A DNA stretch of 43,827 bases from NCBI GenBank assembly GCA_024641085.1, contig JAHEDT010000008.1, forward strand, positions 37,648 to 81,474, given 5' to 3'. Shown here piece after piece: positions 1-43,827 of this stretch. A program made the translations under genes and the position numbers. Positions within the stretch are counted from its first letter, which is position 1. The number at the start of each line of letters is the position of its first letter. Under the pieces are notes generated by a model, which was not told the DNA's origin, did no database searches, and saw nothing but the letters and a program-made list of their open reading frames with translations. The stretch comes from Geobacteraceae bacterium (GTDB taxonomy: Bacteria; Desulfobacterota; Desulfuromonadia; Desulfuromonadales; BM103).

Positions 1-293
1 TCGAGTTGCTGGCCAATGCCGTCGAGCAGTTCAACGAACGCTGCCTGCAGGGCCTCACCGCGGACCGCAAGCGCTGCGAGGGACTGATCGAGGAAAGCCT
101 GGCCATGTGCACCGCCCTGGCGCCGGTGATCGGCTACGACCGCGCCGCAGCCATCGCCAAGCAGGCCCATGCCACCGGCCGGACGGTGCGCGAGATAGCG
201 ATGACGGAGCAAGTCCTGCCCGAGGAGGAGCTGAACCGGCTGCTCGACCCGCGACCGATGACAGAGGCGGGGATCCCTGGGAAAACCCGGTGA
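1..293 (+). CDS. aspA: Aspartate ammonia-lyase / class II fumarase family, C-terminal fragment
   Basis: Only the last ~97 codons are present; the gene begins before the window and is read in the frame whose first full codon is at base 3. The residues GLTADRKRCEGLIEESL, TALAPVIGYDRAAAIAKQA and the ending DPRPMTEAGIPG match the C-terminal helical domain of the aspartase/fumarase superfamily. The pattern 'T-A-x-R-x-R-C' and the P-x-M-T-x-x-G-I-x-G tail fit aspartase (aspartate to fumarate plus ammonia) better than fumarase, but the catalytic SS loop lies outside the window, so fumarase C cannot be excluded. The stop is TGA at 291-293. The next gene is convergent (leftward, ending at 409). Confidence 0.75.
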   Translation, partial: ELLANAVEQFNERCLQGLTADRKRCEGLIEESLAMCTALAPVIGYDRAAAIAKQAHATGRTVREIAMTEQVLPEEELNRLLDPRPMTEAGIPGKTR

Positions 294-408
294 TTCTGGG
301 GCTGGGGCTGGAGCTGGAGGCGATATATTTGACTCTAGAATAATGTCGACTGTTTTGTATCAATCTACAGCCGATCAAGCCCTTGAACTGGTTCTTTCAC
401 GCCGCGCG

Positions 409-726
409 CTATTCGCTTCTCTGCGTACCGCAATTCCAGCAGGCGCCGAACTGGCCCTCCAGCGTCTCACCGCATGACGGGCAGGTCCAGGAGAGTCCGC
501 CCGCCTCGTTCTTGAGCCAGCTGTCGAGCAGCAGCCTGGCCCGCGGCCAGACCTCGTCGTCAACCAGCCAGAGCTCGGGGAGGCACTCGAGGAAGGGAAT
601 CTCGCCGAGGGCGGCAAACAGCTGTTCGTTGCGGATCAGGCAGACGATGCCCTCCCGCTCCAGCAGCTCTTTGATGAGTCCGGCTTCGGCACGATCGGCG
701 AGGGTGAAGGTATGCAGTTTCTTCAT
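409..726 (-). CDS. DUF2007-type protein with C-terminal zinc ribbon
   Basis: A 105-aa protein. Residues ~1-70 (KKLHTFTLADRAEAGLIKEL, then EREGIVCLIRNE and PELWLVDDE) have the DUF2007 layout, a small ferredoxin-like fold annotated as a putative signal-transducing domain with no proven biochemical role. Residues ~81-101 carry two CxxC knuckles (CPSC and CWNC) that should bind one zinc ion. It starts 20 bp after the rnd stop on the same strand, so it is probably co-transcribed with rnd. The family assignment is from pattern recognition. Substrate or partner is unknown. Confidence 0.75.
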   Translation of the reverse strand: MKKLHTFTLADRAEAGLIKELLEREGIVCLIRNEQLFAALGEIPFLECLPELWLVDDEVWPRARLLLDSWLKNEAGGLSWTCPSCGETLEGQFGACWNCGTQRSE

Positions 727-746
727 CGTCAGGTGCGGCGGAGCGC

Positions 747-1868
747 TCAGCCGAGGATGGCCAGCAAGGCGGCTCCCAACTCCCTTTTCTGCCAGTTTTT
801 CAGACCGACGACCGTGTCCAGGGCAGCGGTCGTCCGCGGGTTGACCTGGGCGAGGGCGTCCAGGGCAGCGTTGTTGATCAGCACGCCGGGTTCAAGGGCA
901 TAGGCAGAGGCCGCTTCCTGCCGCCATTGCTTGAGCGCCTTGAGCCGATCTTCGCATTCCGGATCCTTTGCGCGGCGCAGCTGGCGCGGGAATTTGGGCA
1001 GCTTTTCATCGGAGATCGCCAGGCCGTCACCGACCGCGCTGAGCAGGGCGTCGCCATACCGGTCGACCAGGCGCGGCGGCAGGCCCTCGATGCCGCGCAG
1101 GCCATTTTTATCCTGCGGCTTGCGCTGGGCCAGCTCCTGCAGCTGCTTGCTGCCAAGGATCTTGTAGACCGGCCGGTTCAGGCGGGCACCCTCCTGCTCG
1201 CGCCACTGCAGCAGCATCTCGAGGACCCCGAGATCGCGGCGGGGCAGGGCTCCGGCGCCCTTGAAACGCAGGCAGAGCGGCCCGTCGTTTTCGGCAAAAC
1301 GCACGTCTTCCATCAGGGTAAACTCTTCCTCTGCCCAGCTCATGCGGCCCAAGCTGGTCAGGCGCTCTTCGAAGAGCGCCACCAGGCGATGCAGGTGGCG
1401 GGTGTCCTCGGCGGCGTAGCGGACCATGTCGTCGGACAGCGGCCGCTGCGACCAGTCGGCGCGCTGGAATTTCTTGTCGAGTTCCACGGCAAAATACTTG
1501 CGCAGCAGGTCGGCCAGGCCGATACGTTCCTCGCCGAGCAGCTGGGCGCTGATCATGGTGTCAAACAGGCCATGGACACTCAGGTCGAAATCGCGCTTCA
1601 GGCTGCGCAGGTCGTAATCCGCGGCATGAAAAATCTTGCGGATCGAGGGGTCGGCCAGGAGAGGGCGTAGCGGGCCGAGACCGGACACGGCCAGGGGATC
1701 GATCAGCACCGTCCGCCGCAGTGTCGAAACCTGGAGCAGGCAGACTTTCTCCTGGTAGTTGTGCATCGAGTCGGCTTCCAGGTCGACGGCGATAGACGTC
1801 TCGACAGCCAACTGCCCGGCCAGCTCGGCCAGCTGGGCATCGGTCGTCAGTATTTCAATTTTTTTCAT
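747..1868 (-). CDS. rnd: Ribonuclease D
   Basis: A 373-aa 3'-5' exoribonuclease of the DEDD superfamily, expected to act in 3' trimming of tRNA and other stable RNAs. Exonuclease motifs are visible: D29-L-E31 in IAVDLEAD, D86 in HAADYDL, and Y151/D155 in YAAEDTRHLH (DEDDy type). An HRDC nucleic-acid-binding domain follows, around residues 205-290 (LLQWREQEGARLNRPVYKIL). The length matches RNase D of Escherichia coli (375 aa). The ATG at 1868 has a GGAAG-type ribosome site upstream, and a promoter with a perfect TATAAT lies at 1914-1941. The DUF2007 gene follows closely and is likely in the same transcript. Confidence 0.93.
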   Translation of the reverse strand: MKKIEILTTDAQLAELAGQLAVETSIAVDLEADSMHNYQEKVCLLQVSTLRRTVLIDPLAVSGLGPLRPLLADPSIRKIFHAADYDLRSLKRDFDLSVHGLFDTMISAQLLGEERIGLADLLRKYFAVELDKKFQRADWSQRPLSDDMVRYAAEDTRHLHRLVALFEERLTSLGRMSWAEEEFTLMEDVRFAENDGPLCLRFKGAGALPRRDLGVLEMLLQWREQEGARLNRPVYKILGSKQLQELAQRKPQDKNGLRGIEGLPPRLVDRYGDALLSAVGDGLAISDEKLPKFPRQLRRAKDPECEDRLKALKQWRQEAASAYALEPGVLINNAALDALAQVNPRTTAALDTVVGLKNWQKRELGAALLAILG

Positions 1869-1913
1869 GCGACTTCAGTTTCTTCCCGGATTGGGGGATT
1901 GGTTTTAGTTGAA

Positions 1914-1941
1914 ATTATAGTCTTCCCTGTGGCCCTGCGAA
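1914..1941 (-). promoter_or_regulatory. Predicted sigma70 promoter for rnd
   Basis: Read leftward, TTCGCA (1936-1941) is followed after 16 bp by a consensus TATAAT (1914-1919), about 45 bp upstream of the rnd start. The -10 is perfect and the -35 is 4/6. This is inference from sequence only. Confidence 0.5.
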
Positions 1942-2049
1942 CTATCTATGAAGTCAAGATCCAGCGCCACAGAGAAATCTGATTACACCTGGGATTGAAA
2001 CTCATCTAAGACTTTACTGTGCGTCATGCTGCCACCAGGCACTAAATTT

Positions 2050-2075
2050 GTGAAATGTGTAGACGCGACCCCTAA
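2050..2075. repeat. Single half-site of the inverted-repeat element found at 12401-12475
   Basis: Bases 2050-2074 match the right arm of the 12401-12475 element at 23 of 25 positions; the two differences are in GACGCGACC versus GACCTGACC. No facing second arm is seen within ~100 bp on either side. The site sits between the U32 gene stop and the rnd promoter. It is probably a decayed or solo REP-like unit. Confidence 0.6.
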
Positions 2076-2122
2076 GACTCGTCTTGCGCTTTTTCGCACG
2101 TCGCGCCACACGCCCCGCGCTG

Positions 2123-4507
2123 CTAAACCATCTCCTGCAGGAAGTTGAAGGTCGAGGCCTCCGACAGCCTGGCATCCTGCGAGTAGGCCGCCAGGACGCG
2201 CCGGACCTCGGCCGAAGCGGCGCCCAGGTGGGCCAAATCGACCACAAAGCGGCGGCAGCCCATGTTGCGCAGCTCGCCGAGGTGGCCAAGCAGGGAGAAG
2301 TCCTGCTCCGGGCGGACCACGGTCAGACCGCTGCGGTCATCCACCCGGTAAGCCTCTTCGCGGTCCGACACCACGGGGTGCTCCGGTTTGACCCCGCGCA
2401 GCGGGATGCGCGAGGTCATCATCGGCAGATTGGCATAAACGGTCACGGCCAGCGGCAGGTCGAGCTCGCGGCTGAGAATCGCGGTCAGGTTGTCGCGGTC
2501 ATCTTCGACATAGAGGGTTGCCGCAACAATTCCCAGCTCGCGCCAGGCGGACGCCGCCTGGCTGTTGGTGGTAAAGAGCCGGTAGCCGCTCTCCAGCGCC
2601 AGCCGGTCGCGACCGTCGAAGAGCAGGAACTGGCCGAGGTTCTGTAAGCGAAAGCGCTTGAACCCCTGGTCGATCAACCGGTTCACTTCGGCCTGGTACT
2701 CCGGCCATTCGGCATCGAAAATCGCCAGAGGCAGATCCCACAAGATGCGCTCCGGGGTCTTCAACGCTGCCCGGGGACCACCTTCGAGCTTGGCGCCGCT
2801 GCCCGGGGAGAGCGGCAGGATCAGCTCGTCGACACCCTCCTGCTTGAGCAGGGAAAGGTCGCGAACATTACCCAACCCGACGGCGAGCCGGGGGTGCCCC
2901 GCCGGCGGAGCCGTTCCGACCGGCACCAGGTCAGCCATGGCTTCTCGACGATGGTCGGTGCGGGCTTGATGTCGGCGGCCCTCGATCAGGTCGGCCAACT
3001 CCTGGTAAAATTCGCGGCGGACGGCATTGAGGCGGCTTAGGGGCAAAACCACGGCCGGCAGCTCGCCGCATTCGAGTCGCCCCAGGGCGATCGGCAGCTG
3101 AGCGGTCTTGCCGAACACCTTGACCAGAACCTCGTGGGACAGCGGCCGGTCGGTAGCCGGAAAGGATTCCACCGGGTAAGTCCGGGAGAGGGTCACGCCG
3201 TGACAGGTTGCGATCAGGTCGATGCGCTCGGCGGTCGGCATGGCCAGGTGCAGCTCGATGACCGCCTCGCCGGGGATGACGCTCTCGAGGCGCTTGTGGC
3301 AGGCCGACTGGCTCAGGTTGAAGGCCTGACCGGCGGACACCTTGTAGATCCGGTCGCCGGTGCGGAAAGCCTTGTCGGGCGGGCAGCCGACCGCCACGCG
3401 CTCGCCGCCATTGACCCGGTTGACCGGTTTGCCCTTGAGGCGCAGGTCACGTATCGTGAAAGCCGTGCCCGGTTTGTCGGTGGCCGGCTGAATGCGCAGG
3501 CGGTCGCCGAGGTGCAACGGGTCGCGGGGCACCAGGGTGAGCAGGCCGTTCTGGCACCCTTCGACGCTGCCGATCAGCCGGCCGGTGGCGCCATGCACGC
3601 CGGGATTGACCATGTCGGTGGGTGCCGGGCCCGGGAGAAAGCCGCGGGTCGGCAGGCGACCGAAGGATTCCTTGAGCAGCTCCTTGGCCGCGGTGATGGC
3701 CGCAGGCCGTTCACGATCGGCGGCGTCGAGCACCGTTCGGTAGGCCTGGACGACGTTGGCCACGTACTCGGCGCTTTTCATGCGCCCTTCGATCTTGAAG
3801 CTCATCACCCCGGCCGCCACCAGGTCGGGCAGCAGGTCGATCGCCGACAGGTCGTTGGGGGAGAAATAGTAGCCATCCTTGCCCTTGTGGTGATAGCGCC
3901 GCCGGCAGGGCTGGGCGCAGCGGCCGCGGTTGCCGCTCATGCCGCCGAGCCAGGACGAGAAGTTGCACTGTCCGGAGAGGGAGAAGCAGTGCGCGCCGTG
4001 AATGAAGTGCTCGAGGTCGAGGCTGGTCGCGTGCTTGATTGACGCGATCTCCTCGAGACTCAGCTCGCGGGCGAGGACCGCGCGGGAGAATCCGAGCCGC
4101 TCGGCCATGCGCACCCCGGCGGCGTTGTGAATCGTCAGCTGCGTCGAGGCGTGCAGTTCCAGACCGGGGAAGTGACGCCGGGCCAGGCGCCAGACACCCA
4201 GGTCCTGGAGGATCACCGCATCGACCCCGATCGCCTCGACCGCCGCCATGACGTCGATCAGGTGGGAGAGTTCCTTCTCCTTGACCAGAGTGTTGAGGGT
4301 CAGAAAGACCTTGCGCTGGCGGGCATGGGCGTAGCCGACCATGCGCTCCAGCTCGTCACGATTGACGTTCTTGGCCTTGGCCCGCGCCGAGAACTCCTTG
4401 AGACCGACGTAGACCGCATCGGCGCCGAACTCCATGGCGGCGAAGAAGGCCTCGAGGCTGCCGGCGGGGGCGAGGAGTTCCGGTTTTTGTATTGATGGAC
4501 TAAGCAT
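2123..4507 (-). CDS. U32 family peptidase-like protein (RlhA/YhbU-type, long form)
   Basis: A 794-aa protein from the ATG at 4507, whose N-terminus IQKPELLAPAGSLEAF is typical of the family. A TTG 48 bp further upstream is in frame but less likely. The family signature is present around residues 150-195: HFIHGAHCFSLSGQCN, then SGNRGRCAQPC, a conserved cysteine set. The ~400-residue extension after the core fits the long form that carries a DUF3656-like C-terminal region. E. coli RlhA of this family is needed for hydroxylation of C2501 in 23S rRNA, and other members act in tRNA modification or ubiquinone synthesis. The role here is therefore probably RNA modification rather than proteolysis, but this is not provable from sequence. 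It stands as a single leftward gene. Confidence 0.85.
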   Translation of the reverse strand: MLSPSIQKPELLAPAGSLEAFFAAMEFGADAVYVGLKEFSARAKAKNVNRDELERMVGYAHARQRKVFLTLNTLVKEKELSHLIDVMAAVEAIGVDAVILQDLGVWRLARRHFPGLELHASTQLTIHNAAGVRMAERLGFSRAVLARELSLEEIASIKHATSLDLEHFIHGAHCFSLSGQCNFSSWLGGMSGNRGRCAQPCRRRYHHKGKDGYYFSPNDLSAIDLLPDLVAAGVMSFKIEGRMKSAEYVANVVQAYRTVLDAADRERPAAITAAKELLKESFGRLPTRGFLPGPAPTDMVNPGVHGATGRLIGSVEGCQNGLLTLVPRDPLHLGDRLRIQPATDKPGTAFTIRDLRLKGKPVNRVNGGERVAVGCPPDKAFRTGDRIYKVSAGQAFNLSQSACHKRLESVIPGEAVIELHLAMPTAERIDLIATCHGVTLSRTYPVESFPATDRPLSHEVLVKVFGKTAQLPIALGRLECGELPAVVLPLSRLNAVRREFYQELADLIEGRRHQARTDHRREAMADLVPVGTAPPAGHPRLAVGLGNVRDLSLLKQEGVDELILPLSPGSGAKLEGGPRAALKTPERILWDLPLAIFDAEWPEYQAEVNRLIDQGFKRFRLQNLGQFLLFDGRDRLALESGYRLFTTNSQAASAWRELGIVAATLYVEDDRDNLTAILSRELDLPLAVTVYANLPMMTSRIPLRGVKPEHPVVSDREEAYRVDDRSGLTVVRPEQDFSLLGHLGELRNMGCRRFVVDLAHLGAASAEVRRVLAAYSQDARLSEASTFNFLQEMV

Positions 4508-4564
4508 TATTGTTAGCGTATCAAAAAAAGCGAGTATCTGCCGCGGGGTTTGCAACAGCGGCGA

Positions 4565-4589
4565 AAGAAAAAGCCGGGGGAACCCCGGC
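4565..4589 (-). terminator. Rho-independent terminator of the minor-pilin operon
   Basis: On the minus strand GCCGGGG, a three-base loop and CCCCGGC (4573-4589) are followed directly by TTTTTCTTT. It lies 60 bp after the fimT stop and before the U32 gene, so the pilin operon ends here. Confidence 0.8.
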
Positions 4590-4648
4590 GGAATAATTAC
4601 GAAGGCACTTTAGCACGTCATACCGCAGGCTGGCAAGCGACACGCGGT

Positions 4649-5311
4649 TCAGCGCCAGCGCCCGCCGGCCCACTCACACAGGGTGAAGTGTCCTGGCCGG
4701 GTGCCGGTAATGGCCAGAGACTGCGTCCCGTCGCGCAGGTAGATCGCCCCGGGGCCTATGACACTGAAGCCGTGCCGGTCGAACTTGATGCAGGGCCTGT
4801 CGTTGCACGGGTCGTATGACGGGCTGGCAAAGGAAACGGCGAGCCCAGGCGCACCGATGGCATTGCTGCAGGCTCGCCGGTTTATCCCCGGCACCCAGCC
4901 GAAGGAAACCCCTGGCGGCAGGGTTTTCTCCCAGAGCGGCACAACTTCCCCCCCGTCGGCGCCCCCGTCACCGTTACGGTCCTGCCAGGCAGCCGCGGCA
5001 TAGCTCCCGGCTGCGGTCTCAAAAATCAGGAAGCTGTTCTGCTGCACCAGGGCGCCGCCACTCAAGGCCAGGCTGCCGGACCTCTCTGCCCGCGCCTGCA
5101 CGGCCTTGAGGTCCTCAAGAAGTTGATGACCGGCCCGCTTAAGCTGCCAGCCCTGCACCAAGTGCAGCCCTCCCCAGGTCGCCATACCAGCCAGGATGCC
5201 GACCAGGGCCAGAACCAGCAGCAGTTCGAGCAGGGTAAACCCCCTGGCGCCGCACAGCACACTCGACGGCGCTTCCGTGGCGGGACAGGTTTTGATCAAC
5301 GCTCCCGCCAC
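4649..5311 (-). CDS. fimT: Type IV pilus minor pilin / pseudopilin (FimT/GspH-like)
   Basis: A 220-aa prepilin. A 23-residue leader ends in ARG, followed by FTLLELLLVLALVGILAG, with the cleavage-site glycine and Glu+5 needed for PilD processing and assembly. The C-terminal part is a GspH/FimT-like globular domain with several Cys residues. It is the last gene of the pilV-W-X-Y1 operon and overlaps the pilY1 stop by 16 bp. The chosen start is GTG at 5311, which has GAGGA about 8 bp upstream; the TTG at 5299 is an alternative that would shorten the leader. FimT-type pilins prime pilus assembly and in some species bind DNA. Which of those applies here is unknown. Confidence 0.8.
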   Translation of the reverse strand: MAGALIKTCPATEAPSSVLCGARGFTLLELLLVLALVGILAGMATWGGLHLVQGWQLKRAGHQLLEDLKAVQARAERSGSLALSGGALVQQNSFLIFETAAGSYAAAAWQDRNGDGGADGGEVVPLWEKTLPPGVSFGWVPGINRRACSNAIGAPGLAVSFASPSYDPCNDRPCIKFDRHGFSVIGPGAIYLRDGTQSLAITGTRPGHFTLCEWAGGRWR

Positions 5312-7074
5312 GACAGAATCCTCACGGAGCCGGCCGGGCCCGTCAGGCGTCTGGCGCTGCCAAACTGGGTCACTTCGCCGGTCAGGGCCACCGCCACGGC
5401 CACTCCCGGGGCAGAGGCCAGCCCGCCCACGACGGCGGCGGCCGCCTCCCGGCTCAGCTCCTCTGTACCTTCGCCATCCAAGGCAACCACCCGACCGGAA
5501 GTCGTCTGTGCAGGGGCCCCGGCCAGGGGCGTGTAATCGACCGCCGTGCCGAAGACCAGGCGGCCAGAAATATAGACCAGCGGCGGCTCCCAGACCTTTT
5601 CTCCTGCTGCCAGTGCGTAGACCCAGCGCAGGCGACTCTCCTCGGGGCCGATTTCGACCGCGTAAACAGCGTATTGCCGGCTGTCGTCGCTGCCTGCCAC
5701 ACCTCCGGTGCCAAAAATCGCTACCCGGCCATGGACGGCGACCCCGGCACCGATTGGTTCGGCGGAACCGCCCGGCACCTGGTAGACCGGACTCTCGCCA
5801 TAGGGCTGACCATCGGCCAGAGCAAGAGCCCAGAGTCGACCGACCAGGTCGCCGAAAATCAGCGTGTCGCTCCGGTCGTCACCATCGAGGTCCATCAGCG
5901 CGGGAACCGCGGGTGTCGCTCCGGCCACCAGGCCAGAAGCCGCATAGGGTGAACTGAACTGCCAGAGGAGCTCTCCCGTCACCAGTTCCAGAGCAAGGGC
6001 GTGAATCCCCGGGGCATTCTCACCGCCAGCGAAGTCCGCCGTCAGGTAAACGCAGTCGGCCTGCTCCGGGAGGTCGCGACAGCGATCGACGGCAATCCCG
6101 CGGGTCCGCCCGGCCCCGTCGCCCGGCAACAGCCTCTCCCAGAGCAGCCCAGGGTGGTAGGGATCAGTGATATCCATGACGAACAGGCAGCTCTGCCGGC
6201 TCGTGAGCACGGTGCCGGTGACCACCAGCAGGGTATGCCAGCGGCGCAGTCCGTCACCGTCGAGGTCGATGAACTGCTCATGCACCACCGGCGTGCCATC
6301 GAGATGCACCACAGGGTCGCCGAGCGGGTCCTCCAGCGGTTGCGCCTTGAGATGCGGCAGGAAGCTGCCGGGCAGAAACGCCCAGAGCTCCCTACCGCCT
6401 TCGGGGTCGTCGATCAGATAGTTACCGCCTTCGGTATCCCAGCGGCTGACGAAAAAGGCGTGCAGCATGCCGTCCTCAGCCCCCGCGTAAAGTACGCGGT
6501 CGCGGTGGCCGTCCAGGCGGGAGGCCAGGCTGTTCCCGACCAGGACCGGTGAGGAACGGCTGATACTCCAAAGCCGTTGCGGGTCTTCATCATGACCGGC
6601 AACCTGTTCCAGAGACCCGCCGCGCCGTCCACGCACGGCGTGTACCAGCACCTCGGCCTCCCCGGGTGAGGCAACATCCAGAACGGACTGCAGGCGCGGC
6701 ACCTCGTCGGCAGTAAACGGCAGCTGGGCCCCGCCCAGACTGGTCATGATACTGCGATACCGGTTATCACGCCGGATGCTGGCGGGCGGGTCGCTATCGG
6801 CCCGTTCTCCGGGAGCCGCGCCGGTCCCCGCCAGAGGCATTTTTTCAGCGGCGTCCCAGATCGTCTGCGGGAATGTCCCCAGGATATCAATGGCCCGCAA
6901 ATGACCGCGGTGAGCAGGGTATTCCCAGCTGGCAACATACAGGACACCGTCGGCGAGCAGCGGGGTGGTGGTCTCGTACTCCTGAGGCAGGGCGCTTGCC
7001 GGAGGCGTACTGCTGCCTGCCAGGTAGAGACCGAAAAACAGCAGTATCTGCTTTAAACAAGACCAAGGCTTCAT
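5296..7074 (-). CDS. pilY1: Short PilY1-like beta-propeller protein
   Basis: A 592-aa secreted protein with a signal peptide (residues ~5-29, LLFFGLYLAG...ASALP). The PilY1 propeller signature is present (RVLYAGAEDGMLHAF, ~193-207). A DxDxDxxxD calcium loop (D395, D397, D399, D403 in DLDGDDRSD) is followed by IFGDLVGRLWAL, as in PilY1 of Pseudomonas. A second DLDGDG stretch lies near residue 270. Classical PilY1 is over 1000 residues with an N-terminal von Willebrand A domain or adhesin; that part is absent here. PilY1 caps or primes the pilus together with minor pilins and controls retraction through calcium. The position between pilX and fimT supports the assignment. Confidence 0.82.
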   Translation of the reverse strand: MKPWSCLKQILLFFGLYLAGSSTPPASALPQEYETTTPLLADGVLYVASWEYPAHRGHLRAIDILGTFPQTIWDAAEKMPLAGTGAAPGERADSDPPASIRRDNRYRSIMTSLGGAQLPFTADEVPRLQSVLDVASPGEAEVLVHAVRGRRGGSLEQVAGHDEDPQRLWSISRSSPVLVGNSLASRLDGHRDRVLYAGAEDGMLHAFFVSRWDTEGGNYLIDDPEGGRELWAFLPGSFLPHLKAQPLEDPLGDPVVHLDGTPVVHEQFIDLDGDGLRRWHTLLVVTGTVLTSRQSCLFVMDITDPYHPGLLWERLLPGDGAGRTRGIAVDRCRDLPEQADCVYLTADFAGGENAPGIHALALELVTGELLWQFSSPYAASGLVAGATPAVPALMDLDGDDRSDTLIFGDLVGRLWALALADGQPYGESPVYQVPGGSAEPIGAGVAVHGRVAIFGTGGVAGSDDSRQYAVYAVEIGPEESRLRWVYALAAGEKVWEPPLVYISGRLVFGTAVDYTPLAGAPAQTTSGRVVALDGEGTEELSREAAAAVVGGLASAPGVAVAVALTGEVTQFGSARRLTGPAGSVRILSWRER

Positions 7075-7140
7075 GTCCCCCTCCCATCATATGATCAATT
7101 GAAACAGCGGTACCTTCGGCCCGGACCAACCGACAGGCGC

Positions 7141-7671
7141 CTAGTCAGAGATGCCGTATCGGCTGATCGGCCGCCCGGTCAGGCTGGTTCCGTAAGCACC
7201 CTGGCCGAACTGTGACAATCCGCCGCTGGCAGCCGGCGGGTCGAAGCCGCACAGGCATTCGATCATGGCCTCTCCTTCCTGTGCCCTCTGTGCGCGCGCC
7301 AGCACGTAGATTCTCAGGTCGTTGTCGCTGCGCACGTCGTCATCGCCGTCCGGATTATCGCGCAGGTAAATCTCCACTTGCAGGCCATGGATGACGCTGA
7401 CCCAGGCCGGCTCCGGAGGATAGTTGCGGCCGTCACCTCTTGCCAGGAAATCACGCCAGCCGCCCGAACTGGCGTAGCCTGCAGCCAGTTGCTGACGGGC
7501 CGCTTCAATACCCGCCTGGGCCGCCCAGAAAAGCTGTGCGCGGCTCGCGGCCTCGGCAACCTGGCGGGTCGACTGCCAGACCTTTTCGGACAGAACGTGG
7601 GCCAGGGTCAACAGTACGGTCAGGAGCAGCAGTACGCTGACCAGCGCCATGCCGCGCTCAGAGCAGGCCAT
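7141..7671 (-). CDS. pilX: Minor pilin PilX-like
   Basis: A 176-aa protein starting MACSERGMALVSVLLLLTVL, a short prepilin-type leader and one hydrophobic helix typical of the PilX N-terminal domain. After the cleavage glycine the residues are MALVS, so Glu+5 is absent, a feature shared with GspK/PilX-type tip subunits. The remainder contains AAQAGIEAARQQLA, the usual region after the PilX helix, and an acidic NPDGDDD stretch. The start overlaps the pilW stop by 14 bp, which indicates translational coupling. It probably belongs to the PilV-W-X-Y1 initiation complex. Confidence 0.8.
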   Translation of the reverse strand: MACSERGMALVSVLLLLTVLLTLAHVLSEKVWQSTRQVAEAASRAQLFWAAQAGIEAARQQLAAGYASSGGWRDFLARGDGRNYPPEPAWVSVIHGLQVEIYLRDNPDGDDDVRSDNDLRIYVLARAQRAQEGEAMIECLCGFDPPAASGGLSQFGQGAYGTSLTGRPISRYGISD

Positions 7672-8593
7672 GGTTTTTCACCTCGACCAGTTCTGTCACC
7701 AGGCACCTGCGGAAATGGTCGTGAAAGGGCCCGTAGCTGCGGTTGCCAAGCATGTAGACGGTGTCATTGACATAAGCCCGGTCAGGGCGCTCATCCCGTA
7801 CCAGCAGGTTGATGCGCACGCCCCTTATGTTCTGGGGCCTGGCCGGTTGGCTGGTCACGGAGCCGTCACCGAGCAGGTACTCGAATTGCAGCCCGTCCAC
7901 GGCGTCGTCGAGAATTTCCCGGCTGGTAAAGTCATCGCGTCGCAGGCGGTTGCTGTCGGCATAGGGCTCCAGCAGGTAGGTCAGGGCACGTACGCCGAGG
8001 ACCTCGGTACAGACGGGAGCGTCCGCGACCAGGGCCTGGCTGACTTGCAGGGTCAAATCGGCAGACTGCACGGCATAGCAGCCCCGCTGGTTGTCCAGCA
8101 CAAAATGGCTGATCGCCTCAGGAGCTGGCAGCAGCTCGCGGCTCGAGCCGGGACTGCGGTTGGGGCGGCGATTCACCACCAGCCGGGTCTCTCCGGCAAG
8201 TCCCGGCTGGGTCAGCAAGAGTGGCGGCGAGAAAGAGACCGTTTTGACGATCGTCAACTGGTCGTTATCCCCGGCCGCGTCCACGGGGAGGATCGACAAG
8301 GGCAGCTCTTCAAGGGGGTCGCCCGGCAGGCTGTCGTGTACCAGTGCCAGCGGCGGACCGCCTGCAACCAGGGGCTCGGGACCGAGTAGAAAGGCGGCGG
8401 CGCGGATATCGCTGGACAGGAACCGGATGAGACGCTCGGCCCGGTCCTGCAGGTCGTTGCGGCCGACCTCGGCCAGGATGCGTGACTGGAAGCCGATCAC
8501 CATCTGCAGGATCATACTGCCAACCAGGGATGCGATCGCCATGGCGACCAGCAGTTCGACCAGGCTCATGCCGTCACAAGGGGCCCTTTTCAT
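7658..8593 (-). CDS. pilW: Minor pilin PilW-like
   Basis: A 311-aa prepilin. The ATG at 8593 forms an ATGA overlap with the pilV stop, which decides the start over a longer in-frame extension. The sequence MKRAPCDG followed by MSLVELLVAMAIASLVGS gives the cleavage glycine, Glu+5 and the assembly helix. The large C-terminal domain (DRAERLIRFLSSDIRAAAF and so on) is typical of PilW. It is an expected structural partner of the PilV, PilX and PilY1 products encoded on either side. Confidence 0.83.
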   Translation of the reverse strand: MKRAPCDGMSLVELLVAMAIASLVGSMILQMVIGFQSRILAEVGRNDLQDRAERLIRFLSSDIRAAAFLLGPEPLVAGGPPLALVHDSLPGDPLEELPLSILPVDAAGDNDQLTIVKTVSFSPPLLLTQPGLAGETRLVVNRRPNRSPGSSRELLPAPEAISHFVLDNQRGCYAVQSADLTLQVSQALVADAPVCTEVLGVRALTYLLEPYADSNRLRRDDFTSREILDDAVDGLQFEYLLGDGSVTSQPARPQNIRGVRINLLVRDERPDRAYVNDTVYMLGNRSYGPFHDHFRRCLVTELVEVKNHGLL

Positions 8594-8967
8594 GGGCCTG
8601 AACGGATCGATTGCAGCTGGTAGCTGTGGGCCCGGCCCCGCAACTGCCAACGGGCGGTCACGGTGATCCGGCTCTGACCGGGCAAGGGCAGATTCGACTC
8701 CACACGCTGCCTGATTTCGATCTCCCCGGCCAGCAACGGCTCACCGGAGACCCCCGCCAGTCTGGCATAGTCGACCACCTGCAGCTCCGACATGACCTCG
8801 CCGGCGAGCCGGCGAGCCTGGGTGTGGAGACGGTTGGCGCGGTTGGCCTGGAGGTTGGTGTGCAACAGGGGCAGAAGCCCCATGCTGGCAACCAGGAAGA
8901 TCACCAGCGACACCATCACTTCCGTCAGGGTAAAACCCTTCTCCTCTCTTGTGCAGTCAATTGACAT
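8590..8967 (-). CDS. pilV: Minor pilin PilV-like
   Basis: A 125-aa prepilin, the first gene of the operon. The leader MSIDCTREEKG is followed by FTLTEVMVSLVIFLVASMGL, with Glu+5 and the PilV-typical 'G-L-L-P-L' after the helix. A strong GAGGAGGGG ribosome site precedes the ATG at 8967. The operon starts 58 bp after the radC stop, so it may have its own promoter in that gap or be read through from radC. It is probably required for type IV pilus priming. Confidence 0.83.
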   Translation of the reverse strand: MSIDCTREEKGFTLTEVMVSLVIFLVASMGLLPLLHTNLQANRANRLHTQARRLAGEVMSELQVVDYARLAGVSGEPLLAGEIEIRQRVESNLPLPGQSRITVTARWQLRGRAHSYQLQSIRSGP

Positions 8968-9025
8968 CTCCCCTCCTCGTTGAATGCATTAGCGTTTGGC
9001 AGCTTATCGTCTAAGGTCCTGTTGT

Positions 9026-9712
9026 TCATTCAATCAACCCTTGGTCGGCCAGGCTGACGTAGCGGCCACTGCCGATGATGATATGGTCGAGCACCCGCAC
9101 CCCCATCAAGGCGCCGGCATCGCACAGCCGAGTGGTCAGGTCCAGGTCCTCGCGGCTTGGCGAAGGATCGCCGGACGGATGGTTGTGCACAAAGAGCACC
9201 GCTGCCGCAGACTCACGGATCACCGGCTGGAAAACCTCCCGGGGATGAACGATGCTGGCATTGAGGCTCCCTTCGGAGACCTGGATTTCACGCAGGATGC
9301 GATTCTTGCTGTCGAGCAACAGGGAAAGAAAAACTTCTTTTTTACGATCACGCAGACGCTCGTGGTAATGGCTGAAGACTTCTCGTGAGTTGGTAAAGCG
9401 GGCACCGGGGGACAGCGGCGAGGCAGTAAAGCGGCGGGCCAGTTCACCGAGGGCGAGGATTTCGGCGGCCTTGGCCGGGCCGATTCCGGGCACCATGCAG
9501 AGTTCGGCCGCCGCGGCCGAGGTCATGGCGCGCAGGGAACCGAAGCGGCTCAGCAAGAGACGGGAGAGATCGAGCGCACTGGAGCCGCTGCCGGCATGAC
9601 CGCTGCGCAGAATCAACGCCAAAAGTTCGCTATCGCTGAGTGCTGCGGGACTTGTAGACAGAAGTTTTTCCCGCGGCCGGTCGGCCGCGGGCCAGTCCTT
9701 GATACAGGACAT
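9026..9712 (-). CDS. radC: RadC-family JAB/MPN domain protein
   Basis: A 228-aa protein from the ATG at 9712 (MSCIKDWPAADRPREKLL), chosen over an upstream in-frame start because RadC proteins begin near this DRPREKL motif and a G-rich ribosome site lies just upstream. An N-terminal helix-hairpin-helix (MVPGIGPAKAAEILA, ~72-86) precedes the MPN+/JAMM metal site HNHPSGDPSPSREDLDLT. RadC was linked to repair historically, but its molecular role is unsettled; the JAMM motif predicts a metal-dependent hydrolase or isopeptidase-like fold. It lies upstream of the pilin operon and divergent to def. Confidence 0.9.
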   Translation of the reverse strand: MSCIKDWPAADRPREKLLSTSPAALSDSELLALILRSGHAGSGSSALDLSRLLLSRFGSLRAMTSAAAAELCMVPGIGPAKAAEILALGELARRFTASPLSPGARFTNSREVFSHYHERLRDRKKEVFLSLLLDSKNRILREIQVSEGSLNASIVHPREVFQPVIRESAAAVLFVHNHPSGDPSPSREDLDLTTRLCDAGALMGVRVLDHIIIGSGRYVSLADQGLIE

Positions 9713-9792
9713 TGCCCCCCCCCTGAAAATTGAATCAATCGTCAAAACGACATTACATAGGAGCTTTCGGAATACCATAAAATATATTCATA

Positions 9793-9858
9793 GTGCAAGT
9801 CTCATTTAGCTGGCAGAGAACACCATAGTTGACTTGCACCGAAAGCCCCATCTATCAT
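9793..9858 (+). promoter_or_regulatory. Predicted def promoter with flanking inverted repeat
   Basis: TTGACT (9829-9834), an 18-bp spacer and TATCAT (9853-9858) make a plausible sigma70 promoter 70 bp before def. A 9-bp inverted repeat, GTGCAAGTC (9793-9801) and GACTTGCAC (9831-9839), has its right arm overlapping the -35, as an operator might. Inference only. Confidence 0.45.
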
Positions 9859-9928
9859 TGTAATAACAAGAACATCACGGCCTGCCTGCCTTGCCGCAGC
9901 GGGCCCTTGCCGCTTTAAGGACGACATT

Positions 9929-10447
9929 ATGGCTTTGTTAAAAATAAGACACTACCCCGACCCGGTTCTGAAAAAGGTCGCCGTACCGGTCACCGAGTTC
10001 GATGAGACGCTGCGTCAGCTGGCCCATGACATGGCCGAGACCATGTACGCTGCCCCTGGCGTCGGCCTGGCCGCGCCCCAGGTCGGCATCAGCAAACGCC
10101 TGACCGTGATCGACTGCTCGGTCCGCGACGAGGAGGCCCAGCTGCTGATTCTGGTCAATCCCGAGATCATCCATCGCGAAGGCGAATCCTGTGAAGAAGA
10201 GGGCTGCCTGTCGGTGCCCGAGTACTACGCCAAGGTCGATCGCAGCGCCAAGGTCAGGGTCCGCTTCCAGGACCTCGATGGGCAACCCCACGTCATCGAG
10301 GCCGAGGGGCTGACATCGGTCGCCTGCCAGCACGAGATCGATCATCTCGACGGCATCCTCTTCGTCGACCACCTCTCGCCGCTCAAGCGCAGCATCTTCC
10401 GCAAAAAGTGGAAAAAGATCGAGGAACATCGCACGGAGCAGATGTAA
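9929..10447 (+). CDS. def: Peptide deformylase
   Basis: A 172-aa metalloenzyme that removes the formyl group from the N-terminal methionine of new proteins. All three family motifs are visible: GVGLAAP (44-50), EEGCLS with the metal ligand C93, and HEIDH (135-139) with two histidine ligands and the catalytic glutamate. The length is typical. The stop TAA overlaps the fmt ATG (TAATG), a coupled def-fmt pair that joins formylation of initiator tRNA and its later removal. Confidence 0.97.
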   Translation: MALLKIRHYPDPVLKKVAVPVTEFDETLRQLAHDMAETMYAAPGVGLAAPQVGISKRLTVIDCSVRDEEAQLLILVNPEIIHREGESCEEEGCLSVPEYYAKVDRSAKVRVRFQDLDGQPHVIEAEGLTSVACQHEIDHLDGILFVDHLSPLKRSIFRKKWKKIEEHRTEQM

Positions 10448-11388
10448 TGCAGCCACAGGATCTACGCACCGTTTTCATGGGAACCCCGGATTTCGCCCTG
10501 CAGACTCTGCAGGGCTTAATTGATGCAGGTTGCAACCTGGTCGGCGTCTACACCCAGCCGGACCGCCCCAAGGGGCGCGGCAAACAGTTGGCAGAGCCGC
10601 CGGTCAAGGAACTGGCCCAACGACACGGGATCCCGGTCTACCAGCCGGCCAGACTGCGGCAGCCAGAGGCGGTCGCCGAACTGCAGGCACTGGCTCCCGA
10701 CCTGATCGTGGTGGTCGCCTATGGCCAAATCCTGCCGAAGAGCGTGCTCGACATCCCCCGCTACGGCTGCATCAACGTGCATGCCTCACTGCTCCCCAAG
10801 TATCGCGGCGCGGCACCGATCAACAAGGCGATCATCGACGGTGAGACGCAGACCGGCATCACCACCATGTACATGGATGTCGGCCTGGATACCGGCGACA
10901 TGCTGGTCAAGCAGAGCCTGGCGATCGGCCCGGACGAGACCGCCGGCCAGCTGCATGACCGCCTGGCGGCCCTCGGCCGGGCCACCATGGAGGAGACGCT
11001 GCGCCGGCTCTGCGCAGAAACCCTGCAGCGGACCTCACAGGACGACGGACAGAGCACCTATGCGCCGATGATGAAAAAGGAAGACGGCCGCATCGACTGG
11101 CATCGTTCGGCCATAGAAATCCACAACCAGGTGCGCGGTCTCGACCCCTGGCCGGGAGCCTACACCACCCTCAACGGCGAACTGCTCAAACTGGCCGGGA
11201 CCAGCCCGCAAACCGGGGAGGGCGGCGTCCCCGGCAGTATCGTTGCCGCCGACGGCAAGGGCGTCCGCATCGCCTGCGACCGTGGTACGCTGCTGGTCAG
11301 GGCCTTGCAGTTAGCCGGCCGCAAACGCCTGTCCGCCGCCGACTTCCTGCGCGGCTGCCCCCTTTCGCCAGGGACGATTCTCGACTGA
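10447..11388 (+). CDS. fmt: Methionyl-tRNA formyltransferase
   Basis: A 313-aa enzyme that formylates Met-tRNAfMet using 10-formyl-tetrahydrofolate. The start at 10447 is set by overlap with the def stop and gives MQPQDLRTVFMGTPDFA. The catalytic triad of the formyltransferase fold is visible: N110, H112 (CINVHASLLPKYRGAAP) and D148 (MDVGLDTGDM). The C-terminal OB-like domain follows from ~205 (DWHRSAIEIHNQVRGLDPWPGAY). It is operonic with def. Confidence 0.97.
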   Translation: MQPQDLRTVFMGTPDFALQTLQGLIDAGCNLVGVYTQPDRPKGRGKQLAEPPVKELAQRHGIPVYQPARLRQPEAVAELQALAPDLIVVVAYGQILPKSVLDIPRYGCINVHASLLPKYRGAAPINKAIIDGETQTGITTMYMDVGLDTGDMLVKQSLAIGPDETAGQLHDRLAALGRATMEETLRRLCAETLQRTSQDDGQSTYAPMMKKEDGRIDWHRSAIEIHNQVRGLDPWPGAYTTLNGELLKLAGTSPQTGEGGVPGSIVAADGKGVRIACDRGTLLVRALQLAGRKRLSAADFLRGCPLSPGTILD

Positions 11389-11506
11389 GCACCGGGCCAA
11401 GCCTGTTCAGAGGCCCTTGATTTCAGCAATTTCGTAGTTATATTGGTCGCTCAAGGACAACATAACCGGCAACATTCAACATCTATCGAGAAAGTAAAAC
11501 CAAGCA

Positions 11507-12349
11507 ATGAACACCTTACGGACCATTATCCTGCTCACCGTGCTAACCCTCGGACTGGTTTTCGTCGGCGGTATGATCGGCGGCCAGCAGGGCGCTCTTT
11601 TCGCCCTGGTCATGGCAGGCATCATGAACATGGGCTCCTACTGGTTCTCCGACAAGATCGTCATCAAGATGTATCGCGGCAGCCAGGTGACCAGTGGCCC
11701 TCTCTACAAAGTGGTTGCCGAACTTTGCCAGGCCAACCAACTGCCGATGCCGAAAGTCTACACCCTGCCGCAGGCGACCCCCAATGCATTTGCCACCGGG
11801 CGAAACCCTGAGCATGCCGTGGTTGCTGCCACCGAGGGAATCATGCAGATTCTCTCGCACGACGAGTTGAAGGGGGTCATGGCCCACGAGATGAGCCACG
11901 TCATGCACCGCGACATCCTGATCGGCTCGATCGCTGCGACCATTGCCGGGGCCATCGCCTACCTGGGCCATATGGCTCAGTGGGCCGCGATCTTCGGCGG
12001 ATTCGGCCGCGATGACGAGGACAGCAATCCCCTCGCCCTGATCGTCATGGCGATCATTGCACCGTTGGCAGCCATGCTGGTCCAGATGGCAATTTCCCGG
12101 TCCCGGGAGTTCGAGGCCGACAAGGGCGGTGCCAAGCTGAGCGGCAACCCGCTCTCCCTGGCCAATGCCCTGCGCAAGCTGGAAAACGCCAACCAGGTCA
12201 GGCCGATGCCGCGGGTCAACGAGGCAACGGCACACATGTTCATCGTCAACCCGCTGCGCGCCGGTGGCGTCGCTGCCCTATTCACCACCCACCCGCCGAT
12301 GGCCGAACGCATCCGCCGCCTTGAGGCAATGGCCGCCGGCAGAAGCTGA
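11507..12349 (+). CDS. htpX: Membrane zinc metalloprotease HtpX
   Basis: A 280-aa M48-family protease of the inner membrane that helps degrade misfolded membrane proteins. Two N-terminal membrane segments (residues ~4-22 and 27-45) precede the zinc motif HEMSH (127-131), with the third ligand E203 in REFEAD. Two more hydrophobic stretches lie at ~138-155 and 175-195. The length agrees with the family. The gene has 118 bp of upstream spacing and its own terminator, so it may be a single-gene unit set between fmt and rsmB. Confidence 0.95.
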
Positions 12350-12365
12350 TTGCCAAAATCAACCA

Positions 12366-12391
12366 GGGGGCCCACATTGCCCCCTTTAATT
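12366..12391 (+). terminator. Terminator after htpX
   Basis: GGGGGC (12366-12371), a 7-nt loop and GCCCCC (12379-12384) are followed by TTTAATTT. It lies 17 bp after the htpX stop. Confidence 0.75.
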
Positions 12392-12400
12392 TATGCGGCG

Positions 12401-12475
12401 TAGGGGTCAGGTCTACACATTTCACTTTTTTTGCACAAAATACATTTTTTGTGAAATGTGTAGACCTGACCCCTA
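12401..12475. repeat. Perfect 25-bp inverted repeat, REP/RAYT-like element
   Basis: The left arm at 12401-12425 (TAGGGGTCAGG TCTACACA..., ending TTTCAC) is an exact reverse complement of the right arm at 12451-12475, around a 25-nt T/A-rich spacer. As RNA it would fold into a very stable stem. The GGGGTCAGGTCTACACAT core resembles ends seen near REP-associated tyrosine transposases in other Proteobacteria; this is from memory, not a search. It lies after the htpX terminator and ends 21 bp before rsmB. A 23/25 half copy is at 2050-2074. Confidence 0.8.
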
Positions 12476-12496
12476 ATCTACTGGAACGAGTGTGGA

Positions 12497-13867
12497 ATGG
12501 CCCATCAAAACAAACCGGCGCAGCCTGCCGAGGCCCGCTCCGGGGCGTATGACATCCTGAAGCGCGTCGAGCAGGGCGGTTATGCCGACCGGCTCCTGGA
12601 CGCCTACCTGGAACGCAACCCGGGGATGGATCCCCGCGAGCGGGGGCTTCTGACTGAACTGGTTTACGGGGTGCTGCGTCTGCGCGGCCGGCTCGACTTC
12701 GCCTTGGGGCGTTTTTCCCGACAGCCCCTGGCGCGCCTGGAGACCGAGGCCCTGCTGCTGCTGCGGCTCGGTGCTTACCAGCTGCTGGAACTCGACCGCA
12801 TTCCGGCGCACGCCGCGGTGCACGCCACTGTCGACCTGGCCCACCGAATCGGCATGGGCCGGGTTTCCGGCCTGGTTAACGGCACGCTGCGCGCCCTGGA
12901 ACGCGAACGCACCACGATCCCCTGGCCGACGCCGGACCACCTGCGGGCTTACCTCCAGCACGTCTGTAGCCTGCCAAGCTGGCTGGCCAAGGAACTGCTG
13001 CGCCAGTTTCCGAACAGCGAATCCCGGGCCCTGGCGGAGTCCCTGGCCGGCCCGGCACCGCAGACCCTGCGCGTCAATACGCTGAAAACCGACCGCGAAG
13101 CCCTGCTCGCGGCTCTGGCAGACACCGGTCACAGCGCCCGGCCCTGCCATTTCGCTCCCGAAGGGATTGTCATCGAAAAACGGGCCCCACAGGGCTTGCC
13201 CGGGGACCATGAGGGGTGGTACCAAGTCCAGGATGAGGCCAGCATGCTGGTTGCCCACCTCCTCGGTGCGCGCCCCGGAGATCGCGTTCTGGACGCCTGC
13301 GCAGCCCCCGGGGGCAAGACCACCCACCTGGCAGCACTGACCGGTAACCAGGCCCGCATTCTGGCCATCGACAAGCACGCCCAGCGAGTCGAGCTGATCA
13401 ACCGGGGAGCCGAACGGCTCGGTTGCAGCGGCATCGAGGCACGTTGCTGGAATCTTACCGGCGCACCGGACTTTCTCGAACCCGGGAGCTTCGACCGCAT
13501 CCTGGTCGACGCTCCATGCAGCGGTCTCGGTGTTCTGCGCCGCAACCCGGAGAGCCGCTGGAATCGGCGGCCGGCGGATATCCAGGAACTGGCCGCACTG
13601 CAGCGGCAGATCCTCGCTCAGGTCGCCCCCCTGTTGCGCTCCGGAGGGCACCTAGTCTACTCGGTCTGCACCTTCACTGGTGCGGAGACGGATGATGTGG
13701 TCAAGGATTTTCTTGCCCGACACCCAGCTTTTATCGAGGAGGACTTTCGTACCCTGCTGCCAGCCGAGTGGCTGGCTCTGACGACCGACACCGGCCGGGT
13801 GCGCACCCTGCCCCATCTTCATGACGGCATGGATGCCTTTTTTGTCGCACGCTTGATAAAATCCTGA
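12497..13867 (+). CDS. rsmB: 16S rRNA (cytosine-C5)-methyltransferase RsmB
   Basis: A 456-aa enzyme that methylates C967 (E. coli numbering) of 16S rRNA using S-adenosylmethionine. An N-terminal NusB-like RNA-binding domain (residues ~8-145, AYDILKRVEQGGYADRLLDA) precedes a Rossmann methyltransferase domain. The SAM site is DACAAPGGKTTHLA (~273-286). Two catalytic cysteines are present: C341 (DAPCSGLG) and C391 (VYSVCTFTG). The length matches Sun/RsmB. The palindromic element ends 21 bp upstream of the ATG and may affect its expression. Confidence 0.95.
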   Translation: MAHQNKPAQPAEARSGAYDILKRVEQGGYADRLLDAYLERNPGMDPRERGLLTELVYGVLRLRGRLDFALGRFSRQPLARLETEALLLLRLGAYQLLELDRIPAHAAVHATVDLAHRIGMGRVSGLVNGTLRALERERTTIPWPTPDHLRAYLQHVCSLPSWLAKELLRQFPNSESRALAESLAGPAPQTLRVNTLKTDREALLAALADTGHSARPCHFAPEGIVIEKRAPQGLPGDHEGWYQVQDEASMLVAHLLGARPGDRVLDACAAPGGKTTHLAALTGNQARILAIDKHAQRVELINRGAERLGCSGIEARCWNLTGAPDFLEPGSFDRILVDAPCSGLGVLRRNPESRWNRRPADIQELAALQRQILAQVAPLLRSGGHLVYSVCTFTGAETDDVVKDFLARHPAFIEEDFRTLLPAEWLALTTDTGRVRTLPHLHDGMDAFFVARLIKS

Positions 13868-14011
13868 CACGCGGCCCGGTGGTACAAAGCGACCGCTGCA
13901 AAGCAGGGCTGGCCAAATCATTTTCAAATAGGTTATAAAGATTCTGCCAATGTCTTCGTGCTCTTCGCCGGCCTGCTGGTCAGCAAGCGCCAAACTCGAC
14001 CGGAGCCTCAA

Positions 14012-14677
14012 ATGATCAAGATCGCCCCATCGATCCTCTCTGCCGACTTCTCACGACTCGGCGCAGACGTCCAGGCCGTTGACCGGGCCGGCGCCGACTA
14101 CATCCACGTCGACGTCATGGACGGCCATTTCGTCCCCAACATCACGATCGGCCCACTGGTGGTCGCCGCCCTGCGCAAGGTGACCGCCAAGCCTCTCGAC
14201 GTACACCTGATGATCGAGTCTCCCGACCTCTATATCCCGGAATTCGCCAAGGCCGGTGCCGATATCATCACCGTCCACCAGGAAGCGGTGCCGCATCTGC
14301 ATCGCTCCGTGCAGTTGATCAAAAGCCTCGGCAAAAAAGCCGGCGTCTCCCTCAACCCGGCGACACCGGTAGAGACCCTGGATGTCATCCTCGATGAGCT
14401 CGACCTGGTACTGGTCATGTCGGTCAACCCCGGCTTCGGCGGCCAGGCGTTCATTCCTACAGCCCTCGACAAGATTCGCGCCCTGCGCCAGCGAATCACC
14501 CGGCGCGGTCTCGCCACGGAGCTGGAAGTGGACGGCGGCATCAAGACAGACAACATCCGCGCCGTGGTTGCCGCAGGGGCCGATGTGCTGGTCGCCGGCA
14601 GCGCCGTTTTCAACTCGGCGGACTATGCCGCAACCATCGTGGCCCTTCGGGAGAATGCCGTCAGCACGACCGTATGA
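14012..14677 (+). CDS. rpe: Ribulose-phosphate 3-epimerase
   Basis: A 221-aa TIM-barrel enzyme interconverting ribulose-5-phosphate and xylulose-5-phosphate. The start at 14012 ([17 protein letters not shown]) has GGAG seven bases upstream and matches the usual N-terminus. Metal and catalytic motifs are visible: [29 protein letters not shown] and the phosphate-binding EVDGGIK. It is coupled to the following NUDIX gene by an ATGA overlap, and 144 bp separate it from rsmB. Confidence 0.96.
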
Positions 14678-15243
14678 TGCTCGATCGCTCACGCCTGACC
14701 AGCCTTCTTCAGACTTTTCCCCGACAGACTATCGCCCCCGGGACTCTGCGTGCAGCCGCCGTGCTGGTGCCGCTCTTTCCCCGGCACGGACGTGACTTTT
14801 TGCTCTTTACCGAACGCACCGCGCACCTGGAGCATCACGCCGGGGAGATCTCCTTTCCCGGCGGCGGCTTTGATCCCGGCGACGCCGATTTGAGCGCCAC
14901 CGCCCTGCGCGAAGCCGAAGAAGAGCTCGGCATTGCCCGGACACAGATCAAACTGCTGGGACGCCTGGACGATTTCTATTCGGTGCACGGCTACCATGTT
15001 GTGCCCTTCGTCGGAATCATCCCCCCGCCCGACGACCTGCAGTACGATCCTTTCGAGATCGCCGCCACCTTCGAAGCCCCCCTCGAGCACTTTCGCGACC
15101 CGTCGGTTCACCACGTTAAAGATTGGCAGCATCGCGGCCGCAGCTTCCCGGTCGACTTCTACCAGTTCAAAGAGCACACGATCTGGGGGCTGACGGCTGC
15201 CATCCTGCGCCAGTTCCTCGAGGAGACGGCCGGGCTGCGTTGA
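14674..15243 (+). CDS. NUDIX hydrolase, CoA pyrophosphatase-like
   Basis: A 189-aa protein. The NUDIX box is complete ([11 protein letters not shown]...[11 protein letters not shown], with the REAEEELG core near residues 81-88). It is preceded by the CoA-pyrophosphatase signature [19 protein letters not shown], which resembles the NudL/YeaB family that cleaves coenzyme A and similar dinucleotides. The start overlaps the rpe stop; ATGATG offers two adjacent start codons. Substrate specificity is inferred from the signature only. Confidence 0.87.
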
Positions 15244-15425
15244 ACGAAACACCGGCTGCTTTACCGCAGAGAAAAGCAGCGAACGTCTGATCAAACCAGA
15301 AAGGCGCAGTTACACGGAGTCAGGGGAGAAAAAAATCAAATCCCGGGCGGGCAGATTGAGCGAAACACGAACCAGCACAGTCTAAAACAGAATCAAAACA
15401 GCCGGGGAGGGCGAACGGGAGAGAT

Positions 15426-15710
15426 TCAACGGGCGGAGGTGCCCCGACAGGGCGCAAGACCGAGCAGCGTGTCGAGATCGCCCCGTTCATCCAGATTGAA
15501 CAGGTCGTCACAGTTGCCGATCGGAGTATTGTCGATGAAAATGCCGGGAACGGAGTTCCGTCGACCGCGTTGCTGCATTTCTACTGCCTTGAGCTCGTCA
15601 TCAGTGATATCATACTCAACGAAGCTCACGCCCTTGATGCGCAACAGCTCCTTGGCCCGCTGGCAATAAAGACAGTACAGCTTGGTATAAATTTCAATTT
15701 TGACGCTCAT
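15426..15710 (-). CDS. Glutaredoxin with CLYC active site
   Basis: A 94-aa thioredoxin-fold protein starting MSVKIEIYTKLYCLYCQRAK. The active-site CxxC is CLYC in place of the usual CPYC. The cis-proline and glutathione-binding region is present (RRNSVPGIFIDNTPIGNCDDL). The start is set by alignment with the family; a much longer upstream extension in the same frame runs through the next gene's promoter and is rejected. It acts in cytosolic dithiol/disulfide exchange. It is divergent to the lipoprotein gene that begins at 15793. Confidence 0.88.
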   Translation of the reverse strand: MSVKIEIYTKLYCLYCQRAKELLRIKGVSFVEYDITDDELKAVEMQQRGRRNSVPGIFIDNTPIGNCDDLFNLDERGDLDTLLGLAPCRGTSAR

Positions 15711-15792
15711 ACCTTGCCTTAAGAAACGTGGCCCATTAGGGATTAAGATACCCGAGATCAGGCAAGAAGCAAGTCGCCGAAAGGAAAAACCT

Positions 15793-16218
15793 GTGACCTG
15801 GAAATTTTCAAAGTATTTCAGTGGCCTGTTACTGGCCTTGCTCCTTGCTGGATGTTTCGGCCAGCCCCAGGCGCCGCCCGAAAAACTCGACGAAATGAGC
15901 CGCAAGGATTTCATGGCCGCCTTGCGCTGGAAACAGTACCCGGTTGCCGCAACCCTCATGAAGCCCGAGTATCGCGAGGACTTTCTGGCAACCTTCAATG
16001 CGCTGAAGGACATCCACATCGTCGACGTCCGGATGATCGACCTGCAGACGGTCCAGGAAAGCCGGCGTTTCGAGACGACGCTGGAGATGGACTACTACTT
16101 GCTCCCTTCGGTCACGGTCAAGACCTTCCGCTTCAAGCAAACCTGGGTTTATTTCGACGGCGAGGACCCGGCTCTGCAGGGCTTTCTTGTCGTGACGCCC
16201 TTCCCCCCTTTCCCCTGA
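15793..16218 (+). CDS. Predicted lipoprotein of unknown function
   Basis: A 141-aa protein with GTG start and AAGGA eight bases upstream. The N-terminus VTWKFSKYFSGLLLALLLAGC is a lipoprotein signal with lipobox LAGC, so the mature protein begins at Cys and is membrane anchored. The mature part (DEMSRKDFMAALRWKQYPVAATLM and so on) shows no domain I recognise. It looks like a small alpha/beta fold of the kind seen in NTF2-like lipoproteins, but that is a guess. An in-frame ATG at 15700 is rejected because it would bury the signal peptide. Confidence 0.7.
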   Translation: MTWKFSKYFSGLLLALLLAGCFGQPQAPPEKLDEMSRKDFMAALRWKQYPVAATLMKPEYREDFLATFNALKDIHIVDVRMIDLQTVQESRRFETTLEMDYYLLPSVTVKTFRFKQTWVYFDGEDPALQGFLVVTPFPPFP

Positions 16219-16437
16219 GCCACGGAACTCTCGAACAGCTGTTCACTGGCGTCCCGGGGCAGGCCGGCCCATGCTTTTCTGCGACTTGTCTCCAGTTGCT
16301 GGTGGCATGCAACATGAGGGCCGGCGCGGCAGTGTTTGCCGACAGGCTGCGAAGAGGGTGAAACGCCTGGGCAGCCCCTTGAAAACCCCGCCAAGAGGAG
16401 ACCTCAAGACTCAAATTTCCCTTGATTTTCGCGGTAT

Positions 16438-16469
16438 CCTTGTGGTATTTAGCTGCATACTGTATACAA
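16438..16469 (+). promoter_or_regulatory. Candidate sfrBA promoter and GntR-type operator
   Basis: The operator CTGCATACTGTATACAA (16453-16469) matches the perfect palindrome at 39874-39890 at 15 of 17 positions, counting the central base as free. Its right half GTATACAA is identical. TATACA within it sits 17 bp after TTGTGG and could be the -10, so a bound repressor would block transcription, as at the GntR gene. The -35 is poor, so the promoter itself is less certain than the operator. Confidence 0.55.
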
Positions 16470-16504
16470 GACGAACAAACTAAAACGCAGGCAGATATCG
16501 CGAC

Positions 16505-16530
16505 AAAAAGGCGCTGAGGCGCTTTTTTTC
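16505..16530 (+). promoter_or_regulatory. Terminator-like hairpin in the sfrBA leader
   Basis: AAAAAGGCGC, loop TGAG, and GCGCTTTTTTT can pair over ten bp including one G-U pair, followed by a T run. It lies downstream of the operator and 45 bp before the sfrB start. It could therefore work as an attenuator on transcripts from that promoter; otherwise it terminates read-through from upstream. Confidence 0.5.
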
Positions 16531-16574
16531 TGTGGTTCTGCGTTTCTAAAAACTGACCTGAATGGGAGGTTAAC

Positions 16575-18524
16575 TTGGCTGAAGTGGTTTTTTCCAGCTG
16601 GGGCGGCAAGATCGTCGATAATCGTCAGGGCGGAGAGCCCGAAGCAGCAGTCTTCAAGCTGCCGGCGAGCTACCTTGAAGAAGGCAGCGTTGGCGCCTTC
16701 ATGGGCTGGGACGGAGTGATCGTCTTCGACAAGGAGATCGACATCGTCAGCATGGCCGCCGAATACATCAAACGTGTCCAGGAGAAGCACTGTTGTGCCA
16801 AATGCACCCCAGGCAAGCGCGGTACGCGGGTCATGATGGACACGCTCGCGCGCATTCTTGCCGGGCATGGCGATGAAAAAGACCTGGACATCCTCACCGG
16901 GCTGGCCGACCTGCTCGACAATTGCAAGTGCACGCTCTGCATGACCTCAGCCAAGCCGGTGCTCGACACGGTCAAGTATTTCCGAGATGACTACCAGGCC
17001 TACCTGCGCGGCGGACGTAAAAGCAAGCAGGCCAAGGCCTATCACGACAAGCTGACCGCCCCCTGCATGGACCGCTGCCCGGCGCACATCGATATCCCGG
17101 CCTACGTCGAGGAGATCAAGGATTACCGCCATGAAGAGTCCCTGGCGACCATCCGCAAGTACATGCCGATCGCCGCGGTCTGCGGCCGGGTCTGCCCGCA
17201 CCCCTGCGAGACGAACTGCCGGCGCGCCCTGGTCGACGAGCCGATCAGCATCATGGTTCTCAAGCGGGTCGCCTCCGATTATGAATGGATCCATCACCTG
17301 GAACCTCCCATGCAACCGAAAGCGCCGACCGGCAAGCGGGTCATCGTCGTCGGCGCTGGTCCGGCCGGATTGACCTGCGCCTATTACTTGGCCCTGGAAG
17401 GGCACCAGGTCAAGATCATCGACATGCTTTCCGAGCCGGGGGGCACGGTGGCCGTCGGGATTCCCGACTACCGTATGCCGCGTCAGCTGTTGCAGCGCGA
17501 GGCGGATATCATCGCCGCCCTCGGCGTCGAAATCGAGTACGGTGTCAAACTCGGCCGCGACGTCTCGCTGCGTGAGCTCAAAGAGCAGTATGACGCGGTC
17601 TTTCTCGGGACCGGGGCCTTCAAGTCGAAGCCGATGGGCGTGGTTGGCGAGGACCAAGGCTACGAGGGCTTCTCCCCTGGAGGGATCAATTACCTGCGTG
17701 CCGTGGCGCTCGGCGAACCGATCGAGACCCCGAAACGGGTCATCGTCGTCGGCGGCGGCAATACCGCCATCGACTGCGTGCGCGTCGCTCTGCGTGAAGG
17801 GGCCGAAGAGTCGATCCTGCTCTACCGGCGCACCCGTAAGGAGATGCCGGCGGAGTCCTACGAAGTCGACGACGCCGAGGACGAGAATGTCAAGTTCATC
17901 TTCCTGGCCCTCCCGACCAAACTGATTACCGAGAACAACAAGATTATCGGCGTCGAAGTGCAGAAGATGGAACTGGGCGAACCCGACGAATCCGGTCGGC
18001 GGCGCCCGGAGCCGGTTCCCGGCAGCGAATACATCATTCATTGCGACCTCGTCATTCCAGCCATCGGTCAGGATCCCGACCTCTCCTACCTCAAGGATGG
18101 CGACTACGGCATCAAGCAGACCCGCTGGAACAGCATCGTCACCCACGGTGGCACCATGATGACCGACGACGAGGGGATCTTCGCCGGCGGCGACTGCGAA
18201 TACGGCGCCATGACCGTGGTGCTGGCGGTCGGCCACGGCCGGCGAGCCGCGCGCGTCATGCATCGCTACCTCATGGAAGGCAAAGTGTACCTCGATAAAG
18301 AAGATGCCATGGAGGATATCATCAACAACCTCGGCGCCTTCGACAAGAACGAGAAGGTCGGTATCTGCGGTGGGCTGCATCGTGAACATCAGCCGAAGAT
18401 CGAAGGCGCTGATCGGGCCACGCATTACGAAGAGATCGAGCTGGCCATGCCGGAAAGCCAGGCGGTGCGCGAGGCGGAGCGATGCCTGCGCTGCTACCGG
18501 GTTGGCATGCTGGCCGTCAATTAA
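16575..18524 (+). CDS. sfrB: NADPH oxidoreductase flavoprotein subunit, SfrB-like
   Basis: A 649-aa cytoplasmic iron-sulfur flavoprotein. Residues ~1-140 resemble the C-terminal 4Fe-4S part of NuoF (C73-C74-x2-C77 in KHCCAKCTPGKRGTR; C117, C119 and C122). Then comes a GltD-type module: cysteines in CMDRCP and CGRVCPHPCETNC, an FAD site VIVVGAGPAG (~254-263) and an NADPH site VIVVGGGNTAID (~389-400). This layout matches SfrB of Geobacter sulfurreducens, purified as an NADPH-dependent Fe(III) reductase and later linked to NADPH balance. The TTG start at 16575 is supported by GGGAGGT five bases upstream. sfrA follows 45 bp later. Confidence 0.88.
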   Translation: MAEVVFSSWGGKIVDNRQGGEPEAAVFKLPASYLEEGSVGAFMGWDGVIVFDKEIDIVSMAAEYIKRVQEKHCCAKCTPGKRGTRVMMDTLARILAGHGDEKDLDILTGLADLLDNCKCTLCMTSAKPVLDTVKYFRDDYQAYLRGGRKSKQAKAYHDKLTAPCMDRCPAHIDIPAYVEEIKDYRHEESLATIRKYMPIAAVCGRVCPHPCETNCRRALVDEPISIMVLKRVASDYEWIHHLEPPMQPKAPTGKRVIVVGAGPAGLTCAYYLALEGHQVKIIDMLSEPGGTVAVGIPDYRMPRQLLQREADIIAALGVEIEYGVKLGRDVSLRELKEQYDAVFLGTGAFKSKPMGVVGEDQGYEGFSPGGINYLRAVALGEPIETPKRVIVVGGGNTAIDCVRVALREGAEESILLYRRTRKEMPAESYEVDDAEDENVKFIFLALPTKLITENNKIIGVEVQKMELGEPDESGRRRPEPVPGSEYIIHCDLVIPAIGQDPDLSYLKDGDYGIKQTRWNSIVTHGGTMMTDDEGIFAGGDCEYGAMTVVLAVGHGRRAARVMHRYLMEGKVYLDKEDAMEDIINNLGAFDKNEKVGICGGLHREHQPKIEGADRATHYEEIELAMPESQAVREAERCLRCYRVGMLAVN

Positions 18525-18569
18525 CGATTCCAATTGTTTACGGATAAACTAGATAAAAGGGCAGATTCG

Positions 18570-21122
18570 ATGATCAACCTCAAGATCGACGGCAAAGATG
18601 TCCAGATCGCATCAGGAGCAACTATTCTCGATGCCGCGGAAAAGGTGGGCATCCAGATTCCGACCCTCTGTTACCTGAAAAAAGTGTCCCCGACCGGCGC
18701 CTGCCGCATCTGCGCGGTGGAAGTCGAGGGGGCTGACAAGACGATGACCGCCTGCAACACCCGGGCAGTCGATGGCATGGTCGTGACCACCCAGTCGGAG
18801 AGACTGGCAAAAATCCGCCGACAAATTGTCGAACTGCTGCTGGTCAACCACCCTCTGGACTGTCCCGTGTGCGATGCCGGCGGTGAATGTGACCTTCAGG
18901 ACATCTGTTATTCCCAGGATGTGGTGCGCCAGCCCTTCGAGGCCGAGGACGTCAATGCTGCAACCATCGACCACTGGCCACTGATCCAGCAGGTGCCCAA
19001 CCGCTGCATCATGTGCGAGAAATGCGTCAAGACCTGTCATGAAACGATCGGAGCGAGTGCCCTGTTCGTCAACGAAAAAGGGGACAAGGCTTTTATCGAC
19101 AAGGACCTGGCCAAGTGCGACTTCTGCGGCAACTGCATTCAGGTTTGCCCAACCGGGACCATGATATCCAAACCCTTCAAGTTCAAGGCGCGCCCCTGGG
19201 AGTTGCGCAAGACGCCTTCGGTCTGTACCCTATGCGCGGCCCAGTGCCAGGTGGATATGCACAGCAAGCAGGGCAAGGTGCTGCGGGTTACTTCTGAAGA
19301 CGGCACCACGCTCAATGACGGGAACCTCTGTGTCGGCGGCTTTTTCGGTCACGACTACCTGAACAGCACGGAGCGGCTGACCGCCCCTCTGGTGGACCAG
19401 CAGCCCAGTTCCTGGGAGACCGCCCTTGACAAGGTGGTCGCCGAGTTCTCCCGCCTGCGCGACGAGCAGGGCGGTCAAGCCCTGGCCGGCCTGGCGTCGC
19501 CCCACCTGACCAACGAGGAAAACTACCTCTTCCAGAAACTCTTCCGGGTGGCGCTCGGCAGCAACAACATCGATTCCGAAGCCCGTTTCAGCAACCTGCG
19601 GGCCGCGCGGGTGCTCCAGGCACAGCTTCAGCTGGACGGTGCCAGCAACCGCCTGGACCGGGTCGGCCAAGCGGAAGCGGTGCTGGTCTTTGGCGCGGAC
19701 CTGCGCGCCGAGTCACCGGCCCTCAACTGGCAGGTCCAAAACGCTGCGCGCAAGCATGACAGCCGCCTGGTCATCGCCAATCAGCGCCGCAGCCGCCTGG
19801 TCGCCCAGGCGGAAAGTTTCCTGCAGTACCGCGCCGGCAGCGAGGCCTATCTGGCCGGAGCCCTGGCCAAGCTGCTGGTCGACAAGCGGCAGGCCGATCT
19901 CGATTTCCTTGATCGTTATGTTGCTAATCGCGATGAGCTGAATGCCTATCTGGACACTCTTGACCTTGACGCGGCTTGTGCGGCCACGGGCGTCAGCCGC
20001 GCACAGCTCGAGGAGGCGGCCGACCATCTCGGCCAGGCCGCATCCGTAGCCATCATCTTTGGTCGTGACGTCATGGGCTCGGCGAACGCCGAAGCCGCCG
20101 TGGCCGCCCTGGCGAACCTGGCCCTGGTCAGTGGCGCACTGCATGGCGACATTGGCGGGCTGTTTCCGATTGGCGGGAAAGGCAATATGCAGGGCCTCAT
20201 CGATGCCGGGGTGGCCGCTGATTTTCTCCCGGGCCTTCAGGACTATGCTACCGGCAGGGAAAAATTCTCCGCGGCATGGCATGTCACCCTCCCGGAGAGC
20301 GGCGCCGACAGTGCAGGGATTCTCAAGGGCATCGAAAAGGGCACGATCCGGGCACTGTTCCTCGCCGGGAGCAACCCGCTGGTCACTTTCCCGGAAAGCG
20401 GCCGCTGGCGGAAAGCTCTGGAAAAGCTCGAGGTCCTGGTGGTCCAGGACATACTCGCCAACGACCTGACCCGCATGGCCAAGATTGTCCTCCCCGCTGC
20501 GGCCAGTGCTGAAAAGCGCGGCACCATGACAGCCCTCGATCAGCGAGTCAACAAGTTGCGGATCGCCGTGGAACCGCCTGGTCATGCGCGCCCTGACCTG
20601 GCCATCCTCTGTGAGCTCTTTGCCCGCCTGAGCGGCAAGCCCGAGCCCAGCGAGCAAACCCTCCGCAGGGAGATGATGGAGCTTGGCGGCCATTACGCAG
20701 AGGTCTGCCAGAATCTCGAACAGCGCAGCTTCTGCTGGAAAAAACCCTATGCGCCCACCGACCGCAGCTTGCTGGCAGCGACGCCTGAACTGACGACTCC
20801 GGCAGCAGCCGATTTGCAATTGCTGGTCGGCAAATGTCCCTTCCAGTTCGGCACCACGACCACTTACTCGGCAGCCAACAATGAGTTGGCCCCGGCGGGC
20901 CTGATGATTGTCAATCCCGCGGATGCCGACCGACTCGGGGTTGCCGATGGTGGCCGCCTCCAGGTGACCGGTCCGGCCGGGACGGCAAGCGGCAAGGTGA
21001 TGGTCCACGCAATGGTTCCACCAGGGCTGATCGCGGCATCAGATAACTTCACCGATATGAATATTCAGCAGATCATGCCAAGCGGCAGCAACTGTGTCCC
21101 GGTCACCGCAGTCAAGGCGTAG
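18570..21122 (+). CDS. sfrA: NADPH oxidoreductase large subunit, SfrA-like (NuoG-like)
   Basis: An 850-aa protein with the NuoG/iron-hydrogenase N-terminal ferredoxin: C-x10-C-x2-C-x12-C in CYLKKVSPTGACRICAVE. It is followed by the H-x3-C-x2-C-x5-C motif (HPLDCPVCDAGGEC), a double 4Fe-4S region (CIMCEKCVKTC and CDFCGNCIQVC) and another cluster (CTLCAAQC), then a molybdopterin-oxidoreductase-like fold from ~240 to the end. No clear active-site Cys/Sec for a formate dehydrogenase was noticed, consistent with SfrA or NuoG, in which that fold is structural. It is expected to pair with SfrB to move electrons between NADPH and an unknown acceptor. The start at 18570 has AAAGG nine bases upstream. 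Confidence 0.87.
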   Translation: MINLKIDGKDVQIASGATILDAAEKVGIQIPTLCYLKKVSPTGACRICAVEVEGADKTMTACNTRAVDGMVVTTQSERLAKIRRQIVELLLVNHPLDCPVCDAGGECDLQDICYSQDVVRQPFEAEDVNAATIDHWPLIQQVPNRCIMCEKCVKTCHETIGASALFVNEKGDKAFIDKDLAKCDFCGNCIQVCPTGTMISKPFKFKARPWELRKTPSVCTLCAAQCQVDMHSKQGKVLRVTSEDGTTLNDGNLCVGGFFGHDYLNSTERLTAPLVDQQPSSWETALDKVVAEFSRLRDEQGGQALAGLASPHLTNEENYLFQKLFRVALGSNNIDSEARFSNLRAARVLQAQLQLDGASNRLDRVGQAEAVLVFGADLRAESPALNWQVQNAARKHDSRLVIANQRRSRLVAQAESFLQYRAGSEAYLAGALAKLLVDKRQADLDFLDRYVANRDELNAYLDTLDLDAACAATGVSRAQLEEAADHLGQAASVAIIFGRDVMGSANAEAAVAALANLALVSGALHGDIGGLFPIGGKGNMQGLIDAGVAADFLPGLQDYATGREKFSAAWHVTLPESGADSAGILKGIEKGTIRALFLAGSNPLVTFPESGRWRKALEKLEVLVVQDILANDLTRMAKIVLPAAASAEKRGTMTALDQRVNKLRIAVEPPGHARPDLAILCELFARLSGKPEPSEQTLRREMMELGGHYAEVCQNLEQRSFCWKKPYAPTDRSLLAATPELTTPAAADLQLLVGKCPFQFGTTTTYSAANNELAPAGLMIVNPADADRLGVADGGRLQVTGPAGTASGKVMVHAMVPPGLIAASDNFTDMNIQQIMPSGSNCVPVTAVKA

Positions 21123-21147
21123 CCGGTCACCTGGCACCCAATTGAAG

Positions 21148-21174
21148 CGCCCCGCATCGCGGGGCGTTTTTTTT
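21148..21174 (+). terminator. Terminator of the sfrBA operon
   Basis: CGCCCCGC, loop ATC, GCGGGGCG (21148-21166) followed by eight T residues. It lies 26 bp after the sfrA stop. Confidence 0.9.
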
Positions 21175-21454
21175 GTTTTATAACCCAAAAAGGTTGGTCG
21201 CTGAGGAAAGCCCTCAACCCCTGGGGAAATATCACGATCTGGGCCTTGTTCTTTGCGCCTTCGCGTCTTTGCGTTAATACAGGGTCTTAAGTGGTGCAGG
21301 GCCTTTGTTTGGGCGATAGGTCCGGTTATGGAGATCGCCCACATTTTAATTTTTTCGCGCCCCATTCGAGGCGCTAATAATCAAAAACAGGCGGCCAATG
21401 ACAGGCAATCTGAAATTTGCCCTTGGACTTCCTTTTCAGCTCTATTAATAGCTC
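21175..21454. repeat. Non-coding interval with a degenerate dispersed repeat
   Basis: The interval between sfrA and the micro-ORF has no gene I can support. It holds TATAACC at 21179-21185 and, on the minus strand, AACGCAAAGACGCGAAGGCG (within 21249-21278). These are similar to parts of the element at 27944-28114. A 10-bp palindrome CTATTAATAG lies at 21442-21451, just upstream of the micro-ORF promoter. Confidence 0.45.
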
Positions 21455-21483
21455 TTGAGCTCGCCTGACTTTTGTTATATATT
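21455..21483 (+). promoter_or_regulatory. Predicted promoter of the 29-codon gene
   Basis: TTGAGC (21455-21460), a 17-bp spacer and TATATT (21478-21483) give a good sigma70 match 28 bp before the ATG at 21511. The palindrome CTATTAATAG (21442-21451) abuts the -35 and could bind a regulator. Confidence 0.55.
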
Positions 21484-21510
21484 GATATTCAAATAATTAA
21501 GGGGGTGCCC

Positions 21511-21600
21511 ATGAAATCCATCCTGACTTTTGCCGGCATAATGGCCGCCTGGTATATTCTCAATCGCTGGATCCTGCCGCGCCTGGGGGTGCAAACCTGA
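21511..21600 (+). CDS. Predicted 29-aa single-pass membrane micro-protein
   Basis: A 29-codon ORF, MKSILTFAGIMAAWYILNRW then ILPRLGVQT, with a GGGGG ribosome site six bases upstream and its own promoter. Residues 4-18 are a hydrophobic helix rich in small and aromatic residues; the tail holds two Arg and a Pro. It is too short for ordinary gene finders. The function is unknown. Its context is convergent with the cysteine-rich zinc-ribbon gene. Support comes from promoter, spacing, ribosome site and composition; conservation needs checking. Confidence 0.6.
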   Translation: MKSILTFAGIMAAWYILNRWILPRLGVQT

Positions 21601-21687
21601 CTCTCCAGCACCTGCGATCTCCCCGTGCGGGAGAAGGAAGACGCTAACCAGCGGGAAGAGCTTTAAAGATCCCGCGTACAGGTCAAC

Positions 21688-21721
21688 AAAAAAGCGCCCC
21701 GGCCAATCGGCCGGGGCGCTT
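21688..21721 (-). terminator. Terminator of the zinc-ribbon gene
   Basis: A 13-bp perfect stem, AAGCGCCCCGGCC / GGCCGGGGCGCTT (21692-21721), with a 4-nt loop, followed on the minus strand by a run of T (21688-21693). It may also stop the rightward micro-ORF transcript. Confidence 0.88.
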
Positions 21722-21745
21722 CCAGTTTTGCAACCCGTCTGAGCT

Positions 21746-22075
21746 TCAGCGCAGGCTCGTCGCACAACGCGGACAGGTGAACATGCTGGTGGATGGCACT
21801 TTGTGTCCACAGGTCGGGCAGTTGAACCAGTAGCGGCAATACTTGCACTGCGGATCGGAAAGGCCCTGTTTTTTCTTGCACTTGGGACACATGCGGTACA
21901 TCTTGCGGTGCGTAATGTAATCTTCAAAGATCAGCCCGCATTTTGCACAGACCTTGGCATCGCGACGATGATTGGGAGCCTCGCAGCGCGGTGCCGGGCA
22001 GACGAAAACCGCGTGACAGGAGTCACACCAGTACTTGCCACGGGTCATTTCCTTACAGACCGAACACTTTTCCAT
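21746..22075 (-). CDS. Cysteine-rich protein with four predicted zinc ribbons
   Basis: A 109-aa protein with 16 cysteines in eight close pairs: C4/C7, C17/C20, C26/C31, C43/C46, C63/C66, C77/C80, C86/C89 and C101/C104. This is enough for four zinc sites. There is no other recognisable domain, and aromatic residues lie between the knuckles (KYWC, YRMC, RYWFNC). GAGG lies seven bases before the ATG. It could bind nucleic acid or proteins, or act as a zinc-binding scaffold; I do not recognise the family. It is flanked by rubrerythrin upstream on the same strand, with a terminator between them. Confidence 0.75.
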   Translation of the reverse strand: MEKCSVCKEMTRGKYWCDSCHAVFVCPAPRCEAPNHRRDAKVCAKCGLIFEDYITHRKMYRMCPKCKKKQGLSDPQCKYCRYWFNCPTCGHKVPSTSMFTCPRCATSLR

Positions 22076-22227
22076 CAGACGACCTCAATCGATTCCAGTA
22101 CAGCGAGAAAACGCGAGCACCTATTGTCCACGGGGACGGCTTCGTTTGCAATCAAGTTAATCACTTCCCGAAAAAATTTCCAACCCGCATGCAGTGCAGT
22201 GGGCCTCAAAGGCCAGCCGGATCGTGC

Positions 22228-22263
22228 GAAAAGAGAAAGAGCCGGGCCTTCAGGGCCCGGCTC
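22228..22263 (-). terminator. Terminator after rubrerythrin
   Basis: GAGCCGGGCC / GGCCCGGCTC (22239-22248 and 22254-22263) around a 5-nt loop. On the minus strand it is followed by TTTCTCTTTT. It lies 25 bp after the rubrerythrin stop. Confidence 0.82.
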
Positions 22264-22287
22264 TCGGCGATCGCTGCGGGATGAAGC

Positions 22288-22797
22288 TCAGCCGACCTTG
22301 AAGAACGCCACCGGCCCGGCTTGACAAACGGCGCAGGGGCCATGCGGTTCACCCTCGACGGTGTTGCCGCACACCTTGCAGACATAGTAGTCAACATCCT
22401 GGTTGCTGCCAAGGGTGTCGAGGGCCTTCTGGTAAAGTGCAGCGTGGACCTTTTCGACCGAATTGGCAAAGGAGAAGCTGCGCAAGGCCGCTTCAAAACC
22501 TCCGTTCTTGGCTTCTTCGATCATCTGCGGATACATGCTGGTAAATTCATAGGTTTCACCGCTGATCGCTTCCTGGAGATTTTCTAGTGTTCCGCTGATT
22601 CCCCCCGCCACCCGCAAGTGGGCATGGGCATGCACCGTCTCGGCGGCAGCGGCAGCACGGAACAGCTTGGCAACCTGTTTATGTCCTTCAGCGTCAGCCT
22701 TGTCGGCAAAAGCCAGATACTTGCGGTTGGCCTGTGACTCTCCGGCAAACGCGTCATACAGGTTGTTTTCGGTTTTACTCCCCTTCAGTTCACCCAT
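22288..22797 (-). CDS. rbr: Rubrerythrin
   Basis: A 169-aa non-heme diiron protein with a C-terminal rubredoxin-like iron site, which reduces hydrogen peroxide in anaerobes. Diiron ligands lie in the four-helix part (AFAGESQANRKY, AAAAETVHAHAHL, ETYEFTSMYPQM, NSVEKVHAALY). The rubredoxin part has CKVCG...CAVCQ (~140-160). A GGAGAGGAGAG ribosome site precedes the ATG. It is probably monocistronic, ending at its own terminator, and divergent to the 152-aa gene at 22914. It fits an anaerobe or microaerophile exposed to oxygen stress. Confidence 0.95.
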   Translation of the reverse strand: MGELKGSKTENNLYDAFAGESQANRKYLAFADKADAEGHKQVAKLFRAAAAAETVHAHAHLRVAGGISGTLENLQEAISGETYEFTSMYPQMIEEAKNGGFEAALRSFSFANSVEKVHAALYQKALDTLGSNQDVDYYVCKVCGNTVEGEPHGPCAVCQAGPVAFFKVG

Positions 22798-22913
22798 AGT
22801 TCTCTCCTCTCCATGAAAAAGTTTGACAAAAACAATTGCAGGTCAATATTATCGATTCACCAAGTCGTGTCAACCGTAAGCCACCCTTTCAGCAATTTAA
22901 TCAGGAGCTTTTG

Positions 22914-23372
22914 ATGTCCATATACCATGTCGAGAAAACCGAGCTGCCCGTCGTCATTTTTCAGGCTGACGGCTCGGTCATGAAGGGTGTCGTCTTCCTG
23001 AGTGCCAGCGCCTACAGCCACATGGGACGCCAGACTCTGCTCGACCTGCTCAAGGAGCCGGGGAACTTCTTTCCCTTCCGCAGCGAGACCGGCGCTTTCT
23101 GCGCGGCCAACAAGCAGACCATCACTCATATCCGTTTCGACCCGCCAGAGGCGCGCAAGGCCTATCAATCGCTGGGGGATCGCGAGGACGTGGAGATAAA
23201 ATTCGTCGGTGGCGAACAGCTTTCCGGAACGGTAACCATCGAGATGCCCGAGGGGCGCAAACGCCTGTTTGACTTTATCAACGCGACGAAATCTTTTTTC
23301 GAGCTGCACAACCAGGAGGCCCACTACCTGGTCAACGTCGTGCAGGTGCGTGATCTCAGCCCGTTGCGCTGA
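22914..23372 (+). CDS. Conserved-looking protein of unknown function
   Basis: A 152-aa soluble protein starting MSIYHVEKTELPVVIFQADG; the ATG at 22914 has AGGAG six bases upstream. It seems to contain two similar beta-rich parts: GSVMKGVVFLSASAY...LLDLLKEPGNFFPFRS, and EQLSGTVTIEMPEGRKRLFDFINATKSFFEL. That pattern could reflect an internal duplication. I do not recognise the family. There is no signal peptide or membrane segment. It is divergent to rubrerythrin and convergent with uvrA, with a terminator at 23397. Confidence 0.75.
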   Translation: MSIYHVEKTELPVVIFQADGSVMKGVVFLSASAYSHMGRQTLLDLLKEPGNFFPFRSETGAFCAANKQTITHIRFDPPEARKAYQSLGDREDVEIKFVGGEQLSGTVTIEMPEGRKRLFDFINATKSFFELHNQEAHYLVNVVQVRDLSPLR

Positions 23373-23396
23373 CCGCACCCGGGAGAGCTTCACCAG

Positions 23397-23422
23397 CCGG
23401 CAGGGGAGACCCTGCCGGTTTT
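23397..23422 (+). terminator. Terminator after the 152-aa gene
   Basis: CCGGCAGGG, loop GAGA, CCCTGCCGG (23397-23418) followed by TTTT. It also lies just beyond the uvrA stop, but no T run follows it on that strand. Confidence 0.75.
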
Positions 23423-23432
23423 CTGTTTCAGC

Positions 23433-26246
23433 TCAGAGGTTAACATAGGAGCGCAGGTACCGCCCGGTGTAGGATCGCGCACATCGGGCCACGTCTTCTG
23501 GGGTTCCGCAGACCACGATCTCGCCGCCCCGGCTGCCTCCCTCGGGGCCGAGATCGATAATATGATCGGCGGTCTTGATGACATCCAGGTTATGCTCGAT
23601 AATCACCACGCTGTTCCCCGACTCGACCAGGCGCTGGAGGACGCTAAGCAGGCGGCTGATGTCGTCGAAATGCAGGCCGGTGGTCGGCTCGTCCAGAATG
23701 TAGATGGTTCGACCAGTGGAACGCTTGCCCAACTCCTTGGCCAGCTTGACGCGCTGCGCCTCGCCACCGGAAAGGGTGGTCGCGCTCTGCCCCAGCTTGA
23801 TGTAGCCCAGACCGACATCGCGCAGGGTCTCGAGCTTGCGCTTGATGCGCGGGATATTGACGAGAAACTCCACGGCCTGATTGGCCGTCATATCGAGCAC
23901 GTCGGCAATCGTCTTGCCCTTGTACTTGACCTGCAACGTCTCCCGGTTGTAGCGCGCGCCCTGGCAGGCCTCGCACTGGATATAGACATCGGGCAGGAAG
24001 TGCATCTCGATACGCAGGATACCATCCCCCTGGCACGCCTCGCAACGCCCGCCCTTGACATTGAAAGAGAACCGCCCCGGTTTGTAACCACGCATCTTCG
24101 CCTCGGGAAGTTGCGCGAACAGGTCGCGGATATCGGTAAAAAGCCCGGTGTAGGTGGCCGGATTGGAGCGCGGCGTGCGGCCGATCGGCGACTGATCGAT
24201 ATCGATGACCTTGTCGAGTTGCTCGAGCCCGATCATGGCGTGGACCGCCCCGGCGCGCTCCCGGGAGCGGTAGAGCCTTTGAGCCAACGCTTTGTACAGG
24301 GTGTCGAGAATCAGGGAGGACTTTCCGGAGCCGGAAACACCGGTGACGCAGGTCATGACACCCAAAGGGATGTCCACGTCAACCGCCTTGAGGTTATTGG
24401 CCGTGGCCCCCTTGATGCTCAGCTGCCCCGTGGCCATGCGGCGCACTCCCGGCAGCGGGATCGCCAAACGACCGGACAGGTAATCGCCGGTCAGCGAATC
24501 GGGGTGATCGAGGATTTCCTGGGGTGTCCCCTGGGCAACCACCTGCCCGCCATGGCGGCCGGCACGCGGCCCCATGTCGATCACGTGGTCGGCCTCGAGA
24601 ATGGTTTCCTCGTCATGTTCCACCACCAGCACGGTATTGCCAAGGTCACGCAGGCGCTTGAGGGTTTCCAGCAGACGACGGTTGTCGCGCTGGTGCAGGC
24701 CGATGGACGGCTCGTCAAGAATGTAAAGGACCCCGACCAGGGAGGAACCGATCTGCGTCGCCAGCCTGATGCGCTGGCTTTCGCCGCCGGAAAGGGTCCC
24801 GGAGGTCCGGTCAAGGGTCAGGTAGTCGAGGCCGACATTGATCAGGAAAGAAAGGCGTTCGCGAATTTCCTTAAGGACGCGGCGGGCAATTTCCGCCTCT
24901 TTGGCTGGGAGCTCCAAGCGGGCAAAAAAGGCCTCCGCATCGGTAACGCTCAACGAGCAGATCTCCTGGATGTTGCAACGACCCACCCTCACACAGAGCG
25001 TTTCCGGCTTAAGGCGTGCACCCTGGCAGGTTGGGCAGGACATGATATTCATGAACTGTTCGAGCTTTTCGCGGGTCGACTCGGAATCGGACTCGCGCAG
25101 CCGCCGCTCCAGATTCGGGATCACTCCTTCAAAGGGCTTGTGATAGAAGTGCCGATGGTTGGCCTGGTCGTAGAAGAACTTCACCTGCTCCTTGCCCGAG
25201 CCGTGCAGCAGAATGTTCTGGACGCGCTCCGGCAGTTCGGCGAAGGGCGTACGGATATCGAACTCGTAGAATTCGGCCAGCGCTTCAAGGACCTGCAGGT
25301 AATAGTAACCGGTCCGGGTCGACCAGGGGGCGATGGCGCCTTCGCGCAGCGACAGCTGGCGGTTGGGGACGACCTGGTCAGGGTCGAAATACATGCGGGT
25401 GCCAAGCCCCGAGCAAGCGGGACAGGCGCCATACGGATTGTTGAATGAGAACATCCGTGGGGTCATCTCCGGAATCGAGATGCCGCATTCCACGCAGGCG
25501 TGCCACTCCGAGAAGAGTTGACTCTCACCACCGACAACCTCGACCCGTACCAGTCCTTCACCAAGTCGCAAAGCGGTCTCCAGCGAGTCCGCCAGGCGGC
25601 TGGCAATGCCATCCTTAACCACGAGCCGGTCGACAACCACTTCGATGGTGTGCTTCCGATTCTTGTCGAGGGAGATCTCTGCTCCGAGCTCATGCATTTC
25701 GCCGTCGATGCGGACCCGCACGAAGCCATCGGCCTGCAGCTGGCGCAATTCCTTGCGATATTCCCCCTTGCGCCCCCTGACCAGCGGCGCCAGCAGCAGC
25801 AGCTTGCTTTTTTCCGGAAGGGCACACACGCGCTCGACCATCTGTTCGACCGTCTGCGAGGCGATCTCCTTGCCGCAGGACGGGCAATGGACCCTGCCGA
25901 CCCTGGCAAAGAGCAGGCGCAGGTAGTCGTAGATTTCCGTGACCGTACCCACGGTGGAACGGGGATTTTTAGAGGTCGATTTCTGCTCTATGGAGATCGC
26001 CGGGCTCAACCCCTCGATACTCTCGACATCCGGCTTGTCCATCTGTTCGAGAAACTGCCGGGCGTAGGCGGACAGGCTTTCGACATAACGGCGCTGCCCC
26101 TCGGCATAGATGGTGTCGAAGGCCAGGGTACTCTTTCCGGAACCGGAGACCCCGGTGATGACCACCAACTGGTCGCGCGGGATCTCGACATCGATATTTT
26201 TCAGGTTGTGCTCACAGGCACCTTTTATAACGATCTTGTCAGCCAT
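23433..26246 (-). CDS. uvrA: UvrABC excinuclease subunit A
   Basis: A 937-aa ATP-dependent damage-recognition protein of nucleotide excision repair, working with UvrB and UvrC. Two ABC-type ATPase modules are visible: Walker [14 protein letters not shown] (~32-44) and [13 protein letters not shown] (~640); signatures [12 protein letters not shown] and [12 protein letters not shown]; Walker [12 protein letters not shown] and [11 protein letters not shown]. Zinc-module cysteines occur at CPSCG, CVECG...[15 protein letters not shown] and CEACQGDG...CEACQGARY. The length is standard. It is 102 bp downstream of pdxA on the same strand. Confidence 0.98.
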
Positions 26247-26348
26247 TTAATTGGATACTCAACTGTTTGCTAGTAACGGATGGCCTTGCTGCTTTGACCA
26301 TCGCGACGCGGAGCGGGTGCCGCGAAAATCACCTTTTTACGGTTTTGT

Positions 26349-27386
26349 CTAGCCGTGGGCCACGCCCCGTATCGCGCATTCCCGCTTGTCTGCCATCCCG
26401 GCAGCCATCCTGACCGCGGCAACCAGGCTGGCCGGACTGGCCTGGCCGGTACCGGCCAGGTCGTATGCGGTGCCATGATCGACGGAGGTCCGCACGATCG
26501 GCAGGCCGAGGGTGACATTGACGCCGTCCTCGAAATGCAGCAGCTTGAGGGGAATCAGCCCCTGGTCGTGATACATGCAGATCACTGCGTCGTAATGCCC
26601 CTGCGCAGCAAACCAGAAGAGGGTGTCGGCACTGTGTGGTCCACTGGCAGACAGCCCCTCGGCAAGGGCCGCGTTGATGGCCGGGGCGATATACTGCCCC
26701 TCCTCGTCACCGAACAGACCGCCCTCTCCGGCGTGGGGGTTGAGTGCCAGCACCGCCAGGCGCGGCCGATCAAGACCGAACTGTTCACGCAGGGACCTCG
26801 CCGTAATCCGCATGGTCGCCAGGATGCGTTCCGCCGTCAGCCGTTGCGGCACCTCTCGCAAAGCACAGTGGGTAGTCACCAGGCACACCCGCAAGCGCTC
26901 ACCGGCCAGCATCATGACCACCTCGTCAACTCGACAGCGATCGGCCAGCAATTCGGTGTGCCCCGGGAATTCGACTCCGGCGAGGTGCAGCGCCTGCTTG
27001 TTGATCGGCGCCGTCACCATGCCGGCAGCGTCACCGGCGAGGCACGCATCGCAGGCCCAGGTGATATAGTCGGCCATGGCGCGCCCTGAAGATTCCCGCG
27101 GCTGGCCAAATTGCTCCCGGCCCGGGTCCAGCCGGGAAAGCTCCCGGACCGTCAGAACGGAGCTCCCCAGGAGGACCTCGCTCGTCCCCAGCGCCAGTCG
27201 GGCACCGGTCCGGCTCTCGCAGGGATGGCCGCAGACCGCTGCGGCCCTCTGCAAAATCGCTAAATCCCCGGCGACGATCAGCGGCCGGTCAAGACCGGAA
27301 AAAGCCCCAGAGCTCACGGCCTGGACTAAGATTTCCGGGCCGATCCCCGTCGGGTCCCCCATGGTGATGATCAGCGGTTTTTTCAT
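26349..27386 (-). CDS. pdxA: 4-hydroxythreonine-4-phosphate dehydrogenase
   Basis: A 345-aa NAD-dependent enzyme of pyridoxal-5'-phosphate synthesis (DXP-dependent route with PdxJ). The start KKPLIITMGDPTGIGPEIL is characteristic. Metal-binding histidines lie in FPGHTELLAD, LNPHAGEGGLFG and MYHDQGLIPLK. The ending motif VRTSVDHGTAYDLAGTG is typical of the family. It lies upstream of uvrA on the same strand, divergent to the PilZ gene. Confidence 0.96.
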   Translation of the reverse strand: MKKPLIITMGDPTGIGPEILVQAVSSGAFSGLDRPLIVAGDLAILQRAAAVCGHPCESRTGARLALGTSEVLLGSSVLTVRELSRLDPGREQFGQPRESSGRAMADYITWACDACLAGDAAGMVTAPINKQALHLAGVEFPGHTELLADRCRVDEVVMMLAGERLRVCLVTTHCALREVPQRLTAERILATMRITARSLREQFGLDRPRLAVLALNPHAGEGGLFGDEEGQYIAPAINAALAEGLSASGPHSADTLFWFAAQGHYDAVICMYHDQGLIPLKLLHFEDGVNVTLGLPIVRTSVDHGTAYDLAGTGQASPASLVAAVRMAAGMADKRECAIRGVAHG

Positions 27387-27566
27387 AACGCCTTGTTCCC
27401 TTCACGCAGCACGAAACTACAGTATAGCTCAGGCATGAAAACACCCTCAACCAGATTTGCATTATCACGTTCTGAACGACAAACCGTGAAAGCAGTTTTC
27501 AAACGACGCAGGAGCAGTTATACTTTGCACTATTTCATCGAGTTACGCAGGATTGGAGAGCATTTG

Positions 27567-27926
27567 ATGATTGACGACCTGTTCGAGCGGCGCCGGGCGG
27601 AACGCCGTTATGCGCTGAATTTCCTTGATTACGAAATTCTCTCCGCCTCCGGACAAGCCATTGGGCGCGGCCTGGCCCGCACTCTCGATGTCAGCGAGAC
27701 CGGGCTGCGTCTGGAAACCGGCCAGTTCTTCGAGCCGGGGCAGCGGCTGCGAATCACCCTCGGCCTCGGCAACGACCTGGTCCAGGTCAAAGGCCGGGTC
27801 GTCAACTCCCGGCCGGAGACCGACGATTTGTGCAGCAGCGGCGTGATATTCCTTGAATTCGACCCAGCCGACCGGATCACCTACCAAAAGCACTTCGCGG
27901 CCTTGAAAAGCAGCCTTAAAACATAA
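27567..27926 (+). CDS. PilZ-domain protein (c-di-GMP receptor)
   Basis: A 119-aa single PilZ domain. The start at 27567 has GGAGAG eight bases upstream. Both c-di-GMP motifs are present: RRRAERR (R9/R10 to R13/R14, fitting RxxxR) and D41-V-S-E-T-G46 (fitting DxSxxG). It is therefore likely a true c-di-GMP binder rather than a degenerate one. Possible outputs are pilus or flagellar motility; the minor-pilin operon is 18 kb away, so a link is speculation. It is a single gene, divergent to pdxA. Confidence 0.9.
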   Translation: MIDDLFERRRAERRYALNFLDYEILSASGQAIGRGLARTLDVSETGLRLETGQFFEPGQRLRITLGLGNDLVQVKGRVVNSRPETDDLCSSGVIFLEFDPADRITYQKHFAALKSSLKT

Positions 27927-27943
27927 ACTCTTCTGTCTTCGGC

Positions 27944-28114
27944 CTATAACCAAAACCAAGCTTAGCCACCAAGTCACCAAGACGAGAAGGGTTCACTGGT
28001 ATATTTAACAACCAGCGCATTTGCTTGGCTGATCAATTGATCTTAACCCGAGATAAAGTGCTTTTTAGAGCCTTCGTGTCTTTGTGGCAAGCAACCCTTG
28101 TTGATCGGTTATAG
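27944..28114. repeat. Inverted-repeat element, MITE-like, degenerate
   Basis: The 27927-28275 interval has no gene. CTATAACC (27944-27951) faces GGTTATAG (28107-28114). Inside, GCCACCAAGTCACCAAG (from 27965) faces, on the other strand, GCCACAAAGACACGAAGG (28071-28088). The outer and inner arms form an imperfect inverted repeat of ~170 bp, with no ORF. A related partial copy is at 21179-21278. It may be a small non-autonomous mobile element or a relic. Confidence 0.4.
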
Positions 28115-28146
28115 AACCGTTTTCTTCAGGTCCGGCTACATAACGA

Positions 28147-28174
28147 ACGACCCCGCGGCAAGCCGCAGGGTCGT
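28147..28174. other. Strong hairpin between surA and the PilZ gene
   Basis: ACGACCC and GGGTCGT enclose GCGGC and GCCGC with one mismatch and a 2-nt gap. No T run follows on either strand, so an intrinsic terminator is doubtful. It could end the leftward surA transcript with Rho help, or be a mobile-element relic. Confidence 0.35.
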
Positions 28175-28275
28175 CAGGATTCGCTAATCAGAAAAACTCT
28201 CACTTCCACTTGTTAGCGCGTTTAATTCTGTCTCCTGTCTTCGGGGCCCTGTGTTCTATAAGAGCCTTTTGTCAA

Positions 28276-29223
28276 TCAAAGTCGGATATCGATAAAAGCC
28301 TTGGCCTTGAGATTCTTGGTCCATTCCTTGAGTTGGGCATCGGTCTTCTGGTCCAAGATCATCTGGTGGATTTCAGCTTTGACGGTGTCGAACTGCCGAA
28401 GCCTGCCGGGCAGCAGTTCGTCAACCCGCAGCAGGTGGATTGATTCGGCACCCACAACCGGCTTGCTGACCCCCCCGGCCTCGACCCCTTGTATCGCTTC
28501 GGCAAACCCCGAGACCAGCTCTTTATGGAGGAAGCGGCCCAATTCTCCACCGGTCGCTCCGTAAGTCTTGTTGTAGCTCTCTGCCACCTCTTCAAGCGAT
28601 TCACCGCGCTGCAGACGGGCCAGGGCCTCATCGGCAACCAAACGAACCTTCTGGCGCTCCTGTTCAGAGGCCTTTTTCGAGATCGGGAAGGTGATGGCGC
28701 TGAGTTTGACCTCGCCAGGCAAGCGATAATCGTCCAGGTGGGCGCGATAATATTCAACTATCTCCCGCTCGGGAACATCGACCTCACTGCGAACCTCTGC
28801 TCCGATCAACTTGTAACGTATAATCTGGCTGCGCAGGTTTTCCCGGTAGGCATCGAAGTCCATCCCCTGGAGCTGCACTGCTTCCTTCAGTTCCTCACGG
28901 GTCAACTGGTTATTCTTCTCAACATCCACCAGGGCCTTTTCCAGCTCTTCTTCGGAGACTTTAAGGTCGAGCGCCTTGATGCGCTGCTGCAGCAGGGTCT
29001 CCTCGATCATGCGGGACAGCAGCTCCTGGCGCAGCGCGCCCAGCTGTGCCGGCGATGGCTGGCCCCCCTTTTTGGCCAGCTGCTCCTGGAGTTTCTGATC
29101 CAGCTGGTTGGTTGTGATGATGTCATGGTTGACGACTGCCGCAATGCGGCTGACGACTGCCGCAGCAACCGGGTTCAAACCGATGCTGCAGAGCAATAAC
29201 AACGCAATACCGATACGTCTCAT
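28276..29223 (-). CDS. surA: SurA-like periplasmic chaperone / peptidyl-prolyl isomerase
   Basis: A 315-aa secreted foldase. The signal peptide (MRRIGIALLLLCSIGLNPVAA) precedes the SurA N-terminal helical domain (SRIAAVVNHDIITTNQLDQK), followed by one parvulin/PpiC domain (~173-270; KLSAITFPISKKASEQERQK, GGELGRFLHKELVSGFAEAI) and a C-terminal strand. E. coli SurA has two PPIase domains; a single domain is common in Deltaproteobacteria. The ATG at 29223 has GGAAGAGG upstream. It lies 90 bp after the PpiC lipoprotein gene in the nadA-mfd block. Confidence 0.87.
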   Translation of the reverse strand: MRRIGIALLLLCSIGLNPVAAAVVSRIAAVVNHDIITTNQLDQKLQEQLAKKGGQPSPAQLGALRQELLSRMIEETLLQQRIKALDLKVSEEELEKALVDVEKNNQLTREELKEAVQLQGMDFDAYRENLRSQIIRYKLIGAEVRSEVDVPEREIVEYYRAHLDDYRLPGEVKLSAITFPISKKASEQERQKVRLVADEALARLQRGESLEEVAESYNKTYGATGGELGRFLHKELVSGFAEAIQGVEAGGVSKPVVGAESIHLLRVDELLPGRLRQFDTVKAEIHQMILDQKTDAQLKEWTKNLKAKAFIDIRL

Positions 29224-29313
29224 GGTATCCTCTTCCTTGGTGGGTCTTCTCTGGAAACGGCACATTCCCTGCCGAACCGGTTATCGTGTCAATGCGTAGC
29301 TGATGGAAGGGTC

Positions 29314-30279
29314 CTACTTGTTTTTTGGGGTTTTCTTTTCCAGTTGCTCCCAGTCTACGCTGATCACGGCGCGGGCGCGCATGTCCTGAAGCCAGCCCAG
29401 GTAGTGCTCCTCTTTTTTGCTCGCTTCGAGTGTCGACCGGATCTCCTCCGCTGCTTCCTGCTTGCTCAAGCGAGTCGCCTTGCGTTTTTCTTCGACCAGG
29501 AAGATGTGGTAGCCGTAATCGCTCTTGACCAGGTCACTCAGGCGGTTGACCGGCAGGTCGAAGACAATTTCGTCAAATTCGGGGGGCATTTGTCCCCGTG
29601 CGAAAAACCCGAGGTCACCCCCCTGTTGAGCATCCGGAGAGAGCGAATATTCGGCGGCCACCTCGGCAAAGGGTTTCCCCTGGCGCAGCAGCCCCAGGAC
29701 CTTCTGCCCTTCGGCTTCGGTCGACACCACGATCTGCCGGGCCCGCACCTGAGCGGGACGATCAAACTGATCGCGGTTGGCTTCGTAGTAAGCGGCCACC
29801 TCTTCATCCGTGACCGAAACGCTTGCGTAAACGGCCTGCTCGAGGAGTTTCTCCATGATCAGGCTCTCCCTGAGTTCCTCGCGCCAGGCCACCATGGTCA
29901 TGCCGCGCTCCTGGAGCATGGTCTCGAAGCTGGTTCCAGGGTAATCCTTTTGATATCCCTGCAGCGCGGTTTCAACATCGGCATCGGTGACCGAGATCTT
30001 CAGGCGCCGGGCCTCGGCATGAATCAACTCACGATCGATCAGCTGCACCAGGAATGACCGCTGCAGCTCTTCGCGCTCTATCCCGCTCAGCGGTTGATCC
30101 TTCTGCAGGCTTTTTTCAAACTCGGCGATAAATTCGGCCTTGTTGATCGCCTGATTGTTGATCTGGATCAGCGGCGGGGCTTTTTCCTTGGCCGGTTCTG
30201 AGCTACAGCCGGACACGAGACTGAGCAGGCAGAAGGGAAGCAGAATCAGGACTCGTAGATGATATATGCGCATGATCAT
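29314..30279 (-). CDS. PpiC/PrsA-like lipoprotein foldase
   Basis: A 321-aa protein with lipoprotein signal (LLPFCLLSLVSGC, lipobox LVSGC) and mature part beginning CSSEPAKEKAPP. A SurA-type helical region (KAEFIAEFEKSLQKDQPLSG) is followed by a parvulin domain (~180-275; VRARQIVVSTEAEGQKVLGL, GGDLGFFARGQMPPEFDEIV). It probably assists folding of exported proteins while anchored to a membrane. The start is ATG at 30279, or ATG at 30273 two codons later. It begins 33 bp after the mfd stop. Confidence 0.87.
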   Translation of the reverse strand: MIMRIYHLRVLILLPFCLLSLVSGCSSEPAKEKAPPLIQINNQAINKAEFIAEFEKSLQKDQPLSGIEREELQRSFLVQLIDRELIHAEARRLKISVTDADVETALQGYQKDYPGTSFETMLQERGMTMVAWREELRESLIMEKLLEQAVYASVSVTDEEVAAYYEANRDQFDRPAQVRARQIVVSTEAEGQKVLGLLRQGKPFAEVAAEYSLSPDAQQGGDLGFFARGQMPPEFDEIVFDLPVNRLSDLVKSDYGYHIFLVEEKRKATRLSKQEAAEEIRSTLEASKKEEHYLGWLQDMRARAVISVDWEQLEKKTPKNK

Positions 30280-30311
30280 GTACAGAATGGACCGTTTCAA
30301 AGTGATACAAA

Positions 30312-33300
30312 CTAGCATAGCCGGCAAAAGGCTTGCAATTCCTTTTTCGCTATGGCCAGCACCTCCTCCCGGGGCAACCGTCCGACGCGAATGCTCAACC
30401 GGTAGTCGGGGGTGAAGCGGTATTTTCTGCCGTCTTCCAGAAGCGCCAAAATCTGTTCCGGGGCCACCTTGGTATGCGCGGGGAAGGCAAAGGTCAGGTT
30501 ATGGCCATCAAACTCAGCTACTTCGATAAGCAGCTGTTTCATGAGCACCCGCAGCTTCATGACCTCCATCAGCAGTGCCGTTGCAGGCGGCAGCTCACCG
30601 TACCGGTCGCGCAGTTCGTCGCCGGCCTGGTAGATCTCCACCTCATCCCGTGCCGCCGCCAGCTTACGATACAACACCAGTCGCTGGTTGGGATCGGCTA
30701 CATAATCTTCCGGGAGAAACGCTGACAGGCCGAGGCGAATCTCGGGATCAATCCGCGCTTCGCGTTCCTGTCCCTGGAGCTCGTGAATCGTCTCTTCGAG
30801 CAGCTCAGTGTACATTTCAAAACCGATGGCCGCAACCTGGCCGGCCTGCCGGGCGCCGAGCAGATCTCCGGCGCCGCGCAATTCGAGATCGTGGCGCGCA
30901 ATGCGGAATCCAGCGCCCAGTTCCGATTGCTCCTGCAGGACTTTGAGCCTCTCACGGGCGTCCCGGGTCAGGACGCCTTCCCCCGGGATCAGCAGATAGG
31001 CGTAAGCACGCTGATGCGAGCGCCCGACCCGGCCACGCAACTGATAGAGCTGGGACAACCCGAAGCAGTCAGCACGATTGACAATCATGGTATTGGCCGA
31101 GGGAATATCAATGCCGTTCTCGATGATCGTCGAACAGACCAGCAGGTTGGTCCGCCCCTCGATAAAATCGAGCATGACCTTCTCCAGCTCTTTTTCCGGC
31201 ATCTGCCCGTGGCCGACGCCGATTATGGCCTGGGGAACCAGCCGGCGCAGAAATTCAGCCATGGCATCGATCGACTGCACCCGGTTGTGAACAAAGTAAA
31301 CCTGGCCCCCGCGGCGCAGCTCGCGCAGGATAGCATCCCGGATCAGGTCGTCGTCAAACCGGGTCACATAGGTACGGATCGCCTGGCGATCAACCGGTGG
31401 CGTATCGATGATCGACAGCTCGCGCAGCCCGGCCAGGCTCATATGCAGGGTACGCGGGATCGGAGTTGCGGTCAGGGTCAGCACATCGACCTCGGCGCGC
31501 ATTTTTTTCAGCCGCTCCTTGTGAGTGACACCGAAGCGTTGCTCTTCATCGACCACAATCAGGCCGAGGTTCTTGAAGCGCAGGTCTCGCTGCAGCAATC
31601 GGTGGGTGCCGATCAGGATATCGACCTGGCCGGCAGCGGTGCGCTCGATGATTCTTTTCTGCTCCGCCGGTGTGCGAAAACGCGACAGCATTTCGACGAC
31701 CACCGGATAATCAGCGAAGCGCTGCCGGAAAGTCTCCAGGTGCTGACGGGCCAACACCGTGGTCGGCACCAGGACCGCCACCTGGCGACTGTCGAGGACC
31801 GCTTTGAAGGCGGCGCGAATGGCGACCTCGGTCTTGCCGTAGCCGACATCGCCACAGATCAGGCGGTCGACCGGCCGGGGAGAGGTCATATCGTCGAGAA
31901 CCGCCTCGATCGCTTCGAGCTGGTCGGGGGTTTCCTCATAGGGGAAGGCCGCCTCGAATTCCCGGAACATCCGGTCAGGCGGCGCATAGCTGAAACCTTT
32001 GGCCAGCTGCCGCCGCGCCTGAACCTGCAACAGGTCCCGGGCCAGCTCCTCGATCGTCGCCCGGGCCCGGAGCTTGGCCTTCTCCCAGGCTCCGCTGCCC
32101 ATCTTGTCGAGGCGCGGAGTTCCGCCGTCCGCCAGGTATTTCTGGACCTTTTCGATGCGCTCCACCGGCAGGTAGAGCCGGTCTTCTCCGGCATATTCGA
32201 GGTGCAGGAAATCCCCTTCGACGGCACCGGTCTGGAGGTGGATAAGGCCAAGGTAGCGTCCGATACCGTAATCGGCATGGACGACCAGGTCAGCGATCTT
32301 CAGGTCGGCCAGAGACGATTCGAACACCTGTTGACGACGGCGCATCCTGCGATGGCTGCGCGGGCCGAAGATCTCGTCGTCGCAGATGACGATGCGCTTT
32401 TCATCGACCAGCCTGAAGCCGCTATTCAGCGAACCGGTGGTCACGGTCAGGCCGACCGGGAACACCCGCCCCGGCACCAGATCCAGAATCCAGGTCGCCG
32501 GTAGTTCGCTTGGCGCCAGCAGGTCGAGCAGGCGCTCCGCCTGGCCGCGCTGGTGGCAGACCACGAGAATGCTCCAGCCGTCGTTCAGCCATTCCCGCAG
32601 GCGTTTGACGAGGGGAGCCAGACTGCCGTCATGAGTCGCATGATCGGGGCGCAAATCGGCGTTGCCCGTGACCGTAACACGATAGACCGGGTGATCATCC
32701 TCGAGCCGGTAGACTTGCAGCGCCGCCAGGTCGATGCGCGGGTCCTGACCCAGGCGATCTTCCAGTTCCTCTGCGGTGAGGTAAAAATCGCCGGCGGGCA
32801 CATAAGGCTCGCGGTTGCTCGCGGCACGTTCCTCGCCGCGGCGCACGGCCTCGGCGAATTCATCGGCAGCGGCGAGCACACCAGGCGGATCGAGCACCAG
32901 CCAGGATAAATGACCCAGGTAGTCAAAAAACGTGTCAAGCCCGTCGTAGTTGAGTGGCAGGAGATTTTCCCGGCCGGGGCCGAGCAACCCCTCGCGGACC
33001 TCCTCGAGGATCGCCTCCCGCTGACCACGTGGGATTTCCAGATCGTCGCAACGGGCTTTGAACCGCCGGGTAAAGGCCTCGAGGTGGCTTCCGGCGAGAA
33101 TCATTTCCCGGGCCGGAGCCAGTTCGAGCCTGATCAGGTGATGATCCATCGAGCGCTGGCTGACAGGATCAAAGCTGCGGATCTCGTCCAGTTCATCGCC
33201 GAAAAACGCCAGGCGGACCGGCTGCTCGAGCATTGGCGGGAAAAGGTCTACCAGGTCGCCGCGCACGGCAAAACTGCCGCGCTCCTCGACCAGGGTCACC

Positions 33301-33803
33301 CGCTGATAGCCGAGTGCAGCCAGACCCTGCAACAGTGCATCACGGGCAATCTCGTCGCCGACCTGTATACGCAGTTGCAAGGACTCGAGAACCGGCCGCG
33401 GGAGGACCTTCTGCTGCAGCGCCTTGACCGTGGTGACCACGGCCCGACCGCGCCCGTTGGCAAGTGCCGCCAAGGTCGCCAGGCGGGTAGCTTCGATTTC
33501 AGGGTGCGGACTGAGGGGCGCGTAGGGTTCGGTTTCCCAGTGGGGGAAGAAAAGGATGTCGGCCTGCTGACCATGGAAGAAGCTCAGGGCGCGATAGAAT
33601 CTCTGGGCTTCGGCTTGACCGGCAGCCACAATCAGCAGGCAGGGGTCGTCCCGCTTGTGTCCCAGCAGTTCGGCAGCAAACCAGGCATCGCTGCTGCCAT
33701 GCAGGCCGAGAACCTCGCTGCGTCCGACAAGCCCCGGCGCGAAGGCCTCGAGGACTGTGGACAAGGTACATTGTTGAATGAGGGGTTCAGTCGTTGCGGA
33801 CAT
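30312..33803 (-). CDS. mfd: Transcription-repair coupling factor Mfd
   Basis: A 1163-aa translocase that removes stalled RNA polymerase and recruits UvrA. Visible are a UvrB-like N-terminal part, an RNAP-interacting region ([16 protein letters not shown]), RecG-like motor motifs (Walker [66 protein letters not shown]) and a C-terminal TRCF domain ([14 protein letters not shown]). The length is typical. uvrA, its partner, lies 4 kb downstream in the same orientation. It is probably co-transcribed with nadA (50-bp gap). Confidence 0.98.
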
Positions 33804-33853
33804 GCCGGTCTTCGGCGCAGAGCGAGCTCTTGCCGCTGCCAGTTACGGGGGAA

Positions 33854-34768
33854 TTAGTCACGCGGGACAGCCAGCATGCGGTCCAGGGTAAGCTTCGCAG
33901 GAATCCTGACCTCTTCGGGGACTGTCACCCGGGGGCTCATCGTCTGCAGCGCCTTGAGAACATCTTCGAGAGAGGTCAGCTTCATATTGGGGCAGATCAG
34001 CCGCGTGGTCGGCAAAATGAACTCCTTGCCGGGGTTTTCCTTGCGCAGACGATACAGGATACCGGCTTCGGTGCCGACGATGAACCGCCGCGCCGGGCTC
34101 TCCTTGGCAAAGGTATACATACCGCTGGTCGAACAGATATGATCCGCCAGGGCAAGCACTTCGGGAGGGCACTCCGGGTGGGCCATGAAGAGGGCGTCCG
34201 GAAAGTCGGCCTGGACAACCTTGACATCGTCGACGGTAAAACGTTCGTGGGTCGGGCAGTATCCGTCCCAGAAATGACAGGTCTTGTCGACCTGGGCGGC
34301 GATGTAGCGGCCAAGGTTACGGTCGGGGGCCAGGATGACTTCCGACTCGGCAAGGGAGGCGACCACCTTGACCGCGTTGGCACTCGTGCAGCAGATATCG
34401 CTCTCAGCCTTGACGGCAGCGCTCGAATTGACATAAGTCACCACCGGTACGCCGGGGTGCCGGCTTTTGAACTCGCGCAAGCCTTCCGCGGTGATCATGT
34501 CGGCCATCGGACAACCGGCATCCAGGCGCGGCAGCAGGACGATTTTCTCAGGGGCCAGGATCGCGGCACTTTCTGCCATGAAGTGTACACCGCAAAAGAC
34601 AATCACCGGCTTTTCGGTGCGCGCGGCCTCCATCGACAGGGCGAGAGAATCCCCTGTAATGTGGGCCATTTCCTGAATTTCATCCCGCTGGTAATTATGT
34701 GCCAGAATCAAGGCATCACGTTCGTCAGCCAGGCGGAGAATTTCACTGATGGTTTCATTCTGATTCAT
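33854..34768 (-). CDS. nadA: Quinolinate synthase A
   Basis: A 304-aa [4Fe-4S] enzyme that condenses iminoaspartate and dihydroxyacetone phosphate to quinolinate in NAD synthesis. The three cluster cysteines are visible: C86 (DAGCPMAD), C171 (DGYCPTH) and C259 (RLICPNMK). [11 protein letters not shown] and [11 protein letters not shown] fit the substrate-binding regions. It has a good promoter at 34802-34830 and heads the leftward nadA-mfd-ppiC-surA block, divergent to tat. Confidence 0.97.
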
Positions 34769-34801
34769 GATACAATTGCGTCCTTACCTGAAGGTTGCCG
34801 T

Positions 34802-34830
34802 ATACTAGAGTAAAAACCCTGATATGTCAA
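34802..34830 (-). promoter_or_regulatory. Predicted nadA promoter
   Basis: Read leftward: TTGACA (34825-34830), 17-bp spacer, TAGTAT (34802-34807), with the nadA ATG 34 bp downstream. Consensus -35 and spacing. Confidence 0.65.
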
Positions 34831-34855
34831 ACCCTTATACCCCTGATGGGTGCTC

Positions 34856-34884
34856 TTGACAGGGTCCCTTTTTGCCGGTATTCT
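34856..34884 (+). promoter_or_regulatory. Predicted tat operon promoter
   Basis: TTGACA (34856-34861), 17-bp spacer, TATTCT (34879-34884), 44 bp before the tatB/A start, which has AAGGTG upstream. It is back to back with the nadA promoter. Confidence 0.7.
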
Positions 34885-34928
34885 CAGCAAGCTTCCATCC
34901 CTTTGAACCTCGAATAAGGTGACCGCAC

Positions 34929-35285
34929 ATGTTTGGTATCGGCTTCCCGGAACTGCTCCTGATAATGGCGCTCGCCTTGATTGTCCTCGGCCCGAAACGC
35001 CTCCCGGACATCGCCCGGGCCCTCGGCCGCGGACTCGCAGAGTTCAAGAAGGCGACCAACGAGCTGAAGCAGACCTTTGATGAAGAAACCCGCAGCCATG
35101 AGCTCAAACGGCCGGCGGGATCGCCGGGCCAGCTCACCCCCCCCGGAGCCATGAGCTCTGTTTATCCTCCGGAAGCCGATGCCCCGCCGGCCGCAGAACC
35201 CGCGACCGACCCAACAGTCGACAGCAAAGCGGAGGACGCCACACCCGATCCAAAAGCCAGGAATGAAGGCGCCCCGAATGAATGA
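34929..35285 (+). CDS. tatB: Sec-independent translocase subunit TatB/TatA
   Basis: A 118-aa protein with the Tat hairpin layout: a short N-terminal membrane helix [20 protein letters not shown], the hinge LGPKRLP, an amphipathic helix ([18 protein letters not shown]) and a Pro/Ala-rich acidic tail. LGPKRLP favours TatB, but members of this lineage are also called TatA and may serve both roles. It overlaps tatC by 8 bp. It forms the twin-arginine pathway for folded, cofactor-bearing exported proteins. Confidence 0.88.
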
Positions 35286-36045
35286 CGACCGGATGCCTTT
35301 GACCGCACATCTCGAGGAACTGCGGCGCAAATTGATTATTTCCGGAGTCTCCTGGCTGGTGGCCTTTCTGGCCTGCTATACCTACGCCGAGAAGCTCTTC
35401 GACCTGATCGCCGGACCGGTTCGCCAGGCCTTGCCGAAAGGGACTTCGCTGGTTTTCATCACGGCGACGGAGCCCTTCTTCACTTATCTTAAAATCGGCG
35501 CCCTGGCTGGTCTACTGGTCGCCCTGCCGGTCATCTTCTGGCAGATATGGTCCTTTGTTGCGCCAGGGCTCTACCAGAACGAAAAGCGCTACATCATCCC
35601 CTTTGTGCTGGTCAGCACCCTGTGTTTTGTCGGGGGCGCATTCTTCGGCTACAGCTTCGTCTTTCCCATGGCGTTCAAGGTACTCATCGAATTCGGCACC
35701 GGCAGTGGCGAACTGAACGCCATGCTCTCCATGGGTTCCTACCTCTCGCTCTCGAGTAAGCTCCTGCTCGCCTTCGGTCTGGTCTTCGAACTGCCGGTAG
35801 TGATCTTTTTTCTGGCGCGCATGGGCATTGTCGACTACAAGATGCTGGCGCGCAACCGCAAGTTCGCTCTGCTGGCAGCTTTCGTGGTCGGCGCCGTACT
35901 CACCCCCCCGGACGTTTTCTCACAGACCGCGCTGGCCCTGCCGTTCATCGCCCTCTACGAAATCGGCATCATCGTTGCCCGGTTGTTCGGAAAACGTCGC
36001 GCGGTTGAAGAGGACGGGACAGATGAGGAGGCTGCGGACGATTAA
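35278..36045 (+). CDS. tatC: Twin-arginine translocase TatC
   Basis: A 255-aa six-helix membrane protein that recognises the Tat signal peptide. N-terminal [17 protein letters not shown] holds the conserved HLxELRxR signature, and [14 protein letters not shown] and [17 protein letters not shown] match family loops. An acidic tail ([16 protein letters not shown]) follows. The start at 35278 overlaps the tatB/A stop, which rules out the longer in-frame reading from 35179. Confidence 0.96.
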
Positions 36046-36074
36046 GCGCACCGGAAGTCCTGTGTCCAGCAATG

Positions 36075-36110
36075 AAACGGACCCGGGGGTTGCGCCCCGG
36101 GTCCGTTTTT
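36075..36110. terminator. Bidirectional terminator between tatC and the DsbA-like gene
   Basis: A 14-bp stem AAACGGACCCGGGG / CCCCGGGTCCGTTT around a 6-nt loop. TTTTT completes it rightward for tatC, and TTTCATT leftward for the facing gene. Confidence 0.85.
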
Positions 36111-36136
36111 AATCTACAGAGCCGACACACTGGGTG

Positions 36137-36982
36137 CTACTTTTGGGCCCCTTTCAGGTCCGCGTCGATATCACGCTTGAAGCCCTCGAAGCTGCGGTCC
36201 CTGAGCTGCTTACCGTTAATGTAGACCGCGGGAGTGCCACGTACGCCGGACTGAACTCCGAGCTGGATGTCGCCAGCAATTTCCCGCTGCAGCTCCGGGT
36301 TGGCGACATCCTTGTCATAGCGTGCCATATCCAGGCCGACGCCCTTGGCCAACTCACGAATCTTGGCATCGCTGAGCCCGTCGAAGTTGGCAAACAGCTG
36401 GTCATGCAGGGCCCAGAATTTCCCCTGGTTGCGTGCGGCAAGACTGGCGATCGCCGCCGGTTGGGCAAACTTGTGCATGCTGAGAGGGAACTGCTTGAAG
36501 ACCAGGCGCACCTGCTTCGGGTAAGCCTCCAGGACCTTGTCCAGGGTCGGTACCAGGCGGGAGCAGTAGGGACACTGGAAGTCACTGAAGACGGTGATTG
36601 TGACCGGCGCGTCTGCCGCACCCTTGACGGCGGAATTGTTCACCGGCAGCTGCTGGACGTAAGCCAGATCGACCAGCTGCAGCTCCTTGCTCTTGGCCTT
36701 GCCAAGATACAGCCTTTGGCCGTCCGGCGAGACCTCCAGGCTGGTGGCCTCAGCATCAACCGTCAATTGCTCCTGCCGCTCACCATCAGCAGAGAAAATC
36801 ACGACCTGTCCGCCCTCGAGGAGAACGAACAGACGACCGTCGCTCACACTCTGGGCAATGTCCAGGGGGGCCTTGTTCAATCCTTCACTTTTAACCAGGG
36901 CCTTTTCCAGTTCTGCATATGCCGGACTGACGGTGACTATCAGACCGAGCAGCAGTACAGCAAGCCGCCATGCTCTTGACAT
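36137..36982 (-). CDS. DsbA-family thiol:disulfide protein with N-terminal propeller-like part
   Basis: A 281-aa exported protein. The signal peptide (MSRAWRLAVLLLGLIVTVSP) is followed by ~95 residues with beta-propeller-like strands (GRLFVLLEGGQVVIFSADGE, SLEVSPDGQRLYLG), then a DsbA/thioredoxin domain (~118-281) with active site C137-P-Y-C140 and cis-Pro near P251 (RGTPAVYING). It probably oxidises or isomerises disulfides in the periplasm. No VKOR or DsbB partner is adjacent. An inverted repeat AAAGCGT/ACGCTTT (37006-37027) lies in its upstream region. The N-terminal half is the unusual part. Confidence 0.85.
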   Translation of the reverse strand: MSRAWRLAVLLLGLIVTVSPAYAELEKALVKSEGLNKAPLDIAQSVSDGRLFVLLEGGQVVIFSADGERQEQLTVDAEATSLEVSPDGQRLYLGKAKSKELQLVDLAYVQQLPVNNSAVKGAADAPVTITVFSDFQCPYCSRLVPTLDKVLEAYPKQVRLVFKQFPLSMHKFAQPAAIASLAARNQGKFWALHDQLFANFDGLSDAKIRELAKGVGLDMARYDKDVANPELQREIAGDIQLGVQSGVRGTPAVYINGKQLRDRSFEGFKRDIDADLKGAQK

Positions 36983-37151
36983 TATGGTTGTCCTCTCTGA
37001 TCCTGAAAGCGTAAGACTAAACGCTTTGAAAGCAGTGTAATTCCCGGGGGATTCATCTTTACATATAATTACCTGCTGCCCGGTACGATGTCAACAACGC
37101 GACATGACGGACTTGACAATCGCTGCGTGCGGCGGCATAACTTGAAGCGCC

Positions 37152-38078
37152 ATGTCAGCACCAGCCCTTGTCATACGCAACCTGTCGAAAGTATACGACG
37201 GCACTCCTGCCGTGAACGATATCTCGTTTACGATTGAAACAGGTGAAATCTTCGGCCTGCTCGGTCCCAACGGCGCCGGGAAGAGCACGACGATCAACAT
37301 GATCGGCGGCGTCACCCACATCGGCGGCGGTTCGATCGAAATCTTCGGCCATGACAACCAGAGCGACTACCGCACCACCCGGCGCCAGGTCGGCGTCATG
37401 CACCAGGAAATTGTGATCGACAATTTTTTCACCATTGACCAGGCGCTGCAGTTTCATGCCGGCTATTACGGGGTCCGCAACGACGAGATCTGGCGACAGC
37501 GCCTGATTGAACGCCTCGGCCTTGGTCCTCACCTGCACAAAGTCATGATCAAGCTGTCCGGCGGCCTGAAGCGGCGCTTCATGATCGCCAAGGCTTTGAT
37601 TCACAAGCCCCGCCTGCTGATCCTCGACGAACCGACCGCCGGGGTCGACGTGGAACTTCGCCACACGCTCTGGGATTTCGTCCGCGAGATCAACCGGCAA
37701 GGGACAACCATTCTCCTGACCACCCATTACCTCGAGGAAGCCGAGCAGATGTGCGATCGGATTGCCATCATGAACCATGGCAAGCTGATCGCACTCCAGG
37801 CGACACGTACGCTCTTGAAGGAGCTCGGCACGCGCAGCCTCCTGGTCAGCCTGCAGACCCCCGTCCAGGGGCTGCCGGAGAATCTCTGCGGCCAGGGTGC
37901 CGAGCTCGATTCCACAGGAACAATGCTGCAGCTGACCATGTCGGCAGGCCAGTCAACCGGCGACCTGCTCAAATGCTTGTGCGATACCGATCTGCCAATT
38001 GCCGACATCGAGACCAGAAAAGCGAGTCTCGAAGAGATCTTTCTGCAGCTGACCAAGGCCGGCAAGGTGGAACCATGA
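37152..38078 (+). CDS. ABC-2 type exporter ATPase (YadG-like)
   Basis: A 308-aa ATPase with Walker A GPNGAGKST, signature LSGGLKRR and Walker B LLILDEPTAGVD, followed by the switch histidine in TTHYLEEA. The C-terminal 80 residues resemble the extension in YadG-type proteins, and the length equals E. coli YadG. It is coupled to the permease by an ATGA overlap. TTGACA at 37113 gives a possible promoter with a weak -10. The substrate is unknown. Confidence 0.92.
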   Translation: MSAPALVIRNLSKVYDGTPAVNDISFTIETGEIFGLLGPNGAGKSTTINMIGGVTHIGGGSIEIFGHDNQSDYRTTRRQVGVMHQEIVIDNFFTIDQALQFHAGYYGVRNDEIWRQRLIERLGLGPHLHKVMIKLSGGLKRRFMIAKALIHKPRLLILDEPTAGVDVELRHTLWDFVREINRQGTTILLTTHYLEEAEQMCDRIAIMNHGKLIALQATRTLLKELGTRSLLVSLQTPVQGLPENLCGQGAELDSTGTMLQLTMSAGQSTGDLLKCLCDTDLPIADIETRKASLEEIFLQLTKAGKVEP

Positions 38079-38863
38079 CCAATCGCCCCGAACCGGAATT
38101 TGTCTCCTGGCTGCCCTTCTATACCCTGCTGCAGAAGGAAATCCGCCGCTTTCTCAGGGTCGCCTCCCAGACCCTGGTGACACCAGTCATCACTGCAACG
38201 CTCTACCTTTTCATCTTCGGCGCCACCCTGGGGGAACGCATCAGTGTCCTGGAAAACTTCAGTTATGCCCAGTTCGTGATTCCGGGCCTGATCCTTATGG
38301 GCGTGATCAACAACTCCTTTTCCAACGTAGCCTCATCACTCTTTATGTCGCGCTACCTGGGCAACATTGTCGACCTGCTGGTCACGCCGGTTACACCGAC
38401 CCAGTTCATCATGGCCTATACCCTGGCGGCCATGCTGCGCGGCCTGGCCGTTGGCATGATTGTCTGGCTGATCTCGTGCCTGTTTGCGATCCTTCCATGG
38501 GCACACCCCCTGGCCGCGGTCGGCATGGCCTGCCTGGCCAGTTTTCTGTTTGCCCAGTTCGGAATCATCGCTGCGATTCACGCCGACAATTTCGACTCGT
38601 TGTCGATGTATACCAACTTCATCATCCTGCCGTTGATCTATCTCGGTGGAGTCTTCTACCCGATCTCCATACTGCCGCCGCTCTGGGCCAGCTTGTCACA
38701 CCTCAACCCGCTGTTTTACCTGATCGACGGTTTTCGCTATGCCCTGCTCGGGGTTGGCGATCTGCCTTTCCCGGTCTCTTTCGGCGTTGGCGTGACCATG
38801 TCGCTGGTCCTGTTTTTCTGGGCCGCCAGTCTGATCGCGCGCAGTTACCGCCTGCGCAATTAA
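38075..38863 (+). CDS. ABC-2 type permease (YadH-like)
   Basis: A 262-aa protein with about six membrane segments (for example VTPVITATLYLFIFGATL, FVIPGLILMGVINNSF, FIILPLIYLGGVFYPISILP) and the ABC-2 loop LNPLFYLIDGFRYALLG. The start ATG at 38075 overlaps the ATPase stop. The pair resembles E. coli YadGH; the exported compound is not known. Confidence 0.92.
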   Translation: MTNRPEPEFVSWLPFYTLLQKEIRRFLRVASQTLVTPVITATLYLFIFGATLGERISVLENFSYAQFVIPGLILMGVINNSFSNVASSLFMSRYLGNIVDLLVTPVTPTQFIMAYTLAAMLRGLAVGMIVWLISCLFAILPWAHPLAAVGMACLASFLFAQFGIIAAIHADNFDSLSMYTNFIILPLIYLGGVFYPISILPPLWASLSHLNPLFYLIDGFRYALLGVGDLPFPVSFGVGVTMSLVLFFWAASLIARSYRLRN

Positions 38864-39063
38864 ACAACGAGCCCACAGAAAATGTTTGCCAACCAAACAA
38901 AAGATTTACAGACACCAAGGCCCGAAGATAGAAAATCCAAGCGGGGTTCGCGCAGACCAGTCCTTCGGCGCGGGGCATGGGGAAAATCACTTTAACTGAT
39001 TGCTGGATGCCGGCAGGGACCGGCGGCTTGGGCCGGGTATTAACCTGAACGCTAACAGAACCC

Positions 39064-39108
39064 AAAAAACCGGGGGCCCGTCCATGTTTGGCGGGCCCCC
39101 GGTTTTTT
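39064..39108. terminator. Bidirectional terminator between yadH-like gene and GntR gene
   Basis: A 17-bp perfect stem: AAAAAACCGGGGGCCCG at 39064-39080 and its complement at 39092-39108, 11-nt loop, T6 on each strand. It separates the convergent ABC permease and GntR genes. Confidence 0.9.
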
Positions 39109-39130
39109 AAATTGTGGATCACAGAAACTG

Positions 39131-39841
39131 CTATTGACTGATCTTTTCCAGGATCGTGGCAACCTTGGTCTCTGCTTTGTCGGCATGACTCATGCTTTGG
39201 ATGAGGACGTCAGCACCAATTGTCGCCGCATGCCTGACAAGGTTGTCGGCGCGATCACCATCACGTTTTTTGAACGCCTCGATCATGTTGCGGTGTTCTT
39301 CGACCGAAATGTCCATGCGGCCAGGCTGTGCAAGAGACGCCAGGCGCAGGCGCTTGAACCTCATGACCAGTTGGTTGATCATTTCATATAGCTTCTCGTT
39401 GCCGGCCGCCTTGATAAAAACCTCGTGGAACTCATTGTGCACGCGGAAAAAGTTCTTTACGTCACCGTCCTTGGCGATCTGCTTGAGTCGCTCATTAATC
39501 GTCTCAAGGCGCTCGATATCCTTTGCGGCAAGGTTTTCCGCCGCCATCCTGGCGGCGAACCCTTCAAGGAGGATCTTGATAGCATAAAACTCTTCTATAT
39601 CCCGTTCGGACAATGAGGCGACAACTGCACCTTTCCGAGGAATAACCTCGAGATAGCCTTCCGACTCCAGCTGACGAAAAGCTTCCCGGATCGGTGTCCG
39701 ACTGATGCCGAAGCGTTCTGCCAGGTCTGGCTCCGAAACGCGTTCGCCAGGCTTGAGGCTCCCCTTGAGGATGGCATCCCGGATCGTTTCCAGGATTTTT
39801 TCGCGTAATGTCTGGTGTCTTTCTATCTGTTTTCTGCGCAC
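39131..39841 (-). CDS. GntR-family regulator with FCD ligand domain
   Basis: A 236-aa regulator. The winged helix (LREKILETIRDAILKGSLKP, ERFGISRTPIREAFRQLESE) is followed by an all-helical FCD domain (~85-225) with the metal/ligand positions of this family (RVHNEFHEVFIKAAGN). The GTG start at 39841 has GGAG seven bases upstream; the longer in-frame reading to 39958 would run through the promoter and operator and is rejected. FCD regulators usually repress until an organic acid binds. It is autoregulated by a palindrome over its own -10, and sfrBA is a likely second target. It is divergent to the RCK channel. Confidence 0.92.
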   Translation of the reverse strand: MRRKQIERHQTLREKILETIRDAILKGSLKPGERVSEPDLAERFGISRTPIREAFRQLESEGYLEVIPRKGAVVASLSERDIEEFYAIKILLEGFAARMAAENLAAKDIERLETINERLKQIAKDGDVKNFFRVHNEFHEVFIKAAGNEKLYEMINQLVMRFKRLRLASLAQPGRMDISVEEHRNMIEAFKKRDGDRADNLVRHAATIGADVLIQSMSHADKAETKVATILEKISQ

Positions 39842-39872
39842 AAAGAAACTCCGTTCTATCAGGGTCTGATGA

Positions 39873-39900
39873 ATTGTATACAGTATACAAATAATGTCAA
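39873..39900 (-). promoter_or_regulatory. GntR gene promoter with overlapping palindromic operator
   Basis: Read leftward: TTGACA (39895-39900), 16-bp spacer, TACAAT (39873-39878). The palindrome TTGTATACAGTATACAA (39874-39890, 8-1-8) covers the spacer and -10, 33 bp before the GTG. This is the classic layout of negative autoregulation. Confidence 0.75.
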
Positions 39901-39996
39901 GCCCTTTCTGCATGATTTCACAGGCTAACATACTTAACTGCTTGCCTTTTACTGACACCGTGTTTATGATTTTAGCGCGTTTTTAAAGGATTATAT

Positions 39997-41004
39997 ATGG
40001 ACCCTGTACGGCGGTTGCGCCTCTCCATTGCAGCACTCCTTGTCGTCATTGCGCTCGGCACGCTCGGCTACAGCCTGATCGAAGACTGGGCAGCGTTCGA
40101 TGCTCTCTACATGACCGTAATCACCCTGGCCACGGTCGGCTTCAAGGAAGTGCACGAACTCAGCCCTGAAGGCAAGGTCTTTACCATTGTCCTGATTATC
40201 TGCGGGACAGGGATCATTGCCTACACTCTCAGCTGCCTGCTACAGTTCACCCTCGAGGGGCAGCTGCGCAAAATTCTCGGGAGGAAAAAATTGGAAAGCC
40301 GCATCAGCAAACTCAGGAACCATTACATTATCTGTGGTTTTGGCCGTATCGGCCATCTGGTCTGCCGCGAATTTCAGTCCCGGCCGACGCCTTTCGTGAT
40401 CGTGGAGAAGGATCCGCACCACATCGAACGCATTGACCGTGAAGGGTACCTGTTCGTCGAGGGCGATGCTACCGACGACGAAACGCTGCTGGCCGCCGGT
40501 ATAGATCATGCCAAGGGCCTGATCACGGCGGTAACCTCCGATACCGACAATGTCTACATCACCCTGACCGCCCGCGGCCTCAACCCGAAGCTGTTCATAC
40601 TCGCACGGGCCGGCGAAGAGGGCTCCGAAAAGAAACTCATGCGCGCCGGCGCCAGCAAGGTCATTTCGCCTTATACGATCGGCGCAAACCGCATGGCACA
40701 GGCGATTTTACGTCCTTCCGTGGTCGATTTCATAGAAATTGCCACGGCAAGTGAGCACCTTGAGCTGCAGATCGAGGAAATTGCGATCGCCGCCGATTCC
40801 GTGCTGGCGGGTAAAAACCTCATCGACTCCGGGGTGCGCCAGAGCATGGGAATCATCATCGTCGGCATCAAGCAGACCGACGGCCAGATGATTTTCAACC
40901 CACCGCCCAACAAGGTGATTGAACCCGATTCGGTCCTGATTATCCTCGGACAGCGGAAATCCATCAGCCAATTGGAAAAGATTGCCGGGGGGGGCCGTCA
41001 ATGA
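39997..41004 (+). CDS. TrkA-N / RCK potassium channel protein
   Basis: A 335-aa channel: two membrane helices (~8-27 and ~60-85) around a pore with filter TVGF (TLATVGFKEV), then an RCK_N Rossmann domain (YIICGFGRIGHLVCREF, ~110) and an RCK_C domain (~250-330, AADSVLAGKNLIDSGVRQ). AAAGGA lies eight bases before the ATG. The filter TVGF in place of TVGYG is common in this lineage. It is coupled to the following isomerase-like gene by an ATGA overlap, an odd pairing. It senses NAD(H) or other nucleotides by inference from RCK_N. Confidence 0.9.
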   Translation: MDPVRRLRLSIAALLVVIALGTLGYSLIEDWAAFDALYMTVITLATVGFKEVHELSPEGKVFTIVLIICGTGIIAYTLSCLLQFTLEGQLRKILGRKKLESRISKLRNHYIICGFGRIGHLVCREFQSRPTPFVIVEKDPHHIERIDREGYLFVEGDATDDETLLAAGIDHAKGLITAVTSDTDNVYITLTARGLNPKLFILARAGEEGSEKKLMRAGASKVISPYTIGANRMAQAILRPSVVDFIEIATASEHLELQIEEIAIAADSVLAGKNLIDSGVRQSMGIIIVGIKQTDGQMIFNPPPNKVIEPDSVLIILGQRKSISQLEKIAGGGRQ

Positions 41005-41771
41005 CCCTCTGCCTTGGTGCTCACATCCCGTGGGCAAAGATCGATCACCATCTTGCAGAAATCCTTGATCTCGGACTCTTCCCGGAGATTGCCCTGAAGG
41101 GGCCAGAGCTGGACTCTTTCGACCAGGCCCTTCTGCAGAGAACCTCGCAAACCCTGGCGGCCGCCGGCGTCCGGCCAACCGTTCACGCACCCTTTTTCGA
41201 CCTTAACCCGGGCGCCCTCGATCCATTGATCCGGCAAGCGACCTTCCAGCGCCTCAGCCAGGCCTTAGCCGTGGCTGGGAAGTTGGGCGCCCGCCTCATG
41301 GTCATTCACCCCGGCGTCGACAAATGGCGCTACCCGAATCTCGATCAAACCTGGCTGGCCCTAGCCGGGGAGTTTTTCCCACCACTCATCGAGCAGGCAG
41401 GGTCCTGCGACTGTCGTCTGGCTCTGGAGAATATCTACGAAGAAACACCGGCGTTACTGATTCAACTGGTGGAGGGGCTTGATTCAGAATGGTTTGGTCA
41501 CTGTTTCGATGCCGGTCACTGGAACCTGTTCGGCCGGCAACCCATGGCGGAATGGCTCGATGCCCTCGACACCAAGCTTCTTCATCTCCACCTGCATGAC
41601 AATCACGGCCGCGCCGATGAGCATCTACCGGTCGGTGAGGGAACTATTGATTTCCTTCCCCTGCAACGCATACTTCGCCGCCTCGAGCCACGGCCCAGTA
41701 TCACGCTGGAAGCCCACACCCCTGAACACCTCAAGCGCTCACGCCGCCAGGTCGAACCTTTGTTCCGTTGA
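41001..41771 (+). CDS. Sugar phosphate isomerase / epimerase-like TIM barrel
   Basis: A 256-aa AP-endonuclease-2-family TIM barrel. Motifs are VHAPFFDLNPG, MVIHPGVDKW, LALENI, CFDAGHWNLFG, LHLHDNHGRADEHLPVGEGTID and LEAHTPEHL, with several His/Glu/Asp metal ligands visible. The reaction is unknown; such proteins isomerise sugars or process DNA abasic sites. The start overlaps the channel stop. Confidence 0.85.
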   Translation: MTLCLGAHIPWAKIDHHLAEILDLGLFPEIALKGPELDSFDQALLQRTSQTLAAAGVRPTVHAPFFDLNPGALDPLIRQATFQRLSQALAVAGKLGARLMVIHPGVDKWRYPNLDQTWLALAGEFFPPLIEQAGSCDCRLALENIYEETPALLIQLVEGLDSEWFGHCFDAGHWNLFGRQPMAEWLDALDTKLLHLHLHDNHGRADEHLPVGEGTIDFLPLQRILRRLEPRPSITLEAHTPEHLKRSRRQVEPLFR

Positions 41772-41886
41772 AAAAAATCGGTTCCATAGCCTAAGAAAGG
41801 TTATACGCAGGGCCGCAAAGGTTCCAGAGGAACGGTTCATGAATGGCGGAAGCTGTGCGGTCCCTTCGCCAGGTTTAATGGCCGGC

Positions 41887-41917
41887 AAAAAAACAGGGCG
41901 GCTCATCCGAGCCGCCC
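41887..41917 (-). terminator. Terminator of the atp operon
   Basis: GGGCGGCTC, loop ATCC, GAGCCGCCC (41896-41917), followed on the minus strand by TGTTTTTTT. It lies 28 bp after the atpC stop, so atpC ends the operon. Confidence 0.9.
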
Positions 41918-41944
41918 TTCACGGTATCATATGGCTGCACCGAA

Positions 41945-42358
41945 TCAGTGCAGCTTCTTGCTCGCCACCTGGACGCGGATCAGCGCCCGCTCCAGTGCAG
42001 CTTCCATAATTTTGAAGTCCTTGTCCTCGCTCGTCAGTTTTCTGAGGGCTTCTTCAGCCCGGGCAAGCGCGGCCCTGGCGCGTTCCACGTCGATCTGGTC
42101 GGCAGGCTCGGCGGTCTCGACCAGCACCGTCATGACGTTGTCCTCAACTTCCACATAGCCCCAGTTCACTGCGACATGAAAGGTGTCGTTGCCCTTTTTA
42201 TAGGTCAACTCGCCGACCTTCAGCGTGGTCAGCAGTGACGTGTGGTCGGGCAGCACACCGAATTCACCGATACTTCCGGGAGCGGTCACTTCATCAACCT
42301 CTTCCGACAACACCCGCTTGTACGGTGTGACCAGTTCCAGTTTAAGCTTGTCTGCCAT
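41945..42358 (-). CDS. atpC: ATP synthase F1 epsilon subunit
   Basis: A 137-aa subunit. An N-terminal beta sandwich (LKLELVTPYKRVLSEEVDEV, TAPGSIGEFGVLPDHTSLLT) is followed by the C-terminal helical hairpin (ERARAALARAEEALRKL). It couples the rotor to the catalytic head and can inhibit ATP hydrolysis. It lies 33 bp after atpD, the usual end of the F1Fo operon. Confidence 0.96.
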   Translation of the reverse strand: MADKLKLELVTPYKRVLSEEVDEVTAPGSIGEFGVLPDHTSLLTTLKVGELTYKKGNDTFHVAVNWGYVEVEDNVMTVLVETAEPADQIDVERARAALARAEEALRKLTSEDKDFKIMEAALERALIRVQVASKKLH

Positions 42359-42391
42359 GCCAGTTTATTCCTTTATGCCTGATAATGCCGA

Positions 42392-43825
<1,434 letters not shown>

Positions 43826-43827
43826 CC

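Follow-up and report, generated by a model that had tools for sequence, protein, structure and literature searches.

A dispersed inverted repeat upstream of rsmB in a Geobacteraceae genome is probably a REPIN-like mini-element with TIRYT terminal repeats

Results

Layout and folding of the repeat before rsmB

The window analysed here is a 43,827-nt stretch (contig C30, positions 37648-81474) of a Geobacteraceae genome, G000, that comprises 3.5 Mb in 151 contigs. A gene that we take to be htpX, from the name given in the initial annotation, is followed by a terminator-like stem, an inverted repeat and then rsmB (Table 1), whose matches were weak in G010, G013 and G021 among the 40 genomes searched. 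The repeat is laid out as the initial annotation had described it, with two arms of 25 nt each (12401-12425 and 12451-12475) that are 100% complementary, an A/T-rich spacer of 25 nt between them and 21 nt from the end of the right arm to the rsmB ATG at 12497. Comparing copies revealed that the actual repeated unit is a 71-bp, 23-25-23 arrangement (12403-12473) and that the outer TA pairs of the 25-nt arms are flank. The further claim that this is no terminator also held, with a T run absent after either arm and the separate htpX stem preceding the repeat; our terminator scan accepts loops of 3-8 only, so the repeat itself could not appear in it. A promoter scan gave no sigma-70 promoter around the repeat, and Rfam gave nothing on the window at gathering scores.

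Table 1. Coordinates of the repeat, its neighbours and related elements. Positions with no contig or locus label are those of the window.
Feature	Position	Strand	Basis or remark
Upstream gene, presumably htpX, 280-aa ORF	11507..12349	+	ORF list
Terminator-like stem after htpX, distinct from the repeat	12365..12385	+	terminator scan
TA beside left arm, flank	12401..12402	.	variable among copies
Left arm, terminal repeat, 23 bp	12403..12425	+	20-bp core among 71 exact genome copies
Spacer, 25 nt	12426..12450	.	plus strand T-rich (minus A-rich) either side of a short apical stem; folds and pair counts
Right arm, terminal repeat, 23 bp, inverted	12451..12473	-	core copy count
TA beside right arm, flank	12474..12475	.	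variable among copies
Downstream gene rsmB, 456 aa, named as in the initial annotation	12497..13867	+	matches in 40/40 genomes searched, own included
Single arm, sister family GGGGTCGCGTCTACACATTT	2050..2074	-	core search of genome and relatives
Transposase, 311 aa	C116:44384-45316		PF01797; between inverted cores 44307 and 45319
Second Y1 transposase gene, shorter relative, 214 aa	C116:12464-12793; L046:1411-2055
620-bp repeat	L057:649-1269, and at least 15 other G000 places	minus (L057)	repeat search

Folded as single-stranded DNA, the two strands of the repeat reach -27.6 and -27.9 kcal/mol, where shuffled sequences average -5.7 and -6.1 (z-scores -11.5 and -12.0), and a single arm alone gives 0 kcal/mol for both arms, with no internal hairpin. 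The predicted RNA hairpin is likewise stable and leaves the 21 nt before the rsmB start codon outside its long stem, with ten of these 21 nt placed in a weak stem of their own in the minimum-energy structure and most of that stem dropped in the centroid. With up to 3 mismatches allowed, the 20-mer core of the arms matches the window three times and 100 shuffles not once.

Copies in the genome

Further copies, as the initial annotation had anticipated, are plentiful, with the core GGGGTCAGGTCTACACATTT matched in G000 at 0, 1, 2 and 3 mismatches by 71, 1, 3 and 2 sites (77 in total; 0 for a reversed-pattern control). The 71 exact cores comprise 26 in 13 inverted doublets of 70-71 bp, 43 that stand singly and 2 that form the ends of a transposase element, and they occupy 70 distinct contexts, given that exact singles on C16 and C133 share their surroundings. 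All six inexact cores are single arms, such that exact cores make up 43/49 of the singles and 26/26 of the doublet arms found within 3 mismatches. Nine of the 13 doublets are clear of ORFs of at least 90 aa, and the other four lie inside putative ORFs of 94-198 aa. The exact 23-mer had no match on viral contigs, the repeat was not found on plasmids, and an Rfam search of nine repeat loci (E up to 0.5) gave no credible match, a trypanosomatid snoRNA hit at E 0.19 being below the gathering score and taken as chance. The single arms gave no match to a four-helix-bundle (23S IVP) cargo; control genomes gave none either, so such a cargo may have been missed.

Several features of the surroundings recur. 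At L045 1001 and L026 1501 the core lies so near an ORF that the TAG stop borrows a G from GGGG, and the inner side of many single arms (L001, L037, L053) carries CACAAATTTAGTACC and then a low-complexity stretch of the GCGAGGTGCGAGG type. Just outside GGGG there is a degenerate motif of about 25 bp, often TTA-ended (e.g., L134, L156, L165), that occurs on both sides of some doublets and is clearer in G001, a species of the same genus, and in G017 than in G000; it was counted with a pattern written after inspection of the data. This motif was considered first as part of the element and then as a hairpin; the hairpin was set aside, with the near flank not stabler than the far flank in 4/5 sets.

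The initial annotation had further reported a half site matching 23/25 positions at 2050-2074. Such a match is present, but it belongs to the sister family GGGGTCGCGTCTACACATTT and is not the same repeat. This sister variant (GGGGTCGCG) accounts for two of the six inexact cores, with its second G000 copy at C78:42632. It has one match in G001 and forms a family in G017 (7 matches in six places, three of which are doublets); among the matches listed, single ones occur in G023, G031, G033, G052 and G097.

Fifteen of the 43 exact single arms sit in a 620-bp repeat whose ends, each about 95 bp, are imperfect inverted copies of one another. The core lies near its middle. Among the 16 listed G000 copies spanning that position, which were found without relying on the core alone, 15 have it exact and the remaining one has no core within 3 mismatches. 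Across 13 copies the mean pairwise identity is 0.837 versus 1.0 for the core, a core figure that is biased upward by the selection of those 13 on an exact core, and other blocks of the 620-bp repeat also reach at least 0.95 identity. Pieces resembling its ends recur widely in the order, some match being seen in at least 18 of the 23 genomes examined.

A transposase gene between two copies of the repeat

The initial annotation had likened the core to REP units moved in trans by a RAYT and had pointed to the rest of the genome as the place to look for such a gene. A profile search with PF01797 found two Y1_Tnp genes in G000, one of which is a RAYT-like gene flanked by the same repeat, although the repeat itself better matches TIRYT ends than classical GTAG-tagged REPs. 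This 311-aa transposase (PF01797, 6e-11) is carried by a 1,032-bp element both of whose ends are the repeat, with its stop codon inside the right repeat, and it is the only transposase-bearing copy. Its flanks are 24-bp exact inverted repeats beginning GGGGTCAG, which match GGGGWSAS. H60-Y61-H62 and Y83 are kept in at least 18 of 19 transposase genes, and from its position Y83 is probably the catalytic tyrosine. A C-terminal match to Bac_DnaA_C (residues 250-281) scores 18.4 bits, below the cut-off of 31.5, and the NCBIfam model REP_Tyr_transpos, whose cut-off is 80, scores the protein at 63.3 bits. The 214-aa second gene scores 80.3 with the same model, just above that cut-off, and had no core match nearby at up to 3 mismatches. 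A PDB sequence search with the transposase returned none at E up to 0.1.

Relatives of the transposase are widespread, with matches in at least 83 of 98 genomes, and the core at up to 2 mismatches occurs in 26 of the 98 (own genome included in both). The closest relative, in G012, has 68% identity, and only past its 3' end can a repeat be recognised. At the orthologous place in G001 the upstream gene is followed by other sequence and the transposase is absent; the best match anywhere in that genome, which is 87% complete, is weak (E 1.6e-28). In six other relatives the two flanks of the transposase gene match separate places, so that this locus may be a rearrangement point.

Repeat ends co-vary with the transposase and arm changes are paired

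Among 39 loci with a transposase relative, 22 had inverted ends that start GGGGTC or GTGTC and then diverge; these 22 were kept for their GGGGTC- or GTGTC-like inverted repeat, and 19 passed a stricter rule. For these 19 transposase genes, own included, repeat distance tracks protein distance (Mantel r 0.589, p 0.0001, the minimum possible with 9,999 permutations), a co-variation that could follow from shared descent alone.

We also aligned 19 chosen doublets (16 distinct) from four genomes, namely 8 of the 13 in G000, 6 of the 11 seen in G001, 2 from G012 and 3 from G017, each turned to its T-rich strand and with the decayed G012 rsmB doublet left out. The structure model has a 23-bp stem, an internal A/A (or T/T) loop with 6 nt on each side, and a 5-bp apical stem capped by a 3-nt loop. 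Pairing holds in 94.6% of cells, and 12 cells have changed on both sides, a number reached by 0/500 shuffles. These two-sided changes fall in four long-stem pairs (pairs 7 and 8 in G017, pair 1 in G012, and pair 20 in G012 and one G001 site) and in one apical pair. Two other measures were not clearly above shuffles, these being the number of pairs with a two-sided change (30/500) and of further pair types (359/500). In the apical stem 77% of cells pair, with 4/15 at the innermost pair.

Presence and absence in relatives

Comparing the rsmB upstream region across relatives, as the initial annotation had proposed, revealed both presence and absence. From the 40 genomes searched, 30 rsmB loci were fetched (own included), two of which were cut off upstream, and the core was found in 3 of the 28 informative loci. 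It is exact in the own genome and in G001, and in G012 one arm has 2 mismatches and the other has decayed. In the 25 remaining loci the roughly 300 bp upstream contain nothing closer than 8-10 mismatches, which argues that this is not a conserved rsmB hairpin. The G000 and G001 doublets have the same orientation and 1 difference in 71 positions; the spacer reads TACA in the window versus TGCA in G001. Further copies, a RAYT-like gene and an arm pair missing from most relatives are the reverse of what the initial annotation had named as speaking for a purely local hairpin (no copies, no RAYT, and the repeat kept in all relatives).

A second site, C26:49740, behaves similarly. Among nine relatives searched, G001 and G012 have the doublet, and the aligned stretch of G004, G005, G009, G014, G015, G016 and G018 has none. 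Positions 20 and 52 have changed together, in both arms, between G000 and G001, and the G012 doublet has its own arm variant, again changed on both sides. No target-site duplication, such as a MITE of a DDE transposon would leave, was seen by eye, with the flanks of empty sites too diverged to give an exact junction or target.

Arms are preserved while flanks drift

From the flanking DNA, 10 of the 13 G000 doublets are at orthologous places in G001, a count in which L058 had no search of its own; for L043 the flanks lie on different G001 contigs and for L055 they have no G001 match. In the arms of the ten shared doublets 7/460 positions differ, 4 of the 7 at one site, whereas the flank pieces beside them, taken as the best BLAST piece per side, are 79-91% identical (79% beside L135, 91% beside L140; 82% over the whole C26:49740 match). 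With single arms included the range is 78-92%, the upper end coming from the single-arm site L048 with L139. Thirteen single-arm sites could be paired, L037 through a single flank, and in each of them both species have the exact core; G001 as a whole has 43, 6, 1 and 1 cores at 0, 1, 2 and 3 mismatches. By hand arithmetic a divergence of 15% would leave about 4% of 20-mers unchanged, so that the arms, singles included, are held by selection or homogenisation.

The spacers look inverted at 3 of the 10 shared doublets (L034, L042, L059), weakly so at L042 (0.64 versus 0.52). On 20 of 29 outer sides the stretch from the aligned flank to GGGG was the longer one in G001, against 3 sides where G000 had more and 6 with no difference, a bias with a two-sided sign test of about 0.0005 by hand; this is a hand tally over two genomes in which the sides of one doublet are not independent and a mispaired row (L008 at 398 with L126) was left out. 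The inner side of 10 single arms had no such bias (G000 longer in 6, G001 in 4).

Discussion

From these sequence comparisons, the repeat before rsmB is very probably a non-autonomous, REPIN-like mini-element made of two inverted TIRYT terminal repeats and most likely mobilised in trans. The mobilising enzyme would most likely be the 311-aa transposase of G000, which, with its HYH motif, Tyr83 and a putative C-terminal helix-turn-helix, may bind the arms as single-stranded hairpins and cut at the GGGG/CCCC borders. The excised hairpin would then be pasted at another place. We infer this route by analogy with IS200/IS605, for which it has been described, and with REPINs, for which it has been proposed. 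The copy studied here would have arrived before G000 and G001 split, entering the space that separates rsmB from the htpX terminator. Orthologous presence and absence suggests such mobility, and the doublets now look old, mostly shared (10/13) and not recently moved. Copies can evidently persist with no transposase detected, as G001 has 43 exact cores and no close transposase copy. For rsmB itself the copy is most likely a tolerated passenger. By the predicted fold, the mRNA would carry a stable hairpin ahead of the ribosome site, and a mild effect on rsmB mRNA stability or readthrough is possible.

Why old copies should have kept their arms is a separate matter, for which we offer a tentative and rather improbable suggestion. 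The transposase may keep old copies in place, with recutting that restores the arms, flips the spacers and trims the DNA outside GGGG. The strong contrast between arms and flanks, the inverted spacers and the outer-flank bias point this way, as do the different paired arm variants of G000, G001 and G012 at C26:49740. Against it, no close transposase was found in G001 and the six inexact G000 cores are all single arms, as ordinary decay would give. In its wider form, which we hold with equal reserve, this would be a concerted evolution of dispersed 23-bp sites through a single-strand transposase, with single arms included and restoration by re-pasting or by copy-templated repair.

Selection offers another way to account for the same preservation. 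The arms could be a binding site of the host, for instance in chromosome organisation or repair, that is kept place by place and owes only its origin to the transposase. The near-identity of arms at the ten shared doublets, the core spectra of G000 and G001 that are dominated by exact matches, and the exact core in nearly all listed 620-bp copies would all be expected of such a site. We nevertheless regard it as unlikely, as most of the relatives compared have no repeat at the orthologous sites, the arms are identical to the ends of the transposase element, and the core at up to 2 mismatches is scarce in 21 other members of the family (none in 12, one to three in 6, in a search that misses diverged variants).

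The class of element named in the initial annotation was partly right, in that this is a mobile repeat with a Y1 transposase, but classical REP/RAYT is very probably the wrong class. A classical REP or REPIN of a GTAG-type RAYT would account for an inverted doublet in many copies with near-constant spacer length, mostly outside ORFs, in a genome with Y1 transposase genes whose 311-aa product is matched, below cut-off, by REP_Tyr_transpos. Yet the single arm has no internal palindrome, at 0 kcal/mol, so there is no GTAG at the foot of a hairpin and TIRYT fits better than classical REP/RAYT; ends that fit GGGGWSAS and a long protein with a weak C-terminal helix-turn-helix match are TIRYT traits as well. 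We therefore consider the classical class highly improbable. Similarly improbable is arm identity arising through palindrome-templated repair only, that is, a hairpin correcting itself with neither transposase nor selection, which would explain the joint change of both arms at C26:49740 and the inverted spacers at 3 of 10 shared doublets and leaves unexplained the identity between different loci, the 43 exact single arms and the 13 paired single-arm sites exact in both species. Least credible of all is a local regulatory hairpin controlling rsmB from its 5' UTR, since a stable RNA hairpin that stops 21 nt short of the start codon, kept in orientation and nearly unchanged in the same-genus species, is set against a core absent from 25 of 28 informative rsmB loci, 69 other exact cores elsewhere in the genome and doublets beside other ORFs.

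Returning to a mini-element with TIRYT ends, these are copies of a known, little-studied kind of repeat that is here unusually well preserved. Neither PMC3733652 nor PMC6006769 uses the word Geobacter in its main text. In our literature searches the first 12 bases of the core were met only in sea-cucumber work, and Geobacter together with repetitive extragenic palindromic only in genome statistics.

The element shares with IS200/IS605 the HUH/Y1 transposase domain PF01797 and differs in having one transposase-bearing copy, many gene-free copies and long perfect inverted ends. With REPINs it shares an inverted doublet with conserved ends, a spacer that keeps its length and pairing, and compensatory changes, as these are set out in parts of PMC3116915. 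Unlike REPINs, the arms here are not REP palindromes, and the 43 exact singles outnumber the 13 doublets and are little decayed, whereas Bertels and Rainey 2011, in their treatment of singlets, regard those of REPINs as less conserved, defunct remnants (PMC3116915). The persistence of REPIN populations has been modelled (PMC8049555), and in-place maintenance, if true, would be relevant to the persistence of repeat populations of this sort.

The closest likeness is to the TIRYT, or TIRtron. In the passages of Di Nocera et al. 2013 on these elements, TIRYT genes are flanked by GGGGWSAS repeats, some of which form repeat families with dimers, and whether TIRYTs mobilise repeats is left open (PMC3733652). 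In the relevant part of Quentin et al. 2018, 20/26 TIRYT proteins fall in subclass 2.1, which has a C-terminal helix-turn-helix and is present in 14.9% of strains; its account of these genes gives no REP-like sequences near them and calls for further analysis (PMC6006769). Subclass 2.1 is the probable home of TIRYT-like transposases, which are common, yet the name TIRYT is little used in the literature searched. Our element matches this system in its Y1 gene with an HUH motif between long GGGGWSAS terminal inverted repeats, here GGGGTCAG, and in the dispersal of its repeats, here 43 exact singles and 13 dimers; its long protein may match as well, with a C-terminal DnaA_C-like hit that is below cut-off. 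It differs in belonging to another sequence family, in a Desulfuromonadales-type genome, and in what is added here, namely orthologous presence and absence, a repeat that co-varies with the transposase, and arms that stay preserved beside drifting flanks. With one transposase element, 13 doublets, mostly shared sites in a same-genus species and relatives that do not have them, the link between repeat and transposase becomes testable in this lineage.
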